Positions 1-64,000 of a DNA stretch of 64,000 bases are shown here, piece after piece. The position numbers and the translations under genes are program-made. The notes under the pieces were generated by a model. That model was not told the DNA's origin, ran no database searches, and saw only the letters and a program-made list of their open reading frames with translations. The DNA is from an uncultured Fretibacterium sp. (lineage in GTDB: Bacteria; Synergistota; Synergistia; Synergistales; Aminobacteriaceae): NCBI GenBank assembly GCA_946186205.1, contig CAMHMH010000002.1, positions 186,001 through 250,000 on the forward strand, given 5' to 3'. Position 1 is the first letter of the stretch; every line of letters begins with the position of its first letter.

Positions 1-1012
1 AGTATTCACCTATAAACACGCTCCCGGCATTGCGTACACTTTCTGCATAATCAAACGCTTTCTTAACGCATATTTCAAGATGTTCAGGCGCGTATTCATT
101 CGCAAAATCTATCGCTTCATCTATGGCCGGCACTAGGATTATTGCCCCGTTATTGTCGATTGAGGCTCGTGCTATGTCATGCCGTGAAAGCTCAGCTATT
201 TGACGCTCGATTTCTCCCTGTACTTCACGCGCTAATTTCTCTGAAGTTGTTGCGAGTATTGCTGATGCGTTTTCATCGTGTTCAGACTGTGCGAGCATAT
301 CGGAAGCTATATACTTGGGATTGGCCGTTTCATCTGCTACTATGAGAATTTCCGACGGCCCGGCTATCATGTCTATGTCTACTGCTCCAAATACCTGACG
401 TTTTGCCTCGGCTACGTAAACATTACCCGGCCCGGTTATCTTGTCGACTTTGGGAACGCTTTCAGTTCCGTATGCAAATGCACCGATTGCCTGCGCTCCT
501 CCCATTCGGTATATACCTGTTGCGCCTGATACTTTTGACGCGGCTAATATTTCGGGAGTTATTGACGGTGAAGCTATGAGTATCTCTTTGCACCCTGCTG
601 TTTTTGCGGGGATTACGTTCATTAAGACTGTTGAGGGGTACGAGGCTTTTCCGCCGGGAACGTATATTCCTACACGGTCTAACGGGATTACTTTCTCTCC
701 TGTTATTATTCCTTCTCTGGGTGAAATCATGAAGCCTTTTATTACCTGCTTCGCGTGAAACTCCCGGATGTTTTCTGCTGACCTCTCTAACGCTTCTATA
801 TATTCCTTGCCAACTGCTTTTACTCCCTCTGTTATTTCCTCCTCGCTTACTCTCAACGGAAGATCCTTGCCCGTAAATTTCAGCTCATACTTCTTCAATG
901 CATCGTCGCCGTTTGCTTTCACGTCTGCAAGTATTTCTGACACTGTATCAATTAATGCCTTGCCTGCTGACTTAGCTTCGGGACGGGTATATTCCTTAAG
1001 TATTCTTATCAT
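1..1012 (-). CDS. hisD: Histidinol dehydrogenase, C-terminus cut off by window edge
   Basis: Last two steps of histidine synthesis: NAD-dependent oxidation of L-histidinol to L-histidine in the cytoplasm. About 337 of roughly 430 usual residues are visible; the frame stays open to base 1, so the end lies outside the window. Family signatures read in order: YVPGGKASYPSTVLMN near residue 115, the segment MGGAQAIGAFAYGT, KITGPGNVYVAEAK, and DMIAGPSEILI; the catalytic His/Glu region follows with LAQSEHDENA. The start ATG (1010-1012) overlaps the hisG stop in an ATGA junction, so hisG and hisD are translationally coupled. It is the third gene of a hisZ-hisG-hisD operon. The call is firm; only the C-terminal dimer domain cannot be inspected. 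Confidence 0.96.
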   Translation of the reverse strand, partial: MIRILKEYTRPEAKSAGKALIDTVSEILADVKANGDDALKKYELKFTGKDLPLRVSEEEITEGVKAVGKEYIEALERSAENIREFHAKQVIKGFMISPREGIITGEKVIPLDRVGIYVPGGKASYPSTVLMNVIPAKTAGCKEILIASPSITPEILAASKVSGATGIYRMGGAQAIGAFAYGTESVPKVDKITGPGNVYVAEAKRQVFGAVDIDMIAGPSEILIVADETANPKYIASDMLAQSEHDENASAILATTSEKLAREVQGEIERQIAELSRHDIARASIDNNGAIILVPAIDEAIDFANEYAPEHLEICVKKAFDYAESVRNAGSVFIGEY

Positions 1013-1620
1013 CCTGTTACCCTCCTCATTATCTGTGTGATTTCTTCCCGCTTGAACTGGTATGATGACTTGTTTGCGACGAGCCTCGCGCTTATACTGC
1101 ATATAGTTTCAATTACACGCAGATTATTTTCACGAAGAGTTGCGCCTGTCTCTACTATGTCAACAATAACGTCAGACAGTCCCAATACGGGCGCAATCTC
1201 AACCGAGCCTCTCAGCGGAATTATGTCAGCCATTCTTCCTTTGCGGCGGTAATATTCGCGTGTTATGTTTGGGAACTCTGTAGCTATTCTCAGGGTGCGA
1301 GACGCGTCATCAGAAAAATCATTTTTCCCGGCCACAGCTATTGTGCATTGTCCTGCATTAAGGTCTGCAAGCTCGTATATATCCGGCTTCCTTTCCATTA
1401 ATATATCTTTGCCGCACGCGCCTATGTCAGCAGTTCCGCGCTCCACATAGACAGGAACATCATACGGCTTTACCCAGAAGCACATCATTTCAAGCTCTTC
1501 ATTCTCAAACACAAGACGGCGTGTTTTCTCCGTCATTCCCTCAAACTTATACCCGGCTTCCTCAAACAATGAATATACTTTCAGACCGAGACGGCCTTTT
1601 GGCAAGGCTATCTTAATCAT
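1009..1620 (-). CDS. hisG: ATP phosphoribosyltransferase catalytic subunit, short form
   Basis: First committed step of histidine synthesis: ATP plus PRPP gives phosphoribosyl-ATP. The product is 203 residues beginning MIKIALPKGRLG, the usual N-terminus of the family; an upstream ATG in the same frame would add nine residues inside hisZ and is not favoured. The length marks the short HisG class, which lacks the C-terminal regulatory ACT-like domain and needs HisZ as partner; hisZ lies directly upstream and overlaps by 8 bases. Typical motifs are VYVERGTADIGACGKD and DVIVDIVETGATLRENNL, the PRPP-binding loop. Control by histidine is expected to act through the HisZ-HisG complex, as known for this class. 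Confidence 0.95.
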   Translation of the reverse strand: MIKIALPKGRLGLKVYSLFEEAGYKFEGMTEKTRRLVFENEELEMMCFWVKPYDVPVYVERGTADIGACGKDILMERKPDIYELADLNAGQCTIAVAGKNDFSDDASRTLRIATEFPNITREYYRRKGRMADIIPLRGSVEIAPVLGLSDVIVDIVETGATLRENNLRVIETICSISARLVANKSSYQFKREEITQIMRRVTG

Positions 1621-2410
1621 CGCATATCCTCTCCAAATACACCGCAAATCCAGCTCCCTCCGTTGACATTATGTTATATTCTCCACCACTCAGAACAGCT
1701 TCAGGAACTCCCTCTATATATCCCTTGAACACAATGCCGCTGTAATACTTCACATTCTCCGCAACCGAGTAATCTACTCTCATTTTCTCGTAATATTCCT
1801 CAAGCCCCCTTAATATCTCTGACATCTTCACGCTCAATAATCCTGATGAGGCTATATCACCGTTATGTTCGGCAAGCTCTATGAGTTTACGAGGCGCATG
1901 AAGCTCTTTGAGGCCATGAATATTTTTATGAGAGAGGCAATCTATGAGTTTGGATGTGTTTATCCCGTCGGCATTCTCTATAACCTGCGAAGCGTCAGCA
2001 ATGGCAAGAATATATCTTCGTCCATCCGACACTTTTTCAAGCGACTTCACCGCCAGCATTATTACTTCTCTCATCTCATTTGCTCCTATGCCACCCGTTA
2101 TTTCTATGCCTGACTGTGCGACCTCACGGAATGTTGTTTCATTCTCAGGTACTCGGTAAACATTTTCGTTGTAATAATATTTCCCCGGTGCTGAATGCTT
2201 AATGAGCGACAAAGTTACATCAGGACGGAGAGCCATCAATCTGCCGTCAGCGTCAGTGAAGGTTAATATAGATTTTGAGGAAAGGAATTCTTTTTTGTCA
2301 GCGTAGAAGTCATATTCTTCAAATCGAGGCATTCTGAAGAAATTGAAGCCGTTTTGCGAATAGAGAGCGCGAAGCTCAAATGAAATTCTTTCTTTATGAG
2401 TTAGTATCAT
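1613..2410 (-). CDS. hisZ: ATP phosphoribosyltransferase regulatory subunit (HisRS-like)
   Basis: HisZ is a catalytically dead relative of histidyl-tRNA synthetase that activates short-form HisG and makes it sensitive to histidine. The 265-residue product starts at an ATG preceded by a good GAGGAA ribosome site. The class II synthetase motif 2 region is visible as FTDADGRLMALRPDVTLSL, followed by the adenylate-region-like stretch REVAQSGIEITGG. At 265 residues it is shorter than most HisZ proteins (commonly above 300), so the C-terminal part is reduced. It is the first gene of the hisZ-hisG-hisD operon; the promoter must lie between 2411 and about 2500, in the region divergent from bamA, but no minus-strand consensus pair stands out there. 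Confidence 0.9.
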   Translation of the reverse strand: MILTHKERISFELRALYSQNGFNFFRMPRFEEYDFYADKKEFLSSKSILTFTDADGRLMALRPDVTLSLIKHSAPGKYYYNENVYRVPENETTFREVAQSGIEITGGIGANEMREVIMLAVKSLEKVSDGRRYILAIADASQVIENADGINTSKLIDCLSHKNIHGLKELHAPRKLIELAEHNGDIASSGLLSVKMSEILRGLEEYYEKMRVDYSVAENVKYYSGIVFKGYIEGVPEAVLSGGEYNIMSTEGAGFAVYLERICDD

Positions 2411-2469
2411 GATAATTATTCCTCAAGGATTTTTGTTTGAGTTATGATAACACAGAGTGATTTTGCGCA

Positions 2470-2478
2470 TGCTATAAT
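2470..2478 (+). promoter_or_regulatory. Extended -10 promoter for the bamA-lpx operon
   Basis: TGCTATAAT at 2470-2478 is an exact extended -10 element (TGN then TATAAT). No good -35 is seen 17 bases upstream, which is common for this promoter type. It would give a leader of about 100 bases before bamA. Confidence 0.55.
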
Positions 2479-2588
2479 TGCGTAAAATATCCGGCACTTA
2501 GGCGCGTAAAATTAAGTATTGAGATGGAATGAAGCGTGAAAAAAAATTGCGTATAAAAGTGCGCGGCAAGGGGGAAGCCTGAAGGGAA

Positions 2589-4316
2589 ATGCGTATAAAG
2601 CTGGCTGTAATAATGTTGATGATGAGTGCTGTGTGTTCATATGGCTCTGAATATCCTGCGCGTAATGTTACGTCTGTAAATGTCTCTGGAAATCCTCATA
2701 TAGCTACCGAATACATATTGAATGTAGTAGACACGAAGCCGGGAAGTATATTGAGCCGAGATGTGATATTGTCTGACATAGAAGCGGTATACAATCAGGG
2801 ATTTTTCTCGTTTGTAGACGCAGACATAAGCGACGAGGGCGGCGGGGTATCAGTAACATATATTGTGCGTGAAAATCCAGTGATAACAGGTATAGAGTTC
2901 AGCGGGAACACAGTATTCACATCTGAGCAGTTGATGAAGGAAGTATTTTCTCAGGAAGGCACAGTGTTTAACCGTCAGTTTTTCCGCAATGATTTGGATC
3001 GAATACAGGAGAAGTATCACAAGGAAGGTTATGTGATGGTGCGAGTATCAGATGTGCAAATCGAGGGCGGAAATATATATGTGATGATACTTGAGCCGCG
3101 TGTGAATGAAGTGCTGATACAGGGGAATGCTAAGACGAAGGACTATGTTATACGCCGAGAATTGAAGGTGAAGCATGGAGAATTGTTTAATGTAGTGAAG
3201 TTTCGTCATGAGCTAGGGAAATTGCAGGGGTTAGGATATTTTGAGGATGTGAATGTAGCGTTTGATGTGGCTGAGGGTAGTGGAGATGAAGTAGATTTGA
3301 TACTGACGGTGAAGGAGAAGCGAACAGCGTCGGTTGGATTGAATGTTGGATACGGGACGGAGAGCGGATTGTCGGGTGGGTTGACGTACAGCGACACGAA
3401 TATGTTCGGTCGTGGTATGATGTTTGAGATAGGTTTCAACGAGGGTCAAGAGGCCTCATACTGGACGACGTTTTCAAGTCCGTATATGGATGCTGATACA
3501 TATGGATGGAGGGTAGGAGCGCGGTACTATACATACGACGAGAGGTATTATTACCGTCATGGGCGTAGGCAGTTTGATTTTGACGAAAGGACGGTGAGTG
3601 TATTTGCAGGATTGGGGAAGAAGTTCAGGAATGAGGATTGGAGCTGGTATTTGACATTGCGCCGGGATGATGTGAACTATTCAAATTTGCAGAGGGCGAT
3701 ACCTGGATACGAGGATGATTTAACGGCATGGGACGGAGTGAACCAGACAGTAGAGTTTCAGCTTACGTGGGACAAGCGCGACGAATATTCGCCCTACCCG
3801 AAAGGATTTGTGTGGGATACGAATTTTGAGCAGGCTGTGCAGGTATTAGGAGGAGAATATGATTATCTGAAGTACTGGACGCAGGCGCGATTATATGTAT
3901 CGTTGAACAGTGTAATAGAGGGACTAGCGGATGTTGGAGGAATGTGGAGTGCAGAGAACCCGTTATTATTTGCTGGTCGAGTTCGAATTGGTTCGTCAAC
4001 GTCGCGAGAATTGCCAGCGTTTGCGCGTTACAGCTTGGGAGGGATGAACTCATTGCGTGGATATAATTCGCGTTCATTCGAGGGCAGTAATTTTTACATG
4101 GGAAATTTTGAGTTGCGAGTGCCTATAGCGAGTGCGGTATCAGTAGTAGGATTTTATGATATAGGTAATGCGGATGCGGAGATGGACTTCAAGAATTATC
4201 ATGATGATTACGGAGTAGGATTGCGAGTGAAGACACCGTTCGGAAATCTGCGAGTAGATTATGCGAAGGGAGAAGATGAGCGTCGAACATATTTCGGATT
4301 TGGTGAAATGTTTTGA
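2589..4316 (+). CDS. bamA: Outer-membrane assembly factor BamA (Omp85)
   Basis: Core of the machine that inserts beta-barrel proteins into the outer membrane. The 575-residue product has an N-terminal signal peptide (cleavage after about residue 20), three POTRA domains (about 25-95, 97-170, 172-250), then the 16-strand surface-antigen barrel (about 255-575). The barrel carries the NSLRGYNSR segment matching the conserved RGF/RGY loop-6 motif, and the protein ends in a terminal Phe, as usual for barrel proteins. It is shorter than the enterobacterial form, which has five POTRA domains. An in-frame TGA just before the ATG fixes the start; AAGGG serves as ribosome site. It leads the lpxD-lpxC-fabZ-lpxA operon, a linkage found in many diderms. 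Ile is written almost always as ATA here. Confidence 0.95.
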   Translation: MRIKLAVIMLMMSAVCSYGSEYPARNVTSVNVSGNPHIATEYILNVVDTKPGSILSRDVILSDIEAVYNQGFFSFVDADISDEGGGVSVTYIVRENPVITGIEFSGNTVFTSEQLMKEVFSQEGTVFNRQFFRNDLDRIQEKYHKEGYVMVRVSDVQIEGGNIYVMILEPRVNEVLIQGNAKTKDYVIRRELKVKHGELFNVVKFRHELGKLQGLGYFEDVNVAFDVAEGSGDEVDLILTVKEKRTASVGLNVGYGTESGLSGGLTYSDTNMFGRGMMFEIGFNEGQEASYWTTFSSPYMDADTYGWRVGARYYTYDERYYYRHGRRQFDFDERTVSVFAGLGKKFRNEDWSWYLTLRRDDVNYSNLQRAIPGYEDDLTAWDGVNQTVEFQLTWDKRDEYSPYPKGFVWDTNFEQAVQVLGGEYDYLKYWTQARLYVSLNSVIEGLADVGGMWSAENPLLFAGRVRIGSSTSRELPAFARYSLGGMNSLRGYNSRSFEGSNFYMGNFELRVPIASAVSVVGFYDIGNADAEMDFKNYHDDYGVGLRVKTPFGNLRVDYAKGEDERRTYFGFGEMF

Positions 4317-4344
4317 AGCCAGCGCAACAGCATAGGGAGAAGGA

Positions 4345-5307
4345 GTGAAAAGCGAAGTGAAGTTAAAGGAAATCGGGTTAAAGTTAGGACTGTCAGCAGT
4401 AGGGAATGTAGAGCGTGAAATAAGTGGAGTAGCTTCTCCTGAATATCCTTCAGCGTCAAAAATATGTGTAGTGTGGGACAAGGTAGTAATGTCTCATCTT
4501 GACGGAAGTATAGCAGTGCTGACGCGGGAGAAATATATTACAGAAGGACGCGACGCAATAATCTGTGAAAATCCGCGAGCTAAACTTAGAGAATTAATAT
4601 CCCTATTCAGTGAGAAGGAACAGCCGAAGGGAATATCACCGTTAGCATATGTATCACCGACAGCGAAAGTATCACCAGAAGCGTATATAGCCCCGTTTGC
4701 ATATGTAGGGGAATGTTGTGAAGTTGGTTCAGGTACAGTAATAGAGGCCCAAGCGGTATTGTTTGAAAGAGTGAAGGTTGGAAGGAACTGCATAATCCAT
4801 TCAGGAGCGGTGATAGGGAGTGAAGGATTTGGCTATGAGCGGACGGAAGCGGGAATAGTGAAGATCCCGCAGACAGGAGGAGTGAAGCTTGGAGATGAAG
4901 TAGAGATAGGAGCATGCACGACGATAGATCGAGGAACGTTGCGAGATACGGAAATCGGGAGCGGAACGAAGATAGACAATCAAGTGCAGATAGGTCATAA
5001 CGTAAAAATCGGGAAGGATTGTATAATCTGCTCAATGTCAGGTATAGCAGGAAGCACAGAAATCGGAGACAATGTAACAATCTCGGTGCAGGCAGGAATA
5101 ACGGATCATGTGAAGATTGGAGACAATGTGATAATAGCGGGTCGTTCAGGAGTAACGCATGATATACCTTCAGGAGCGATAATATCAGGATTTCCGGCGC
5201 GAAACCACAATGATGCGAAGCGTGCGTTAGTATTGATGTCAGATTTGCCGTTGCTAGTGAAGAGGCTTCATAAACTGGAAAGGAAAGTAGAAGAGCTAGA
5301 GAAATGA
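4345..5307 (+). CDS. lpxD: UDP-3-O-acylglucosamine N-acyltransferase
   Basis: Third step of lipid A synthesis: transfers a hydroxyacyl chain from acyl-ACP to the amine of UDP-3-O-acyl-glucosamine. The 320-residue product has an N-terminal uridine-binding domain (about 1-105), a left-handed beta helix of hexapeptide repeats (about 105-285) and a C-terminal helix. The catalytic His sits in the QIGHNVKIG segment. The start is uncertain: GTG at 4345 uses a GGGAGA site, while GTG at 4357 would use AAGGAG at 4340-4345. Its stop overlaps the lpxC start by ATGA. Confidence 0.94.
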
Positions 5308-6119
5308 GACGGCTGAAAGAGAGAATAGAACTGAGGGGAATAGGACTTCACAGCGGTAAAGAGTGCAAGCTGACGATAGAGCCATACGAGACGAGCACAG
5401 TGATATTGAGTGCCGAAGGGGAAGAATACCCACTGAGAGAACTTTCTGCTGACGGAACGAAACGTGGAAGCGATTATATATTTCCATCAGGAGAGCGAAT
5501 ACGGACATGCGAGCATATATTCTCAGCGTTGGCAGGATTAGGAATATATTCAGGAATAAGGATGACAGTAGACGGAGGGGAGATGCCAGCACTTGACGGC
5601 TGTGCGTTGAAGATAAGCTCCGAAATCCTGAGAAAATCATATGAAGATGACGAGCCGTTGAGGGTATGTGATATTCTGAAGCCATTAATGGTGAAGAGTG
5701 AAGACGGAAAAAGATTTGTGTGTGTGTATCCAAGTGAAGAGTTTCGAATAACGTACACAGTAGAATACCCGTATATAGGTGTGCAGGCGTATGATTACAC
5801 AGCTGGAACAGATTACGTGAAGGAGATAGCTCCTGCGCGAACATTTGCGTTAAAGAGGGACATAGAAAATCTGCGTTCAAACGGGATGGCATTAGGAGGT
5901 ACGATTGAGAACGCGATAATAATTGATGAAGGAGGAGCGGAGGCATACGGTGGACTTCGTTTTGAGGATGAAATAGTGCGTCATAAGGTGCTTGATATGA
6001 TGGGAGATATATACAGCATAGGCGAGCCGATAAGGGCGCATATAATATGTATGAGGGGCGGACATGAATTGCATTTGAGGCTTGCGGAGAAACTGAAAGG
6101 AGAGTTAATAGATGGCTGA
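5304..6119 (+). CDS. lpxC: UDP-3-O-acyl-N-acetylglucosamine deacetylase
   Basis: Zinc-dependent committed step of lipid A synthesis in the cytoplasm. The 271-residue product begins with [13 protein letters not shown], the family N-terminus, and contains the three zinc-ligand sites: His71 in [10 protein letters not shown], and the His and Asp in [10 protein letters not shown]; the general base region is [10 protein letters not shown]. It is somewhat shorter than the 305-residue enterobacterial enzyme, without the regulatory C-terminal tail. It overlaps lpxD by 4 bases and fabZ by 8 bases, so the operon is tightly coupled. Confidence 0.95.
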
Positions 6120-6576
6120 GATAGATATATTTGGTATCATGAGGACGCTGAAGCACCGTTACCCGTTTTTGATGGTAGACCGAATAACGGAATACGACGG
6201 AATGAGGATAACGGGCTACAAGAATGTAACGTATAACGAGCCATATTTTCAGGGACATTTTCCCGATGACCCTACGATGCCCGGAGTGCTGATAGTTGAA
6301 AGCATGGGTCAAGTAGCGAGCGTGTTGCTTGGAATAAAGTTAGGAATGGAACAGGGAAACAAGATAGCGTTTCTGACCGGGATGGACAAGGTAAGATTTC
6401 GGAAGCCTGTTCGACCCGGCGACCAGTTAATAACGAAGGCAGAATTGACGAACGTGCACAGCACAAGCGCGAAGGCGAAAGCGAAAGCATACGTGAATGA
6501 TGAAGTAGTAGCTGAGGCAGAATTTCTGACGATAATAGCAAATAGTTTAGGGCGTAACGCGGAGGCTGGCGAGTGA
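6112..6576 (+). CDS. fabZ: 3-hydroxyacyl-ACP dehydratase
   Basis: Dehydrates beta-hydroxyacyl-ACP in fatty acid elongation and competes with LpxA/LpxC for hydroxyacyl chains, which explains why it sits among the lpx genes. The 154-residue hot-dog fold protein has the catalytic His in PYFQGHFPDDP and the catalytic Glu in LIVESMGQVAS; YPFLMVDRI is the typical N-terminal motif. The ATG at 6112 overlaps the lpxC stop by 8 bases, and its stop overlaps the GTG start of lpxA. Confidence 0.96.
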   Translation: MAEIDIFGIMRTLKHRYPFLMVDRITEYDGMRITGYKNVTYNEPYFQGHFPDDPTMPGVLIVESMGQVASVLLGIKLGMEQGNKIAFLTGMDKVRFRKPVRPGDQLITKAELTNVHSTSAKAKAKAYVNDEVVAEAEFLTIIANSLGRNAEAGE

Positions 6577-7361
6577 GCATAAATATACACCCCTCATCAA
6601 TAATATCCCCTGAAGCAGAAATCGGAGATGGAGTGAATATAGGGCCATATTGTTATGTGGAGGGAGATGCGAAAATCGGAAGCGGAACGGAATTAACCGG
6701 GTTCGTGAGCATACACGGGCATGTAACGATAGGAAGGAACTGCAAGATCTGCGAGCATACAGCGATAGGCGGCGACCCTCAAGACCACGGGTATCACGGA
6801 GAAATCTCGTACGTAACAATCGGGGACAACACGTTAATCCGTGAGAACGTAACAATATCGCGTGCGACAGGTGAAGGAAATTCGACGGAAGTGGGCAAGG
6901 ACTGTTTCATAATGGAAGGTGTACACTTAGCGCATAATGTGAAAGTCGGCGACCATGTAACAGTAGCGAACAAGGTCGGATTGTCTGGTTTCGTTGAAGT
7001 AGGAAGCCATACTGTATTCGGAGGCATGGCCGGGGTGCATCAGTTTGTGAGGATAGGAGAATACTGCATGATAGGCGGTCTGTACCGTGTATCAAAGGAT
7101 GTTCCTCATTACACATTAGCGTCAGGCGAGCCGTTAAGGTTGACGGGACTGAATAAAATCGGATTGTCTCGCGGAGGATTTGACGTTGAAAAGATACGTG
7201 AGATTTACAGGTTTTACCGTGAGCTATACCGCAAGGACAGGAGTTTTACGGCCTCACTGAAAGACATCATGACACATAAAGAAGAATACATGCCCGAGAT
7301 AGTGAAGATAATAGAATTTTACGAGGGAACGAAACGGGGAGTAACATTCTGGGGCAATTAG
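6573..7361 (+). CDS. lpxA: UDP-N-acetylglucosamine acyltransferase
   Basis: First step of lipid A synthesis: moves a hydroxyacyl chain from ACP to UDP-GlcNAc. The 262-residue product is a left-handed beta helix (about 1-190) followed by a helical C-terminus. The catalytic His is in HLAHNVKVG and the family signature GGMAGVHQFVRIG follows. The start is GTG at 6573 in a GTGA overlap with the fabZ stop. No lpxB or lpxI follows directly; the next gene is pgm with its own promoter. Whether the sugar acceptor is UDP-GlcNAc or a diamino analogue cannot be told from the sequence. Confidence 0.94.
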   Translation: MSINIHPSSIISPEAEIGDGVNIGPYCYVEGDAKIGSGTELTGFVSIHGHVTIGRNCKICEHTAIGGDPQDHGYHGEISYVTIGDNTLIRENVTISRATGEGNSTEVGKDCFIMEGVHLAHNVKVGDHVTVANKVGLSGFVEVGSHTVFGGMAGVHQFVRIGEYCMIGGLYRVSKDVPHYTLASGEPLRLTGLNKIGLSRGGFDVEKIREIYRFYRELYRKDRSFTASLKDIMTHKEEYMPEIVKIIEFYEGTKRGVTFWGN

Positions 7362-7369
7362 GGTATAAT
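7341..7369 (+). promoter_or_regulatory. Sigma70-type promoter for pgm
   Basis: GTAACA at 7341-7346 and a perfect TATAAT at 7364-7369 are 17 bases apart, within the end of lpxA. The TATAAT lies just after the lpxA stop, about 45 bases before pgm. Confidence 0.6.
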
Positions 7370-7412
7370 TTCCTCATTCCCAAACATAACGCAAGAAGGA
7401 GGAAATTATTAC

Positions 7413-9011
7413 ATGCAGGAAAAAAAGATAGTAAACATTCCTTCATTAATCAGCGATTACTATACATTAACGCCCAATCCTGACGACAAATCACAGCAGG
7501 TGTCATTCGGTACATCCGGGCATCGCGGAAGTTCAGCTCTTCACAGCTTCAACGAGGAGCATATACTAGCGATAGCGCAGGCAGTATACGAGCACCGTAC
7601 ATCGGAAGGCATTCCCGGGCCGTTATATCTTGGAGCGGACACGCACGCATTATCGGAGCCGTCAATGAGGACGTGTGTGGAAGTGTTAGCGGCGAACGGA
7701 GTAGAACTGATACTTCAGAAGGATTTTGCGCCAACGCCTACGCCTGTAATATCACGAGCGATACTTGAGCATAACAGAACGCCCGGAGCGAAGACGGCAG
7801 ACGGAATGGTGATAACGCCTTCGCACAACCCGCCGACGGACGGAGGAATAAAATACGACCCGCCATCGGGAGGTCCTGCAAGCCCTGAAATCACGAGCAA
7901 GATACAGAACCGTGCGAATGAATTAATCCGAGCCGGAGTGAAGTCGATAAAGCGCGTTCCGTTCGAGAAAGCTGTGAAGATGGACAATGTTCATTTTGCT
8001 GACTTTGTGATACCGTACGTGAAAGCGTTGTCGAGTGTTGTGGACATGGAAGCGATAGCGCGTTCAGGCTTGAAGATAGGAGCAGACCCTCTCGGCGGTT
8101 CAGGGATATACTACTGGAAGCCGATAGCAGAGATATACGGTCTGAAAAACCTTGAAGTAGTCAATCCGAACTTAGATCCTACATTTTCATTCATGCCCCC
8201 TGACCATGACGGAAAAATCAGAATGGACTGCTCATCCCCTTGGGCAATGGCGAATTTGATACGGCTGAAGGATGACTACGACATAGCGTTTGGGAACGAC
8301 ACGGATTATGACCGTCACGGCATCGTAACGCCTCAAGGACTGATGAACCCGAATGCATATTTGTCGGTAGCGGTGCAGCATTTGTTCACGTCGCGAAAGG
8401 GCTGGAGACCTGATGCGGCAGTAGGGAAGACGGTAGTCTCAAGCTCAATAATAGACCGAGTAACGGCAGGCATCGGGCGCAAGTTATGTGAAGTGCCTGT
8501 AGGTTTCAAGTGGTTTGTTGACGGGCTTCTTGACGGCTCAATGGGATTTGGCGGTGAAGAGAGTGCCGGAGCGTCATTCTTGTGCAAAGATGGCTCAGTG
8601 TGGACGACTGACAAAGACGGTATAATCATGGACTTGTTAGCGTGCGAAATCACAGCGGTAACGGGTAAAAATCCTGCGGAGCATTACGACGAAATCAAAG
8701 CGAAATACGGAACGAGCTACTATGCGAGGATAGACACGCCAGCAACGCCGGAGCAGAAAGCCGCGCTCGGAAAGTTATCGCCTGAAGACATCAAAGCCGA
8801 TACATTAGCGGGCGGAAAGATCACAGGGAAATTCACGAAAGCACCGGGCAATAACGCCTCAATCGGAGGACTGAAAGTAACGACAGCGGACGGATGGTTT
8901 GCGGCACGTCCTTCAGGAACGGAGAACATCTGCAAGCTGTACGCTGAAAGTTTCATAAGTGAGGAACACCTGAAGGAAATACAGAAAGAAGCGCAGTCAA
9001 TAATAGCGTAG
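7413..9011 (+). CDS. pgm: Phosphoglucomutase, alpha-D-glucose-phosphate specific
   Basis: Interconverts glucose-1-phosphate and glucose-6-phosphate, feeding sugar nucleotides for envelope polymers and glycogen-type metabolism. The 532-residue product has the four usual domains: the phosphate-carrying Ser in TPSHNPP (about residue 138), the Mg-binding loop NDTDYDRHG, the sugar-binding loop [11 protein letters not shown], and the phosphate-binding loop [13 protein letters not shown] near the C-terminus. Length and motifs fit the enterobacterial Pgm branch rather than PgmB or phosphomannomutase. An AAGGAGG site precedes the ATG, and an intrinsic terminator follows. Confidence 0.95.
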
Positions 9012-9020
9012 AAGATAAAG

Positions 9021-9053
9021 CCCTCTGGTTTAATGCCGGAGGGTTTTATTTTA
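9021..9053. terminator. Intrinsic terminator after pgm
   Basis: CCCTCTGG and CCGGAGGG form a stem around TTTAATG, followed by a T-rich run on plus. It separates pgm from the convergent toxin gene and may serve both. Confidence 0.8.
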
Positions 9054-9383
9054 TCCGAAAATTTCCGAGTGAGTACCCGCGCCGAGAAACACTACAAGTT
9101 CACGTTCACCTTTGTTGCGTATCTGGTACACTAACAGCAAATCACCTTTGATGTGGCATTCTCTTATTCCATCAAGCTCACCTTTCAGCGGATGATCTTT
9201 CCGTTCGGGCGGCAAAGGAGCGTCATTAGTGATTAAGAGCATCATAGCTTCTTTGAGCCTTTTCATGTCATGCTTTCCTGAGCGTGAAAGTTTTTCCCAG
9301 TTCTTGAGAAAATTATCGTCCTTCTTTGAATCTCTCGGAGGTACTGTGCGTTTTTCTGCTGAAGTTTTTTTGTTTTCTGACAC
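9051..9383 (-). CDS. YafQ-like (RelE superfamily) mRNA interferase toxin
   Basis: Predicted ribosome-dependent mRNA endonuclease of a type II toxin-antitoxin pair. The 110-residue product carries the YafQ-type core: DHPLKGELDGIRECHI, then KGDLLLVYQI, then a C-terminal FLGAGTHSEIF, matching the His/Asp/His-Phe positions of that family. The first about 25 residues are charged and form an extension not usual in YafQ. The start is GTG at 9383, three bases after the stop of the upstream small ORF that is its likely antitoxin. The gene faces pgm and shares its terminator region. Family assignment is good; activity is inferred. Confidence 0.8.
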   Translation of the reverse strand: MSENKKTSAEKRTVPPRDSKKDDNFLKNWEKLSRSGKHDMKRLKEAMMLLITNDAPLPPERKDHPLKGELDGIRECHIKGDLLLVYQIRNKGERELVVFLGAGTHSEIFG

Positions 9384-9386
9384 GGC

Positions 9387-9545
9387 TTAATCTTCCACAG
9401 ATTTTTCCCACATTGCAATATACTCCTGAGCATTCGCAATGGCCTTGAGCATGTCAGGATTTCTTATCTCTGAGCCGTCATCATCATAAACGCGGTAAAC
9501 CTTGTAGCCTAATTTTGTTGCTTCACGTTCTAATACCTGCTCCAT
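9387..9545 (-). CDS. Putative 52-residue antitoxin partner of the YafQ-like toxin
   Basis: A short ORF that runs from ATG at 9545 (preceded by GAGGAGTG) to TAA at 9387-9389, three bases before the toxin start. The product is acidic, with a stretch VYRVYDDDGSEIRN and a C-terminal amphipathic helix. I do not recognise a DinJ/RelB ribbon-helix-helix pattern, so either the DNA-binding part is absent or the family is different. The role as antitoxin is inferred from size, order and spacing. Confidence 0.55.
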   Translation of the reverse strand: MEQVLEREATKLGYKVYRVYDDDGSEIRNPDMLKAIANAQEYIAMWEKSVED

Positions 9546-9602
9546 AAATATCACTCCTCATAGTGTTATTATGTTTGTATTTTACAGCAGGAGGAAGAAA
9601 TA

Positions 9603-9878
9603 ATGAGGCTGGATAAATATCTGAAGCTGGCAAGGCTGGTAAAGCGACGGACAGTAGCGCAGGAAATGATAGACTTAAAGGCAGTGCGGATAAATGGCCG
9701 AGAGTGCAAGCCGTCAAGTGAAGTTCGTGAAGGGGACGTGATAGAGATAGCGTACATAAACCGTGTGCTGAAAGTGAAAGTGCTTTGTGCTGACGAGGCA
9801 GTATTGAAGCGTCCAAAGGTAATATCATGGGAGCAGTTAGAAGAAAGACAGGTAAGACCCGACGAAAGACCGTTTTAA
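9603..9878 (+). CDS. rqcP: S4-domain RNA-binding protein, RqcP/YabO-like
   Basis: A 91-residue protein that is almost entirely one S4 domain: it starts MRLDKYLKLARLVKRRTVA and continues with AVRINGRECKPSSEVREGD, the pattern of RqcP (YabO) and of the related heat-shock protein Hsp15. RqcP acts with RqcH on stalled 50S subunits to add C-terminal tails, so a role in ribosome rescue is expected; Hsp15-like function is the alternative. A strong AGGAGGAAG site precedes the ATG. It is divergent from the toxin-antitoxin pair and lies 65 bases upstream of eno. Confidence 0.8.
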   Translation: MRLDKYLKLARLVKRRTVAQEMIDLKAVRINGRECKPSSEVREGDVIEIAYINRVLKVKVLCADEAVLKRPKVISWEQLEERQVRPDERPF

Positions 9879-9896
9879 TTTTCCGCTTTGCCATTT

Positions 9897-9902
9897 ATAA
9901 TT
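9897..9902 (+). promoter_or_regulatory. Candidate -10 box upstream of eno
   Basis: TATAAT at 9897-9902 lies 41 bases before the eno start. The -35 position holds only a T-rich stretch at the end of rqcP, so support is moderate. Confidence 0.35.
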
Positions 9903-9904
9903 AG

Positions 9905-11236
<1,332 letters not shown>

Positions 11237-11245
11237 GGTATCATC

Positions 11246-11668
11246 ATGGCATTTGTAGACCCTGAAACAATACTTGAGCAGGTAGTACTCAAGCGCAAAA
11301 TCACGACCAAAAACGCCCCTGCGGCAATCGGACCATATTCACAGGCAATACAGGCGGGGGATATGCTTTTTGTCTCAGGACAGATCCCCGTAGATCCTGC
11401 AACAGGTGAAATCCCTGCAACAGTCTCACTTCAGGCAAAACGCTCACTTGAGAACCTGAAAGCTATTGTTGAGGCATCTGGCTACAGGCTCACGGACGTA
11501 GTGAAGACGACAGTATTTGCGGCGGATATAGCAGATTTCGCGGAAGTCAACGGAGTGTACGCTGAATATTTCCCGAACAACGCCCCGGCAAGGTCATTCG
11601 TGGCTGTGAAGGATTTGCCCAAAGGCGTGAAGATTGAGATAGAAGCAATAGCGTGGCACAGGAAATAA
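11246..11668 (+). CDS. ridA: RidA family enamine/imine deaminase
   Basis: Hydrolyses reactive 2-aminoacrylate-type enamines released by PLP enzymes. The family core starts at about residue 17 (KITTKNAPAAIGPYSQA) and includes LFVSGQIPVDPATGEI, the conserved Arg in NNAPARSFVAV and the C-terminal EIEAIA. The first 16 residues are an extension not found in most RidA proteins; no internal start codon exists before the core, so the ATG at 11246 must be used. It follows eno by ten bases and is probably co-transcribed. Confidence 0.9.
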   Translation: MAFVDPETILEQVVLKRKITTKNAPAAIGPYSQAIQAGDMLFVSGQIPVDPATGEIPATVSLQAKRSLENLKAIVEASGYRLTDVVKTTVFAADIADFAEVNGVYAEYFPNNAPARSFVAVKDLPKGVKIEIEAIAWHRK

Positions 11669-11692
11669 ATATTTGGAGGTAATTTTTTCGAC

Positions 11693-12082
11693 ATGGCAGA
11701 ATCGACAACAGCAGTAAACCCGTGCGGAGGCAGTGCGCCTTCAACGGGCGGGGCTGGCGGTGCAGAAGGAGGAGCGGCACAGCAGGGCGGATTGATGGGT
11801 ATGTTATTCCCTCTTGCGATATTTGTGCTGATATTCTACTTCTTTATCATCCGGCCTCAGAAGAAGCGCGACAAACAGCAGAAAAATATGATTGACAGCA
11901 TAGCGCGTGGAGACCAGATAATAACAATCGGCGGCTTCTATGGCACAGTCCGTGAAGTCCGTGATGATTCATTCCAGATTGAAATTGCTGAAGGAGTCCG
12001 CGTAACAATCCTGAAGTCAGCCGTTCAGGGCAAACGCTCATCATCAGCAGTGAACACAGCAAAAACGGAGGCAGCATCTTAA
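11693..12082 (+). CDS. yajC: Preprotein translocase accessory subunit YajC
   Basis: Small membrane protein of the holo-translocon with SecDF. The 129-residue product has a long Gly/Ala-rich N-terminus, one transmembrane helix (about residues 36-54), the signature FIIRPQKKRDKQQK and a cytoplasmic beta domain containing GDQIITIGGFYGTV. A TTGGAGGT site lies 12 bases upstream. Its stop shares one base with the secD start (TAATG), so yajC-secD-secF is one coupled unit. Confidence 0.94.
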   Translation: MAESTTAVNPCGGSAPSTGGAGGAEGGAAQQGGLMGMLFPLAIFVLIFYFFIIRPQKKRDKQQKNMIDSIARGDQIITIGGFYGTVREVRDDSFQIEIAEGVRVTILKSAVQGKRSSSAVNTAKTEAAS

Positions 12083-13470
12083 TGAACCGCACCGACAGAT
12101 TACGCCTCTGGCTAGTGTTAATCGTTGTTGCCGGGGCGGCATGTTTTGCTTACTTCAACAGGGACGGACTTAACTTAGGTCTTGACCTTAGAGGAGGAGC
12201 GCACATAGTCTTGCAGGCAAAAGGGACACCCGAAAATCCACTCGGTAATGACAGCATAGACAGATTATTAGCCGTATTGCGTAACAGAATAGACCAGTAC
12301 GGAGTAGCCGAGCCGATAATCCAGAAGTCTGGCAATGACCGAATAATAGTAGACTTGCCCGGCATACAGGATCCCGCCGCGGCACTTGAGCTTATCGGGA
12401 GAACGGCACAGCTTGATTTCCGCGAGGTTATAGACTCAACGGGCACACCACCTCCCGCGCCAGTTCGGAGCAATTACGACAGCGATATACAGTTTGTACA
12501 GGCTCAAGAGAGATGGCAGAAAGCAATAGACCAGCTGAGCAACTCAAGCGCAGATTTCCATGTGCGTGCAAAGAACACCGTCGGATCAATCGTAGCACCA
12601 GCAGAGGAAGCCGGAAGATTTTACCTTTTAGGGCCGGTGCTTTTATCGGGCAAAGATTTGGTGAATGCCCAAGTCAACCCCGACAGTTTAGGCCGTCTCG
12701 GTGTCTCACTCGAATTTAACGACAACGGCGCAAAGCTCTTTGAGGAAGCAACAGCGCGACTCGTGGGGAAGCAGATAGCAATAGTACTTGATGATGTTGT
12801 AATCTCCGCTCCAGTAGTGCAGGACAGAATAGCCGGAGGACATGCACAGATTACGGGGCGTTTCTCAGCTGATGAGGCTGGGCGGCTCGCAATAATGCTC
12901 AAGGCTGGTGCGCTTCCTGTAGCAGTAGAGATTGCCGAAAACAGGTCAGTAGGTCCGAGCTTGGGAGCTGACTCAGTGCGTCAGGGGCTTGAAGCTGGCT
13001 TGTTCGGTGCTGGAATGGTGCTTGTGTTCATGCTCATCTATTATCAGTTCAGGGGGCTTGCGGCAGATTTCGCGCTTGCTGTTACGGTGCTGTTGATATT
13101 CGCCGGGCTGATTGCGTTTAATGCGACTCTGACATTGCCGGGCATAGCGGGAATCATTCTGACGCTGGGAATGGCTGTTGACGGAAATGTCTTGATATAT
13201 GAGCGTGTGAAAGAGGAGCAGAAATCAGGCAAGACTCCAATGGCCGCGCTTGATGCAGGATTCCGCAAAGCACTAGTAACAATCCTCGACTCAAACATAA
13301 CGACACTTATTGCGGCGTTGGTGCTGTTCTATTTCGGTTCAGGCTCAGTGCGGGGATTTGGCGTAACTCTGTCAGTCGGACTTGTAGCGAGCGTTTTTGC
13401 TAACATTGTCGTAACGCGGGCTATATTGCAGTTGTTCGTAAAGCGCGGAAAGGAGATCGTGAGGAAATGA
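12082..13470 (+). CDS. secD: Protein translocase subunit SecD
   Basis: Uses the proton or sodium gradient to complete protein export at SecYEG. The 462-residue product shows an N-terminal membrane helix, the D1 motif LNLGLDLRGGAHIVL, a periplasmic P1 domain (about 40-270), and five C-terminal helices including the D5-type motif LGMAVDGNVLIYER and GFGVTLSVGLVAS. It is of the shorter SecD class. Organisation yajC-secD-secF is standard; the stop overlaps secF by ATGA. Confidence 0.95.
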   Translation: MNRTDRLRLWLVLIVVAGAACFAYFNRDGLNLGLDLRGGAHIVLQAKGTPENPLGNDSIDRLLAVLRNRIDQYGVAEPIIQKSGNDRIIVDLPGIQDPAAALELIGRTAQLDFREVIDSTGTPPPAPVRSNYDSDIQFVQAQERWQKAIDQLSNSSADFHVRAKNTVGSIVAPAEEAGRFYLLGPVLLSGKDLVNAQVNPDSLGRLGVSLEFNDNGAKLFEEATARLVGKQIAIVLDDVVISAPVVQDRIAGGHAQITGRFSADEAGRLAIMLKAGALPVAVEIAENRSVGPSLGADSVRQGLEAGLFGAGMVLVFMLIYYQFRGLAADFALAVTVLLIFAGLIAFNATLTLPGIAGIILTLGMAVDGNVLIYERVKEEQKSGKTPMAALDAGFRKALVTILDSNITTLIAALVLFYFGSGSVRGFGVTLSVGLVASVFANIVVTRAILQLFVKRGKEIVRK

Positions 13471-14321
13471 GACAGATAGACTTCATGAAGCACAGAAAAT
13501 TAGCCCTCACAATTAGCCTTGTGCTTGTTCTCGCCAGCCTCGTATTATTGATGACAAAGGGACTGAATCTCGGAATAGATTTCACGGGAGGCAACGTGAT
13601 TCAGACGGAGTTCGAGACTCGCCCGGATATTGCTGATGTTCGCGGGGTCATTTCGTCAATCGTGGCAAAAGGAGCGATGATTCAGAATTTCGGCGAGAAA
13701 GGAATCATCATCCGCACAAACGAGGACACAGAAAAAAGCCGCGAGGATGTCATAAAGGCCATGACCGCGAAATATCCCGGAATGAAAGTTACGGGCTTTG
13801 AGAAAGTCGGCCCTGTTGTCGGAGGTGAATTGCGTCGTCAGGCTGTAATCGGCGTAACAATCGCGCTTGCTGCCATACTGATATATATTACGCTCCGTTT
13901 CCAGTTCCGTTTTGCTGTCGTGAGCGTTGTGCCTTTGGTGCATGATGTGATTATCGCTTTGGGTTTCTTCTCAATAACTCAGATGGAAATCGGATCGTCA
14001 TTCATTGCGGCAATACTTACGATTGTGGGATATTCTCTCAACAACACGATAATCATTCTTGACCGTGTGCGTGAAAACTGGGGGACTTTATCCCGCGAAG
14101 GCATCGTGAATCTCGTCAACAAATCTTTGAACCAGACATTAGCGCGAACAATCAACACGACGCTTACGACGTTATTCCCCGTTGTTGCTCTTTGCGTATG
14201 GGGAGGTCCGGTATTAATGGCGTTCAGCTATGCTATGTTAGTCGGAATGATCGCAGGCACGTGGAGTTCTATGATGATCGCAACAGGTCTTCTCTGTGAA
14301 TGGCAGGGAATGAAGAAATAA
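13467..14321 (+). CDS. secF: Protein translocase subunit SecF
   Basis: Partner of SecD in the RND-like export-assisting complex. The 284-residue product has six membrane helices, the periplasmic motif LNLGIDFTGGNVIQ and the helix-5 motif VGYSLNNTIIILDRVRE. The start is the ATG inside the ATGA overlap with secD. A strong terminator follows, ending the plus-strand block. Confidence 0.95.
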   Translation: MRQIDFMKHRKLALTISLVLVLASLVLLMTKGLNLGIDFTGGNVIQTEFETRPDIADVRGVISSIVAKGAMIQNFGEKGIIIRTNEDTEKSREDVIKAMTAKYPGMKVTGFEKVGPVVGGELRRQAVIGVTIALAAILIYITLRFQFRFAVVSVVPLVHDVIIALGFFSITQMEIGSSFIAAILTIVGYSLNNTIIILDRVRENWGTLSREGIVNLVNKSLNQTLARTINTTLTTLFPVVALCVWGGPVLMAFSYAMLVGMIAGTWSSMMIATGLLCEWQGMKK

Positions 14322-14335
14322 CTTAACGGATAAAA

Positions 14336-14379
14336 TTTTTCCCCCTTGTCGCAAAATGGCAGGGGGGAATTTTTTTTTG
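14336..14379 (+). terminator. Intrinsic terminator after secF
   Basis: TTCCCCCTTGTC and GCAGGGGGGAA form a GC-rich stem, followed by nine T residues. Confidence 0.88.
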
Positions 14380-14384
14380 AGCTG

Positions 14385-15296
14385 TTATTCTTTCGGGTGA
14401 AGTTCCTCGTTAAGCATGTCGATATTAATCTTCATCATCTTCATCATAGCCGCTAAGTTCCGCATGATGTTTACGGAGTTTCCCGCGTTCATCTGTATGA
14501 AGTCTTCAAACTCTGTTCGGCTTATCCTCAGCAGGAGCATATCACTGTAGGCCGTTACGGTGTAAATTCCGGGATTGTCAGAGAGCAGCGAATATTCACC
14601 GAAAGTTTTGCCCTCTTTGAGGCTGCCGAGCAAATATTCTTCATCAGTCCCGTGATTGATGGTGCAAATCGCGCGGCCTGAGATTATCTTGTACATGTCA
14701 TCGTTCGTTTCACCCTCGCGGATTATCACGGTGTCGGCGGGAATCTGTATGAATTTCGCCTGGCGCATAACAGTGTGCTTCATTTCCTCGCGCTTGAGGC
14801 TCTCGACGTTCTGTGCGGTCAGGTATTTTCCGAGCTGCATAACGATTGCTTTCTTCAGGAGGCCTTTCAGCATTACGGACTCTGTGAGTGAGAATATCAT
14901 GAATATCTTGCTGTCCTTAAGCACCGAGTCCAAGACCTTAGCAAAAACTTTCACGATTACGGGAATTTTCGCCGCTATCTGATCCGCATCATCAAAGACA
15001 AGCAGAACCCTTTCATTTTTTTCGGCAATGTACTTCAATGCGTCCTGCCAATATTGAAACGCAGGGTGCCTTTCATCGTTGTAATGATGGAGAACGCTCC
15101 ACGAGAAATGAGTCAGGTTAGCTTTTCCGTCACCGAAAACAGGAGAGAAGAATATAGCCGGCTTGTTCCTGCAAAATTCCTCAACGAGAGCCGTTTTTCC
15201 GATTCCCCGTCTTCCCTGCAACGCAAAAAACTTGAAGCCAGACTCCGAATATGCCCCCTCAAGCTGTGCAAGCTCAATTTCGCGCCCGATAAACAT
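14385..15296 (-). CDS. P-loop ATPase fused to a cyclic nucleotide-binding domain
   Basis: A 303-residue protein with two parts. Residues 1-150 form a P-loop NTPase of the archaeal-ATPase/STAND-like type: FIGREIELAQLE start, Walker A GRRGIGKTALVEEF, Walker B RVLLVFDDADQ. Residues about 165-290 form a CNMP/CAP-like beta roll: IREGETNDDMYKIISGRA, then GKTFGEYSLLSDNPG, the phosphate-binding-cassette position. The PBC lacks an obvious Arg for cAMP phosphate binding, so the ligand is open. It is the last gene of the signalling operon and overlaps the RsbW-like gene by one base (TAATG). The fusion suggests a sensor or switch controlled by a nucleotide and by ATP. Function not known. Confidence 0.7.
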   Translation of the reverse strand: MFIGREIELAQLEGAYSESGFKFFALQGRRGIGKTALVEEFCRNKPAIFFSPVFGDGKANLTHFSWSVLHHYNDERHPAFQYWQDALKYIAEKNERVLLVFDDADQIAAKIPVIVKVFAKVLDSVLKDSKIFMIFSLTESVMLKGLLKKAIVMQLGKYLTAQNVESLKREEMKHTVMRQAKFIQIPADTVIIREGETNDDMYKIISGRAICTINHGTDEEYLLGSLKEGKTFGEYSLLSDNPGIYTVTAYSDMLLLRISRTEFEDFIQMNAGNSVNIMRNLAAMMKMMKINIDMLNEELHPKE

Positions 15297-15694
15297 TAGG
15301 CATTAATCCTCTTGCGCATGGTAAAAATGTTGCAGCCTCCGCTGTAGTTGTAGCTCACGCTGTCCATTGTCTTTTTGACGATGTACACACCGAGTCCGCC
15401 TATGTCGCGCTCCTCAGCAGGAAGCGTAATATCAGGGTCAGGCTTTTCGAGGGGGTTATACGGCCGTCCGCTGTCGGTGAATGTGATTTCGGCCATGCCG
15501 TCAGATTCGCTGATGGTTATTGTTGCCTTCTCTGAGCCGGAATAATGCGCGATGTTCACAAAAATTTCTTCCGCCGCAACGTTGATTTGAGTCATGATCT
15601 TCATAGGGCATTCGTGCTCTTCAAGAAATGCGTCAATGAAATCAATCACTTCATCAAGTTGTGCTATGCTGGCTTCTGTAGTAAGTTCCTTCAA
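15296..15694 (-). CDS. RsbW-like serine kinase / anti-sigma factor (HATPase)
   Basis: A 132-residue GHKL ATPase of the anti-sigma kinase type. The N box is visible as NVAAEEIFVNIAHYSG, the G1 box as TFTDSGRPYNPLE, and the G2 box as DIGGLGVYIVKK. In known systems such a protein phosphorylates a STAS antagonist and inhibits a sigma factor or another partner. Here the STAS gene is at the head of the same operon and two phosphatases lie directly upstream, but no sigma factor gene is nearby. Four bases separate it from the phosphatase gene. Confidence 0.85.
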   Translation of the reverse strand: MKELTTEASIAQLDEVIDFIDAFLEEHECPMKIMTQINVAAEEIFVNIAHYSGSEKATITISESDGMAEITFTDSGRPYNPLEKPDPDITLPAEERDIGGLGVYIVKKTMDSVSYNYSGGCNIFTMRKRINA

Positions 15695-15697
15695 GTG

Positions 15698-17308
15698 TCA
15701 TTCTCCCTTTCCGTAATATTTCAGCGCGAGCATTGTCATATCGTCAAACTGTGGTGCTTCACCCGTGAAATCATTTACTGACTTTGTTACGGCCTGCAAA
15801 ATTTCTTCTGCTGACATTCCTTCTGTCTTGTTCAGCGCGTCAATCATTCTTTCAGTCCCGTAAAGCTCATCATGTGAGTCAGTTGCTTCTGCGACTCCGT
15901 CCGTGTAAAGGTACAGAATATCGCCGGGATTCAGCGTAATCTCTGAGGGCTTGAAGCGCAGACCTTCCATTGTGGCAACTGCCGGGCTTTGTTTCGTCCT
16001 GAACAGTGTATAGCCTTCATTCGTACGATACACAGCAGGGTATTCATGGCCGGCATTTGAGGCTGTGACTCTTCCTGTCGATAGCTCAAGAATCCCAAGC
16101 CACACCGTAACAAACAAATCCGCGTCGTTCCGTTCACAGAGCTGGTTATTCACGTCAGCAAGAATCTCTGAAGGAGTTCCGCCCATCTGTGTGCGAGTCC
16201 TGATTAACGCTTTCGATATTGCCATGAACAAAGCAGCAGGGACTCCTTTCCCGGAAACATCAGCCATCACTAGCGCAATATGATCATCATCAACCATAAA
16301 GAAGTCGTAGAAATCTCCGCCAACCTCCTTTGCGGGATTCATTGTCGCGGAAATCTCAAACTCTTTTCTCACAGGAAACTCACGCGGTAACATGCTTAAC
16401 TGAATCTGAGCGGCTATGCTGAGTTCGGCCTTGATTTGTTCCTTCTCCTTTGTGATTCGGGTTATGCTGTCTATGTAGGTGAGAACCTGCGACTCCATTG
16501 CGTCAACTGTCTTTGCGAGCTGCCCGATTTCGTTCTTTGCGGTTATGTTATGTCCGAGAGGAGACTCAGGCTCTGTATGCTGGCCCGCGAATCTCATGGC
16601 CTCAGCCGCGATTTTCTTCAGAGGGACAATCAGCACACGGCCGAGATACACTCCGTAAACCACAAGAATCAACCCGACAATCACAGCCGCCGCAAACGCA
16701 ACATGCCTCACGTAGGACTTGCGGTAAAAGTTGAGACGTTCCATTTGACGCTGTACGCACAATATCCAGTCGACAGCCCCGGATTTTTTCGTCCTGACTG
16801 GAATCATTACGGTGATGTGATGCCCTGTCTCACTGTCGCCCTTGTCGCGGAAAATTGTTGCCTTGTTCATTCCGTTCTCGCAGATTTCCTTGTAGGCACG
16901 GCGGTATTCCTCGCTTGAAGTTTTGCGAACGTAGCCGCTTGGGTAACGGTCATAATTTGCGGAGCTGTTCATTACGCTGATGAAAAATTCTATGTGGTTG
17001 TAGTCTTTCTTGTCGGGGCGTATCAGGTAAATGAATGTAGCGTCCTGAGTGTTTGCGAGGCGTTCCCATTCGTCATTCAGCATCTTGAAGCGCATACGGT
17101 ATTCAGCTCCGGCAGACTCTCCCGTAATAAGCTCATGAGGAATCATTGTCGCTGCTGTCCGGGCTGTGTTGTACGCGCAGTCCTCGTACTGGGTCGACAC
17201 TGACAGCGTGAACTCGTCATAGCCTTTCACGCACACAAAGACCGCAAGAAGGGCAATAACGCAGACAAATACGGCTACAATCTGGACGGCAATATTATTC
17301 CTCAGCAT
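15698..17308 (-). CDS. Membrane sensor with HAMP and SpoIIE/RsbU-type phosphatase domain (1)
   Basis: A 536-residue sensor phosphatase. It has a membrane helix at about 8-28, an extracytoplasmic region (about 30-205) with no family I recognise, a second helix (about 206-228), a HAMP linker and coiled coil (about 230-305), then a PP2C-type SpoIIE domain (about 315-535). Metal-binding motifs of the phosphatase are present: AKEVGGDFYDFF, MADVSGKGVPAALFM, YTDGVAEATD and APQFDDMTML. It should dephosphorylate the STAS antagonist. Its catalytic domain is roughly four-fifths identical to that of the next gene upstream, while the sensor parts differ fully. It overlaps that gene by seven bases. Confidence 0.88.
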   Translation of the reverse strand: MLRNNIAVQIVAVFVCVIALLAVFVCVKGYDEFTLSVSTQYEDCAYNTARTAATMIPHELITGESAGAEYRMRFKMLNDEWERLANTQDATFIYLIRPDKKDYNHIEFFISVMNSSANYDRYPSGYVRKTSSEEYRRAYKEICENGMNKATIFRDKGDSETGHHITVMIPVRTKKSGAVDWILCVQRQMERLNFYRKSYVRHVAFAAAVIVGLILVVYGVYLGRVLIVPLKKIAAEAMRFAGQHTEPESPLGHNITAKNEIGQLAKTVDAMESQVLTYIDSITRITKEKEQIKAELSIAAQIQLSMLPREFPVRKEFEISATMNPAKEVGGDFYDFFMVDDDHIALVMADVSGKGVPAALFMAISKALIRTRTQMGGTPSEILADVNNQLCERNDADLFVTVWLGILELSTGRVTASNAGHEYPAVYRTNEGYTLFRTKQSPAVATMEGLRFKPSEITLNPGDILYLYTDGVAEATDSHDELYGTERMIDALNKTEGMSAEEILQAVTKSVNDFTGEAPQFDDMTMLALKYYGKGE

Positions 17309-19314
17309 TTTCCGTAATACTTCAATGACAGCATAGTGATGTCGTCAAACTGAGGAGCTTCCCCCGTGAAATCGTCGACGGATTTCTTCATAGTCCGCAA
17401 AATTTCTTCAACGCTCATCCCGTCAGTGTGATTCAGAGCGTCAAGCATTCTTTCAGTCCCGTAAAGTTCCTCGCTGCTGTTCGTGGCCTCTGCTACTCCG
17501 TCCGTGTAAAGGTACAAATCATCGCCGGGGTTGAGCGTGAACTCTGAGGCTTTGAATCTCAATCCCTCCATTGTTGCGACGGCGGGACTTTGCTTTGTCT
17601 TGAAGAGGGTATAGCCTTCACCGGGGCGATATATAGCGGGGTATTCGTGTCCTGCGTTCGATGCTGTAACATGGCCGGTTGATATTTCGAGAATGCCAAG
17701 CCAGACCGTAACGAACAATTCCGCCTCGTTGCCCTCGCAAAGCTGGTTGTTCACGTCAGCAAGAATCTCTGAAGGTGTTCCGCCCATTTGAGCGCGGTTC
17801 TTTATGAGCGTCTTTGCTATGACCATGAACAAGGCCGCGGGGACTCCTTTGCCGGAAACATCAGCCATAACCATAGCTAAATGATCGTCATCAATCAGGA
17901 AGAAATCATAGAAATCACCGCCGACTTCTTTGGCCGGGTTCATTGTTGCGTAGATGTCAAATTCTTTTCGCTCCGGGAACGGGGGGAAAATTCTCGGAAG
18001 CATATCGGCTTGAATCTGAGTCGCGATGTTCAGCTCAGCTCCGATTCTTTCTTTCTCAGCTGTAACGGCTGCTAGGTTCTTCACGTATTCTTTGAGGGAC
18101 GCGGCCATGTCGTTGAAGGATTTCGCGAGGTCTCCGATTTCGTCATTTGTGCGAATTTCGGCGCGGTAATCGAGATTTCCTCCTGCGATTTTCTTCACGT
18201 CATCTTCGAGCGCGATAATAGGCTCTGTGAGTTTGTGCGACAATCTACGGGCGGCAACAACAGCAAGCAGCACGATAATCACGAACGCCCCAACGAATGA
18301 CAGTATCGTGAAAATGACTCTCTCATTCATGCTTCTTACGGGGTCAAGGATTACGCTTTCGGGAATGCTAGCGCACAACGTCCAGCCAGTACTCTTTATC
18401 GGCGTGTAAGCGTAATACACTCTGCTGTCTGAGAGTGATACTCCTGCTTTCCCGGCCATGATTGTACCCGCAAGACTCTTTGTTATCTCGGAGATCATCT
18501 GAGAGCCTCCGCCGGGGGTTATGATTTTTCCGGTTTTGTCAGCAAGGAAAGTGTAAGAGTCTTTTCCCAAGTCAACATTAACGATTGAGTTATAGAGATT
18601 CCCTATCAGCATATCCATTGCGACAACGCCCGCGAATTTCCCCTCAGCGTTATAGAACGGAGCAGCGCACGTTATCATCAATCCTCTGTTGTAACTGTCT
18701 GAATATATATCGGTGAATATGACTCCGCCTTTCTCTTTTGCTTCTTTGTACCAAGGGCGGGACTTGAAATTGTAATAGTACTCAGTGTTTCCTTCTTCCG
18801 GCAATGCTTCGAGGGAGTTCACTCCGTAACTTATCATGAAACCCGACTCCGCAGCAGCGTAAACTACAAAGAGATTCCCGTTGTACGATTCCATGACTGG
18901 AGCCCATATCTGTTTGAGGTTGCCGAATAATTTTATTTCGTCCATAACGCTGTTCACGTCAACACTTTGATTCAACAGTGAACGCTGAATTACGGTCTGT
19001 CCTTCTGTTTCACGCCTGCAAGGTAAAACTTCATTGGGAACATAATTCTGCGGGTTAGTGTAAAGCTCGTGAATGTACTGCGAAAAGTTAATGATATGTC
19101 CTGCGTCGCGCCCTAATTCCGAGTCTGCAAAGTCTGATTTTGCCTCGATGATTGCCTTAAGGTCATTTTCCATTTGGCTTATGAGGGCTGACTCGCTGTC
19201 TTCCTGAATGCGCCTCATTCCGAGAATGCCTACAGTACCCGTAATTATCAGTGCTATCACGGAGATGTACAGAACGATAGCCTGAACCTTTTTTCTTATT
19301 GTTGACTTGCGCAT
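17302..19314 (-). CDS. Membrane sensor (dCache-like) with HAMP and SpoIIE-type phosphatase domain (2)
   Basis: A 670-residue sensor phosphatase. N-terminal helix (about 14-34), a large extracytoplasmic double-Cache-like domain (about 40-345) with typical stretches KSRPWYKEAKEKGGVIFTD and GVVAMDMLIGNLY, a second helix (about 346-368), HAMP with DEIGDLAKSFNDMA, a coiled coil, and the PP2C-type phosphatase (about 450-668) with AKEVGGDFYDFF, MADVSGKGVPAALFM and QFDDITMLSL. dCache domains bind small molecules such as amino acids and carboxylates. Together with the neighbouring phosphatase it gives the module two separate inputs to one antagonist. Confidence 0.88.
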   Translation of the reverse strand: MRKSTIRKKVQAIVLYISVIALIITGTVGILGMRRIQEDSESALISQMENDLKAIIEAKSDFADSELGRDAGHIINFSQYIHELYTNPQNYVPNEVLPCRRETEGQTVIQRSLLNQSVDVNSVMDEIKLFGNLKQIWAPVMESYNGNLFVVYAAAESGFMISYGVNSLEALPEEGNTEYYYNFKSRPWYKEAKEKGGVIFTDIYSDSYNRGLMITCAAPFYNAEGKFAGVVAMDMLIGNLYNSIVNVDLGKDSYTFLADKTGKIITPGGGSQMISEITKSLAGTIMAGKAGVSLSDSRVYYAYTPIKSTGWTLCASIPESVILDPVRSMNERVIFTILSFVGAFVIIVLLAVVAARRLSHKLTEPIIALEDDVKKIAGGNLDYRAEIRTNDEIGDLAKSFNDMAASLKEYVKNLAAVTAEKERIGAELNIATQIQADMLPRIFPPFPERKEFDIYATMNPAKEVGGDFYDFFLIDDDHLAMVMADVSGKGVPAALFMVIAKTLIKNRAQMGGTPSEILADVNNQLCEGNEAELFVTVWLGILEISTGHVTASNAGHEYPAIYRPGEGYTLFKTKQSPAVATMEGLRFKASEFTLNPGDDLYLYTDGVAEATNSSEELYGTERMLDALNHTDGMSVEEILRTMKKSVDDFTGEAPQFDDITMLSLKYYGKC

Positions 19315-19325
19315 GTTAAATCCTC

Positions 19326-20177
19326 CTACACTACTACATGTACAAAGTTTTCACCGCCCGAATAACTGAATGATGCACGTATTGCGCGGTGCTTTATGAT
19401 TTTGAGGCTCATTATGTCGATTTCGTCCTCGTTTTTCTCAAGCATGAAGGGATTATATTTTTTCCCGCCGTAATGAAGACGTGCCGATATAGCCTCGCCG
19501 AATATTACTGAGACGGAAATTTTTGCGTCAGGGTGAGCCTTCTGGATTCGTATTGCAAGCTCCTCAATGCAGCTTTGAATCTCAAGAATACGTTTCATTT
19601 TCACGCCGCGTTTCATTGCTGACATTTCGAGAATCTCATTCGCGCCCTCAAGTGACTCGGCGTTGGGAAGGAGGCAGAAATCAGCGTCAGGGAAATACGT
19701 GTATCGTTTCGGTATTACCGGCTGAATATATAGGAGCGATGAGAATAGAATCGTTACTGGTATTCCTATCGTCAGCCCTGTGAGGAAATATGCGAATGAT
19801 ACGTTGAGTTTTCCGCATAGAACGCAGCCTGTAGCCAGCAACACAATATAGCGTGCGTAATCCGGCCATGATTTGAGGGAAGGACGGTGAGATTTTGCGG
19901 TGATGTGCCAGCCAATGAACATAACGAGGCCGATTGCGGTGATGCAGTAACACTCATGAATCACGGCGGGCAAATCGGGGTTCACGAGACACGCTGAGAG
20001 TACACAGCCCATCACACAGCCCGTTAAACCGTAAGCACCGAAAAAGAGTCCGAGTACTGAGGGCAGAAAGTTTTTGATTCCCGCGTAATAAGGCAGAATT
20101 TGAGTCATCTGTACTGGAGCGTCCATGAGGAAATATGCTAGGGCGCAAATCAGAATCAGCTTCAGCTTCTCACGCAT
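19326..20177 (-). CDS. Membrane protein with degenerate RsbW-like C-terminus
   Basis: A 283-residue protein. The N-terminal half (about 1-165) holds five to six hydrophobic helices, similar in layout to MASE or ECF-S type membrane domains. The C-terminal 110 residues resemble the neighbouring kinase: an N-box-like helix IQSCIEELAIRI, a G1-like LHYGGKKYNPFM, and a final strand SYSGGENFVHVVV that matches the YNYSGGCNIFTM end of the kinase. The G2 box is not recognisable, so ATP binding is doubtful. It may sense a signal at the membrane and bind the STAS protein. Overlap with the transporter gene is eight bases. Confidence 0.6.
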   Translation of the reverse strand: MREKLKLILICALAYFLMDAPVQMTQILPYYAGIKNFLPSVLGLFFGAYGLTGCVMGCVLSACLVNPDLPAVIHECYCITAIGLVMFIGWHITAKSHRPSLKSWPDYARYIVLLATGCVLCGKLNVSFAYFLTGLTIGIPVTILFSSLLYIQPVIPKRYTYFPDADFCLLPNAESLEGANEILEMSAMKRGVKMKRILEIQSCIEELAIRIQKAHPDAKISVSVIFGEAISARLHYGGKKYNPFMLEKNEDEIDIMSLKIIKHRAIRASFSYSGGENFVHVVV

Positions 20178-21084
20178 GACGTAACAGCCTCCGAATCAGT
20201 GCGCAAAATTCCGGCTCAGTCATCAATATTCCGGCAATCATAAACGCACTCCCGATAATTTTCGGCCATGTTATTATCTCCGGCTCAATCCCTAGAATTT
20301 TTGTCATTACGGGCGATACTGCCATAGTCATTATTATCGCAGTCGAGAATATCAGCGAGGCACTCAGAGCGGAAATGTACCTCTGCGCGTATACCTGAAC
20401 GATTCCGTAAAGCCCGCGTATAAAGAAGCTCACGTAAATCACGCTGCCCCAGAACTGCGGGTTTGTCGGAAGGGAAAATTCCGCGCCCATGAACAACGCT
20501 TCCCCCGCCCAAAGTATAAGGCTGAAGACAAAGCAGAAAAACATCTGGCCCATCGCGATTATTGTCGGGTTTGACGATGACGCGAACTCGCCGACGCTCA
20601 CAAGGTAGAATGCAAACGCTGCATTTGACAGCATGAGATAAAACGCGCTCAGGCTGAAGAGTGTATGAAGCTCAGATCCGGCCATGATTAAGAGCCCCGC
20701 AAGAACTGTGAAGATACCGTAAAGAGTCTCGCGTGAAGGAATCTGCTTGTATGTGAGAAACGCAATCAGCGCAATGAATATAAAGTTTGTCGACAGAAAA
20801 GCATTCGTAATCGTTGTGCCTAAATCCTGTATTCCCATCAGCAAAAAAAGATTGAAGATTACGAGCTCCCCTGAAAGTATCATGCTCTGCTTCACCTGCC
20901 TTATGTCAAGCCTGAAGAGTTCCCCGAAAAAAAAGCACAAGGACATAATCAGCCCGACAAGATTCGTTATGCACATGAATGCAAAGTGTGAGACCGACTC
21001 TGGAACCCATATCAGAAAAGCATATTGAACGGACGCAAAGAACGTTATTATTAACAGTGATAAGTTTGCTTCAATACGATTCAT
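20170..21084 (-). CDS. EamA/DMT-family transporter
   Basis: A 304-residue membrane protein with about ten hydrophobic helices arranged as two EamA repeats. The stretch TTITNAFLSTNFIFIALIAF and a following YGIFTVLAGLLIMAG resemble drug/metabolite transporters and the RhaT-like exporters. Substrate cannot be told. It overlaps the gene on each side (eight bases and four bases), so it is part of the signalling operon and may be the transporter or sensor that the module controls. Confidence 0.75.
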   Translation of the reverse strand: MNRIEANLSLLIITFFASVQYAFLIWVPESVSHFAFMCITNLVGLIMSLCFFFGELFRLDIRQVKQSMILSGELVIFNLFLLMGIQDLGTTITNAFLSTNFIFIALIAFLTYKQIPSRETLYGIFTVLAGLLIMAGSELHTLFSLSAFYLMLSNAAFAFYLVSVGEFASSSNPTIIAMGQMFFCFVFSLILWAGEALFMGAEFSLPTNPQFWGSVIYVSFFIRGLYGIVQVYAQRYISALSASLIFSTAIIMTMAVSPVMTKILGIEPEIITWPKIIGSAFMIAGILMTEPEFCALIRRLLRHA

Positions 21085-22028
21085 ATTTCGGTTACTGTGT
21101 ATTTCTCTATCATGTATTCAGGCATATATTCGGTCTTCATTTCGCGCAGACCCTTAACGCCTAAATCTTCCTCAAGGTTCACGTAACGGAAATCCCCGCA
21201 GCAAAGCCTCACAAGCTCATGCTTAAGGAACGGTGAAATGTTCGGAATCAATCGCGAACCTTTGCCGACTGCACCGTCAAAACATTCATCGCTCAGCTTT
21301 GAGCCGTATGCGTAGCCCTTTAATTCGCCGTCAATGAACACAACGACTCCCGAAAGACCCAGCGCAAAGAAATCATTTAACGCCCTCTGAACGGAAATAT
21401 TTTCTTCCTCAAGCTGTCTTTCAATGAGCGGGTTATCATCGCACATCAATTTTTCGTCAAGCCATTCGTCCTGAAACTCTCTTATCACATCAATGTGTTC
21501 AGGCAGAATTTTTGTTACAGTGAATCTCCCGTTATAATCCTTGCAGAAAGTTCTTACTCCCCGGCGTTTTCTCATAGGGTTAGGGGCTGAAGGTGAAAGC
21601 ATGTTTTCGGGAATGTACATGTGTTCGGTTCTGTAGATGTATTCCGACAAGTCGCGGCTGTATTCTGCCGTGAATATTCCGGGAAAAAGACTCGTGATTA
21701 TGTCCTTTGCTGACTCTGTTACGGTCTGGAACTTCACGCGGGAATTATTTTCGTGAGCGTCATCAATCACGTTCTGTACCGCGTTTCTTACGGCCTCAAG
21801 GTCTGACCTGTCGCCGTGCGGAAAAAGATAGACTCTCTCGTTCGCTGTGCAGAGTTTTGAGCGCAACGTGTAAAGGAAGCCTTCATGTTCGCAAAACATA
21901 TCGCCGTATTTGTTCTGAAGGCACCATGACGACACAAAAGAATGCTGGCAAGACCCCTCGCCGTATTTGAACGTGTAAGAATCTGCCAGCGTCTTTATGC
22001 CGAATGTTACCGGCTGAAATTTGAGCAT
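21081..22028 (-). CDS. DUF2156 / phosphatidylglycerol lysyltransferase C-terminal-like protein
   Basis: A 315-residue soluble protein with the fold pattern of DUF2156 (LPG_synthase_C), a tandem GNAT-like domain. Visible features are SSWCLQNKYGDMFC near residue 33, FPHGDRSDL, a second-half segment GLSGVVVFIDGELKGYAYGS typical of GNAT acceptor sites, and RYVNLEEDLGVKGLREMK at the end, a common DUF2156 signature. The N-terminal flippase-like membrane part of MprF is absent. It may aminoacylate or acylate an unknown substrate. It is second in the operon, six bases after the STAS gene. Confidence 0.72.
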   Translation of the reverse strand: MLKFQPVTFGIKTLADSYTFKYGEGSCQHSFVSSWCLQNKYGDMFCEHEGFLYTLRSKLCTANERVYLFPHGDRSDLEAVRNAVQNVIDDAHENNSRVKFQTVTESAKDIITSLFPGIFTAEYSRDLSEYIYRTEHMYIPENMLSPSAPNPMRKRRGVRTFCKDYNGRFTVTKILPEHIDVIREFQDEWLDEKLMCDDNPLIERQLEEENISVQRALNDFFALGLSGVVVFIDGELKGYAYGSKLSDECFDGAVGKGSRLIPNISPFLKHELVRLCCGDFRYVNLEEDLGVKGLREMKTEYMPEYMIEKYTVTEI

Positions 22029-22034
22029 TTGATG

Positions 22035-22340
22035 TTACTTCTTGATGTTCAGAATCTCATCGAAGCCCGTTACTTCAAAAATTTCGAGAATCTCCTGCCC
22101 TGCGTTTGTGATTGTCATCGTTCCCTGCTGGTTCATTGTCTTCTGAGCCTTGAGAAGCACGCGAAGCCCTGCCGATGAGACGTACGCAAGCTCGGCCATG
22201 TCGATTGTGAGATCTTTTACGCCTGCAAGCCCGCCTGTGATTTCTGACTCAAGCTGCGGCGCTGTTGTTGTGTCGAGTCTTCCGCTTACCTTGAGCGTGA
22301 GTGAATCGCCCGATGCAGTTTTGTCGATTGTAAGTGCCAT
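22035..22340 (-). CDS. STAS-domain anti-sigma factor antagonist (RsbV-like)
   Basis: A 101-residue single STAS domain. The conserved phospho-acceptor Ser lies in LAYVSSAGLRVLL, the usual D-x-S-SAGL-R-x-L pattern with Tyr-Val replacing the Asp position; an N-terminal SGRLDTTTAPQLE matches the family. When unphosphorylated it should bind and sequester the RsbW-like kinase. It is the first gene of an eight-gene operon, with AGGAGGT nine bases before the ATG and a TTGACA promoter upstream. Confidence 0.88.
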   Translation of the reverse strand: MALTIDKTASGDSLTLKVSGRLDTTTAPQLESEITGGLAGVKDLTIDMAELAYVSSAGLRVLLKAQKTMNQQGTMTITNAGQEILEIFEVTGFDEILNIKK

Positions 22341-22383
22341 TGTGAAATTTACCTCCTAAAAACAAATTGCTACGAATGCGTAA

Positions 22384-22412
22384 AAGTTACCATTTTTTTA
22401 TCAGCATGTCAA
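22384..22412 (-). promoter_or_regulatory. Promoter of the partner-switching operon
   Basis: On the minus strand a perfect TTGACA (22407-22412) stands 17 bases from TAACTT (22384-22389), a weak -10. The leader to the STAS gene would be about 35 bases. The 33-bp repeats lie just upstream. Confidence 0.5.
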
Positions 22413-22429
22413 AACCTTGTCGAGTGTCT

Positions 22430-22510
22430 TAAAACTTTTTGCAAAACGCGAATCGAGTCATCAAAAACTTTTCGCAAAACGCGAATCGAATCATCAAAAA
22501 CTTTCTTGCT
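22430..22510. repeat. 33-bp tandem repeats in the STAS/hydratase divergent region
   Basis: Two units and a partial third with a 33-base period: AAAACTTTTTGCAAAACGCG plus AATCGAGTCATC, repeated with few changes at 22463 and starting again at 22496. A more distant copy (TCAAAACCTTGTCGAGTG) precedes them at 22409. The core TCAAAAC-TCG-GAATCGA is related to the 34-bp array at 61585-61803. The remaining 22341-22677 holds the two promoters and the hydratase leader. Confidence 0.75.
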
Positions 22511-22548
22511 AATCATAAATCATACTGAGAATTTTCTTTAAGCGTGCA

Positions 22549-22557
22549 TGTTATAAT
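22549..22557 (+). promoter_or_regulatory. Extended -10 promoter of the hydratase gene
   Basis: TGTTATAAT is an exact extended -10 element. The leader to the start codon at 22678 would be about 115 bases and contains the GAGGGGGTAA ribosome site at 22659-22668. Confidence 0.6.
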
Positions 22558-22677
22558 TTGTGTACAAAAATTCACAAACTCACAAAATATTTTCGCAGGC
22601 GTAACATCAAGTACAGAATTGTATGTTGATATGATTATGTCTGCACCGAAAATCTCAAGAGGGGGTAATCTCACAAG

Positions 22678-24951
22678 ATGATAAAACTTTATGATGAAGG
22701 CGTTTACCTCATCAACGGCGAAAAGATAGTACCCGAAAGCCAGTCAGCCAACAAATACGACAAGGCCGAAGCCAAGAAAGGCACAATCGCTTACGGCATA
22801 ATGAAGTCGCATAACACAGCGGGCGATATGGATCACCTGCGCATAAAGTTTGACTCGATGGCCTCGCATGACATTACGTTTGTCGGAATCATTCAGACAG
22901 CAAGGGCTTCAGGGATGACGAAATTCCCGCTTCCCTACGTGATGACGAACTGCCACAACTCACTGTGCGCTGTCGGCGGAACAATCAACGATGACGATCA
23001 CTATTTCGGACTCAGCGCGGCGAAGAAGTACGGCGGAATTTATGTCCCTCCTCACATTGCGGTAATACATCAGTTCATGCGCGAAATGTTTGCTGGCTGC
23101 GGAAAAATGATTCTCGGCTCAGACTCACACACACGTTACGGCGCGTTAGGAACGATGGCAATCGGTGAGGGCGGCGGAGAACTCGTCAAACAGCTTCTTG
23201 AAGATACATATGATGTAGCATATCCCGGAGTCGTCGCAATCTACATGAAGGGCAAGCCTGCTCCCTATGTCGGCCCGCATGATATTGCGCTCGCTATCGT
23301 CAAGGCAGTATTCGAGAAAGGCTACGTGAAAAACAAGGTCATGGAATTTGTCGGTCCCGGCGTTGCTTCAATGACTACAGATTACCGCAACGGCGTTGAC
23401 GTAATGACAACCGAAACAACATGCCTTTCGTCCGTTTGGAGGACTGATGACGACACGAAAGCGTTCCTTGCCGAGCATGGCCGCGAGAAAGACTACAAGG
23501 AGCTTAACCCGGCGGATGTAGCGTACTATGACGGCTGTGTGGAGATTGACCTTTCAACAATCAAGCCGATGATAGCATTGCCCTTCCACCCGTCAAACGC
23601 ATATACGATTGATGAGTTTTACGCGAACATGAAAGATCTTCTTGCTGACACTGAAGAGAGAGCCAAGAAAGTAGCAGGAGGCCGCGCGACATTCACGCTT
23701 ATGGACAAGATTACGCCTGACGGAAAACTCTACGTACAGCAGGGTGTAATCGGAGGCTGCGCAGGAGGAAACTACACGAACGTTGTCGAGGCAGCTCACG
23801 CCCTCAAAGGCAAGACATGCGGATTTGATGAATTTTACCTGAGTGTTTACCCGTCATCACAGCCGGTGTTTGTTGACCTTGACCGAAAAGGATTCCTCGC
23901 TGACCTCATGGACGCAGGCGCAATAATCAGAACGGCATTCTGCGGGCCTTGCTTCGGAGCAGGAGACACACCCGCTAACAACGCGCTTTCGATTCGCCAC
24001 ACAACGAGAAACTTCCCGAACCGTGAAGGCTCAAAGCCCGGCAACGGACAAATGTCAGCGGTGGCACTCATGGACGCAAGATCAATCGCGGCAACAGCGG
24101 CTAACGGCGGAAAACTCACGAGCGCAGAAGAGCTTGACTGCTGGGGCGATATTCCCGCGTATCACTATGATGACAAGGCGTATAAGTCCCGCGTCTATTG
24201 GGGATTCGGGAAGGCTGATTTTGAGTCTCCGATTCGTTTCGGGCCGAACATCAAAGACTGGCCGGAGCAGGAAGAATTAGCAGACAATATTTTGCTCCGT
24301 GTTGTGTCAAAGATTCTTGACGAGGTTACGACAACGGACGAGCTTATACCGTCAGGCGAGACATCATCATTCAGATCGAACCCGCTCGGATTGGCAGAGT
24401 TCACGCTTTCACGCAGAGACCCCGAATATGTCGGCAAAGCTAAGGAAGTCCAGAGAGTCGAATACGAAAGACTGAAGGGAATCAGCCCGGCCCGCGGCGA
24501 CATGGCAGAAGTTTACGCGGCAATCAAGACGATACCCGGCCAGGAGAACGCAGACCCGATGACTATCGAGTTCGGCTCAACGATTTACGCCAACAAGCCC
24601 GGCGACGGTTCAGCGCGTGAGCAGGCAGCTTCATGCCAGAGGGTTTTGGGCGCGCTCGCTAACATCACGCAGGAATATGCTACGAAGCGTTACCGTTCAA
24701 ACTGCATGAACTGGGGAATGATTCCTTTCCATCTCAAAGGGCAGCCTGATTTTGAGGTCGGCGATTATGTTTACGTCCCCGGAATCCGCAAGGCTCTCGA
24801 CGATAACAAGCTCGAAAGCATAAAAGCGTACATCATCAAGGGCGGCAAAGTAACGGAAGCAGAGCTTTACATTCAGCCTATGACCGACAACGAAAGAACG
24901 ATCGTAAAGGCCGGCTGCCTCATCAACTTCAACAGAAACCGCAAGAAGTAA
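22678..24951 (+). CDS. Aconitase-superfamily hydratase
   Basis: A 757-residue [4Fe-4S] hydro-lyase of the aconitase fold, close in size to the YbhJ branch. Three candidate cluster cysteines are visible: one in [12 protein letters not shown] and two in [13 protein letters not shown], matching the C / C-x-x-C pattern of aconitases. The substrate Ser/Arg region [22 protein letters not shown] is intact, and the swivel domain follows (about 560-757). The adjacent gene is isocitrate dehydrogenase, so it most likely acts as citrate/isocitrate aconitase; a related substrate such as 2-methylcitrate is possible. The ATG is preceded at 11 bases by a very G-rich ribosome site, which is a possible small-RNA target. 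Confidence 0.85.
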
Positions 24952-24956
24952 CAAGC

Positions 24957-25000
24957 AAAAATTTTCCCCTCGGCCATGAAACTGGGGGGAATTTTCTGCA
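24957..25000 (+). terminator. Hairpin between hydratase gene and icd
   Basis: AAAATTTTCCCCT and GGGGGAATTTT pair around CGGCCATGAAACT. It has the form of a terminator and probably attenuates transcription into icd, since no strong promoter is seen between it and icd. Confidence 0.7.
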
Positions 25001-25035
25001 ACAATAAAATTCTGAAGGGAGATTCGATTTCAACA

Positions 25036-26235
25036 ATGGCAAAAATCAAAATGGCAAATCCCATCGTAGAGATGGACGGCGACGAAATGACCCGCGTACT
25101 GTGGCAGATCATCAAGGATGACCTTCTTTCACCGTTCGTTGAGCTTAACATGGAGTACTACGATCTGGGACTGCCTGAGAGGGACAAGACCGGCGACAAA
25201 GTAACATGGGCGGCAGCTGAGGCAATCAAGAAGCATCATGTAGGCGTAAAATGCGCGACAATCACACCGAACAAACAGCGCGTTGAAGAGTATAACCTTC
25301 ATGAGATGTGGAAGAGTCCCAACGGCACAATCAGGGCAGTTCTTGACGGTACAGTTTTCCGCGCACCGATTCTTACGAGCTGCATAAAGCCGGTAGTCAA
25401 AAACTGGAAGAAGCCCATCACAATCGCAAGACATGCATACGGTGATGTTTATCGCGGCACAGAGTACAGAGTCCCGGAACCGGGCAAAGCTGAGTTGCTA
25501 TTCACGGGCAAAGACGGAGCAACATTCCGTGAGACAGTTTACGATTACGAATGCCCCGGCGTGCTTCAGGCCATGTACAACAAAGACAGCTCGATAAAGT
25601 CATTCGCTCGTTCGTGCTTTGAGTATGCGCTCTCAACAAAGCAGGATCTCTGGTTCTCGTCAAAAGACACAATCTCAAAGCAGTATGACCAGACATTCAA
25701 GCTGCTGTTCCAGGAAATTTTTGAGAAGGAATATGAAGAGAAATTCCGCAAGGCAGGAATCACATACTTCTACACGCTGATTGATGACGCAGTAGCAAGA
25801 GTCATGCGTTCAGAGGGCGGATTCATCTGGGCATGCAAGAACTATGACGGCGACGTAATGAGCGACATGGTATCGACGGCTTTCGGATCGCTCGCAATGA
25901 TGACAAGCGTACTTGTTTCACCGGACGGAAACTTTGAGTACGAAGCGGCTCACGGAACAGTAACCAAGCACTTCTACCGTTACAGGGAAGAAGGCAAGAT
26001 GACATCAACGAACCCCGTCGCAACAATTTTCGCGTGGAGCGGCGCATTACGCAAACGCGGCGAGCTTGACGACAACGGAGAGTTAATGCTCTTTGCGGAC
26101 AAACTCGAAAAGGCTACAATCTCAACGATCGAGGGCGGAGTCATGACGAAAGACCTTAGCGGACTGTGCGAGGGAGTCGTTCCGCAGGTTGTTGACAGCA
26201 AGCAGTTCATTCAGGCAATCGCGGCCAAGCTGTAA
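25036..26235 (+). CDS. icd: Isocitrate dehydrogenase, NADP-dependent, eukaryotic-like class
   Basis: Oxidative decarboxylation of isocitrate to 2-oxoglutarate. The 399-residue product starts MAKIKMANPIVEMDGDEMTR, the typical beginning of the homodimeric eukaryotic-like IDH class rather than the enterobacterial one. Other marks are NGTIRAVLDGTVFR (substrate loop), AHGTVTKHFYRY, and the metal-binding DDAVARVMRSEGGFIWACKNYDGD. An in-frame ATG at 24976 is possible on paper but lies in the loop of the upstream hairpin and adds 20 residues not found in the family; the ATG at 25036 with AAGGGAGA upstream is preferred. It pairs with the hydratase gene for 2-oxoglutarate supply. Confidence 0.94.
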   Translation: MAKIKMANPIVEMDGDEMTRVLWQIIKDDLLSPFVELNMEYYDLGLPERDKTGDKVTWAAAEAIKKHHVGVKCATITPNKQRVEEYNLHEMWKSPNGTIRAVLDGTVFRAPILTSCIKPVVKNWKKPITIARHAYGDVYRGTEYRVPEPGKAELLFTGKDGATFRETVYDYECPGVLQAMYNKDSSIKSFARSCFEYALSTKQDLWFSSKDTISKQYDQTFKLLFQEIFEKEYEEKFRKAGITYFYTLIDDAVARVMRSEGGFIWACKNYDGDVMSDMVSTAFGSLAMMTSVLVSPDGNFEYEAAHGTVTKHFYRYREEGKMTSTNPVATIFAWSGALRKRGELDDNGELMLFADKLEKATISTIEGGVMTKDLSGLCEGVVPQVVDSKQFIQAIAAKL

Positions 26236-26268
26236 CTTGTTGCATTAGGCGTTATAATTGTCGCTAAT

Positions 26269-26306
26269 CCCGCAGGACTCAATCACGGGTCTTGCGGGTT
26301 TCATTT
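26269..26306 (+). terminator. Intrinsic terminator after icd
   Basis: CCCGCAGGACTC pairs with GGGTCTTGCGGG over twelve positions (two wobbles), followed by TTTCATTTT. The next gene begins just after it. A TATAAT at 26253-26258 lacks a -35. Confidence 0.75.
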
Positions 26307-26322
26307 TACGGAGGCGTTGAAC

Positions 26323-26607
26323 GTGGAAGAATTTGTAGCAGAAAAAATTGATTGGTCTCGCGCTCCTGCTGACACACCCGTGTGTGAGGAGAAAAGCATT
26401 TACTTGCGCGATATAGTGCAGGCGATTCTTGACGGTTACGACACGAAAGAGAAGGTCATGGAAAATTTGTCGCTTGAGGAAAATGACGGCGTATCTGATG
26501 ATGTTCAGGCGATACTTGATATATTTGTCCCTGTGATTAATTCGTGGCGTTTCGGCGGCGGCTGCGGAATGGGCTGCGAGGGCTGCTCTGGTTCATGCGG
26601 CGGCTAA
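26323..26607 (+). CDS. Small protein with Cys/Gly-rich tail
   Basis: A 94-residue acidic protein of unknown function. GTG at 26323 sits eight bases after GGAGG and is preferred to the TTG at 26317. Residues 17-40 contain PVCEEKSIYLRDIVQAILDG and DTKEKVMENL, a helix pattern vaguely like BFD-type [2Fe-2S] proteins, but only one Cys is there. The last 20 residues hold four Cys among Gly (GGGCGMGCEGCSGSCGG), which could bind a metal or cluster. It lies after the hydratase and icd genes, behind a terminator, and before a second terminator. Not recognised with confidence. Confidence 0.6.
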   Translation: MEEFVAEKIDWSRAPADTPVCEEKSIYLRDIVQAILDGYDTKEKVMENLSLEENDGVSDDVQAILDIFVPVINSWRFGGGCGMGCEGCSGSCGG

Positions 26608-26626
26608 AATTTCTGAGAGTAAAGAG

Positions 26627-26664
26627 AATCCCGGAGTCGAAAATGATTCCGGGATTTTTATTTT
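26627..26664 (+). terminator. Intrinsic terminator
   Basis: AATCCCGGA and TCCGGGATT form a nine-pair stem, followed by TTTTATTTT. Confidence 0.85.
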
Positions 26665-26668
26665 GCGC

Positions 26669-29062
26669 TTAACGTTTCTTCGTGAAGAGTGCGAATGCTG
26701 ACAGAAGGATCAACGCCCCGAGTCCCGTGTTGCATCCTCCGCTTGATGTGTTCGATATGGTCATCTCGCCTGTGCTGCCTTCTCCTGTTGATGAAATATC
26801 TTTTGTCGTGTCTTCTTCTGACTCTGACCGCTTGACGATGAAATTCACGCTCGCTGTTTGGCCGTAAGCAGTCGCCGTGATTTTCGTTGTGCCTTCCTTG
26901 AGTGCCTTGATTTTTCCGTCACTCGTAACTTCCGCTATGCTTGGGTCTGCAACTTCATATGACGCAACACCGAGAGCAGGCGCGGAAATATCGTAATTCT
27001 TTCCTTCAGCATTAACCTTAAGTCCAGCGTAAATTGAATCACCCATATGTGCATAAAAGTTTCCTATTGAATCACCCATATGTTTTGCGTAAAAGTTTCC
27101 TGCTGATGACCAGTACACTACGGGCGTTGCGCTGCTGCTGAATTTCGGAACGTATGCGACTGTCTGAGCCGGGGAAATTTTGAGCTTGCCATTCTGAACG
27201 GTGAAGTAATAGATCTGATAGAGTCCCTTTGTTTCTTGGTCTGCCCAAATATCTACGTCAAATGAGCCTCTGTTTGTCGGATTCATGACGAAAAATTTTG
27301 TCGCCCCGTACCCGTCATCAAGAACGATATAAATATCATCGCTGAATGCTGAGTCCGATTTTCCCGAAAGTTTCACGCTCTGTATAACCGGCTCTTCATC
27401 ATCTGCTCCCATCGGTTCATCTTTCGGTGCTGAAGTCTCAAGAGTCATAGTTGAGTCAAGATACTCGCTCAAGTCATTTTCCGCGCTTGCTCTGAGATAT
27501 TCACCGAACGAGGACACAGCCGAGTCAAATGCCGCGTCATATTCAGCCGCTGAAGCCGTGTTAATCATGAAATTGTCCGTGTTGCCTCTGAGGAGTGCCA
27601 ATACCCTTTCGCCTACGTCATCCTGCCTGGCAATTACTACGTGATTGTGAGTTCCGAGTCCCGTGAATGATGTCACGGCGTTTGACGGGAATTTGTCCTT
27701 TGCGCTTGTCTCTGACACAACGAGATCATAATCATCATCGCCGTATAACGCGCCTAATAATTCCTTGAAGCGTATATCATCTGACAAGCCTCTAAGAACG
27801 CCGCTTATGATAGCAAGTTTTGATGAAGTGAGCTGACTAACGAGCTGTTCAGGGAGCCAGTCAATTTGGCTGAGGCTTTTTATGTCGCCAGCTACAATAT
27901 CGTCAAAAAGTTTGTTGAATTTCTCATTGTCCGACTTTACTTTGCCATAAATCGCATGGAACGGAATACCAGGATAACCAAGCCCCGCGATATATGAGCT
28001 TCCTAACGAGAAATCCTGCATTGCCTCATCAGCATTATACCGGCTCATTTCAAATGCCCTTATAAGAGCGTAGATCGTGCCTTCCCACAATTTTTTACCC
28101 TGCCACTTCTGCCACGATGACGGGAGACTCGAAAAATTCCCCGCAAGGTATGACCCTATAGGCGTTCCGAGATTGGGAGAAGCTATTGTTACGACTCTGC
28201 GTACTGTTCCGAGTCCGTATGAGTTCGCTGTCTTGTTTCCCGTGTCAATGTCATTCCGCAAATACTGACGCGCCATCAATCCGCCTGTGCTGTGTGTAAC
28301 AAGGTCGACTCTTGTCGCGGCGAATCCGTCGGCGTTAAGTTTGTTGAGAGTGTCTGAGATGATCTGCGCGAGTCCGTTCGTGTTGCTTGCGATTAAAACC
28401 TTCGGGGATTTCGTGCCGTCATAATTCCAGCTCGCAACGTTAAGCCCGGCATTTTCGAGCATGCGCCAAACACCTGTGTTCTTGCCTGTCGCATAGCCGA
28501 ACATCCTCTCATTGTCCCCGAACGCGCCGTGCATGAGAACGACTGACGGAGCTTTGAGCGTGAGAGTCTTTGTCTCATTCGTTGCGCTTCCGTTTTCGGG
28601 CGTGAATGTCGCTGTTACTGTGAAATCTCCGCTGGGATAATCGATTGTTGACGGCCATGTCTCCGGGGCGATTAACACCGCTGAAGCCTGATAACCGTTT
28701 GACGTGCTTGCGAGTGTTAATGCTGAAGTGATTGCCTGCCTTGACGCGAGAGTCTCAAGTGTTGCGCCTGAAAGAGTCGGTGATACGCTGAATGCTACAG
28801 TGCCGGGAGTGTCTGACTTGTAGCGCAGTATAAGCCGTGAATTTCCGTCAGCAATGAGTCCCGTTTTGCCGTAATCTGAAGCACTAAGCCCGGAAATCAT
28901 TTCTTCTGTTATCGCGCTGCCGTCCTTAGTGAGATATGCGCTGTCTGAAACGGAGTAGATGATTCGTCCTGCTGTGCTTCCGCGTTCGAGTGCTGAAAAT
29001 TCTGCGTGTGCCGGAACTGCGAACAACGACAGAATACACACGCACCATAAAATTTTACGCAT
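26669..29062 (-). CDS. Exported lipase-like alpha/beta hydrolase with Big-2 domain and sorting tail
   Basis: A 797-residue secreted hydrolase. The start ATG at 29062 (AAGGA eight bases upstream) gives a clean signal peptide ending VPAHA; an in-frame start at 29095 is less likely. The hydrolase domain (about 170-510) has the oxyanion motif VVLMHGAFGDNERMFG and the nucleophile elbow VDLVTHSTGGLMARQYL; candidates for the acid and His lie in the region DDDYDLVVSETSAKD and GLGTHNHVVIA. A bacterial Ig-like (Big-2) domain follows (about 670-750, with VADPSIAEVTSDGKIKALKE), then a Thr/Ser-rich linker and a C-terminal SGGCNTG, hydrophobic helix and KKR, matching the Synergist-CTERM surface sorting signal. 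A short in-frame duplication lies before the Ig-like domain. Confidence 0.85.
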   Translation of the reverse strand: MRKILWCVCILSLFAVPAHAEFSALERGSTAGRIIYSVSDSAYLTKDGSAITEEMISGLSASDYGKTGLIADGNSRLILRYKSDTPGTVAFSVSPTLSGATLETLASRQAITSALTLASTSNGYQASAVLIAPETWPSTIDYPSGDFTVTATFTPENGSATNETKTLTLKAPSVVLMHGAFGDNERMFGYATGKNTGVWRMLENAGLNVASWNYDGTKSPKVLIASNTNGLAQIISDTLNKLNADGFAATRVDLVTHSTGGLMARQYLRNDIDTGNKTANSYGLGTVRRVVTIASPNLGTPIGSYLAGNFSSLPSSWQKWQGKKLWEGTIYALIRAFEMSRYNADEAMQDFSLGSSYIAGLGYPGIPFHAIYGKVKSDNEKFNKLFDDIVAGDIKSLSQIDWLPEQLVSQLTSSKLAIISGVLRGLSDDIRFKELLGALYGDDDYDLVVSETSAKDKFPSNAVTSFTGLGTHNHVVIARQDDVGERVLALLRGNTDNFMINTASAAEYDAAFDSAVSSFGEYLRASAENDLSEYLDSTMTLETSAPKDEPMGADDEEPVIQSVKLSGKSDSAFSDDIYIVLDDGYGATKFFVMNPTNRGSFDVDIWADQETKGLYQIYYFTVQNGKLKISPAQTVAYVPKFSSSATPVVYWSSAGNFYAKHMGDSIGNFYAHMGDSIYAGLKVNAEGKNYDISAPALGVASYEVADPSIAEVTSDGKIKALKEGTTKITATAYGQTASVNFIVKRSESEEDTTKDISSTGEGSTGEMTISNTSSGGCNTGLGALILLSAFALFTKKR
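27033..27101. repeat. In-frame tandem duplication inside the lipase gene
   Basis: A 33-base unit (27033-27065) is followed by a 36-base near copy (27066-27101). In the protein this gives GNFYAKHMGDSI directly followed by GNFYAHMGDSI. The copies differ by a three-base insertion and one substitution. Confidence 0.85.
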
Positions 29063-29134
29063 GAATACATTCCTTCTTTCTTTAGGAGTCCGCATATTAT
29101 AGCACTTGGGATTAAGTCATTATACGCAAAACAA

Positions 29135-29163
29135 AAAGACCCGCCGTTTCATAGCGAGTCTTT
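29135..29163 (-). terminator. Terminator after tRNA-Thr
   Basis: On minus, AAAGACTCGC pairs with GGCGGGTCTTT, followed by TTGTTTT. It ends the tRNA transcript. Confidence 0.75.
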
Positions 29164-29183
29164 GGTTACCCTCTTTATCATGA

Positions 29184-29255
29184 AGCCGGTGAACAGATTC
29201 GAACTGTTGACCTGCGCATTACGAGTGCGCTGCTCTACCTCTGAGCCACACCGGC
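29184..29255 (-). tRNA. tRNA-Thr (anticodon CGT)
   Basis: A 72-base cloverleaf: acceptor GCCGGTG/CACCGGC, D arm GCTC-GAGC, anticodon stem GCGCA/TGCGC with loop CTCGTAA, T arm AACAG-TTCGAAT-CTGTT. The anticodon CGT reads ACG (Thr). CCA is not encoded. It lies between the two exported hydrolases. Confidence 0.95.
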
Positions 29256-29272
29256 CCGTTTCACAGCGAGAT

Positions 29273-29281
29273 ATTGTATCA
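29273..29281 (-). promoter_or_regulatory. Extended -10 promoter for tRNA-Thr
   Basis: TGATACAAT on the minus strand, 18 bases before the tRNA 5 prime end. The TGA of this element is also the stop codon of the subtilase gene. Confidence 0.5.
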
Positions 29282-30805
29282 GCTCATTCTTTTTCTTGCA
29301 AGCATTAACACCGCAAAAGCTCCGATTATCCCGAATGACAACGAACTGCACCCGCTTGACGAGCTTCCGTTATCCCTGTCGGTTATAGTCTCTGTGTATT
29401 CTTGAGTCTCATAATCATCATAATCATCATAGGAGCGTCCTTCCTTGCCGACTGAAGGAAGAACATTCTTGTTGCTTTCCTGATAGCTTATTGAGGCCGT
29501 GAGATCAAATTCAGAGTCGGAAGCTGCTTTCACTGATGAGCCTGAAGCACCGTTAATCCTCATTATTGACTGCTTGAGCTGGTACGCTGTCATGTTCGGA
29601 TTTATTGACGAGAGAAGAGCCGCCGCGCCCGCAATGTGAGGAGCTGCCATTGATGTACCCTGCGAGGATCTGAGACTCACTCCGTCTGACCTGACATTGC
29701 CCGATGATGATTGAAGCCATGTGCTGACAATGTCGACTCCCGGCGCAGATACGTCCGCTCCGTCGTTGCTGAAAAGTGCCGTGTACGTTGTCCCTATTAT
29801 CGGTATGCGGTCAAGAGCTGAGACTGAAATCATGTTGTCGAGTCCCCTGAATGACGCAGGATATACATAATACCCCGCGCCCGGCACTGATCCGTAAGCT
29901 GATGTGCTCGGTACTCCGATTGTCTGTTTGTAATTCCCGGCCGCTACGACTATTACCGCCTTGTTCGTGTCGTCCATGATCTTGAAGGCCCGCCACAATG
30001 GAAGCGCGACAAGATTGTCATGTGTCGGCTCAAGTTTCAGGTATGTCTCAAGCGATAAATTTACAGCGCGGATATTCACTCCCTGATTGATGAGTCCCGT
30101 AACGTAATTCATTGCATTGATGACGGTGCTTATTGTTCCGTTTCCTCTCTCATTAAGAGCTTTGACGGGAATAATTTTCACGTTCCAGTTCACGCCGGCG
30201 ACTCCGATTGAGTTATTGCCTCTCGCGCCTATAGTACCTGCTACGTGAGTCCCATGCCCGTAATCATCCATCGCGTTATTCTGCTCAGTGCCGATTGTGT
30301 TGTATGAGTATTGAGTCGCTACATTTTCGGCTAAGTCCGGGTTAGTGTGGTCGACTCCTGAGTCAATTATTGCAACGTAAACATTATCGCTTCCTGTTGA
30401 AACGTTCCATGCTGACGGCGCGTTGATTTCCTCCATTCCCCAGCATTCACTGTAAGCTGAGTCATTCGGGACAATCGCGGCATGTATTATGTAGTTCGGT
30501 GATACTGCTGCGACTTTGGGATTCTCTCTGAGCATGGCCGACAAGTTTTCAGCGTCTTCACTCTCAGAATGAATCATCATGAACGCCCCGCCGTTTGCTG
30601 ACAATGCCGGGTAAAATTCCTTCACTGACGCGCTTAATGAACCGGCAAATTCTGAAGCAGCTGCAGAGATTGAAGAGGCTGTAATTTCTCCTTCTGTCTG
30701 AGGCTTAAGGACAACGATAACATCACCGGGGGTATATTCCTGAGCTGAAGATGAAACCGCGAGCATCAACACGAGAATCAACGCAAAAATTTTTCTGTAC
30801 AACAT
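29279..30805 (-). CDS. Exported subtilisin-like serine protease with sorting tail
   Basis: A 508-residue S8 peptidase. ATG at 30805 follows GAGGAGTG and gives a signal peptide ending VSSSA; an upstream in-frame start is rejected. An inhibitor-like propeptide (about 25-110) precedes the catalytic domain, where the triad is seen as Asp in VAIIDSGVDHTNP, His in YGHGTHVAGTIG and Ser in QGTSMAAPHIAGAAALL. The C-terminus has a short acidic linker, SSSSGCSS, a hydrophobic helix and RKRMS, again like the Synergist-CTERM signal. Its pairing with the lipase-like protein, which bears the same tail, suggests both are surface-attached by one sorting route. Confidence 0.9.
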   Translation of the reverse strand: MLYRKIFALILVLMLAVSSSAQEYTPGDVIVVLKPQTEGEITASSISAAASEFAGSLSASVKEFYPALSANGGAFMMIHSESEDAENLSAMLRENPKVAAVSPNYIIHAAIVPNDSAYSECWGMEEINAPSAWNVSTGSDNVYVAIIDSGVDHTNPDLAENVATQYSYNTIGTEQNNAMDDYGHGTHVAGTIGARGNNSIGVAGVNWNVKIIPVKALNERGNGTISTVINAMNYVTGLINQGVNIRAVNLSLETYLKLEPTHDNLVALPLWRAFKIMDDTNKAVIVVAAGNYKQTIGVPSTSAYGSVPGAGYYVYPASFRGLDNMISVSALDRIPIIGTTYTALFSNDGADVSAPGVDIVSTWLQSSSGNVRSDGVSLRSSQGTSMAAPHIAGAAALLSSINPNMTAYQLKQSIMRINGASGSSVKAASDSEFDLTASISYQESNKNVLPSVGKEGRSYDDYDDYETQEYTETITDRDNGSSSSGCSSLSFGIIGAFAVLMLARKRMS

Positions 30806-30898
30806 TCTTTCACTCCTCTTGAATTTTGCTGACAGTCTGATTATATCAACACGCAAAAATTTTGAGGCATTATAATAATTTCGTAAGGAGGCTTTAAG

Positions 30899-32443
30899 AT
30901 GAGAGTCATAAACGAGAACATTATCATCATCAATTGCGGCTCACAGTATACGCAGCTCATAGCGAGACGGCTCCGTGAAGTCAAAATACACAGCGTAATC
31001 TTGAACTGGGACGCTTCAGCCGAAACAATAAAATCATATTCACCCAAAGGCATAATCATATCAGGAGGACCCGACAGCGTGAACGATACTGAGTCAGCAA
31101 AGATTGACCCGGGCATTTTCGCGTTAGGCTGTCCCGTGCTGGGCATATGCTACGGTATGCAGTCAATGTCAAAAATTCTTGGCGGCCATGTCGTAGCAGG
31201 AAGAGCGCGTGAATACGGAGTAACAGAGATCACCAAGACCGGCGGAAATTCCGTTATCCTCAACGAGAACATACCCGACACATGCAAGGTACTCATGAGC
31301 CACGCGGACAACGTAACAGATCCCCCGGAAGGCTTCAGCGTTACATCAATGACACGAAACGGAATCATAGCGTCAATCGAGGACAGTGCGAGGAAGTTTT
31401 ACGGCTTGCAGTTTCACCCGGAAGTCGTTAATACGGAGTTCGGGTATTACATCCTCAACAATTTTGCGTTCAACGCGTGCAAATGCTCCGGGGACTGGAA
31501 GCTGTCAGACTGGGTAGAAAGCACAATAGAGTCGATACGCGAGTCAGTCGGAGAGTCAAAAGTTGTATGCGGTCTTTCAGGCGGAGTAGATTCGAGCGTC
31601 TCGGCTGTCCTTGTGCATAAGGCAATAGGCGATAACCTTCAGTGCGTTTTCGTCAATCACGGATTAATGAGACTCAATGAGCCTGCCGCTGTCATGGAAG
31701 AATATGAATCGCTCGGACTCAATGTGAAGTATGTCGACGCATCAGAAAGATTCCTGCGTGAGCTTGACGGAGTCACGAACCCTGAAGAGAAACGCAAGAT
31801 TATCGGGCGGCTGTTCATTGAAGTGTTTGAAGAGGAAGCAAAGAAGATTGACGGCGCGGAATGGCTTTTGCAGGGGACAATATACCCTGACGTTATAGAG
31901 AGCGGGACAAAGAAAGGATCTGCGCTCATAAAATCACATCACAATGTAGGCGGGCTTCCTGAGAAAATGAATCTCAAACTTCTTGAGCCTCTGCGGGATT
32001 TGTTCAAAGACGAGGTTCGCAGGCTGGGAAAATTAATCGGCATGCCTGACTCAATAATCAACCGTCAGCCTTTCCCCGGACCGGGACTCGCTGTTAGGTG
32101 TCTGGGAGCGATCACGAAAGAAAGACTCGACACGCTGAGGGAAGCGGACGCAATTTTCCGTGAGGAGCTGAAACGCGCCGGGCTTTACGCGGGAATATGG
32201 CAGGCGTTTTGTGTGCTTCTGCCTGTGAAGTCTGTCGGTGTTATGGGGGACAGCAGGACATACAATGAAGCTGTTGTGCTGAGGGCGATAAATTCACTTG
32301 ACGCAATGACGGCTGAATGGAGCAGGATAGATTTTGACGTTCTCGACCGAGTGTCAAAGAGAATCTGCAATGAGGTTCGGGGCATTAACCGCGTTGTGAT
32401 GGACGTAACATCAAAGCCGCCCGCAACTATCGAATGGGAATAA
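30899..32443 (+). CDS. guaA: GMP synthase (glutamine-hydrolysing)
   Basis: Converts XMP to GMP with ATP and glutamine. The 514-residue product has the class I glutaminase domain (about 1-195: Cys in VLGICYGMQ, His and Glu in LQFHPEVVNT), the ATP pyrophosphatase P-loop VVCGLSGGVDSSV and the C-terminal dimer domain ending MDVTSKPPATIEWE. A GGAGG site precedes the ATG. The 3 prime end overlaps the convergent cysteine desulfurase gene by 17 bases. TATAAT at 30871-30876 may be its -10. Confidence 0.97.
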   Translation: MRVINENIIIINCGSQYTQLIARRLREVKIHSVILNWDASAETIKSYSPKGIIISGGPDSVNDTESAKIDPGIFALGCPVLGICYGMQSMSKILGGHVVAGRAREYGVTEITKTGGNSVILNENIPDTCKVLMSHADNVTDPPEGFSVTSMTRNGIIASIEDSARKFYGLQFHPEVVNTEFGYYILNNFAFNACKCSGDWKLSDWVESTIESIRESVGESKVVCGLSGGVDSSVSAVLVHKAIGDNLQCVFVNHGLMRLNEPAAVMEEYESLGLNVKYVDASERFLRELDGVTNPEEKRKIIGRLFIEVFEEEAKKIDGAEWLLQGTIYPDVIESGTKKGSALIKSHHNVGGLPEKMNLKLLEPLRDLFKDEVRRLGKLIGMPDSIINRQPFPGPGLAVRCLGAITKERLDTLREADAIFREELKRAGLYAGIWQAFCVLLPVKSVGVMGDSRTYNEAVVLRAINSLDAMTAEWSRIDFDVLDRVSKRICNEVRGINRVVMDVTSKPPATIEWE

Positions 32444-33527
32444 TCTTAACGAGGGAGTCAGCGATAATTTTCGCGTCGTCTTCCGTATTGTATTTCCCGA
32501 AAGAGATTCGCACAGTTCCTCGCGCGTATTCGGGTGGAATGTTCATGCTTCTGATTACGTGCGAGACATTATGATTCATTCCGTCGCAGGCTGAACCTGT
32601 AGAGATGCATATGCCATTCAAGTCCAGCCTGTGCAAAATCCTTTCACCGTCATCATTTCTGAATGAGAGACTCAAGACTCCCGGCAGTGTTTTATTCCCG
32701 TTATGTATGAAGTCGATATTGTTACGACGTAATTCATCAAGCAAAATATTTTCGAGCGTCAGAAGGTGAGATTGATTGCGCTGAATGTCCCGGCAGTTAT
32801 TCGCGAGTGCTAAAGACATTCCGACAATCCCGGCTGTGTTCTCTGTTCCTGCCCTCATTCCTGACTCCTGTGATCCTCCGTCAACAAATGGCCGTATGCT
32901 TATTCCCCTTCTCACGTAAAGGAAGCCGACTCCCCTCGGCCCGTTGAACTTGTGAGACGAACCCGAAAGCATATCGACTCCCAGTTCTTTAACGTCAACC
33001 GGAATATGTCCCAATGCCTGAACCGCGTCAGTGTGAAAGATTGCCCCGTGCCTGTGCGAGATGTCAGCAATTTCCTTCACGGGCTGTATTGCTCCTGTCT
33101 CGTTGTTCGCAAGCATGACTGAGACGAACGCAGGAGAGCCGCATTCATTGAGAGCGTCAAGAAGCGATGAAGTTATTACGGTGCATGAAGAGTCAACCGG
33201 GATTTCTTTTACGCTGCTGCTTGAAGCATGGCATGATTTGAGGACGGCTTTATGTTCGACTGCTGACGTGATTATTCGCTGACGGCCTGAAGATTTCACA
33301 GCCCAGTTATCACTCTCAGAACCTCCCGACGTGAAGAAAATTTCATCCGGCTGTGCGTTGATGCAGTGCGCGATTCTTTCTCGTGAGTCTGCGATTGCCT
33401 TTCGAGATTTCCGGGAGAATGAATAAGGCTGAGAGGGGTTAGAGAAATCGTGAAGCAAAAATTCCTTCATGGCCGGGAAAATTTCAGGGTCAAGCGGTGA
33501 AGTCGCTGCGTTGTCGGCATAAATCAT
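32427..33527 (-). CDS. Cysteine desulfurase (NifS/IscS family)
   Basis: PLP enzyme that takes sulfur from cysteine for Fe-S clusters or thiolation. The 366-residue product starts MIYADNAATSPLDP, the family N-terminus; ATG at 33527 forms an ATGA overlap with the upstream gene stop, while a GTG at 33542 would only add five residues. The PLP Lys is in SGSSHKFNGPRGVG, a His in ITSAVEHKAVL, and the active Cys in CISTGSACDG on the short mobile loop. It is last in a minus-strand run behind brxL and a Zn-ribbon gene. It may be the house desulfurase or, less likely, a sulfur donor for the sulfur-related BREX remnant. Confidence 0.92.
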   Translation of the reverse strand: MIYADNAATSPLDPEIFPAMKEFLLHDFSNPSQPYSFSRKSRKAIADSRERIAHCINAQPDEIFFTSGGSESDNWAVKSSGRQRIITSAVEHKAVLKSCHASSSSVKEIPVDSSCTVITSSLLDALNECGSPAFVSVMLANNETGAIQPVKEIADISHRHGAIFHTDAVQALGHIPVDVKELGVDMLSGSSHKFNGPRGVGFLYVRRGISIRPFVDGGSQESGMRAGTENTAGIVGMSLALANNCRDIQRNQSHLLTLENILLDELRRNNIDFIHNGNKTLPGVLSLSFRNDDGERILHRLDLNGICISTGSACDGMNHNVSHVIRSMNIPPEYARGTVRISFGKYNTEDDAKIIADSLVKIIPIR

Positions 33528-33721
33528 GAAAACATTTTGCACCCTTCCTGTTTGAAGTCCTCAATCTTTGCGCGCAAGTCATCTTCCGTAACGTCAAGAA
33601 GCCCCGCGAGGCATGAGAGGCAGTAATACTCCTTTGCGCCGTCGTCAACAAGTTTGCGTGTGATTCCGATTTCGTTCCGCGTGATTGATTTCCCGCATAC
33701 GAGGCAATAATTCTTCTTCAT
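33524..33721 (-). CDS. Small Zn-ribbon protein
   Basis: A 65-residue protein with two Cys pairs, CLVCG near the N-terminus and CLSC in the middle, in the pattern of a treble-clef or zinc ribbon. The stretch TRNEIGITRKLVDDGAKEYYC looks conserved in character, but I cannot name a function. It overlaps brxL by ATGA at its start and the desulfurase by ATGA at its end, so its translation is linked to both. Confidence 0.7.
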   Translation of the reverse strand: MKKNYCLVCGKSITRNEIGITRKLVDDGAKEYYCLSCLAGLLDVTEDDLRAKIEDFKQEGCKMFS

Positions 33722-35160
33722 TCCTTAACGTCAAAAGCAGGCATTCCCTTGCCCCTGTATTCTGAGTCAAGCAAGCCAGCCTGATACCGTATAATCTCCC
33801 TCATACCTACAGCACGGTTAAGACAATAACGCCTGAAATCCTGCGCTGAAATATCTTCCGGCCTCCTCACATGAGGGAACAATAATTTGAGGTAAGCTGT
33901 TGCGATTCGCTTCACTGCTTCCGTGTCTCTCGTGTCAGAACCGGGCGGAACAATGACAAGATCATCAACGACTCCCCGATACGCTATATCATCCCGCAGC
34001 TCATGAAGAATCGAGCAGAAGTACTCACTGTTGAGTCCCCAGCCCTGCATCTTGAGATCGTCATTCATTCTCGGAATGTTCCAGCCGCGCAGGAATCCGT
34101 GAAACCTTTCGACAAGCGCAGACTCGTGAAACACTTTCGGCAGCTCCGTGAACATGTCAGCAAATCCGTTCTCCCTCATTGACTCTATGCTGATATTTCC
34201 GCAGAGTATAACGCCAGCGTCAGAGACTCCCTTGTAGCTTCCGACGGTGAAGACTCCCTGCTCTAAATATCCCTTCAAGGCCGCTCGCATTTCGTCAGTG
34301 TTGCCGAATGAAATCGTCTGAACCTCATCAAGAACAACAAAATCATGGCCGGATATTAACCCCTCGCAGTTTTTCGTGAGGTCATAAAACATTTTCGCGC
34401 GTGTCATGACTCCTCCGCTTGAAAGCCATCCGAACCGGCTCACATTTCCGAACACGTAGCTTTTTCCCGTTCCTTTCGGCGCAAGCTCTATGATGTTGAG
34501 TCTTTTCTCCGCGAACGAAAGCAGACGGGTCAGCATGGATAATTTATGCTCCTCATCCTTGTAGCCTTTTGCGTTGTAGTCGATAGCTCCGAGCAAAATA
34601 TCTTCCCACTCGTAAATGTTGAAGTTCTTCCGTGCCTCGCGGTAATATTCTGTGCTTACGGTGTAGGGACAAAAGTTTGTGAAGCTGACAAGCTCAATTT
34701 TCCCCTGTGAGCTTTTCCCCTCAAGTTTCCTGTAGCCAAGCTCAACGACTCCCCATACCTCTCGGCCTTCTGACAAGTCGCGGCTGTATTTGCTCCATGT
34801 TGCGCGGTCAATGAATGTTTCTTTTGACGAGAGTCCGAACGCTGGAATCGTGAACGTTATCTCCTGAGTCCTTATGTCAATGTCTGCTGAAATTTTCGCG
34901 AGGAATTTTACTGTCTCACCTTCAAGAATTATTCTGTTCTTTATGCTTATCCATTCATCGCGGCCGGGTATGAATTTCTGAGTGAACTCCCTGATTTTGT
35001 CTATGTCATAATTTCCCTCGTCATCTGAAAATTTTTGTATCATCCAGTCCCTCATGAAAGCGGGAAGGCTCAATGACGCAAAAAAATTCGTCCTCTTCAT
35101 ATCCTTGTATACGGCCATGTCCTCAAATACTGCTCTCACTTTGTCAGCTGTTGAAGGCAT
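33718..35160 (-). CDS. brxL: BrxL-family AAA+ protein (BREX Lon-like)
   Basis: A 480-residue AAA+ ATPase of the BrxL group. The Walker A is in ELAPKGTGKSYVFGNVS, followed by the typical WLSSGGVMTRAKMFYDL, Walker B in GHDFVVLDEVQTISFG, and AALKGYLEQGVFTVGS. There is no Lon protease domain at the C-terminus, as in the shorter members. ATG at 35160 has AAGGAG 11 bases upstream and is preferred to GTG at 35172, which abuts that site. BrxL is a defence effector of BREX types 1 and 4. Here other BREX genes are missing or broken upstream, so the protein is orphaned, yet its own frame is intact. The downstream neighbour overlaps by four bases. Confidence 0.82.
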   Translation of the reverse strand: MPSTADKVRAVFEDMAVYKDMKRTNFFASLSLPAFMRDWMIQKFSDDEGNYDIDKIREFTQKFIPGRDEWISIKNRIILEGETVKFLAKISADIDIRTQEITFTIPAFGLSSKETFIDRATWSKYSRDLSEGREVWGVVELGYRKLEGKSSQGKIELVSFTNFCPYTVSTEYYREARKNFNIYEWEDILLGAIDYNAKGYKDEEHKLSMLTRLLSFAEKRLNIIELAPKGTGKSYVFGNVSRFGWLSSGGVMTRAKMFYDLTKNCEGLISGHDFVVLDEVQTISFGNTDEMRAALKGYLEQGVFTVGSYKGVSDAGVILCGNISIESMRENGFADMFTELPKVFHESALVERFHGFLRGWNIPRMNDDLKMQGWGLNSEYFCSILHELRDDIAYRGVVDDLVIVPPGSDTRDTEAVKRIATAYLKLLFPHVRRPEDISAQDFRRYCLNRAVGMREIIRYQAGLLDSEYRGKGMPAFDVKE

Positions 35161-35285
35161 CTTCAAATTCACTCCTTAAAGTTGCGGGTTTGCCTTGAGA
35201 TTTTACTATTTCGCGCAAGAAGGCTTCAACCTCTATAGGTGGGAGATGAATTGCGCTAAGTTAAGTGTGATACAATTCTCTTTGT

Positions 35286-35480
35286 TGAATAACTGGAATT
35301 AAGAGAAATTCCGACAACAATATGTAGTTTGAAAATAAATTTGGTACCTACGGTGCGTAGGAAACTTGGACGAAAGGTCCTAAACGCCTTTGGAGAGGAC
35401 GTAAGACGTAAACAGAGATGTTGCAACGCTGACCTCGTTGAATTAGGAAGCCTCCAAATCCGTAAGGGGAGGTAGCTCAC
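35286..35480 (+). mobile_element. IS200/IS605-type remnant: TnpB C-terminal stub and right end
   Basis: A plus-strand reading frame of about 60 codons ends at TAG 35472-35474 with VLNAFGEDVRRKQRCCNADL and VELGSLQIRKGR, a sequence in the style of TnpB C-termini. The last bases, GGAAGCCTCC, CCGTAAGGGGAGG and TAGCTCAC, form the hairpin-plus-TCAC right end known from IS605 elements, where the 3 prime part of the TnpB-associated guide RNA also lies. tnpA, the rest of tnpB and the left end are absent. The junction at 35480/35481 cuts the brxP/pglZ remnant. Confidence 0.55.
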
Positions 35481-35770
35481 TATGTCAGGCTCATATTCAA
35501 GAATGTAGACGGGAGTCAAAATTTCTTCCGTCGTTCCTCCTCCGTGAAGCACCGCGACTTTCACGCCCCTGTAAATGTACGGTATCCGACTCTGCCCACA
35601 TATACGGCGCGTCGGTCTGAGGCAAATATTTCCAGCACTGGTTCAGTTTCAGCATGTCGAGTTCGGGAGCGTAAACCGGGCGGGGCTCAAGAGATAATTT
35701 TGGATAATTTTGTCGGTGATGAGGTCAGAAGAAGCCCTCCTGTTTCAGGGTCATGAATATATGAGTACAT
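35481..35770 (-). pseudogene. Decayed brxP-like (PAPS reductase family) gene, possibly joined to a pglZ end
   Basis: Starts properly: ATG at 35770, two bases after the upstream stop, with GGGAGG site. The first frame reads MYSYIHDPETGGLLLTSSPT then breaks at a 10-bp tandem duplication (35694-35713); removing it restores TKLS-LEPRPVYAPELDML, then LKLNQCWKYLPQTDAPYMWA, the N-terminal pattern of PAPS-reductase-family proteins such as BrxP. After ESDT a one-base shift leads to YIYRGVKVAVLHGGGTTEE and ILTPVYILEYEPD; the HGG-x3-EE-x3-P pattern resembles the C-terminal signature of PglZ. The rest is cut by the IS605 stub. BREX type 4 has the order brxP-brxC-pglZ-brxL, so an internal deletion that joined brxP to the end of pglZ would produce exactly this. 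Assignment is from memory of the families. Confidence 0.6.
35694..35713. repeat. 10-bp tandem duplication causing a frameshift
   Basis: ATAATTTTGG followed by ATAATTTTGT. On the minus strand the duplication shifts the frame of the brxP-like gene after codon 24; without it the frame reads through. Confidence 0.8.
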
Positions 35771-35772
35771 GA

Positions 35773-37317
35773 TTAATTCCTCCCTTCACGAATCTTTTCA
35801 GCGAGCCTCACTATATCACGGAGCCCGAAAAATTTTGACTTCCCTATGAAGCCCGCGTCATGAAAATATTTCCCGGCGTTTTCTTCCGTGAGATCAAATT
35901 TTTGGCGGCTCAATATCTCCGCAAGCATTTCAGAGAAAGACATCTCTAAATTTCTTTCAGCTATTATCCCCGTGTTGTTATTGTTGAAGCGAGTCAGATT
36001 TTTGCTGTCATCAACGTAGAATCTAAGCTCATATTTACGGCTGAACCTGTAGCAGAAACTCTCAAGGATAAAATGATTCCATTGATGCCCGCAGTCAGGG
36101 AACGCCGCGAATGTCGTAACGCCTCTTATCGGTATGAACTTACGCCCGGCCATGATGAGAGAGATTGCCCGGTCAATTTCTTCCGTGTCAAAATTAACGT
36201 TGTAGTCCGCTGTGAATTTGTCCCTGCTGATTCGTATCATGCTGTCATAAAGCGCATTGAACACGCCCAAAGGATATGTGCTGCCCGTTAAATCTCTTGC
36301 CAGTTCGTTAAGCTCATCGACTGTACACTCCGAGCGTTTGCGGCAATAATTCTTGAAGACTGCTACGATGTTCGGGCCTTCTTTTGTTGCTGTGATTATT
36401 CTGTGCTTCCTGAAGAATTTTCTTTTGAGTACCCTGTTGAATATCGCTGTGTAGAGTCCTTCTCCTGTGAGTTCGGGATTGTTTTCCCTGACGCTTTCAC
36501 ACGGAATATTTACGATTGCCGCGAAACCGTCAGACTCGCAGGCTTCCTCGACATAGCTGTATATTTCTCTGGCCTCGCTCGCTGTGATATTGAATCTCTC
36601 AGCAAGAAAATATTTCCCTTCCGCTGTCCTCAAAAAGTCAGGACTCATTTTCAGGCATCCGGTTATGTTCTTGACGGGTATATACGGGAGCCGCAGTGCC
36701 AGTTCATTCGGGGACAAAGAATCTTCATTCCCCCAGGCCCGGCGGATGTCGTTATGTATTGCTTCGTCCTGAGTCGTTCCTGAGATTGTGAAGCTGTCAT
36801 TGCTGTAGCAGAGCATCGAAAAGTTCGCGTGAAGCAAGTCCCTGAACATCTCAAGAGAATATATATGATTCTGATTCAGGACGGGCATTAGTTCATTCAT
36901 GAGCGGGGAATAAAATATCACGTCGGCTTTTGTGTCCATGATTCTGCTGATGAGCTGCCCGATTTCGTCTGTTAATTCTTTGCTGACAATGAAGACAGAG
37001 CCGTCAAGGTACGTTCCTTCAGACTCAATGATGCGCCTGACAGTTTCATTGTCATCCGGAAGGGTAACAGCTTCGGACTCTGCATAGTTCCTGAAGCGTA
37101 TATAGTCAAGGTTGATTTTCGGCCTGAAACCGTCGGGAAAATATTTAGTGAGTATGAGCCTCACAGACTCTGCAAGTGAGTGATGATGATTTTCGCGAGG
37201 AAGTGTCATTGTGTTTTCGTGCATTTCGGGAGTTTCTTTCGTCTCAGTTTTCCTGACGTAAAAATCTGCGAGGCCGTCGAAAGTGTCATAAACTGCTCTC
37301 TTTGCGGAGGCTTTCAT
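35773..37317 (-). CDS. Unknown 514-residue protein upstream of the BREX remnant
   Basis: I do not recognise this family. The product is soluble, with no membrane segment and no P-loop. It is predicted mainly helical with several winged-helix-like stretches (for example CTVDELNELARDLTGSTYPL and NITASEAREIYSYVEEA). A His-rich patch PRENHHHSLAES lies near residue 43. The ATG at 37317 overlaps the esterase stop in ATGA; the stop is two bases before the start of the brxP-like remnant. This position suggests it is an accessory gene of the BREX-like island, perhaps a DNA-binding regulator. The frame is intact over 1.5 kb and the reading is well supported as coding. Confidence 0.65.
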   Translation of the reverse strand: MKASAKRAVYDTFDGLADFYVRKTETKETPEMHENTMTLPRENHHHSLAESVRLILTKYFPDGFRPKINLDYIRFRNYAESEAVTLPDDNETVRRIIESEGTYLDGSVFIVSKELTDEIGQLISRIMDTKADVIFYSPLMNELMPVLNQNHIYSLEMFRDLLHANFSMLCYSNDSFTISGTTQDEAIHNDIRRAWGNEDSLSPNELALRLPYIPVKNITGCLKMSPDFLRTAEGKYFLAERFNITASEAREIYSYVEEACESDGFAAIVNIPCESVRENNPELTGEGLYTAIFNRVLKRKFFRKHRIITATKEGPNIVAVFKNYCRKRSECTVDELNELARDLTGSTYPLGVFNALYDSMIRISRDKFTADYNVNFDTEEIDRAISLIMAGRKFIPIRGVTTFAAFPDCGHQWNHFILESFCYRFSRKYELRFYVDDSKNLTRFNNNNTGIIAERNLEMSFSEMLAEILSRQKFDLTEENAGKYFHDAGFIGKSKFFGLRDIVRLAEKIREGRN

Positions 37318-38249
37318 TTCAGGACTCTGTGAAGGAAGTCTGTAATGATCTTCAGGACTCCAGGCTGATAGAAATATTTCCCGTCATGCTCGCCGCCGTT
37401 AATGATGTAGAGAGTCGAGTCGATTCCTTTTGCGGTTAAAGCCTCGTGAAGAATTTTTGACTGGCTTGTTGAAACTGTCTTGTCTGAGTCGCCGTGAAAG
37501 ATTAAGAACGGAGGAGTCTTTTTGCTGATGTAGTTCAGGGGATTCGAGTCGCTTGCTGTTTGGGGATTGTCGAGAACGCTTCCGCCCTTCCTGTTCTTGT
37601 AGCCTGCGACTCCGTTCACGAATATTGACGGGAAACTTGACGGCGAATAGTAGACAGCTTTCTTCTCATCGGAATAATCATCAGCTATTCTCGTTAAGTC
37701 AGTCGGCCCGAAGAAGTCAACGACGGCTTGCACTTCACTGCTTTGATTGAGATTGTCGCCTGAGCTGAACTTGTCATTGCCCGTAACACCCAGCATGACA
37801 GAGAGATAGCCTCCTGCTGATTGTCCCATTGCCGCAATTTTGTCCGAGTCTATGCTGAACTTGTCAGCGTGTGCGCGGAGGAAACGTACTGCGGCTTTTG
37901 CGTCTGATATTATCTCTGTGTAATCGGCCGCACCTATAACGCGGTACTCAATGCTTGCTGCAACAAATCCATTCTCCGCGAGCTTCATGCAGAGGTAATA
38001 GCCCGACTCTTTCGGAGCTGCTATCCATGCTCCGCCGGGAATGAACACGACAGCAGGATGTTTTTCCCCGTCAGAAGGTGCAAAGATACTCATCTTCAGG
38101 CTTGCTTCCGGCCATGTTTCAATTTTCGCAAACTCAATATTTTCTGAAATTCCGACTTCAGGCACTGAGATTTTGACATCAATATTTTCTGCTGAGGCTG
38201 TCAACGCTGAAAGAAGAAGCGCGAAGAGAACCGCAAAAATTTTTCTCAT
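37314..38249 (-). CDS. Exported alpha/beta hydrolase (carboxylesterase, BD-FAE-like)
   Basis: A 311-residue secreted esterase. Signal peptide MRKIFAVLFALLLSALTASA; the mature enzyme has the oxyanion motif VVFIPGGAWIAAPKESGY, the nucleophile elbow AAMGQSAGGYLSVMLG, the acid in FHGDSDKTV and the His in GGEHDGKYF. The order and lengths match esterase/lipase of the hormone-sensitive or BD-FAE type; the substrate may be an acetylated polysaccharide or small ester. AGGAGG precedes the ATG. It overlaps the unknown 514-residue gene by four bases, an odd pairing of a periplasmic enzyme with a cytosolic one. Confidence 0.85.
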   Translation of the reverse strand: MRKIFAVLFALLLSALTASAENIDVKISVPEVGISENIEFAKIETWPEASLKMSIFAPSDGEKHPAVVFIPGGAWIAAPKESGYYLCMKLAENGFVAASIEYRVIGAADYTEIISDAKAAVRFLRAHADKFSIDSDKIAAMGQSAGGYLSVMLGVTGNDKFSSGDNLNQSSEVQAVVDFFGPTDLTRIADDYSDEKKAVYYSPSSFPSIFVNGVAGYKNRKGGSVLDNPQTASDSNPLNYISKKTPPFLIFHGDSDKTVSTSQSKILHEALTAKGIDSTLYIINGGEHDGKYFYQPGVLKIITDFLHRVLK

Positions 38250-38263
38250 AGATATATCCTCCT

Positions 38264-38302
38264 ATAAAAATACCGGGCGACTCCTTCATGAATCACCCGG
38301 TA
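38264..38302 (-). terminator. Terminator after oadB-like gene
   Basis: On minus, TACCGGGTGA and TCGCCCGGTA form the stem and TTTTTAT follows. It separates oadB from the esterase gene. Confidence 0.78.
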
Positions 38303-38328
38303 AATATTTCTACCGTCAAAAAATATTC

Positions 38329-39507
38329 TTACTGTGAGAGAAGAGTCAGCATTACTCCCGCTGCTACTGCTGTCCCGATAACGCCGGCGACGTTCGGCCC
38401 CATTGCGTGCATGAGCAGGAAATGACCGGGGTATTCTTTCTGAACACAACGCTGTACGACTCTCGCTGCCATAGGTACGGCACTGACTCCCGCCGCGCCG
38501 ATCATGGGGTTGATTTTCCCGCCCGAAAGAATCTTCATGATCTGCCCGAAAACGAGTCCGCCGAATGTCGAGAAAGCAAACGCAACGAGTCCAAGCGCAA
38601 TTATCGCGAGCGTTCCGACTGTGAGGAACTTGTCAGCCGCCATTGTTGAGCCGACCGAAAGCGCAAGGAATATTGTTACGATGTTCATCAATTCATTCTG
38701 GGCTGTGTTGCTGAGTCTGTCTGTTACTCCGCATTCTTTGAGGAGATTACCGAACATCAAGACTCCCACAAGAGGCACTGACGCAGGGAGAATGAGTCCC
38801 GTAACAACCGTGCATATTATCGGGAAGAGAATCTTTTCGCGCTTTGAGACCGGACGGAGCTGACCCATGACGATTCCCCTGTCTTTCTTGCTCGTCATCA
38901 TGTAGATTACAGGAGGCTGAATCATCGGGACTAATGACATGTAGCTATACGCCGCGACCGCAACAGCTCCCAAGATTTGAGTCTGCCCTAACATGACCGT
39001 CAAGTAAATGCTCGTAGGGCCGTCCGCACCTCCTATGATGGCTATGCTTGCTGCCTCTTTGATGTTGAATGACACGAGTCCGTTCGTGAGAGCACCGAGC
39101 CAGTTAGCACCAATGAACGCAACAAAGACTCCGAACTGCGCCGCCGCTCCGAGAAGGAACGTTATCGGGTTCGCTATGAGGGGTGCAAAGTCTGTCATCG
39201 CTCCGATGCCCAAGAAGATTAATATCGGGTAAATCTCAAATTCCGCGCCGTAATAAAGCGAACGCAGGAAGCCTATTGTGTGAGTCGTTTCGTTGAACTC
39301 GTCCCAGATGCCAGAGAAGGGAAGATTAACAAGAAGGCAGCCGAATGCAATCGGTACTAAGAGCAAAGGCTCAAATCCTTTTCCGATAGCCAGATAAAGA
39401 AGGACAAATGACACCACGAGCATGATAATATTTCCCGTAGTGAGACCGAAAAATCCTGACTTCATAATCATGTCCTGAAGCGCAGTCAAATATACCGCTA
39501 TACTCAT
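38329..39507 (-). CDS. oadB: Sodium-pump decarboxylase beta subunit
   Basis: Membrane subunit of biotin-dependent Na+-translocating decarboxylases (oxaloacetate, methylmalonyl-CoA or glutaconyl-CoA type), which couples decarboxylation to sodium export. The 392-residue product has about ten helices, the signature ASIAIIGGADGPTSIYLT with the key Asp, and a conserved end ALSVGSTMAADKFLT, GAAGVSAVPMAARVVQ and HAMGPNVAGVIGTAVAAGVM. ATG at 39507 is preferred to the TTG at 39519, which abuts the AAAGGA site. The alpha, gamma and biotin subunits are not in the window, so it may work with subunits encoded elsewhere. Confidence 0.92.
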   Translation of the reverse strand: MSIAVYLTALQDMIMKSGFFGLTTGNIIMLVVSFVLLYLAIGKGFEPLLLVPIAFGCLLVNLPFSGIWDEFNETTHTIGFLRSLYYGAEFEIYPILIFLGIGAMTDFAPLIANPITFLLGAAAQFGVFVAFIGANWLGALTNGLVSFNIKEAASIAIIGGADGPTSIYLTVMLGQTQILGAVAVAAYSYMSLVPMIQPPVIYMMTSKKDRGIVMGQLRPVSKREKILFPIICTVVTGLILPASVPLVGVLMFGNLLKECGVTDRLSNTAQNELMNIVTIFLALSVGSTMAADKFLTVGTLAIIALGLVAFAFSTFGGLVFGQIMKILSGGKINPMIGAAGVSAVPMAARVVQRCVQKEYPGHFLLMHAMGPNVAGVIGTAVAAGVMLTLLSQ

Positions 39508-39553
39508 GTTATGAATCAAATCCTTTCGTGAAAAAATAAATGTGAGTAAAATA

Positions 39554-39583
39554 TTTATATCACACTGCTAAACGATTTGGCAA
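39554..39583 (-). promoter_or_regulatory. Promoter of the oadB-like gene
   Basis: On minus, TTGCCA (39578-39583) and TATAAA (39554-39559) are 18 bases apart, 47 bases before the start codon. Confidence 0.6.
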
Positions 39584-39614
39584 ATAAAATACCCCCCGCA
39601 ATATCACGAGGGGT
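39584..39614 (-). terminator. Terminator after the CPA2 antiporter
   Basis: On minus, ACCCCTCG and GCGGGGGGT pair around TGATATT, then ATTTTATTTG follows. Confidence 0.72.
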
Positions 39615-39643
39615 GCTTTATGTTTTGTGTGTCATGGCCGGAT

Positions 39644-41071
39644 TTAGTGGTAGTTAGTGTTGTGCGTGTGAAGGTGTCTTGATGTTGAATGATGCTGAAC
39701 GTTCACGATTTGTATTTCAGCGGGCACTGCCTGAGTGTGTTCGGGCAAATCGTTCTGTATCTTACGTATTCTTTCTATCAGGCTGTTGATGATGATCTTG
39801 TCCTCGTCCTGCGGTGAAACTTGCGGAGCTTCTTCAGTGTCATCATATGAATGTGAGAGAGATAATGACAGCTTAGCGCACGCCGGGCCGATAAGCTCAT
39901 ACAAAACGCTTGACGCTAAAATCACGGTGCGCAGTGTGCTTCCTGTAGTGCCTCCGAGTGTACGCGCTCCCAGTTCAGCGAGTCCGATTGCGACTCCTGC
40001 CTGAGGGATTAACGCGAGTCCCAGATAGTTGCGCACAAGAATATTTTTCCCCGTCATCATGCAGCCGACAAAAGCCCCGGCATATTTTCCCGCAATCCTC
40101 ACAAGAAAGTAAACGACTCCAATCGTAAGCAATGATGTGCTGCCCTGGCTCGTTCCTCCCGTCAAAGCTCCGAGGTCAAAGCAGACTCCCGAACGCACAA
40201 AGAACAGCAGCAAAATCGGCGGGCTGAAATAATTTAGCTGCTTGAAAAGTTTATCATCGTCCGTAATATTAATGTAAACCGTTGACATGAACATGCAGCC
40301 CAAAAGCGGCGACACTCCGAGCATCTCGCAGAGTCCGCAGAACCCGAAAAGAATCGCAACCGAAACTATCAGCCTGTTGTCCTTTGAACGGTTAGCAAGA
40401 AGAATCTTCATGACGACTCCGAGAAATGCGCCGATAATCACGCTCGCAATGTTCATGATTATGGGAAGCGTTACGGCCCTGAAGTCAAAGCCGGCCCCTG
40501 AAGCAGTGAGAGCCAATGCGATTGAGACCGCCACGCTGTAAGCAATGAGTCCGACAACATCATCAAGAGCGACGACCTGCAATAACGTATTCACAAAATC
40601 ACCGTGCGCGCCCGTCTGTCGTATGGTCATCATCGTAGAGGCAGGAGCAGTGGCAGAAGCAAGAGCCGCAATCACCGCCGAGAATGCGAGATCCATACCG
40701 AGCACCCAATACGACGCAATGAATACGAACAATGAAGCGACGCAGGCCTCAAAGACCGTAATCACTAAAACTTTTGAGCCGTTCCCCTTAAGAGCATTGA
40801 GACGGAAGAACTGCCCCGTGCTGAAAGCTATGAACGCAAGCGCGATGTTCGGAAGAAATGATGTAGCCTCAGCGATAAAAGCCGGGACGAGATTCAAACA
40901 GTAAGGGCCGATCAATATCCCCGTGATGATGTAGGCGGTAACGTTCGGAAGTTTGAGCAGCTTTGTGACTCTGGTCAGAGCGAAGCCGAACATCAACATC
41001 AATGCTACAGTTATTACAGCGATGCTTGCAGGGGAGCTTGTGTTGAGATATTCCGCGAACCGGGCAAACAA
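39644..41071 (-). CDS. Monovalent cation/proton antiporter (CPA2 family)
   Basis: A 475-residue inner-membrane antiporter with 12-13 helices (about 10-400), like KefB/NapA-type Na+ or K+/H+ exchangers. The helix pair with conserved acid is seen in LLQVVALDDVVGLIAYS, where two Asp occupy the ion-binding position. The hydrophilic C-terminus of about 75 residues ends in a His-rich stretch (HHSTSRHLHTHNTNYH), which might respond to metal or pH. The start is set at TTG 41071 because AGGAG lies nine bases upstream; a GTG at 41098 has no ribosome site. Neighbourhood with a sodium pump subunit fits a role in sodium cycling. Confidence 0.85.
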   Translation of the reverse strand: MFARFAEYLNTSSPASIAVITVALMLMFGFALTRVTKLLKLPNVTAYIITGILIGPYCLNLVPAFIAEATSFLPNIALAFIAFSTGQFFRLNALKGNGSKVLVITVFEACVASLFVFIASYWVLGMDLAFSAVIAALASATAPASTMMTIRQTGAHGDFVNTLLQVVALDDVVGLIAYSVAVSIALALTASGAGFDFRAVTLPIIMNIASVIIGAFLGVVMKILLANRSKDNRLIVSVAILFGFCGLCEMLGVSPLLGCMFMSTVYINITDDDKLFKQLNYFSPPILLLFFVRSGVCFDLGALTGGTSQGSTSLLTIGVVYFLVRIAGKYAGAFVGCMMTGKNILVRNYLGLALIPQAGVAIGLAELGARTLGGTTGSTLRTVILASSVLYELIGPACAKLSLSLSHSYDDTEEAPQVSPQDEDKIIINSLIERIRKIQNDLPEHTQAVPAEIQIVNVQHHSTSRHLHTHNTNYH

Positions 41072-41113
41072 TTTTATTCTCTCCTTTCTTGTTTGCACAT
41101 GCCGTTAAAATTA

Positions 41114-41148
41114 TTAACCCCCTCGCACCGTAAGCACAAAGGGGTTAA
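41114..41148. other. Hairpin in the antiporter leader
   Basis: TTAACCCC and GGGGTTAA pair perfectly around a 19-base loop. On minus it lies 43 bases before the antiporter start and could be an attenuator; the T run after it is weak. Confidence 0.5.
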
Positions 41149-41186
41149 TCATGCTGAGTATTCTAACATTCTTTCACTGACTCATG

Positions 41187-41227
41187 TACTGCATTAATAT
41201 ATTATTCCTGAGAGATTCAATGCAGTA
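41187..41227. repeat. Inverted repeat TACTGCATT / AATGCAGTA
   Basis: A perfect 9-base inverted repeat with a 23-base AT-rich centre, between the antiporter leader and the small RNA promoter. It could be an operator or cruciform. Confidence 0.55.
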
Positions 41228-41239
41228 TGAAAATTAATA

Positions 41240-41267
41240 TTGACACTTTGAGATTTAACGCTATAAT
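41240..41267 (+). promoter_or_regulatory. Near-consensus sigma70 promoter of the small RNA
   Basis: Perfect TTGACA (41240-41245) and perfect TATAAT (41262-41267), 16 bases apart. It is the strongest promoter seen in the window. Confidence 0.85.
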
Positions 41268-41273
41268 GTTTGA

Positions 41274-41447
41274 CGTAACGAACAAATGACGAAACGCAGT
41301 CAGCCGTGAAGACCTTGAACTTGCAAGAAAGATTTTCACGAAGAGACTATGACTTTAAGAACCCTCGTTCTTGTTCGACCGTTAAATAGTTTTACCCCCC
41401 TCAAAAGAAACACGGTCAGCCTAAGCCGGGCGGCCTGTTTTTTTTTT
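41274..41447 (+). ncRNA. Candidate structured small RNA of about 174 nt
   Basis: Bounded by a consensus promoter and an intrinsic terminator, with no convincing ORF inside. The RNA folds on paper as a nested rod: CGAACAA (41279-41285) with TTGTTCG (41371-41377), AGTCA with TGACT, CGTGAA with TTCACG, and CTTG with CAAG at the tip. After the rod comes an open C-rich stretch, TTTTACCCCCCTC (41390-41402), then the terminator. The rod recalls 6S RNA; the C-rich single-stranded part recalls Gram-positive regulatory RNAs such as FsrA and RsaE, which pair with ribosome sites. Complementary sites exist before the carrier gene (ten contiguous pairs) and the hydratase gene (eight). It does not appear to be the leader of the next gene, since a terminator lies between. 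Confidence 0.7.
41414..41447 (+). terminator. Terminator of the small RNA
   Basis: GGTCAGCC pairs with GGGCGGCC (one bulged A), followed by ten T. Confidence 0.88.
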
Positions 41448-41512
41448 ATCGTCTCACCTTATGTATAATCATCACAAGTTCCAAGCAAACAAAATTTCCG
41501 GGGGCATTAGTG

Positions 41513-42589
41513 ATGAAGATATTATTTTGTTCTGACGCGCTTACGATTGACGGAGTCGCGAGCTACATTCTTAACACCGGGGCAGCTCTCAAGCGTGCGG
41601 GCAATGAAGTCGCTGTGATTGGGAGATGGTCTCTCAAGGGAGGCTTTCAGGAACGATACAGGCATGAAGGCTTCAAGGTGATCACGTGTCCTTCTGTAAG
41701 CGTCGGGAATATGTATTTTGATGTCCGCGCAAAGTTATTCCGCCCTGATGTGATTATGACGGATCCTCGCAGGTCTTTCCCTCTTGCGTCGAGAATAAAG
41801 CGGCTCACTCATGCGCCCGTGATAACGTACTTCCTTGATCCTGTAGAGAAAACCGACAGGCCCGGACGTGATATTGACTCTCTCGTGAAGTACAGCGATG
41901 TATTCACAGCGTTTGAACCTGACACACTGACTCAGCTTCACGGACTCGGAACAAGCATTCCTGTCGTGAAGATGCCGCGTCCCCTTGATGTGTTCTTTGC
42001 TCCGTCGGAAGTTCCTTCTCGTGAAAGTTTCAGCATATTATGTTTCGGGAGACTGAGCCGTTACAAGACACCGGGAATATTTCACCTTCTCGGAAATCTC
42101 AGGGCGATTCAGAATCACATACCCGATTTTGTGATAAATATTTTGGGCGGAGGAGGCTGGCGATTCATCAAGCTGAAGTATTACGCGCATAAGCTCAACA
42201 AAGAGATTGGCCGGCATTGTGTGAACGTCATCGGGACTCAGCTTGACCCGCGAAGATTTATTGAGTCAGCGAATCTTGTTACGGCTTCTGCAACGTCAGC
42301 AATGGAAGCGGCGTATTCAATGCGTCCTGTTATCGCTATGTGCTCGGGGTATTTCGGGCCTCTCAGGAATGATAATCTTGACGAGGGATTGAGATCGTAT
42401 TTCTCTGAGCGTTACGGGGAAAAAGATTTCTCGCGATTGATCCCGGACATTCTCAGTATATATGACAGGTATTATGATGATGACTTCCGTGATGGCCTGC
42501 GAAAAATTTCGGCGAGGCTCGGAGATGAGTTTTCAGAAATTGAGACTGTGAAAATTTTTGACGGGATAATGAGAATGATAAAAGGATGA
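41513..42589 (+). CDS. Glycosyltransferase family 4-like protein
   Basis: A 358-residue GT-B enzyme, probably using a nucleotide sugar for a surface glycan. The N-terminal Rossmann half has DALTIDGVASYILNTGAAL (acceptor-side Gly loop). The C-terminal half has SILCFGRLSRYKTPGIF and the donor-side segment SANLVTASATSAMEAAYSMR, where the usual E-x7-E motif is partly kept. The ATG at 41513 has GGGGG eight bases upstream; TATAAT at 41464-41469 may drive it. No capsule gene cluster surrounds it; a second family 4 enzyme lies at 52581. Confidence 0.78.
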   Translation: MKILFCSDALTIDGVASYILNTGAALKRAGNEVAVIGRWSLKGGFQERYRHEGFKVITCPSVSVGNMYFDVRAKLFRPDVIMTDPRRSFPLASRIKRLTHAPVITYFLDPVEKTDRPGRDIDSLVKYSDVFTAFEPDTLTQLHGLGTSIPVVKMPRPLDVFFAPSEVPSRESFSILCFGRLSRYKTPGIFHLLGNLRAIQNHIPDFVINILGGGGWRFIKLKYYAHKLNKEIGRHCVNVIGTQLDPRRFIESANLVTASATSAMEAAYSMRPVIAMCSGYFGPLRNDNLDEGLRSYFSERYGEKDFSRLIPDILSIYDRYYDDDFRDGLRKISARLGDEFSEIETVKIFDGIMRMIKG

Positions 42590-42596
42590 AAAAAAT

Positions 42597-42691
42597 TGCC
42601 CGGTATTCAATGGCACCCGGAAAATTCTGCTTAGTGCTGCCTCGTTCCCGATCTGACACGGTTCGCAGGTTTCCGCCGCATTGAGCCGGAC
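42597..42691 (-). ncRNA. ffs: Bacterial small SRP RNA (4.5S)
   Basis: On minus the conserved apical part reads CGTGTCAGATCGGGAACGAG then GCAGCACTAAGC, matching the SRP domain IV helix with a GGAA tetraloop and symmetric/asymmetric loops (compare GGTCAGG-x-CCGGAAGG-AAGCAGC). Flanking strands pair: CCGG-CAATG-GGC with GCC-ATTG-CCGG. A TAGAAT box (42698-42703) stands seven bases upstream and a T7 tract follows the 3 prime end. It converges with the glycosyltransferase gene. Confidence 0.85.
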
Positions 42692-42752
42692 TTGAATATT
42701 CTACCACATTGCAAGAGAATCGAAACATGAAATCACAGGGAGGTTTGCGGCC

Positions 42753-43265
42753 ATGAAGAAAATATTTTGCGCTGTATTGATGATGTTCGTTATGTGTTCG
42801 GTGTCATTGGGAGCGTCTGAAGACATGAGCGTGTATGTTCGGCAGGATGTATTTGACGCGAAGATGGAGACTCTTTTTCTGAGGCTTCACAGTGAGATTG
42901 AGAATCTCGGAACGCGGCTCGAAGGCAAGATTGACGCATTGTCAGAACGCATTGACGGGCTGGACAAAAAGATTGACGGCGTAGAAAAATCATTGTCGGA
43001 ACGTATTAACGGGCTGGAAAAAAATATGGACGCTCGGTTTGATGGAGTAGAGAAACGTATGGCTCTTATGGACAAGCGGATTGATGACACTCATAATTTT
43101 CTTTACTTGATACTTGTTCTTTTAGGAATAATGTTAGCTGTTCCGTTTATCAACAAGTACTGGGATTTTCACAAGGAACATCGGACTCCAGCAGTAACGC
43201 TTGAAGATGTCAAACGCTTAATCACAGAAGCCATTGCTGAAAACAACGCGAAAATCCGGGCTTAA
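42753..43265 (+). CDS. Exported/membrane coiled-coil protein
   Basis: A 170-residue protein of unknown role. A signal-like N-terminal helix (1-20) is followed by a long coiled coil (about 35-115) with repeated units of the type ERIDGLDKKIDGVEKSLS, then a membrane helix (about 117-136) and a short C-terminal tail. The repeats resemble DUF1640/bdr-like coiled coils. GGGAGG stands upstream of the ATG. The 3 prime end overlaps hemW (convergent) by four bases. Confidence 0.75.
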   Translation: MKKIFCAVLMMFVMCSVSLGASEDMSVYVRQDVFDAKMETLFLRLHSEIENLGTRLEGKIDALSERIDGLDKKIDGVEKSLSERINGLEKNMDARFDGVEKRMALMDKRIDDTHNFLYLILVLLGIMLAVPFINKYWDFHKEHRTPAVTLEDVKRLITEAIAENNAKIRA

Positions 43266-44365
43266 CCCTCAGCGTATAACATAATTTCTGACCAGATATA
43301 ATTTCCCAGCCTCATGCCCCGCGGAGACAATGCGATTCTCTCAGGAGTAATCACGAACAAATCCGGGGGCATTTCTTTTATGGCACGTTCGATTTCAGGA
43401 AGCAAATTTTTCCGGGCGACTCCGAATCTCGTCCGCAAAGACAACACTGCAAGCTCAATTTCTGACTCTCTCGGCGATAATTCTTCCCTCACTGGCTCAT
43501 TGCCCGACAAATATTCCGCAAGCGTCCGGGGATTCGTGTATCTCACTCCGTCAAGATAACTCACAGCAGAAGGCCCCAGCGCGATAACGTCAGAATGATT
43601 CCAGTACGCTAAGTTGTGCCTGCATTCATGGCCGGGACTCGCAAAGTTCGAGATCTCGTACTGCGTGAAGTTCTTGCGAGGAAGAATATACTGCGCGTAA
43701 CGGTAAAACTTATAGCCGACTCCGTTCAGGTCATCTCCGCCGTATTTCGCCCACATAGGCGCGCCAGGCTCAAGCGTTAATTGATAGCACGAAATATGAC
43801 TCGCGTAATCCATCACACACCTTAACGAATAATCCCATGACCTTAGAGTCTGACCGGGTATCGCGAAAATCAAATCACAGCTCAGGTTCAAGCCGGAAGA
43901 TTTCACGAGCTTCATTGCGTTTCCTGCTGACTGTGAGTCGTGAATGCGTCCCAGTGTCATAAGCTCCGAGTCATTCATGCTCTGTACTCCCAAGCTAATG
44001 CGCGTAAAATTATTGTCCCGGAAAAATGATACATGCTCAGGCGTTAGGGAATTGGGATTCGCTTCAGTCGTTGCTTCAGTGATTGATGACGTGCCGAAGT
44101 TACTGAGTATTATCGACATGAGAGACTCCCATTCTGAGAGAGTCAAAACTGTTGGAGTCCCTCCGCCGATATAGAGAGTCGACAAAGAGACCCGGCCATG
44201 ACGTGAATATGACTCTGCCTCGCGCTTCACAGCCTCAAGCCATGAATGAACGCCGCGTTTGTCCGTTACGCTGTAGAAGGAGCAATACCCGCATTTCTTC
44301 TCGCAGAACGGGACATGAATATACAGTGAGCAGTGTTTAGTGTGAAGTGTGAAGTCTCTTATCAC
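43262..44365 (-). CDS. hemW: Radical SAM protein HemW
   Basis: HemW is a heme chaperone related to oxygen-independent coproporphyrinogen oxidase. The 367-residue product has the radical SAM cluster motif [14 protein letters not shown] (C-x3-C-x2-C) and the GGGTPT segment. The frame is open 141 bases further upstream within lepA, but GTG at 44365 gives a GTGA overlap with the lepA stop and the usual N-terminus just before SLYIHVPFC, so this start is chosen. lepA-hemW linkage is common across bacteria. Confidence 0.9.
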
Positions 44366-46164
44366 TTTTCGCCAGTGTCGACCTGCATAAACGCTAAGAA
44401 CGCCTCTTGAGGTATGCTTACTTTTCCGATCTGCTTCATGCGCTTCTTGCCTTCTTTCTGCTTCTCCAATAATTTGCGCTTCCTCGTTATATCTCCTCCG
44501 TAACATTTCGCTAATACATCTTTTCGCAATGCCCTGACATTCACGCGGACAATTACCCTTCTTCCTATTGATGCCTGAATGGGAATTTCGAATAATTGCG
44601 ACGGTATTAACTCTTTGAGCTTTGTTACTACAGCATGGCCGCGATTATATGCTGCGTCCTTGTGGCATATGAATGAGAATGCGTCAGCCGCTTCGCCGTT
44701 CACGAGAATATCAACCCTCACTAACTCGCTTGCTTTGAGTCCTATTAATTCATAGTCGAGCGAAGCATATCCCCTTGTCTGTGATTTAAGTTTGTCGTGA
44801 AAGTCAACAATAAATTCTGACAATGGCATCTCGTAAACAAGCCTGACTCTTTCGGGGGTGATATAGTCCATTGATTTATACGTTCCGCGCTTGTCCTGAA
44901 CTAACTGCATTACGCGCCCTGTAAATTCTGAGGGCATGAACACAGACAGCTTGATATACGGCTCTCGTATCTCTGCGATTTCTGACGGGTCCGGGAAATC
45001 TGAAGGCCTGTGAGCTTCTATCACATCACCGTTGCTTTTGACGACTTCATATATTACATTGGGGGCTGTCGCTACGAGTTCGACTCCATATTCCTCCCTG
45101 AGTCTTTCGCGTACTACGTCCATGTGCAGCAGTCCCAAGAAGCCGCACCTGAATCCGAATCCTAATGCTTCAGAACTTTCAGGCTCATACGTAACGGCGG
45201 AGTCATTGAGGCATAATTTCTCCAGCGCGTCGCGCAGCTGCGGGTAATTGTCGCGCTCTACAGGATAGAATCCGCAGAAAACAACGCTCTTCACTTTCTT
45301 GTAGCCGGGAAGAGGAGAGTCTGCCGGGTTGTTAGCGTCTGTTATCGTGTCGCCTACCTGAGCTTCCGCAAGTGTCTTTATGCTCGCGGTAATGTAGCCT
45401 ACCTCGCCTGCTTTGAGTTCGTTTACTGGAGTGAAGCCCGGCTTGAAGACTCCCGCCTCATTCACGGGGTAAGTGATTCCGTTGGCCATGAACATAATAT
45501 TTTGCCCCGTTCTGATTGTGCCGTTCATGACTCGGACGTAGCAAATCACGCCCCTGTAGTTATCATAAACTGAGTCAAAAATTAATGCCTGCAAAGGTGC
45601 TTGAGGGTCTCCATTTGGGGCAGGAATGTCTTTCACGATTCTTTCGAGAATATCGCGGACTCCTTCGCCTGTTTTCGCGCTTGTGAGTACAGCGTCTGAA
45701 GCGTCGAGTCCAACAACGTCGGAAATTTCCTGCTTTGCGTTGTCTGGTCTTGCTGACGGAAGATCTATCTTGTTGATGACGGGAAGAATTTCGAGTCCCT
45801 GATCTATAGCCTGATATGCGTTTGCGACTGTCTGAGCCTCGACTCCCTGCGTCGCGTCAACAACGAGCAATGCCCCCTCGCAAGCAGCCAATGAGCGCGA
45901 GACCTCGTAAGCAAAATCGACATGTCCGGGAGTGTCTATGAGGTTGAGAATGTATTGCTGTCCGTCCTGCGCTGTGTAATTCATTCGGACAGGTACGAGC
46001 TTGATAGTGATTCCGCGTTCACGTTCTAGGGCGAGCGAGTCGAGAATCTGAGCTTTCATTTCGCGTGAAGAGATTGTGCCGGTTGACTCTAAGAGACGGT
46101 CGGCGAGAGTAGACTTGCCGTGATCAATGTGGGCGATGATACAAAAATTTCGGATGTTGTTCAT
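44362..46164 (-). CDS. lepA: Elongation factor 4 (LepA)
   Basis: Ribosome-associated GTPase. The 600-residue product has the G1 motif [16 protein letters not shown]3 [12 protein letters not shown]4 [10 protein letters not shown], domain II and the LepA-specific C-terminal domain ending [16 protein letters not shown] with QVDTGEK. GAGGTGAAATC precedes the ATG. It is co-transcribed with hemW. Confidence 0.97.
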
Positions 46165-46196
46165 GATTTCACCTCATGGAAATAATATCACGGCGC

Positions 46197-46233
46197 AAAA
46201 AAATTCCCCCCGGTCATTAATGGCAGGGAGGAT
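46197..46233 (-). terminator. Terminator after the parA operon
   Basis: On minus, TCCTCCCTGCC and GACCGGGGGGA pair around ATTAAT, followed by ATTTTTTT. Confidence 0.83.
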
Positions 46234-46243
46234 ATTTTCATTT

Positions 46244-46615
46244 CTATTGTCTGAACACATCGCCTCTTGTAGAAATTCTCTGAGCTTCCTCTATGATATG
46301 CTCTATTAGCTTGTCTGTTTTCTTCCATTTCATGACTCGTTTTGAATGATCCATGCCGTGATACGAAATAATATCCTTGAGCTGTTTTTCTGTGAGAACC
46401 TGTAATTTTTCCCTGAGAGATTCTTCGCCCTCAGCAATAATATCTATAGGGTTGATGACTGGCAAATCGCGCCGGTTTGAAGCTCTGTTTGCAGCTGTCT
46501 TCTTTGCGGGATTTTTTTGTGAAAATATTTGTTCAATCTTTGCGGAAAACTCCGGGTTATTTTCTGCCTCATCAATTATCACTTTGAACAATTTGCGTAA
46601 AAATTCAGCAGGCAT
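46244..46615 (-). CDS. Small partner of the ParA-like protein
   Basis: A 123-residue protein whose ATG overlaps the parA stop by one base (TAATG). It is basic in the middle and helical; the C-terminal half (LTEKQLKDIISYHGMDHSK then KTDKLIEHIIEEA) looks like a SAP/Rho-N-type helix-extended-helix, a fold used for nucleic acid binding. By position it may take the place of ParB as the DNA-binding partner. I cannot name a family. Confidence 0.65.
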   Translation of the reverse strand: MPAEFLRKLFKVIIDEAENNPEFSAKIEQIFSQKNPAKKTAANRASNRRDLPVINPIDIIAEGEESLREKLQVLTEKQLKDIISYHGMDHSKRVMKWKKTDKLIEHIIEEAQRISTRGDVFRQ

Positions 46616-47454
46616 TATCTCACCTTCAGCATAAATTCACTGGCAAATGCTTTGAATGTATCATACGGCTCACCATAGCCAAGTCTCTGGCGCAATGTAT
46701 TAACCTTCCTGTATTCTGCTGCCGAGCTTATACCGCTGTTTTCATAGAACACAGTCTCGAAGAGCGGAGCATCTTTTCCCTTCTTCAGCTCATCAAGAGT
46801 CCTCATGTGAAGGTTTGACTGAACACGTACTTTTGTCGCTACAATCCCAAGACACTCTATATTTTGTGCAATCTCACCCGAAAATTGATCCACCCGCTTT
46901 ATGATCTGCGGGATTCCGTATGTAGAAAGCACATCGGGAATCGCCGGAATAATATATCCGTCAGAAATTCTCAGGGCGTTCAACGTTATGAGTCCCATGT
47001 TAGGCGGGCAGTCTATGATTATATAGTCATAATTGCTTCCTGTTTTCCAGATTGCACGCTTTAATATTTCTGTCGGGTTTCCTGCAAAAAATTTTCCGGG
47101 AGGTATTGAGGCTATTTTGTCCTGAATGTCAATCATGTCTAAACTTGAGGGGATAAGATCAAGCGTTTTTACTTCCTCTATTCCTGATGCGTTTTTCTGT
47201 ATTATCGTGGAAACATCGAAATTATTTCCGCCCTTTAACGCCTCACTGAACAGAGCATAAAGCGTAAGTCCGTTTGAGTTAAGTTCCTTCCATTTGTCAT
47301 CGCCGATCATCATTGTCGTGCAGTTTGTCTGAGGATCAATATCTATAACAAGAACTTTTTTCCCAAACACTCCAGAAAGAACAGCAGCAAGTCCGAATGT
47401 CGTAGTTGTTTTTGCGACTCCGCCTTTAAGATTAATGAATGATATTGCTTTCAT
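46615..47454 (-). CDS. parA: ParA/Soj-family ATPase
   Basis: A 279-residue deviant-Walker ATPase: ISFINLKGGVAKTTTTFGLA (signature Lys and GK-T), switch II IIIDCPPNMGLITLNALR, and switch I VIDIDPQTNCTTMM. Such proteins move plasmids, chromosomes or large complexes. No parB or clear parS sites (TGTTTCACGTGAAACA-like) were seen nearby; the downstream partner is the 123-residue protein. Probably a secondary partition or positioning system, not the chromosomal one, or a relic of an integrated element. Confidence 0.88.
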   Translation of the reverse strand: MKAISFINLKGGVAKTTTTFGLAAVLSGVFGKKVLVIDIDPQTNCTTMMIGDDKWKELNSNGLTLYALFSEALKGGNNFDVSTIIQKNASGIEEVKTLDLIPSSLDMIDIQDKIASIPPGKFFAGNPTEILKRAIWKTGSNYDYIIIDCPPNMGLITLNALRISDGYIIPAIPDVLSTYGIPQIIKRVDQFSGEIAQNIECLGIVATKVRVQSNLHMRTLDELKKGKDAPLFETVFYENSGISSAAEYRKVNTLRQRLGYGEPYDTFKAFASEFMLKVR

Positions 47455-47512
47455 GATTTTATTTTTCTCCTTTGGATTTCGAGATTATATCATGCGCCGT
47501 TTTCGTCAAACA

Positions 47513-47548
47513 AAAATTCCCCCCGGCCATGAAAGACCAGAGGGAAAA
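47513..47548 (-). terminator. Terminator after the carrier gene
   Basis: On minus, TTTTCCCTCTGGTC and GCCGGGGGGAA pair around TTTCATG, followed by TTTTTG. Confidence 0.82.
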
Positions 47549-47567
47549 TTTCTATATATGAGGAGTA

Positions 47568-48833
47568 CTAGTAAAACAGATGACCGAGATTGAACACTCC
47601 CAGCCATGACATCAATACATTGATTAAGACGTTCGCAACTGAAAGAAGGAAAAGAGTCTTGAACATGTTATTCATTTCTTCTGTCGTTGTCTCTTTGCTC
47701 GCGCTGTATGATGACATTATGATAGCTCCTCCCGTTGACAATGGACTTATAGCCGCCGCGAATGACGTTGCTATTATCCCCGACATCAATTCCACGTAAC
47801 TGACTCCGAATGTCCTCGCTACGTTGTCAGCAATCGGAAGCAATGCAGGCATAACGACTCCAGTTGTTGAACTCACCCATGAAAGTATACCTGACGTTGC
47901 CGACATTATCGGGACAGCAGTGTTTGTTGTCATTAACGTTGAGAGATAATCCGATACCAGTTTGATTCCTCCGAGCTTGTTTATGACGTTCACCAATGCA
48001 CCGACTCCGCATATGAACACGAGAGTCCCCCATGGGATTCCCTTTATGGCTTTCTTTTCGTCAGCACACCCCGTGAGAATCAATACACTTGCGGCGAGGA
48101 AGGCAAATAATCCCGTGTCGAGCTTGAAGCCTATGCAGCAAACTACTACTACAATGATTACTGCAACGGTGATTCTCTGCTCGCGGTTGAATTTCGGAAT
48201 CTCTGACCACTTCAGCGGGTTGTCAGCTTTGACTTTATACCCTTTGTACAGAATATACACTACAAGAGTGAAAACGAATCCCGAAAGAAGAGTCGACAAA
48301 AATAAATGCAAACCGAATCCCGAATAGCCCATAGGATTCGAGAGCTGCGCCGCTAAAATTCCCGTTATCGACAAAGTAGAAGCACACCCCGCGTTAGCTC
48401 CGAGCTTGGCATAAAGTGATGTAGCCATCGGGTTAATGTCCATCTCAAACGCAAGATACATCGCGAAAGTCGTCATTAAGATTCCCGCCGCGATATGTCC
48501 CGGACCAATCGCCGAAATGAAAGCCGACAATACGAACATAAGAATCGGAATCAGAACCGTACGTTTTCCGACAAGAGCGACAACTTTTTTCGAGAACAAT
48601 TCAAGCGTCCCATTCTGCGAGGCCATTCCGAACATGAACGTAACGCCGACGAGAGTCACGAACATTGACGAGCTGAATCCCGCCGTAATTTGTGATGCCT
48701 TCATTCCTCCGACAGTGCCGAGAACGAACGCCGCGCCTAACGCAAAGAATCCGAGATTGATTTTCTTGATGAAGCCGATCGCAACGACAACAGCAAGAAC
48801 GAGAAGAGATATTACCGGCAAATATTCCTGCAT
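47568..48833 (-). CDS. Dicarboxylate carrier, MatC/SLC13-like
   Basis: A 421-residue inner-membrane transporter with 11-12 helices in two inverted halves, each with a hairpin-like segment: SAIGPGHIAAGILMTTFAMY in the first half and AAISPLSTGGAIIMSSYSA in the second, the sodium/substrate loops of the ion transporter superfamily. It follows prpF by 21 bases in the same operon, so its substrate is probably a di- or tricarboxylate. The ribosome site AAAGGGGGTAAAAATC is complementary over ten bases to the C-rich part of the small RNA at 41274. Confidence 0.82.
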   Translation of the reverse strand: MQEYLPVISLLVLAVVVAIGFIKKINLGFFALGAAFVLGTVGGMKASQITAGFSSSMFVTLVGVTFMFGMASQNGTLELFSKKVVALVGKRTVLIPILMFVLSAFISAIGPGHIAAGILMTTFAMYLAFEMDINPMATSLYAKLGANAGCASTLSITGILAAQLSNPMGYSGFGLHLFLSTLLSGFVFTLVVYILYKGYKVKADNPLKWSEIPKFNREQRITVAVIIVVVVCCIGFKLDTGLFAFLAASVLILTGCADEKKAIKGIPWGTLVFICGVGALVNVINKLGGIKLVSDYLSTLMTTNTAVPIMSATSGILSWVSSTTGVVMPALLPIADNVARTFGVSYVELMSGIIATSFAAAISPLSTGGAIIMSSYSASKETTTEEMNNMFKTLFLLSVANVLINVLMSWLGVFNLGHLFY

Positions 48834-48854
48834 GATTTTTACCCCCTTTGAGTG

Positions 48855-50000
48855 TTACAGCCTTATGCGCGCTGTTCCGTCCATGATGAAATTCGCTGTC
48901 CTGAAGCCGAATGTGTCATCAATTTCGGGAATGTTGCTGCCTTCTGGAAGCGTGAAGTCCGCTCCGCATTCGAGAATCCCGGCGGGGTGTCCTATGCGTA
49001 TGAACTGAGTGTCAGCGTTTGGTGCCAAGACTTTATTCACGACTGAACCGGGTGTAACTGCCGCTGCTGCTGTGCACATTGCCCCGGTCATTGCGTAAGA
49101 GGGGTGAGGCTTCTGCATTGACATCATTCGCGAGAGAAGGTCAATATCTTCCTTTGCGATTTCTTTTCCGTCTGATGTCGTATAATTTCCGGGACTGGCT
49201 ACGAATGTCATTTTCGGGATTCCTGGAGTTTCCCACGCTGATTTAGTGTAGTCGTCAATGAGGCCAAGTCTTTGCGCGGCGAGGCCTCGAATCTTTTCGA
49301 GAAGGTCAAGCATTTCGGGCTTTGCGTTAAGGTCATCGGGAAGCTCTTTACCCGTCAAGCCTATATCATGAGCCTTAACGAACACCAACGGATTCGCAGC
49401 GTCAACAATAGACGCGTCAACTTTTCCGAATCCCGGAACATCAAGCGAGTCGATCACATTCCCCGTAGGAAGCAAACCTTTTCCGAGCGTCCCGGAAGGA
49501 CGGACAAATTTCAGCTTCACGGGCGACGCTGTGCCGGGGACTCCATCGATGGCAAAATCTCCTGAGTACGCGACTTCCCCGCCCGGTGTCTGAACGTCAG
49601 CAATGATTATCTTGTTCGTGTTTGTGTTGAAGATACGAACGCTCGTTACTCCGTCTTTTGCCTCAACGAGTCCGCGCTCAATCGCGAAAGGCCCGACTCC
49701 TGATGAGATATTCCCGCAGTTTCCTTTGTAGCTGACTAACGGCTTGTCTACGCTTACCTGTGCGAACGTGTAATCTACATCGGCTTCAGGGTTTTCTGAC
49801 TTCTTGATGATTGCGACTTTGCTTGTTACTGAATATGACCCTCCGAGTCCGTCAATCTGCTTTGAGTCCGGGCTTCCCATGAGCCTGAGCAATAACGACT
49901 CCCATTCGTCATGGTTTGCGGGCATGTCGTCCTCAAGAATGTAGACTCCCTTGCTTGTTCCGCCGCGCATAATAGTTACCGGCAGCTTCTTAACTGTCAT
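48855..50000 (-). CDS. prpF: PrpF-family isomerase (aconitate/methylaconitate/methylitaconate type)
   Basis: A 381-residue protein of the PrpF group (diaminopimelate-epimerase-like fold in two halves). It starts MTVKKLPVTIMRGGTSKGVY, a diagnostic N-terminus, has the active Cys in SYKGNCGNISSGVGPFAIE and a second-half motif DAANPLVFVKAHDIGLTG. ATG at 50000 follows CAGGAGG at eight bases; the longer open frame to 50222 is not used. Members isomerise unsaturated acids such as 2-methyl-trans-aconitate, 4-oxalomesaconate or methylitaconate; which one cannot be told. The linked carrier and LysR gene indicate a catabolic unit for such an acid. Confidence 0.88.
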   Translation of the reverse strand: MTVKKLPVTIMRGGTSKGVYILEDDMPANHDEWESLLLRLMGSPDSKQIDGLGGSYSVTSKVAIIKKSENPEADVDYTFAQVSVDKPLVSYKGNCGNISSGVGPFAIERGLVEAKDGVTSVRIFNTNTNKIIIADVQTPGGEVAYSGDFAIDGVPGTASPVKLKFVRPSGTLGKGLLPTGNVIDSLDVPGFGKVDASIVDAANPLVFVKAHDIGLTGKELPDDLNAKPEMLDLLEKIRGLAAQRLGLIDDYTKSAWETPGIPKMTFVASPGNYTTSDGKEIAKEDIDLLSRMMSMQKPHPSYAMTGAMCTAAAAVTPGSVVNKVLAPNADTQFIRIGHPAGILECGADFTLPEGSNIPEIDDTFGFRTANFIMDGTARIRL

Positions 50001-50144
50001 TGCTTTGATCCTCCTGCATATATATTTTGTGTGTGGAATGTTTTTTGTGATGGGCAAATGATAAGGCAACAAAATTATAATGTAAAATACTAAAAACTTA
50101 CCGAAAAAATTAGATGAGCTAATAATAATGAGGGGGAAAAATTT

Positions 50145-51041
50145 TTGGACTTCAGCGAGATGAATTACGTAACAGCGATCGCAAAGCACCAGAATTTCAC
50201 GAGGGCAGCTGAAGAGCTTCACATAAGCCAGTCAGCTTTGAGCCAGTACATGACGCGCCTTGAGTCTGAATTGGGATTGAAACTCTTTGAGCGTTCCGAC
50301 AAGAAATATATTCCGACATACGCGGGGCGGCGTTATCTTGAGTATGCTCGGAGGATTCTCGAAATGAAATCGGGACTTGACGCAGAACTTTCCGACATCA
50401 TAAAACGCGACGTAGGAGTCCTGAATATCGGCCTGCCTAATATGCGGTGCGCTTTCATGCTCCCTAAAACGCTCCCGGTCTTCAGCAGGAAATATCTTAA
50501 TGTGAAAGTGAATATCTTTGAGGGAACAAGCGCGATGATTGACTCGAAACTGATTGAGGGCGATATAGATTTGGCGTTCTACAGCAAGCCGCACAAGATT
50601 AACCCGCACTTAGTGTATGAGACTCTCGCGCCTGAAGAGTTATTGATATGTACATGCCGAAATCACCGAGTGAAAGATTCTTCTGCTGACGGAAGATTAG
50701 ATCTCTCAGCAATCCGGGATGAGAGACTCATATTGTTATCACCCGAACAAAGAACAGGCCAAATATCCCGGCATTACCTCAAGCAGGCCGGTATTGATCT
50801 AACGAACTCAATCACCACAAACAACATGCCCGCCGTAATATCTCTCACTGAACAAGGCTGGGGCGTTTCGTTCATCTTTGAGTCACATTTGCGGTGGCAT
50901 TCCCCTGAGCCTGAGATTGATACGTATAGTTTTGGTGAAAACGGAGTATACAGTGATTTTGTTGCGGCCATGAGGAAAGGTAGCTATCTTCCGGCTTATG
51001 CAAGATATTTTATCGATGAGGCCGGAAAATTATACGCATGA
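50145..51041 (+). CDS. LysR-family transcriptional regulator
   Basis: A 298-residue regulator with an N-terminal winged helix (MNYVTAIAKHQNFTRAAEEL then HISQSALSQYMTRLESELG) and a periplasmic-binding-like effector domain (about 90-298). TTG at 50145 has GAGGGGG eight bases upstream; an ATG at 50160 is the alternative. It is divergent from prpF, the usual arrangement for LysR control of a neighbouring operon. The 144-base space is AT-rich with ATTATAAT at 50074-50081 usable as -10 on both strands. The effector is probably the acid handled by PrpF. Confidence 0.9.
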   Translation: MDFSEMNYVTAIAKHQNFTRAAEELHISQSALSQYMTRLESELGLKLFERSDKKYIPTYAGRRYLEYARRILEMKSGLDAELSDIIKRDVGVLNIGLPNMRCAFMLPKTLPVFSRKYLNVKVNIFEGTSAMIDSKLIEGDIDLAFYSKPHKINPHLVYETLAPEELLICTCRNHRVKDSSADGRLDLSAIRDERLILLSPEQRTGQISRHYLKQAGIDLTNSITTNNMPAVISLTEQGWGVSFIFESHLRWHSPEPEIDTYSFGENGVYSDFVAAMRKGSYLPAYARYFIDEAGKLYA

Positions 51042-51081
51042 AAAAAGCAGGGACTCTCCAACTCTCTGAAGCAGTCCCCGC
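51041..51081 (-). terminator. Terminator after the Gfo/Idh/MocA gene
   Basis: On minus, GCGGGGACT and AGTCCCTGC form the stem and TTTTTT follows, touching the LysR stop codon. Confidence 0.82.
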
Positions 51082-51124
51082 TTTACACATTACAACGCAG
51101 AATCTGTTACGTGATATTCATTCG

Positions 51125-52090
51125 TTAAACCGCTGCCGGAAACTTTACCCCCTCAGCGTTTGCATCATGTATTTGTCTCAAAATCTCTACGGCTACTTCA
51201 AGAGCTTTCTTCCCGTCGCCACCACCCACAACAGGCGGACGATGTTCCCTCACGCACCGAACGAAATCGGCAAGCTCTAACTTAAGCGGCTCACTCTTAG
51301 GGAACACGGGAGTCTCTCGGATCTCTACCTGCCCTTCAGGGTTGTTCACGCAGCGGGAAATCTGCACCGTCTGAAGCTCATAGTTCACCGTAATCTGTCT
51401 CTCACGCTCAACGACTTCAAGCTGTCTGCATTTCTTCTGAGCGCACCTCGATGTGAGTATATGCGCCAATGTTCCGTCCTCAAATGTTATGTGAGCGTCA
51501 GCAATGTCTTCATGCTCCGTGAATACACATGCTCCCGTCGCGGCGATTTTTGCGATTCTCGAGGGCACGAGGGACATAACTATATCAATGTCGTGAATCA
51601 TCAAGTCAAGAACGACTCCCACATCATTAATACGCGGCGTGAATGGTGCTGTCCTTCGTGCGTCAAGATAAAGGGGGCGGCAGGTTATTCCCGTTATGTA
51701 TCGTATCGCGCTGTTGAAGCGTTCAATATGTCCGACCTGAAGAACCAAATTATTTTTGTCGGCAATCTCTAACAGTTCCCCGGCCTCTGAAGGTTTCACA
51801 GTTACAGGCTTCTCAACAAGAACATGTATTCCGGCCTCAAGTGCTTTCTTTGCGATCTCGTAGTGAAGGCTCGTCGGAACAACTACAGATATTGCGTCAG
51901 GAGACTGGCGGCGCATAAGCTCATCAAATGAGTCGTAAGCAGGAACTCCCAAATTCTCGCCGATGAATCTCGCGCGCTCTATGTCGCTGTCCGCAACTCC
52001 TACAAGCCGGGCATCAGGAAGCTCCGTGTAAATCCTCGCGTGATGCTGTCCCAAATGCCCGACACCTATAACTGCAACTTTCTCTGTCAT
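51125..52090 (-). CDS. Gfo/Idh/MocA-family sugar dehydrogenase
   Basis: A 321-residue NAD(P)-dependent oxidoreductase. Rossmann motif VAVIGVGHLGQHHARIY, the Lys of the catalytic EKP in HVLVEKPVTVKPSE, and the central MIHDIDIVMSLV with the active-site His. The C-terminal sheet domain lacks unusual insertions. Similar proteins act on UDP-GlcNAc at C3 (GnnA-like) or on other UDP-sugars for surface glycans; given LpxA in this genome, a GnnA role is possible but unproven. No aminotransferase partner is adjacent. Confidence 0.82.
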   Translation of the reverse strand: MTEKVAVIGVGHLGQHHARIYTELPDARLVGVADSDIERARFIGENLGVPAYDSFDELMRRQSPDAISVVVPTSLHYEIAKKALEAGIHVLVEKPVTVKPSEAGELLEIADKNNLVLQVGHIERFNSAIRYITGITCRPLYLDARRTAPFTPRINDVGVVLDLMIHDIDIVMSLVPSRIAKIAATGACVFTEHEDIADAHITFEDGTLAHILTSRCAQKKCRQLEVVERERQITVNYELQTVQISRCVNNPEGQVEIRETPVFPKSEPLKLELADFVRCVREHRPPVVGGGDGKKALEVAVEILRQIHDANAEGVKFPAAV

Positions 52091-52197
52091 GATTCAGAAT
52101 CCTTCCCCTTGTGAAAATCTCTATTCTTACTTATCACAGGATACGCAATTTTTTATGATTATATTTTTTTCCCGGTTACTTTGCAAATTTATTCATG

Positions 52198-52206
52198 TGT
52201 TATCAT
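52198..52206 (+). promoter_or_regulatory. Extended -10 promoter upstream of the 110-residue gene
   Basis: TGTTATCAT, with a 35-base leader. A TTGCAA lies at a short distance and is not a proper -35. Confidence 0.4.
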
Positions 52207-52240
52207 TGTGCAAAATCCCAAACAGGAAGTGTTATTCATT

Positions 52241-52573
52241 ATGACAAAGCAGGAAATAACAGCGAAAGTTAACGCGCTCATTGAAGCTCCGTCATGCAAT
52301 CCCGCGCTCAAGGCAGCAGCTGAAGAATATCTCAAGTCTCAGGACAAAGAGTCAGCGGCAAAGCTCGTGAAGGCACTCGAAGAATACGTGAACAGCATCG
52401 ACGAGACAATAGCACTCGCAGAGTCCGAAATGGGAGCAAAAATTTTCGGCGCGGAACAGGCAAAGGGACTCGCAGAGGCCGTAAAGAAATTCAAAGCTGA
52501 AGGTAACAAGTACTGCTTATGCCCGGCGTGTCAGGCAGGAGCAGAGATATACGCGAACAAAGAAGCCCTGTAA
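52241..52573 (+). CDS. Conserved 110-residue protein with C-terminal CPAC (often labelled Hsp90-like)
   Basis: An acidic, helical protein found under various names in anaerobic bacteria; the common label as heat-shock protein Hsp90 is not supported by any Hsp90 motif. The ATG at 52241 has AGGAAG upstream; a longer frame from 52181 is not used. The N-terminal half is MTKQEITAKVNALIEAPSCN followed by long helices; the end has YCLCPACQAGAEI with three Cys in C-x-C-x2-C, which could bind a metal. It is seven bases upstream of a glycosyltransferase and probably co-transcribed. Function unknown. Confidence 0.75.
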   Translation: MTKQEITAKVNALIEAPSCNPALKAAAEEYLKSQDKESAAKLVKALEEYVNSIDETIALAESEMGAKIFGAEQAKGLAEAVKKFKAEGNKYCLCPACQAGAEIYANKEAL

Positions 52574-52580
52574 AAATTTC

Positions 52581-53684
52581 ATGCGCGTGTTGTTCATCAA
52601 TGAGGTATGCGGAACAGGAAGCACCGGGAAAATAACATGCGGTCTTGCTGAAAGATTTGAGTCTGAAGGCCATGAAGTGAAAATTGCTTACGGGAGAAGT
52701 GCATTTGTCCCGGAAAAATACAGACGCTTCGCAGTCAGAATAGGCACGATGAAGGACGTTTATTTTCACGCAGTAATGACGAGGCTGACTGATCGGCACG
52801 GATTCTTTTCTCGCGGTTCAACAAAAAAATTTCTCACGTGGGCTGATGATTATGACCCTGATATTTTGTGGCTTCATAATATTCACGGGTATTACGTCAA
52901 CATTGAGATGCTTTTCACGTGGATAAAGTCCCGGCCCGGAATGAAAGTATTCTGGACTCTTCATGACTGCTGGAGCTTCACCGGGCATTGCGCTTACTTC
53001 ACGATGGCTGGCTGCGAAAAGTGGAGGACTCATTGCGAGAGATGCCCTCAGAGAAATTCATACCCTTCAAGCATCATCGATAACAGTTACAGGAATTTTG
53101 ACGACAAGAGAAGGCTCTTCACGGGCGTAAAGGACATGACGATAGTAACGCCGTCAAAATGGCTCGCAGGACTCGTGAAGCAAAGTTTCCTGAGTGAATA
53201 TCCCGTTGAAGTGAGACATAACACGATTGACACGGAAATATTCAGGCCGACTCATTCAGGCTTCAGGGCGAGGAATAATCTTGAGGGAAAAATTATTGTT
53301 CTTGGAGTCGCAAGCATATGGGAGAAACGCAAGGGACTTGATGATTTTGTGAGACTTTCGGCCATGATTGACCCTGAAAAGTTTTCGTTTGTCATTGTCG
53401 GAGTGAATCCCAAACAGATAAAGGCACTCCCTGAAAATATCATTGCGATTCAGCGAACAGACAGCCCGAAAGAACTGGCAGAAATTTACACGGCCTCGGA
53501 TATATTTTTCCTTCCGAGCTATGAAGAGAATTACCCGACTGTATCACTTGAAGCCCAAGCCTGCGGGACTCCTGTCATTGCTTACGACTCAGGAGGCAAC
53601 GCAGAAACTCTCACTGACTCCCGCTCACGACTCGTTAAGCCCGGAGACATTGAGTCCGTCAAAAAGATTCTTGAGTCACTATGA
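52581..53684 (+). CDS. Glycosyltransferase family 4 (WcaC-like)
   Basis: A 367-residue GT-B enzyme. N-terminal half: FINEVCGTGSTGKITCGLAE, then TLHDCWSFTGHCAYFTMAGC and a Cys-rich CEKWRTHCERCPQRNSYPSS, a segment typical of the WcaC/colanic-acid-like branch. Donor half: ASIWEKRKGLDDFV and the E-x7-E-type PSYEENYPTVSLEAQACGTP. It probably adds a hexose to a surface polysaccharide or lipid-linked sugar. No polymerase or flippase lies near. Confidence 0.85.
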   Translation: MRVLFINEVCGTGSTGKITCGLAERFESEGHEVKIAYGRSAFVPEKYRRFAVRIGTMKDVYFHAVMTRLTDRHGFFSRGSTKKFLTWADDYDPDILWLHNIHGYYVNIEMLFTWIKSRPGMKVFWTLHDCWSFTGHCAYFTMAGCEKWRTHCERCPQRNSYPSSIIDNSYRNFDDKRRLFTGVKDMTIVTPSKWLAGLVKQSFLSEYPVEVRHNTIDTEIFRPTHSGFRARNNLEGKIIVLGVASIWEKRKGLDDFVRLSAMIDPEKFSFVIVGVNPKQIKALPENIIAIQRTDSPKELAEIYTASDIFFLPSYEENYPTVSLEAQACGTPVIAYDSGGNAETLTDSRSRLVKPGDIESVKKILESL

Positions 53685-53694
53685 GCATACAAAA

Positions 53695-53738
53695 ACGGCA
53701 GCCCCTTTAACGTTGAGAGACTGCCGGATTTTTTTCCT
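53695..53738 (+). terminator. Terminator after the WcaC-like gene
   Basis: CGGCAG and CTGCCG close a long loop, followed by GATTTTTTT. Confidence 0.75.
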
Positions 53739-53763
53739 CTGAAATTTTTTGATGTCCGAAAAT

Positions 53764-56700
53764 TTATGAGCTTGAAGAACTGCTGCTTGATGCTGTTCCG
53801 TTAAGCTGGTTGAGAATTGCTGCTATTGAGCTTGCCTGCTGAGTGAGTCTTGAGAGCTGAGTCTCTGTGCTTCCGTATCTGTTTCTGAGGCTTTTCTCCA
53901 TTCGGTCGAGTCTTTCCTGATACGTTTCGAGATATTCATTGATGCTGTCGATTTGGGTCTGAATGTTCTCGATTTCGCGCGTCAATGTCCCGGAAGTTTC
54001 ACCGCTTGCGGAGCTGTTGAGCATTCCTTTTGTCCACGTGTCGAACTGAGTCACGAACTTCAGCATTAACTCTTGAACCTCGTCGGGGTTGTCCTCAAGT
54101 GCTGTCATAAATTCGTCCGAGTCAAAAACAAGCTCGCCGCTCTTGCCATAATCGTCTGAAGTTGTTTCGATGCCTATCTGATAGAGTCCCTTGTAGGTGT
54201 AATTCATCTTCAGAGCGTTCATTGCCGCCGAACCTGACATAGTGATCTCATCGTTTGACGTTGAGTTTATCGTGAGTATGTCATTGTCAGTGCTTACACG
54301 CAGAAGAGGAGTCTGCAATTTGTTCCCGGCCTCGTCATAATAGATGTCATTCATCGGGCCGCCCTTTGTGTCATCGTTAATTTTCGCCGCGATTGTCTGA
54401 AGGGTGTCAGAAGGATCTATTGTAACGTCAACATATTTTGTGCCGATTCTGAGTCTCAGCGTTGAGGAAGATTTGAGTCCGTTATAAGCCATATTGCCGT
54501 AAATTTCCGAGCTGCTTTTTCTCTGTGTGAATGAGAAAGTGAAATTCTGCGACACAAGACTCCTCATTTGACTCTTTGTGTTTCGTAAAAGCGCGTTGCC
54601 GTGAAGGAGTCCCCATCTCATTCGGAAGTCGTCAGAGTCAACCGTTGCTTTTGTATCCTCGTCAAGCTGGCTCTCAGTCATTCGCGTGTTAATCCACGAC
54701 ATCAAGTCATTGTATGTGTCAACGAAATTCTGAATCGACTCGACAGCTTTCTCCGCGTCATGCACAATATCAAGAGAGACTTCCCCGACTCCTTTGAGGT
54801 GCATAGTTACGCCCTTGATTAACTCGTTGTCATAATCCGCTCCGATGTCATTCGATGCTCTTGTTACTGTCTGGCCGTCAATCTCTAATTCTGCGTCCTG
54901 CGCCTCTGTAACGTCATCATTCAGTCCGAGAAGGTCAAGAAGTCCGTCGCCGTTGTCAGTAAGCGTGAAAGTGTTTGCGTCATACTCATATTCTACGGTC
55001 AGTTCATCGCCGATTGAGGGAAGCCCGCTTCTTGAAGTGAGAGTCGGAGTCACCCAGTTGAAGACGTAAGAGCCATTGCCCCTGTCTTTGATGTCTATCG
55101 AGTATTGAGCCTTTATTGCCGCATGGCCGTCAGTGTTAGCGACTGGTATTTTGTTTCCGTCATCATCAAGAACATAATTTCCGTCCGAATCTGTCTGGTA
55201 ATCTGGTTCAGCGTCGAGGAGCATTCCGTTTCCGTCGCCGTACTGCACTGTGAGTGAACCGTTTGCTGTCGTCATTCCGTAGTCTGACATATCGAGGGCA
55301 GTGCTTGCGCTCCGCGAGGCAGTGTAGCTCGTAACGTTGCCGGAAGAGTCCGTGTGATTGATTGTGTACTGAGTGCCGGGATTCGGGTAAAACCATTCTG
55401 TTCCGCCTGATCTGTCATTGAGCCAGTAAACTTGCGCGTGTCCTTCAGAGTCATCCATGAAAATGAAGTCTTCATTCTCGTAGAAAGTCTTTGCGCCCTG
55501 AGTGATAGTGTTTGTTCCTCCGTCAAAATCTGAGGACGAATAATAATCCGGGCTTCCTAAGTCCAGCGTCAAGTCATTGCTTCCTGCCGCGCGTGTTCCT
55601 GTGTATGATAATGTTGCGCCGCTTGAGGGATTCACGTAGACGTTGAAACTTGCTGCGCTTGTTGTGTCCTGGCTGAACCAGTCAGAAGAAGGATTCCATA
55701 CAATAACGGGGTTGCTTAGTCCGTCAGTGCTTTGTGAGATTGTGAAGTCCGTATAGAGTTTGTATGTGTTAGTTCCGTCAGTGATGGTTATGTCTGAAGC
55801 ACCGCTGAATGTGGAGTAGAGTCCGCTCAAAACGCTTGAGGTGTCCGGGTCAATGGTATCTTTTGTGCTGCGCTGTACTCCGTCTGTTGTGATTACTTCT
55901 CCTGCATCGCCGCACCCCTTGTAAGTGAGCGTGAAATCTCCTGAAGGCGTATTGCCCAGCCAGTTAATCACTACGCTGTGTTCTCCCTTAGTGCTGTCGG
56001 TGTTCGTGCCCTGCGTTATTGTGAAGTCAGTGCCGTATACGTACTCGTTGCCGTCATCGTCAGTGAGCGTGAAGTTCTCCGCAAATTTCGTATCAAGGTC
56101 GCTTGTTGCTGATGAGCTTGTGAGGGATAAATCGCTGAGTATCTGCTCATAGCTTAATGATGTGCTTCTGTAATTTCCTGAGCCTGAGTCGACTTTGATT
56201 GAGACTTCCTGAGATGATGAGCCGTCATAAGTGCCCTCTGCTGTCAGTGCGCTGAATGCCTCGTAATAGAGCGTGTATTCTGAGCCATCTGCGGGGTGCG
56301 TCTTTGCAGTGTCCTCGCTGACTTTGAATCTTATTGCGCCGTTGACAATCGCAAATTCATTATCCGCAAGCTGTGTAAGGTCTGAGGCTGATGTTACAGA
56401 AGCGTTATATGAGTATGTTACGCCGTTGCTGCCTGTGAGGACGAAATCATCTGCTGTCTGAAAGCCGGAAGCGTATTTCTCCGCGAATGTGCTAACGACT
56501 GACGAGAGATCATCGCTGCCCTTAGCTGTGCTTATGGTATATGCAAATGTGAACTCATCGCCGACTCCGTATGAAGGCGCGTCATCATCCTTAGTGATTG
56601 CCGGATCTCTGTGCGTGCGGTAATCATTAATTCTTGTTTCACGGAAATCGAATATAGCATTTCCGCTTGTGCCTCCCTGCCTTATGACGTAGCTTTGTCC

Positions 56701-59262
56701 GTATTCGAGAGTCGAATTATTGATTGTCATTGAGGCTTTTGCATTGCCGTACAAATCGAGGTATTGATACGCGGCGGAGATGCCCTGTACTGTATCTGCC
56801 CCGGCTGCCCCAGCAAAACCGCTGTAGCTGTAGCCGCTAAAATTCTGTTCGCTTACGGCTGTATAGGTGTTGCTGCCTACAGTACCTGTTGCTGAAGCTA
56901 ATTTGTAGTCAACCGTGAATGACGAAGGCGCAAGCTCGTTTGTCTTCTCAAGCCATGTTATTTTTCCCGCTGAGTCTATCGTGTACTCTGCGCCGGGCGT
57001 GTAAGTATTTCCGCTTGAGTCTGTGATTGTGATTACGCTTGAGTCGTTGTAGTCTGCAGGGTCTACTGTTATCCCGCTGAATATGTTTGCTATCGTTTTG
57101 TCTGTGTCAGAGTCAGAAGCATTCACCGTTTTTGAAGCCGTTGTTGTTCCTGTGTACGTGAAATCGAAACTGTAAGGAGAGTCAGCAGACGGAGCAGCCT
57201 TCCAGCCTGATGTGCTTATGCCTTTTGCGGCGGTGTATGTCGTTGCTTCCGTGTTAGCGTCTTTGATGTCGACAGTTCCGTCCTGGTTCTTGTCGCCAGT
57301 AACAGCCCACGAGAAAACATAGCCGTCCCCGGTGTCATTGACTCTGATGACGTAATCGCGCCCGTATTCGTAGCTTACTGTGTCGCCCGTCTCAGAGTCC
57401 GTTGCTGTCATCGTGAATAGGCTTCTGTCTGCCGGGTCAAAATATGTTCTCACAACACCGTCTGAGTCGAGAAGCGTTACTGTCGGCAAATCAGCGTCCG
57501 AATCATTTCCGGCGTAAGCGTTGTACTTTTCTTTGAGGTCTGCGAAATCGTCCGGGTCTATGTCATCGTCAACATCCGAGCCTGCTTTAATGAGCCATTC
57601 TATTTTGCCGTCAGTTATCGTGAAGTCAGTGCCGTATGTGTATGAGTTGCCGTCAGCGTCAGTTATGTTTATGTTCTCGTAGTCTGTATCTGCCGCCGCA
57701 AGAACATCGCTTGAGAGTCCGTTCTGCGACTTGTAAGCGTGAGTGTATGAGAGCAGTAATGTTCCGCTTGTGGGTGTTGGGTTGACGTTCAAGACAGGTG
57801 TCCCAGCATAGTCATCAATGTAGCGTATGCTGGTGCTGCCAATAGTGTAGACATTGCCATACCATGAAAGTATGGAGTTATTACTTCCAACTGAAGCAGG
57901 TGCGGATCTGATAATGTAATCCTTGCCGTAAACATATTCCGTTGTCCCGTCAGTAAGGGTAAACTCTGATTCGTCTTCCGGCACAATGTACTTGGTAGTT
58001 GTAGCAGCAGATACATCCGAGGAAGTCAGACCATCAATATTGCTTAAAATTGAGTAAGCTAGAGAGGAGTTTAACACCTTAAAGTTTTCCCCCGCTGTTA
58101 CTGACACAGGAGATATAAGCTCTTTGCTGTAGCTCACTGTGTACGATGTCGGCGCGGCTTGTGTCCCGGATTTTATCCCGCCCGCTGAAGCTGTCTCTGT
58201 CGTTGTCTTGCTGTAGCTCACTGTATACGTGTCAGGCTCATATGTCTTTGACTCTTCCTCGTCAAGCCACACCACTTTGTTATTCTCAATCGTAAAATCC
58301 TCGCCGTAAGTGTACGTGTTGCCTTCCGAGTCCTTAATCTTGAGACGAGAACCTAACGTGCCGTTGTAGATCATGTCGACCCCGGAAATTGTTGCCTCGC
58401 TCGTTCCGTAAGTCCCGGTTTTTTCGTAGACATCTCCGGCGGCCATTCTGTATTTCACGTTCACTTTGTCATTCAGCGCAACTTCTGTCCCCCGGTCATA
58501 CTGCTTCCAGCGAATCTCGTTGCCATTCGCCACTGTAAAATCTGTGCCGTATGTGTAGGACTTGCTGCCCTTCGTGATTTTGAGGTTGCTTGCGTCTGAA
58601 GCGTTGACCGACATATTCGTGAGCCGGTTTATTCCCGATGAGCTGTAGTTTATCGTCTCGGCTGCTGTCCGGGTTCCGAGTCCTGTGTCATCACTCTTGA
58701 GAATTAACTTGTTGTCAACAACTGAAGCTGTTACGGCCAAAGGATTGCTGAGAGTCTTAAGCGTGTTGTTGATTCGGGACTTCAAAGCCTGAAGGGAGTC
58801 TGTAGCGTTGACTTCGATTCCGACTTTCTGCCCGCCCATGTTCACATAGAATGTCGATGACGTGAGTCCGTTGAGTGTGCTTGCGAGTGTTGATGATGTT
58901 ATCTGCTTCGAGCGGTTAATCTGGGCTGTCGCGAGCTTGTTGACTTTCACGTCCCATACGTTGACTTCCGCGTCCGCGTTTACGGTTGCTGTGAGCACTC
59001 CTTTGTATGAGCCGCTTGTGTCAATTCGTTCTATGTTGATCTCTTTTGCTTTGTATGTTGACGGTAATTTGAGGGGCGACAATGAGGACTGAAGGCTGTT
59101 CATTGTAACCTTCATTTCCTCGAAGAGCGATTTCTTGTTCGTCAGGTTAGTTTTCCGTGCGACTTTTACCTGCGCGGGCTTGGCGGCGTTCGTGATAATC
59201 TCATCTATCATGCTGTCCCAGTCCATGCCGGAAACTACACCCGATACGCTCATACTTGCCAT
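53764..59262 (-). CDS. fliD: Giant FliD-like flagellar cap protein with about twelve inserted modules
   Basis: FliD forms the cap on which flagellin subunits fold. The 1832-residue product is about four times the usual length. Residues 1-110 are FliD_N (SVSGVVSGMDWDSMIDEIIT), and about 1480-1815 are FliD_C, including YDEAGNKLQTPLLRV, the long helices with TREIENIQTQIDSINEYLET and RLDRMEKSLRNRYG, and LSRLTQQASSIAAILNQL. Between them (about 220-1450) stand about twelve beta-rich modules of roughly 85-120 residues with the recurring pattern [IL]T-D-G-TYxYGxDFTI-x-W. One module has a dockerin-like Ca site, DKNQDGTVDIKD. The end is a Ser run. AGGAGG precedes the ATG. No other flagellar gene is in the window. 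The insert maps to the FliD outer domains D2/D3, which vary in known proteins. Confidence 0.85.
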   Translation of the reverse strand: MASMSVSGVVSGMDWDSMIDEIITNAAKPAQVKVARKTNLTNKKSLFEEMKVTMNSLQSSLSPLKLPSTYKAKEINIERIDTSGSYKGVLTATVNADAEVNVWDVKVNKLATAQINRSKQITSSTLASTLNGLTSSTFYVNMGGQKVGIEVNATDSLQALKSRINNTLKTLSNPLAVTASVVDNKLILKSDDTGLGTRTAAETINYSSSGINRLTNMSVNASDASNLKITKGSKSYTYGTDFTVANGNEIRWKQYDRGTEVALNDKVNVKYRMAAGDVYEKTGTYGTSEATISGVDMIYNGTLGSRLKIKDSEGNTYTYGEDFTIENNKVVWLDEEESKTYEPDTYTVSYSKTTTETASAGGIKSGTQAAPTSYTVSYSKELISPVSVTAGENFKVLNSSLAYSILSNIDGLTSSDVSAATTTKYIVPEDESEFTLTDGTTEYVYGKDYIIRSAPASVGSNNSILSWYGNVYTIGSTSIRYIDDYAGTPVLNVNPTPTSGTLLLSYTHAYKSQNGLSSDVLAAADTDYENINITDADGNSYTYGTDFTITDGKIEWLIKAGSDVDDDIDPDDFADLKEKYNAYAGNDSDADLPTVTLLDSDGVVRTYFDPADRSLFTMTATDSETGDTVSYEYGRDYVIRVNDTGDGYVFSWAVTGDKNQDGTVDIKDANTEATTYTAAKGISTSGWKAAPSADSPYSFDFTYTGTTTASKTVNASDSDTDKTIANIFSGITVDPADYNDSSVITITDSSGNTYTPGAEYTIDSAGKITWLEKTNELAPSSFTVDYKLASATGTVGSNTYTAVSEQNFSGYSYSGFAGAAGADTVQGISAAYQYLDLYGNAKASMTINNSTLEYGQSYVIRQGGTSGNAIFDFRETRINDYRTHRDPAITKDDDAPSYGVGDEFTFAYTISTAKGSDDLSSVVSTFAEKYASGFQTADDFVLTGSNGVTYSYNASVTSASDLTQLADNEFAIVNGAIRFKVSEDTAKTHPADGSEYTLYYEAFSALTAEGTYDGSSSQEVSIKVDSGSGNYRSTSLSYEQILSDLSLTSSSATSDLDTKFAENFTLTDDDGNEYVYGTDFTITQGTNTDSTKGEHSVVINWLGNTPSGDFTLTYKGCGDAGEVITTDGVQRSTKDTIDPDTSSVLSGLYSTFSGASDITITDGTNTYKLYTDFTISQSTDGLSNPVIVWNPSSDWFSQDTTSAASFNVYVNPSSGATLSYTGTRAAGSNDLTLDLGSPDYYSSSDFDGGTNTITQGAKTFYENEDFIFMDDSEGHAQVYWLNDRSGGTEWFYPNPGTQYTINHTDSSGNVTSYTASRSASTALDMSDYGMTTANGSLTVQYGDGNGMLLDAEPDYQTDSDGNYVLDDDGNKIPVANTDGHAAIKAQYSIDIKDRGNGSYVFNWVTPTLTSRSGLPSIGDELTVEYEYDANTFTLTDNGDGLLDLLGLNDDVTEAQDAELEIDGQTVTRASNDIGADYDNELIKGVTMHLKGVGEVSLDIVHDAEKAVESIQNFVDTYNDLMSWINTRMTESQLDEDTKATVDSDDFRMRWGLLHGNALLRNTKSQMRSLVSQNFTFSFTQRKSSSEIYGNMAYNGLKSSSTLRLRIGTKYVDVTIDPSDTLQTIAAKINDDTKGGPMNDIYYDEAGNKLQTPLLRVSTDNDILTINSTSNDEITMSGSAAMNALKMNYTYKGLYQIGIETTSDDYGKSGELVFDSDEFMTALEDNPDEVQELMLKFVTQFDTWTKGMLNSSASGETSGTLTREIENIQTQIDSINEYLETYQERLDRMEKSLRNRYGSTETQLSRLTQQASSIAAILNQLNGTASSSSSSSS
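54910..58590. repeat. Array of about twelve degenerate modules within fliD
   Basis: Protein-level repeats with a shared core; examples in order are SYTYGTDFTVANGNEIRW, TYTYGEDFTIENNKVVWL, EYVYGKDYIIR, SYTYGTDFTITDGKIEWL, SYEYGRDYVIR, TYTPGAEYTIDSAGKITWL, TLEYGQSYVIR, EYVYGTDFTIT, TYKLYTDFTIS and TFYENEDFIFM. Spacing is 80-120 residues. Two sub-types alternate in part: YG-DFTI-W and YG-DYVIR-W. Confidence 0.8.
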
Positions 59263-59303
59263 GAGATATAACCTCCTGTTCTGTGAAGACTATCCTACAA
59301 TTT

Positions 59304-59331
59304 TTATCGGTGCAATGATTTGCGGTTATTA
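59304..59331 (-). promoter_or_regulatory. Possible sigma28 (FliA) promoter of fliD
   Basis: On minus, ACCGATAA (59304-59311) is close to the FliA -10 GCCGATAA, and TAATAACC (59324-59331) twelve bases upstream is a weak match to TAAAGTTT. A FliA promoter would fit a late flagellar gene. Confidence 0.4.
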
Positions 59332-59339
59332 GGCTGCAA

Positions 59340-60211
59340 TCATGACAAAGTCCCGGCCAGCTTCCTTATCTCGTCAACAGGAAGCTCACTGACTGCGTGT
59401 ATGCTCTTCTCATCAAATCCCTGCGCTATCATTAACCTTGCTGTTCTGATTTGGCGTGAATAGCTGCCTTCTTTAAGTCCTTCCCTGTGTCCTTCTCTGC
59501 GTCCTTCCCTGCGTCCTTCCCTGCGGCCTTCAGCAACAGCTTCATTTCGTTCCATCACGGCTTTCATCAAAACTGCGCACTTCCTTTATTTGATATAATT
59601 TCTCCAGCCTTTAATGAGTTAAGGTTTGGAGGTTGGACGGACTAACCGCTCTGTCTGGAAAATCTTAAGCGACTTTAGGCATAACAGTTAGCCGTTCTGT
59701 TCAAAAACGATTGCACACACTGTGCTTTACAACGTAACCCGGTGAACTTTCACATTCTACGGTTTAGAGGCTGAAGTAAACCAGCCCCGGCGAATAAGGG
59801 TATTCTGAGGTGGAAGTATCAAGCTCAGACGTTAGGCCGTGTACCAATCTTCACCCAAAACCCCGGCTTTAGCTGTGTGGTTGTTTACGTATTCGCCCCT
59901 CCATTTCGCATTGTGTTTCGCTATATCGAGTTCCTGACTCAGAGCTTGTCCGGGATGTTTCTGTACGTTCTGCCCTCGTTTCTGTACATGTCAAACCTTA
60001 CTCCGCGTGAATCAAGTCCCGCCTTCATTGTCTTCTGAATGTCAACAAACTCTATACCGCCTATGTTCATCTCAGGAAGTATCCGCCTCATCATCTCAAG
60101 GCACAAGCTCTTCTTCCTCATGACATGGCCGAACATGAAATCATTCGCAAGAGTCAAATTTTCCCAGCGGTCTTCCTCCGGGAGAATCAGACTGTCAATA
60201 TCATCATTCAC
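59340..60211 (-). pseudogene. Rpn-family PD-(D/E)XK nuclease gene, split
   Basis: Two fragments of one gene. 59939-60211 encodes the N-terminus (LILPEEDRWENLTLANDFMF, then GIEFVDIQKTMKAGLDSRGV and RFDMYRNEGRTY), as in Rpn/transposase-like nucleases, and stops after NIPDKL. 59340-59570 encodes the C-terminal tail (GSYSRQIRTARLMIAQGFDE, then SIHAVSELPVDEIRKLAG), preceded by four to five GRRE-type repeats coded by a 12-bp tandem repeat. About 130 central residues with part of the nuclease site are missing and replaced by 59571-59938. The gene follows lysA by three bases. Confidence 0.7.
59571..59938 (+). other. Structured non-coding insert in the Rpn gene, possible RNA or mobile-element remnant
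   Basis: No Rpn-like coding is seen here. On plus, an extended -10 TGATATAAT (59591-59599) is followed by many hairpins: CTCCAGCCTTTAA/TTAAGGTTTGGAG, GACGG-ACTAA-CCG, AACAG/CTGTT, GCACA/TGTGC, GGTTTA/TAAACC and CTGAG/CTCAG, then GGCGAATA/TATTCGCC. This is the look of a structured RNA. On minus, the bases AGCCTCTAAACCGTA followed by GTTCAC weakly recall the IS605 right end at 35480. It may be a guide-type RNA of an IS200/IS605 element left after loss of the ORF. It is not tmRNA, RNase P or SRP RNA by motif. Confidence 0.4.
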
Positions 60212-60214
60212 GAT

Positions 60215-61501
60215 TCACACCGCCTGACCATGCACAATATCTTCAAGGCTCTGACGCTCCGCAGCGACTCTCGCTTCTCCGTCCTCCGCAAAAATTACAG
60301 CAGGACGCGCAAGACAGTTATACGTGCTCGACATGCTGAAGGTGTATGCCCCAGTGTTGAACAGCGCGATAACATCCCCGGCCTTCACTCTCTGAATTTT
60401 CGCGTCATCAATAAGAATATCCCCCGACTCGCAGCACTTGCCCACGATTGAGACCTTGCCGCCGTTTGTGGGACAATAGATTTCTCCGTCAGTGTCATCA
60501 ACCTTCACCGCGTTGTACTCAGCCTGATACAAAGCATAGCGCGGGTTGTCTGCCATTCCTCCGTTCACGGCAATGTATGTTATCTCGGGAAGCTCGCGAA
60601 CATTCTCGACAGTGTAGAGCGTTATACCTGACTCGGAAATTATCCAGCGTCCCGGCTCAAGAATAGCGCAGGGAATCTCAAGCCCGAATTTTTTGCACCC
60701 GTCAGCAAGAGTCTTCATCATTGGTTCGGTGTAAAACTCTGACTTCATGGCCGGGATTGCAGGATTGATTACAGCTCCGAACCCGCCGCCCATATTAAGC
60801 TCATGAGTCACGAAACCTAATGAGTCCTTCAGGCCTTTCATCAGCCGCAAGATTACTTCAACCGATTTTGTGTAGTCCTCCGTGTCAAAGAGCTGTGAGC
60901 CTACATGAAAGTGAAGCCCGGTCATGTCGACATGCTCGCATTCACGCGCAAACTTTATCGCCTCAGTGAGCATTGAGCCTTCACGCGAATCGGCTGGCAC
61001 TCCGAACTTTGAGTCAGTGCTTCCCGTCGCAATGTATTTGTGCGTGTGAGCGTCAACACCGGGTGCGACCCGAATCATTACCTTCTGGACTCTTCCGGCC
61101 TTGTCAGCAAATTCTTCTATCGTCTTCAGCTCGTCGGGATGGTCAACGATTATGCGCCCGACTCCTGACTCGACTGCGTACTGAATCTCGCGGCGGCTCT
61201 TTGCGTTCCCGTTCATCTCTATGTCTTCAGGCGGAAATCCTGCGCTTAATGCTGTGTACAGTTCACCTTCTGACACAACATCGAGTCCGATTCCTTCCTC
61301 GTGAATCAGTTTTGCCATTGCGCGAATCAGGAAGGCTTTCCCCGCGTAACGTACCTTTGTGTTTGGCCAGCGGTTAATGAATGTCTCTCGTAATTCCCGG
61401 CACCTTGCTCGTATTATCCCTGTGTCGAAAACGTATAAAGGTGTTCCGAATCTCTGTGCTAATTCTTGGCAGTCAATTCCGCCCCATGTCAGTCGCGACA
61501 T
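60215..61501 (-). CDS. lysA: Diaminopimelate decarboxylase
   Basis: PLP enzyme that makes L-lysine from meso-diaminopimelate. The 428-residue product has the PLP Lys in VRYAGKAFLIRAM, the phosphate-binding GGGFGAVINP, the PLP-contact EPGRWIISESG and the active Cys across the dimer in VGKCCESGDIL. The ATG at 61501 lies after a 366-base non-coding region with the 34-bp repeats. No other lys or dap genes adjoin. Confidence 0.95.
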   Translation of the reverse strand: MSRLTWGGIDCQELAQRFGTPLYVFDTGIIRARCRELRETFINRWPNTKVRYAGKAFLIRAMAKLIHEEGIGLDVVSEGELYTALSAGFPPEDIEMNGNAKSRREIQYAVESGVGRIIVDHPDELKTIEEFADKAGRVQKVMIRVAPGVDAHTHKYIATGSTDSKFGVPADSREGSMLTEAIKFARECEHVDMTGLHFHVGSQLFDTEDYTKSVEVILRLMKGLKDSLGFVTHELNMGGGFGAVINPAIPAMKSEFYTEPMMKTLADGCKKFGLEIPCAILEPGRWIISESGITLYTVENVRELPEITYIAVNGGMADNPRYALYQAEYNAVKVDDTDGEIYCPTNGGKVSIVGKCCESGDILIDDAKIQRVKAGDVIALFNTGAYTFSMSSTYNCLARPAVIFAEDGEARVAAERQSLEDIVHGQAV

Positions 61502-61584
61502 TTTTGAAAGTCCCCTTTTTGTTTTGTGATTTCGTGATGATGATTATATAAAATTTTCTGACCACTGAAAGCATTTCGACAGTC

Positions 61585-61803
61585 TCAAAACTGAGTCAGC
61601 GATTCATTACTGAGCGTATCAAGACCGATTCGCCGATTCATTCCTTAGCGTATCAAAACCGATTCGATGAATCAGAATCAGGCATATCAAAACTGAGCCG
61701 ACGAGTCAAAACCGATTTGACGAATCAGAATCGAGCCAGTCAAAACCGAGTCAGCGGTTCAATTAGTTCATGTGCATCTTAAAACCGATTCGCCGATTCA
61801 ATT
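61585..61803. repeat. Degenerate 34-bp tandem repeats in the lysA/GTPase divergent region
   Basis: Seven copies of a 22-base unit close to TCAAAACCGATTCGCCGATT + CA, starting at 61585, 61619, 61653, 61687, 61706, 61740 and 61779; four of the six intervals are exactly 34 bases and the others 19 and 39. Between units are 12-base spacers, some repeated (GAATCAGGCATA, GAATCGAGCCAG). The unit resembles the 33-bp repeats at 22409-22510. The rest of 61502-61867 holds only an AT-rich stretch and a TATGAT box at about 61836. Confidence 0.8.
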
Positions 61804-61867
61804 CATTTCTGAAAATACCCTTTTGCGCCGTGATATGATTTATGAAAACTCTGAAAAAGGTATCACA

Positions 61868-64000
61868 ATGACAAACCTGCACGAATGGGAACGCGATAAT
61901 TTCACAAACAATTCTCCTCACATCACCGTCATATTTCCGTCGAGGGAGATATATTTTTCGCCTGCAATCCTGAACGCAATGCGGCTCGACTCTCAGACAT
62001 GCCCGAAAACTTTGGACCAGTGGTACGAGCTTTGCCACCCTGAAGACCATATGAAGCTCTCGAAACTTGAAGCAGCTATCTACGGCCATGATGACTCAAT
62101 CACAATCACGCGAAAACTTTACTGCGGGGACGGCTGCTACAGAAACTTCAGGCTTGACGCGCATATTCAGCGGGAAAAATCCGGCAAACCTTCAAGGCTG
62201 ACGGGGAATGAGACTCTCCCTTTAAGCGCGTGGCTTGAGAATGCGAACGACGGAGACAGAATCGAATGCACAGAACCTGACGGGCGCGTGAAAATTCTTG
62301 AGGCAGTGAGGGTACAAGGAGTAATGACTCTGCGTGATGCCGGACTGATTCATGACATGGAGCAGGAGAATTTGCAGTTAAGGCGAGAGATTCAGCGGAG
62401 AATCTTTGCGCGTTCACCTGAGATGCCTGTTATCCCTGAAGATTTCACAGCGGCATCAATGATTCGTGCGGGGCTTGAAGACTGTATCAACTCCGCGCTT
62501 AATGTCATGACGGGCGACAACAGGCTGAAATCTTTACGGCGTTCACTCTGCGAGACAAGCATAATGATCGGCATTGCGGGACTCACATCGAGCGGAAAAT
62601 CATCATTCCTCAATTCGCTTTTGGGAGAACGGTTAATCCCCGAGCAGACCCGGGCAACTACGAACATCCCGATAATATGCCGTGAAGGTGAGTCGAGAGT
62701 CGCAAAGGTTCATTACCAGGACGGACGCACGGAGGAAATACGCGGGGCGAGTCTCACGGCCTCATACATGAAGGACATAGCATCAGAGAGTCATAACCCC
62801 GGTAACAGGTCAGGAATATCACGGGTTGAAATCACGATACCCGGCGCAATGATTCCTGAGGGGATATGCTTTGCTGACACTCCCGGATTTGACGCGCTCG
62901 CGGGTTCAGGGGGAGCGGCGTTACGCAATATACTTCCCGAAATCGACATGATAATTTACGTTACTCCAGTAAGAGCAAGACTCAAGGGGGCGGATTATGA
63001 TTACCTGCGCTCACTGATGGCCATGAACGAAAGAATAGTATTTGTGCTTTCACAGATAGATCTTGAGCGTGATGACTCGGAGGCAGGAAGGGTAATACAT
63101 TCGGCGCATGACAAAATTTTGTCGGACATTGAAGCGATAAGAAGGGACATGAAGAATTTCTGCGGAAAAGATTTCGACGTTATCCCGGTGTCGTCAAAGA
63201 ATGCACTTGAGAGGTTCTACAGCAAAAACTCTCAGGCTTGGTATGACTCGAACATTGAAGACGCTGTAAACTATTTCGCGCCTTTGGGGAATGACTCATA
63301 CATGCGGGCATTGCTTCTGAGGGCTGAACGCACACTGAGGATCATTGAAGACTCTGTATCACGCCGGGAAATAACAGGCTCATCACGCTGGCGGCTGCAG
63401 GAGTCTGCCGGGAAAATCCGAGCGATTCTCGACAGTGCCGGGAATGTTCCTGAAATGCCGTCGGGGTATTCATTCTCAGAGAGCGTTATTACTCCCAAGA
63501 CTCAGAAACATAACGTGCTTTCGTCTCTGATAACTTCAATGCGCGAACGTGAGTTCAGAAAGAAATTCTTTGAGCTTGGGGCGTTCCGTGAGAAAAAGAA
63601 AGTGTTGCTACTTGGCGCAGAACGTGAACAGAGCATGAAACTTTTCGCGCGTCTTTCACATAATCTTATGCTTGAGACTCTTCCCGACGGAGGAATGACT
63701 CAATCTGAATGGCTTTGCACGGGGTATGTTATGCCGTTCGGGTGCGTGAGGATTCCTGTTACCGGGAATGATTCGGATATACTCATTGCGCCGTCAAACG
63801 ATGATATAACCCGTAATGTTGACTGGCATAAATTGTTCCGTGAATATGTTCCTGTAGTCAGCGTTGACCTTGCGCGGGTTGATTCGGGACTGTCTGACTT
63901 GGTGAACTCGCCATATATCACCGGGCTTGCATTGTCTGAATGGGTGCTTTCTTTCGGGAACGCGGGCTTGTTCGACACGAGGCAGATTGATTTGGTCTCA
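61868..64000 (+). CDS. Dynamin-like GTPase with N-terminal PAS-like domain, C-terminus beyond window
   Basis: The frame is open from ATG 61868 (AAAAGG eight bases upstream) to base 64000, 711 codons visible. Residues about 15-110 look like a PAS_3 domain (YFSPAILNAM, YELCHPEDHMKLSKLEAAIY, LYCGDGCYRNFRLDAHIQRE). A coiled linker follows (about 150-185), then a dynamin/YjdA-type G domain: G1 IAGLTSSGKSSFLNSLLGE, a switch I Thr in QTRATTNIPI, G3 CFADTPGFDALAG, and a G4 position that reads VLSQIDLERDD in place of NKxD. The stalk region follows, with helices and a second unit after about 560. Bacterial dynamin-like proteins act in membrane repair or phage defence; the PAS part would add signal sensing. 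Family is clear, role inferred. Confidence 0.75.
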   Translation, partial: MTNLHEWERDNFTNNSPHITVIFPSREIYFSPAILNAMRLDSQTCPKTLDQWYELCHPEDHMKLSKLEAAIYGHDDSITITRKLYCGDGCYRNFRLDAHIQREKSGKPSRLTGNETLPLSAWLENANDGDRIECTEPDGRVKILEAVRVQGVMTLRDAGLIHDMEQENLQLRREIQRRIFARSPEMPVIPEDFTAASMIRAGLEDCINSALNVMTGDNRLKSLRRSLCETSIMIGIAGLTSSGKSSFLNSLLGERLIPEQTRATTNIPIICREGESRVAKVHYQDGRTEEIRGASLTASYMKDIASESHNPGNRSGISRVEITIPGAMIPEGICFADTPGFDALAGSGGAALRNILPEIDMIIYVTPVRARLKGADYDYLRSLMAMNERIVFVLSQIDLERDDSEAGRVIHSAHDKILSDIEAIRRDMKNFCGKDFDVIPVSSKNALERFYSKNSQAWYDSNIEDAVNYFAPLGNDSYMRALLLRAERTLRIIEDSVSRREITGSSRWRLQESAGKIRAILDSAGNVPEMPSGYSFSESVITPKTQKHNVLSSLITSMREREFRKKFFELGAFREKKKVLLLGAEREQSMKLFARLSHNLMLETLPDGGMTQSEWLCTGYVMPFGCVRIPVTGNDSDILIAPSNDDITRNVDWHKLFREYVPVVSVDLARVDSGLSDLVNSPYITGLALSEWVLSFGNAGLFDTRQIDLVS

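Follow-up and report, generated by a model that had tools for sequence, protein, structure and literature searches.

The window analyzed here, a stretch of 64,000 nucleotides from an uncultured gut Fretibacterium sp. in the family Synergistaceae, carries on its plus strand a small RNA of ~174 nt (41274–41447), for which we infer a start ~7 nt after the -10 element of a sigma-70 type promoter (41240–41267). The -35 TTGACA (41240–41245) and the -10 TATAAT (41262–41267) lie 16 nt apart and match the consensus at 12 of 12 positions, which makes this the sole such site within the surrounding 2-kb region and bears out the perfect promoter pair claimed in the initial annotation. Among 43 homologous loci, collected with a homolog finder that required the motif GTTTG, the -35 is TTGACA in 42 and TTGACT in one, TATAAT is kept, and the spacer measures 16 nt in all but one. 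The GTTTG itself (41268–41272, plus strand) directly follows the -10, is invariant in other genera as well as this one, and is probably untranscribed. Together with CGAAC (41279–41283) it forms an imperfect inverted repeat, GTTTG-N6-CRAAC, that is perfect in locus L114; the motif could be a special discriminator, or an operator half paired with that CGAAC. The transcript closes with an intrinsic terminator (41403–41447, plus strand), a hairpin followed by the previously claimed ten T's at 41438–41447, whose position is kept across homologs while its sequence varies. A generic terminator scan did not list this element, probably because the T-run pairs with upstream A's in the fold; folding and comparison reveal the hairpin. 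High expression may be expected, to judge from the promoter alone.

The small RNA is adjoined by a divergent Na+/H+ exchanger gene (39644–41098, minus strand) and, in its own genome, by a glycosyltransferase gene that starts ~60 nt 3′ of it. The leader of the exchanger gene (41113–41153, minus strand) has a conserved CCCC/GGGG hairpin, after which come a U-rich run and, ahead of the SD, a conserved GCATGTGCAAACAAG; it looks like an attenuator or structured leader that is absent from Rfam. The Rfam scan of the window returned just a tRNA and the bacterial small SRP RNA (RF00169; 42594–42692, minus strand), an unrelated gene ~1.2 kb from the small RNA.

The rod-like fold described in the initial annotation is borne out by both folding energy and comparison. 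The RNA folds at -41.9 kcal/mol, whereas shuffled sequences average -33.5 ± 3.3 kcal/mol (z = -2.5) and 1 in 200 of them reaches as low an energy, and single-sequence folds of most homologs contain one rod of five helices, all on the plus strand. P1 joins GACG (41272–41275) to CGTT (41380–41383), the latter kept past inserted sequence in L011, L017 and L024 and present as TTGTT in L018. P2 joins CGAACAA (41279–41285) to TTGTTCG (41371–41377), is paired in 98.6% of cells and is compensated in L114 (CAAACAA/TTGTTTG). P3 joins ACGA (41289–41292) to TCGT (41365–41368) with compensatory changes at 4 of 4 pairs, and its 3′ strand combines with that of P2 in TCGTTCTTGTTCG (41365–41377). P4 is ATCAAT/ATTGAT in relatives and begins with GTCA here (41299–41302, pairing with 41350–41353), where the single-sequence fold prefers other local pairing. 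The apical hairpin P5 (41305–41340) has a variable stem and a conserved loop, which reads CCTGCAAGA in relatives and CTTGCAAGA in this species.

Across 42 sequences, 90% of the cells in the rod are paired and double changes occur at 19 of 27 pairs, in an alignment that was fitted to the rod structure, so that these figures lean toward pairing, and that was cleaned of chance rows (with those rows, 26 pairs had double changes). Double-change cells number 71 against 24.6 in shuffles, and sliding the partner by 1–3 columns reduces pairing to 36–46%. Examples can nonetheless be picked out by eye, in P2 of L114 and in the P1 3′ strand of L011, L017, L018 and L024. With a plain MAFFT alignment, in which the variable arms were misaligned, RNAalifold detected hardly any structure; a hand-seeded covariance model remedied this. 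Compensatory changes, sought in relatives as had been proposed, support the predicted five-helix rod. The shortest homologs (L111 and L113) retain just P1–P3, the C-run described below and the terminator, and these elements are therefore taken to be the core. In several loci (L011, L017, L018, L024 and L030) extra sequence, sometimes a hairpin, separates the 3′ strand of P2 from that of P1. It should be noted that P2 appears shifted in L118 (genome G009), with TGAACA/TGTTCA for CGAACAA/TTGTTCG and GTTTG-N6-CTAAC in place.

Single-stranded between the rod and the terminator lies a C-rich stretch, TTTTACCCCCCTC (41390–41402, plus strand), which contains six C's and is the proposed seed. This C-run corresponds to the open region noted initially; it is near-invariant and is predicted to be unpaired with a mean probability of 0.93 in the same 43 GTTTG-bearing loci. 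That a stretch is near-invariant yet unpaired, beside a rod evolving by compensatory change, argues for an intermolecular partner. The locus combines two properties of C-rich SD-targeting small RNAs, a conserved accessible C-run and a stand-alone promoter with an intrinsic terminator, and there is good support for the initial claim of a small RNA gene whose open C-rich region is of a ribosome-site-binding type.

Of 43 species-level genomes of the genus, 39 carry the small RNA, as do four genomes from related Synergistaceae genera. A covariance model recovered it in 38 of the genus genomes, essentially as one copy each, and a second model confirmed a further, diverged copy in G015 (locus L030). 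The covariance search of 183 genomes of the order added four genomes, all from other genera of the same family; in each copy TTGACA/TATAATGTTTG and a terminator hairpin are present, and the C-run ends in CCCCCTCAA. All four were confirmed by the second model, which gave no credible hit in the remaining genomes tried. The four genus genomes with no credible copy (G001, G002, G026 and G062) are all draft assemblies. A DNA search of 61 relatives placed the element in nearly all of the genus and, by that method, in no other family of the order. When 84,980 named species were scanned with a pattern, the credible matches were confined to Synergistaceae (rumen and gut MAGs, uncultured Synergistales and Fretibacterium sp.); nine matches outside the family (Proteobacteria, Chloroflexi, Flavobacteria and others) had no credible model score and were set aside as chance. 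The initial annotation had made its claim depend on conservation in close relatives, and absence from them was looked for and did not occur. The blocks common to the aligned homologs are GTTTGAYGTAACGAACAAAT, the CCTGCAAGA hairpin loop, CCCTCGTTCTTGTTCGATCGTT and AGTTTTACCCCCCTCAA; sequence between and after these blocks varies freely, the terminator included. Judged on these comparisons of sequence, the locus is a real stand-alone RNA gene and the RNA is a new family limited to the Synergistaceae.

Our preferred reading, to which we assign a probability of roughly 70%, is that this stand-alone gene with a strong promoter encodes a trans-acting Synergistaceae RNA whose C-run blocks the G-rich SD sites of a subset of mRNAs without Hfq. 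The 5′ two thirds of the transcript would fold into a protective rod (P1–P5) beginning at the transcription start, which would leave UUUUACCCCCCUCAA open just 5′ of the terminator. The C-run would then pair with G-rich SD or leader sequences (GAGGGGGUAAAA and AAGGGGGAUAAAA) in a subset of mRNAs, and this pairing would block ribosome binding with no need for Hfq. Hfq (PF17209) was not found in the organism's own genome, which is 99.7% complete. What we infer within this likely mechanism is that the C-run pairs with mRNA, that it represses and does not activate, and which targets it has.

Since any C-run pairs with any G-run, matches to terminator stems and G-rich ribosome sites are in part generic; for this reason the targets discussed here are candidates only. 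Most genomes of the genus contain the complement of the C-run more often than a reversed control. Within the window, 40 genes paired with the C-run at a mean of -8.2 kcal/mol, ordinary AGGAGG sites being weak, and just 2 of the 40 reached -14.5 kcal/mol or better. Both belong to organic-acid metabolism: an aconitase-family hydratase (22678–24951; site AAGAGGGGGTAAT, -16.1 kcal/mol) and a MatC/CitMHS-type dicarboxylate carrier (47568–48833; site CAAAGGGGGTAAAAATCATG, -16.6 kcal/mol). Elsewhere in the genome, near-complements of the C-run at gene starts include iorA (indolepyruvate:ferredoxin oxidoreductase alpha), the D-component of 2-hydroxyglutaryl-CoA dehydratase and an ABC transporter ATPase. 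The iorA site, AAGGGGGATAAAA, is little changed in nearly all readable copies of the genus. Pairing at the iorA RBS averages -15.1 kcal/mol in 27 species, compared to -9.1 ± 2.1 kcal/mol for shuffled seeds, which rarely retain six C's; 2 of 300 shuffles paired as well. Genome G026 is without a detectable small RNA, yet its G-rich iorA site is kept. The ABC transporter ATPase was rejected as a conserved target; it has the best gene-start match in the own genome, and its site is not kept in relatives. In the Na+/H+ exchanger leader, the G arm of the hairpin is complementary to the C-run in many species. The predicted targets are candidates by complementarity: iorA, the aconitase-family hydratase, the dicarboxylate carrier, the dehydratase D-component and the exchanger leader hairpin. 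Their apparent functional coherence comes from few genes that were chosen by that same complementarity.

An unlikely alternative, though the strongest of those considered, is that the C-run is a site for a protein or a scaffold/sponge site (for a KH or cold-shock protein, another single-strand binder or a partner small RNA), such that the RNA sequesters its partner and binds no mRNA. A motif that is unpaired, nearly invariant and flanked by an A-rich stretch beside a terminator would look identical under this explanation, and the failure to find an Hfq partner also favors it. Against it, complementary G-rich ribosome sites exist and the one at iorA is kept across the genus; known C-rich bacterial RNAs, moreover, act through pairing (PMC3771888, PMC5419742).

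The initial annotation had offered three identities, 6S RNA, a C-rich regulatory RNA or a new family, of which the latter two stand and the first does not. The covariance search it proposed against 6S and other RNA families gave no credible match: scanned against all of Rfam at E up to 10, the locus produced three chance matches (an lncRNA and two archaeal-type snoRNA families), none to an RsaE/RoxS-type model and none to RF00013, which was also without a match in the whole genome at E up to 0.001. That the RNA is 6S, or an additional polymerase-binding RNA of the 6S type, is suggested by its length, rod-like fold, strong promoter and single conserved gene. This identity is nevertheless very improbable and was rejected, since there is no RF00013 match and a separate true 6S gene is located ~76 kb away in the same genome (G000:C2:303124–303243). 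With a genus 6S as query, 6S was found in 42 of 43 genus genomes, the own genome included. Additionally, the internal loops of the rod are mostly small and a large central bubble is not evident, and the conserved part includes the unpaired 3′ C-run, which to our knowledge is no feature of 6S RNA. The genus 6S (L126–L130) is divergent and scores just under the Rfam gathering cut-off, and annotation pipelines are therefore likely to miss it.

Equally improbable is a cis-acting leader, a riboswitch or attenuator of the glycosyltransferase that begins so close downstream, for which GACCGT (41377–41382) could pair with ACGGTC (41412–41417) as an anti-terminator in the own species. The terminator sequence is unconserved and this match is therefore not general, and an additional -10-like TATAAT lies between the small RNA and the glycosyltransferase gene. 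The genes adjoining the small RNA also vary between species. Downstream genes differ in identity and orientation, with a glycosyltransferase in many species and radical-SAM, cysteine-synthase-like or other genes elsewhere, and the upstream gene differs too in about one third of loci (neighbor names were read from the sequences, not by family search in every locus). The RNA is not a leader, since it has a terminator to itself and is followed by different genes in different species. Least credible of all is a short messenger for a small peptide, for despite an ATG at 41286 in the own species, the only ATG frame is 7 codons long, roughly half of the homologs lack the ATG (ATACGA, not ATGACGA), and helices rather than codons govern conservation.

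The proposed pairing of the C-run with G-rich ribosome sites has counterparts in unrelated bacteria. The C-rich regions of RoxS/RsaE in Bacillus and Staphylococcus pair with G-rich or SD sequences, Hfq is generally dispensable, and the targets, among them sucCD and the 5′ end of the yflS mRNA, belong to central metabolism (PMC5419742). The likeness is of a C-rich stretch set against G-rich start regions without Hfq, with the pairing here being proposed; RoxS, however, has four C-rich regions where the Synergistaceae RNA has one dominant 3′ C-run, and lineage and fold differ. Similarly, sX13 of Xanthomonas is conserved, highly expressed and Hfq-independent, and its 4C/5C motifs repress mRNAs that carry G-rich motifs near the start (PMC3771888). 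That study found 5% of genes to carry a G-rich motif where the RBS lies (PMC3771888), a share similar to the 2 of 40 strongly pairing genes in the window. Conversely, sX13 is 115 nt long and presents its C's in three hairpin loops, whereas those of the Synergistaceae RNA are single-stranded between rod and terminator. We regard the RNA as real and new, a new family of a known functional kind, set apart from RoxS/RsaE and sX13 in terms of Rfam families.

A broader interpretation is possible but doubtful: that this is the first global base-pairing regulator recognized in Synergistota, Hfq-less and with an evolutionary origin separate from those of RoxS/RsaE and sX13, which through G-rich leader sites would set the translation of the neighboring Na+/H+ exchanger and of genes for fermenting organic acids and amino acids (iorA, the aconitase-type hydratase, the dicarboxylate carrier and 2-hydroxyglutaryl-CoA dehydratase). 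Small RNAs of the Synergistota appear almost unstudied, and the literature found on them consisted only of structured-RNA surveys touching the phylum. The family appears to be a further instance in which C-rich anti-SD RNAs arose in unrelated bacteria. With its compensatory changes, an obvious seed and a few candidate targets, it offers an entry to post-transcriptional control in Hfq-less amino-acid fermenters of the rumen and gut.
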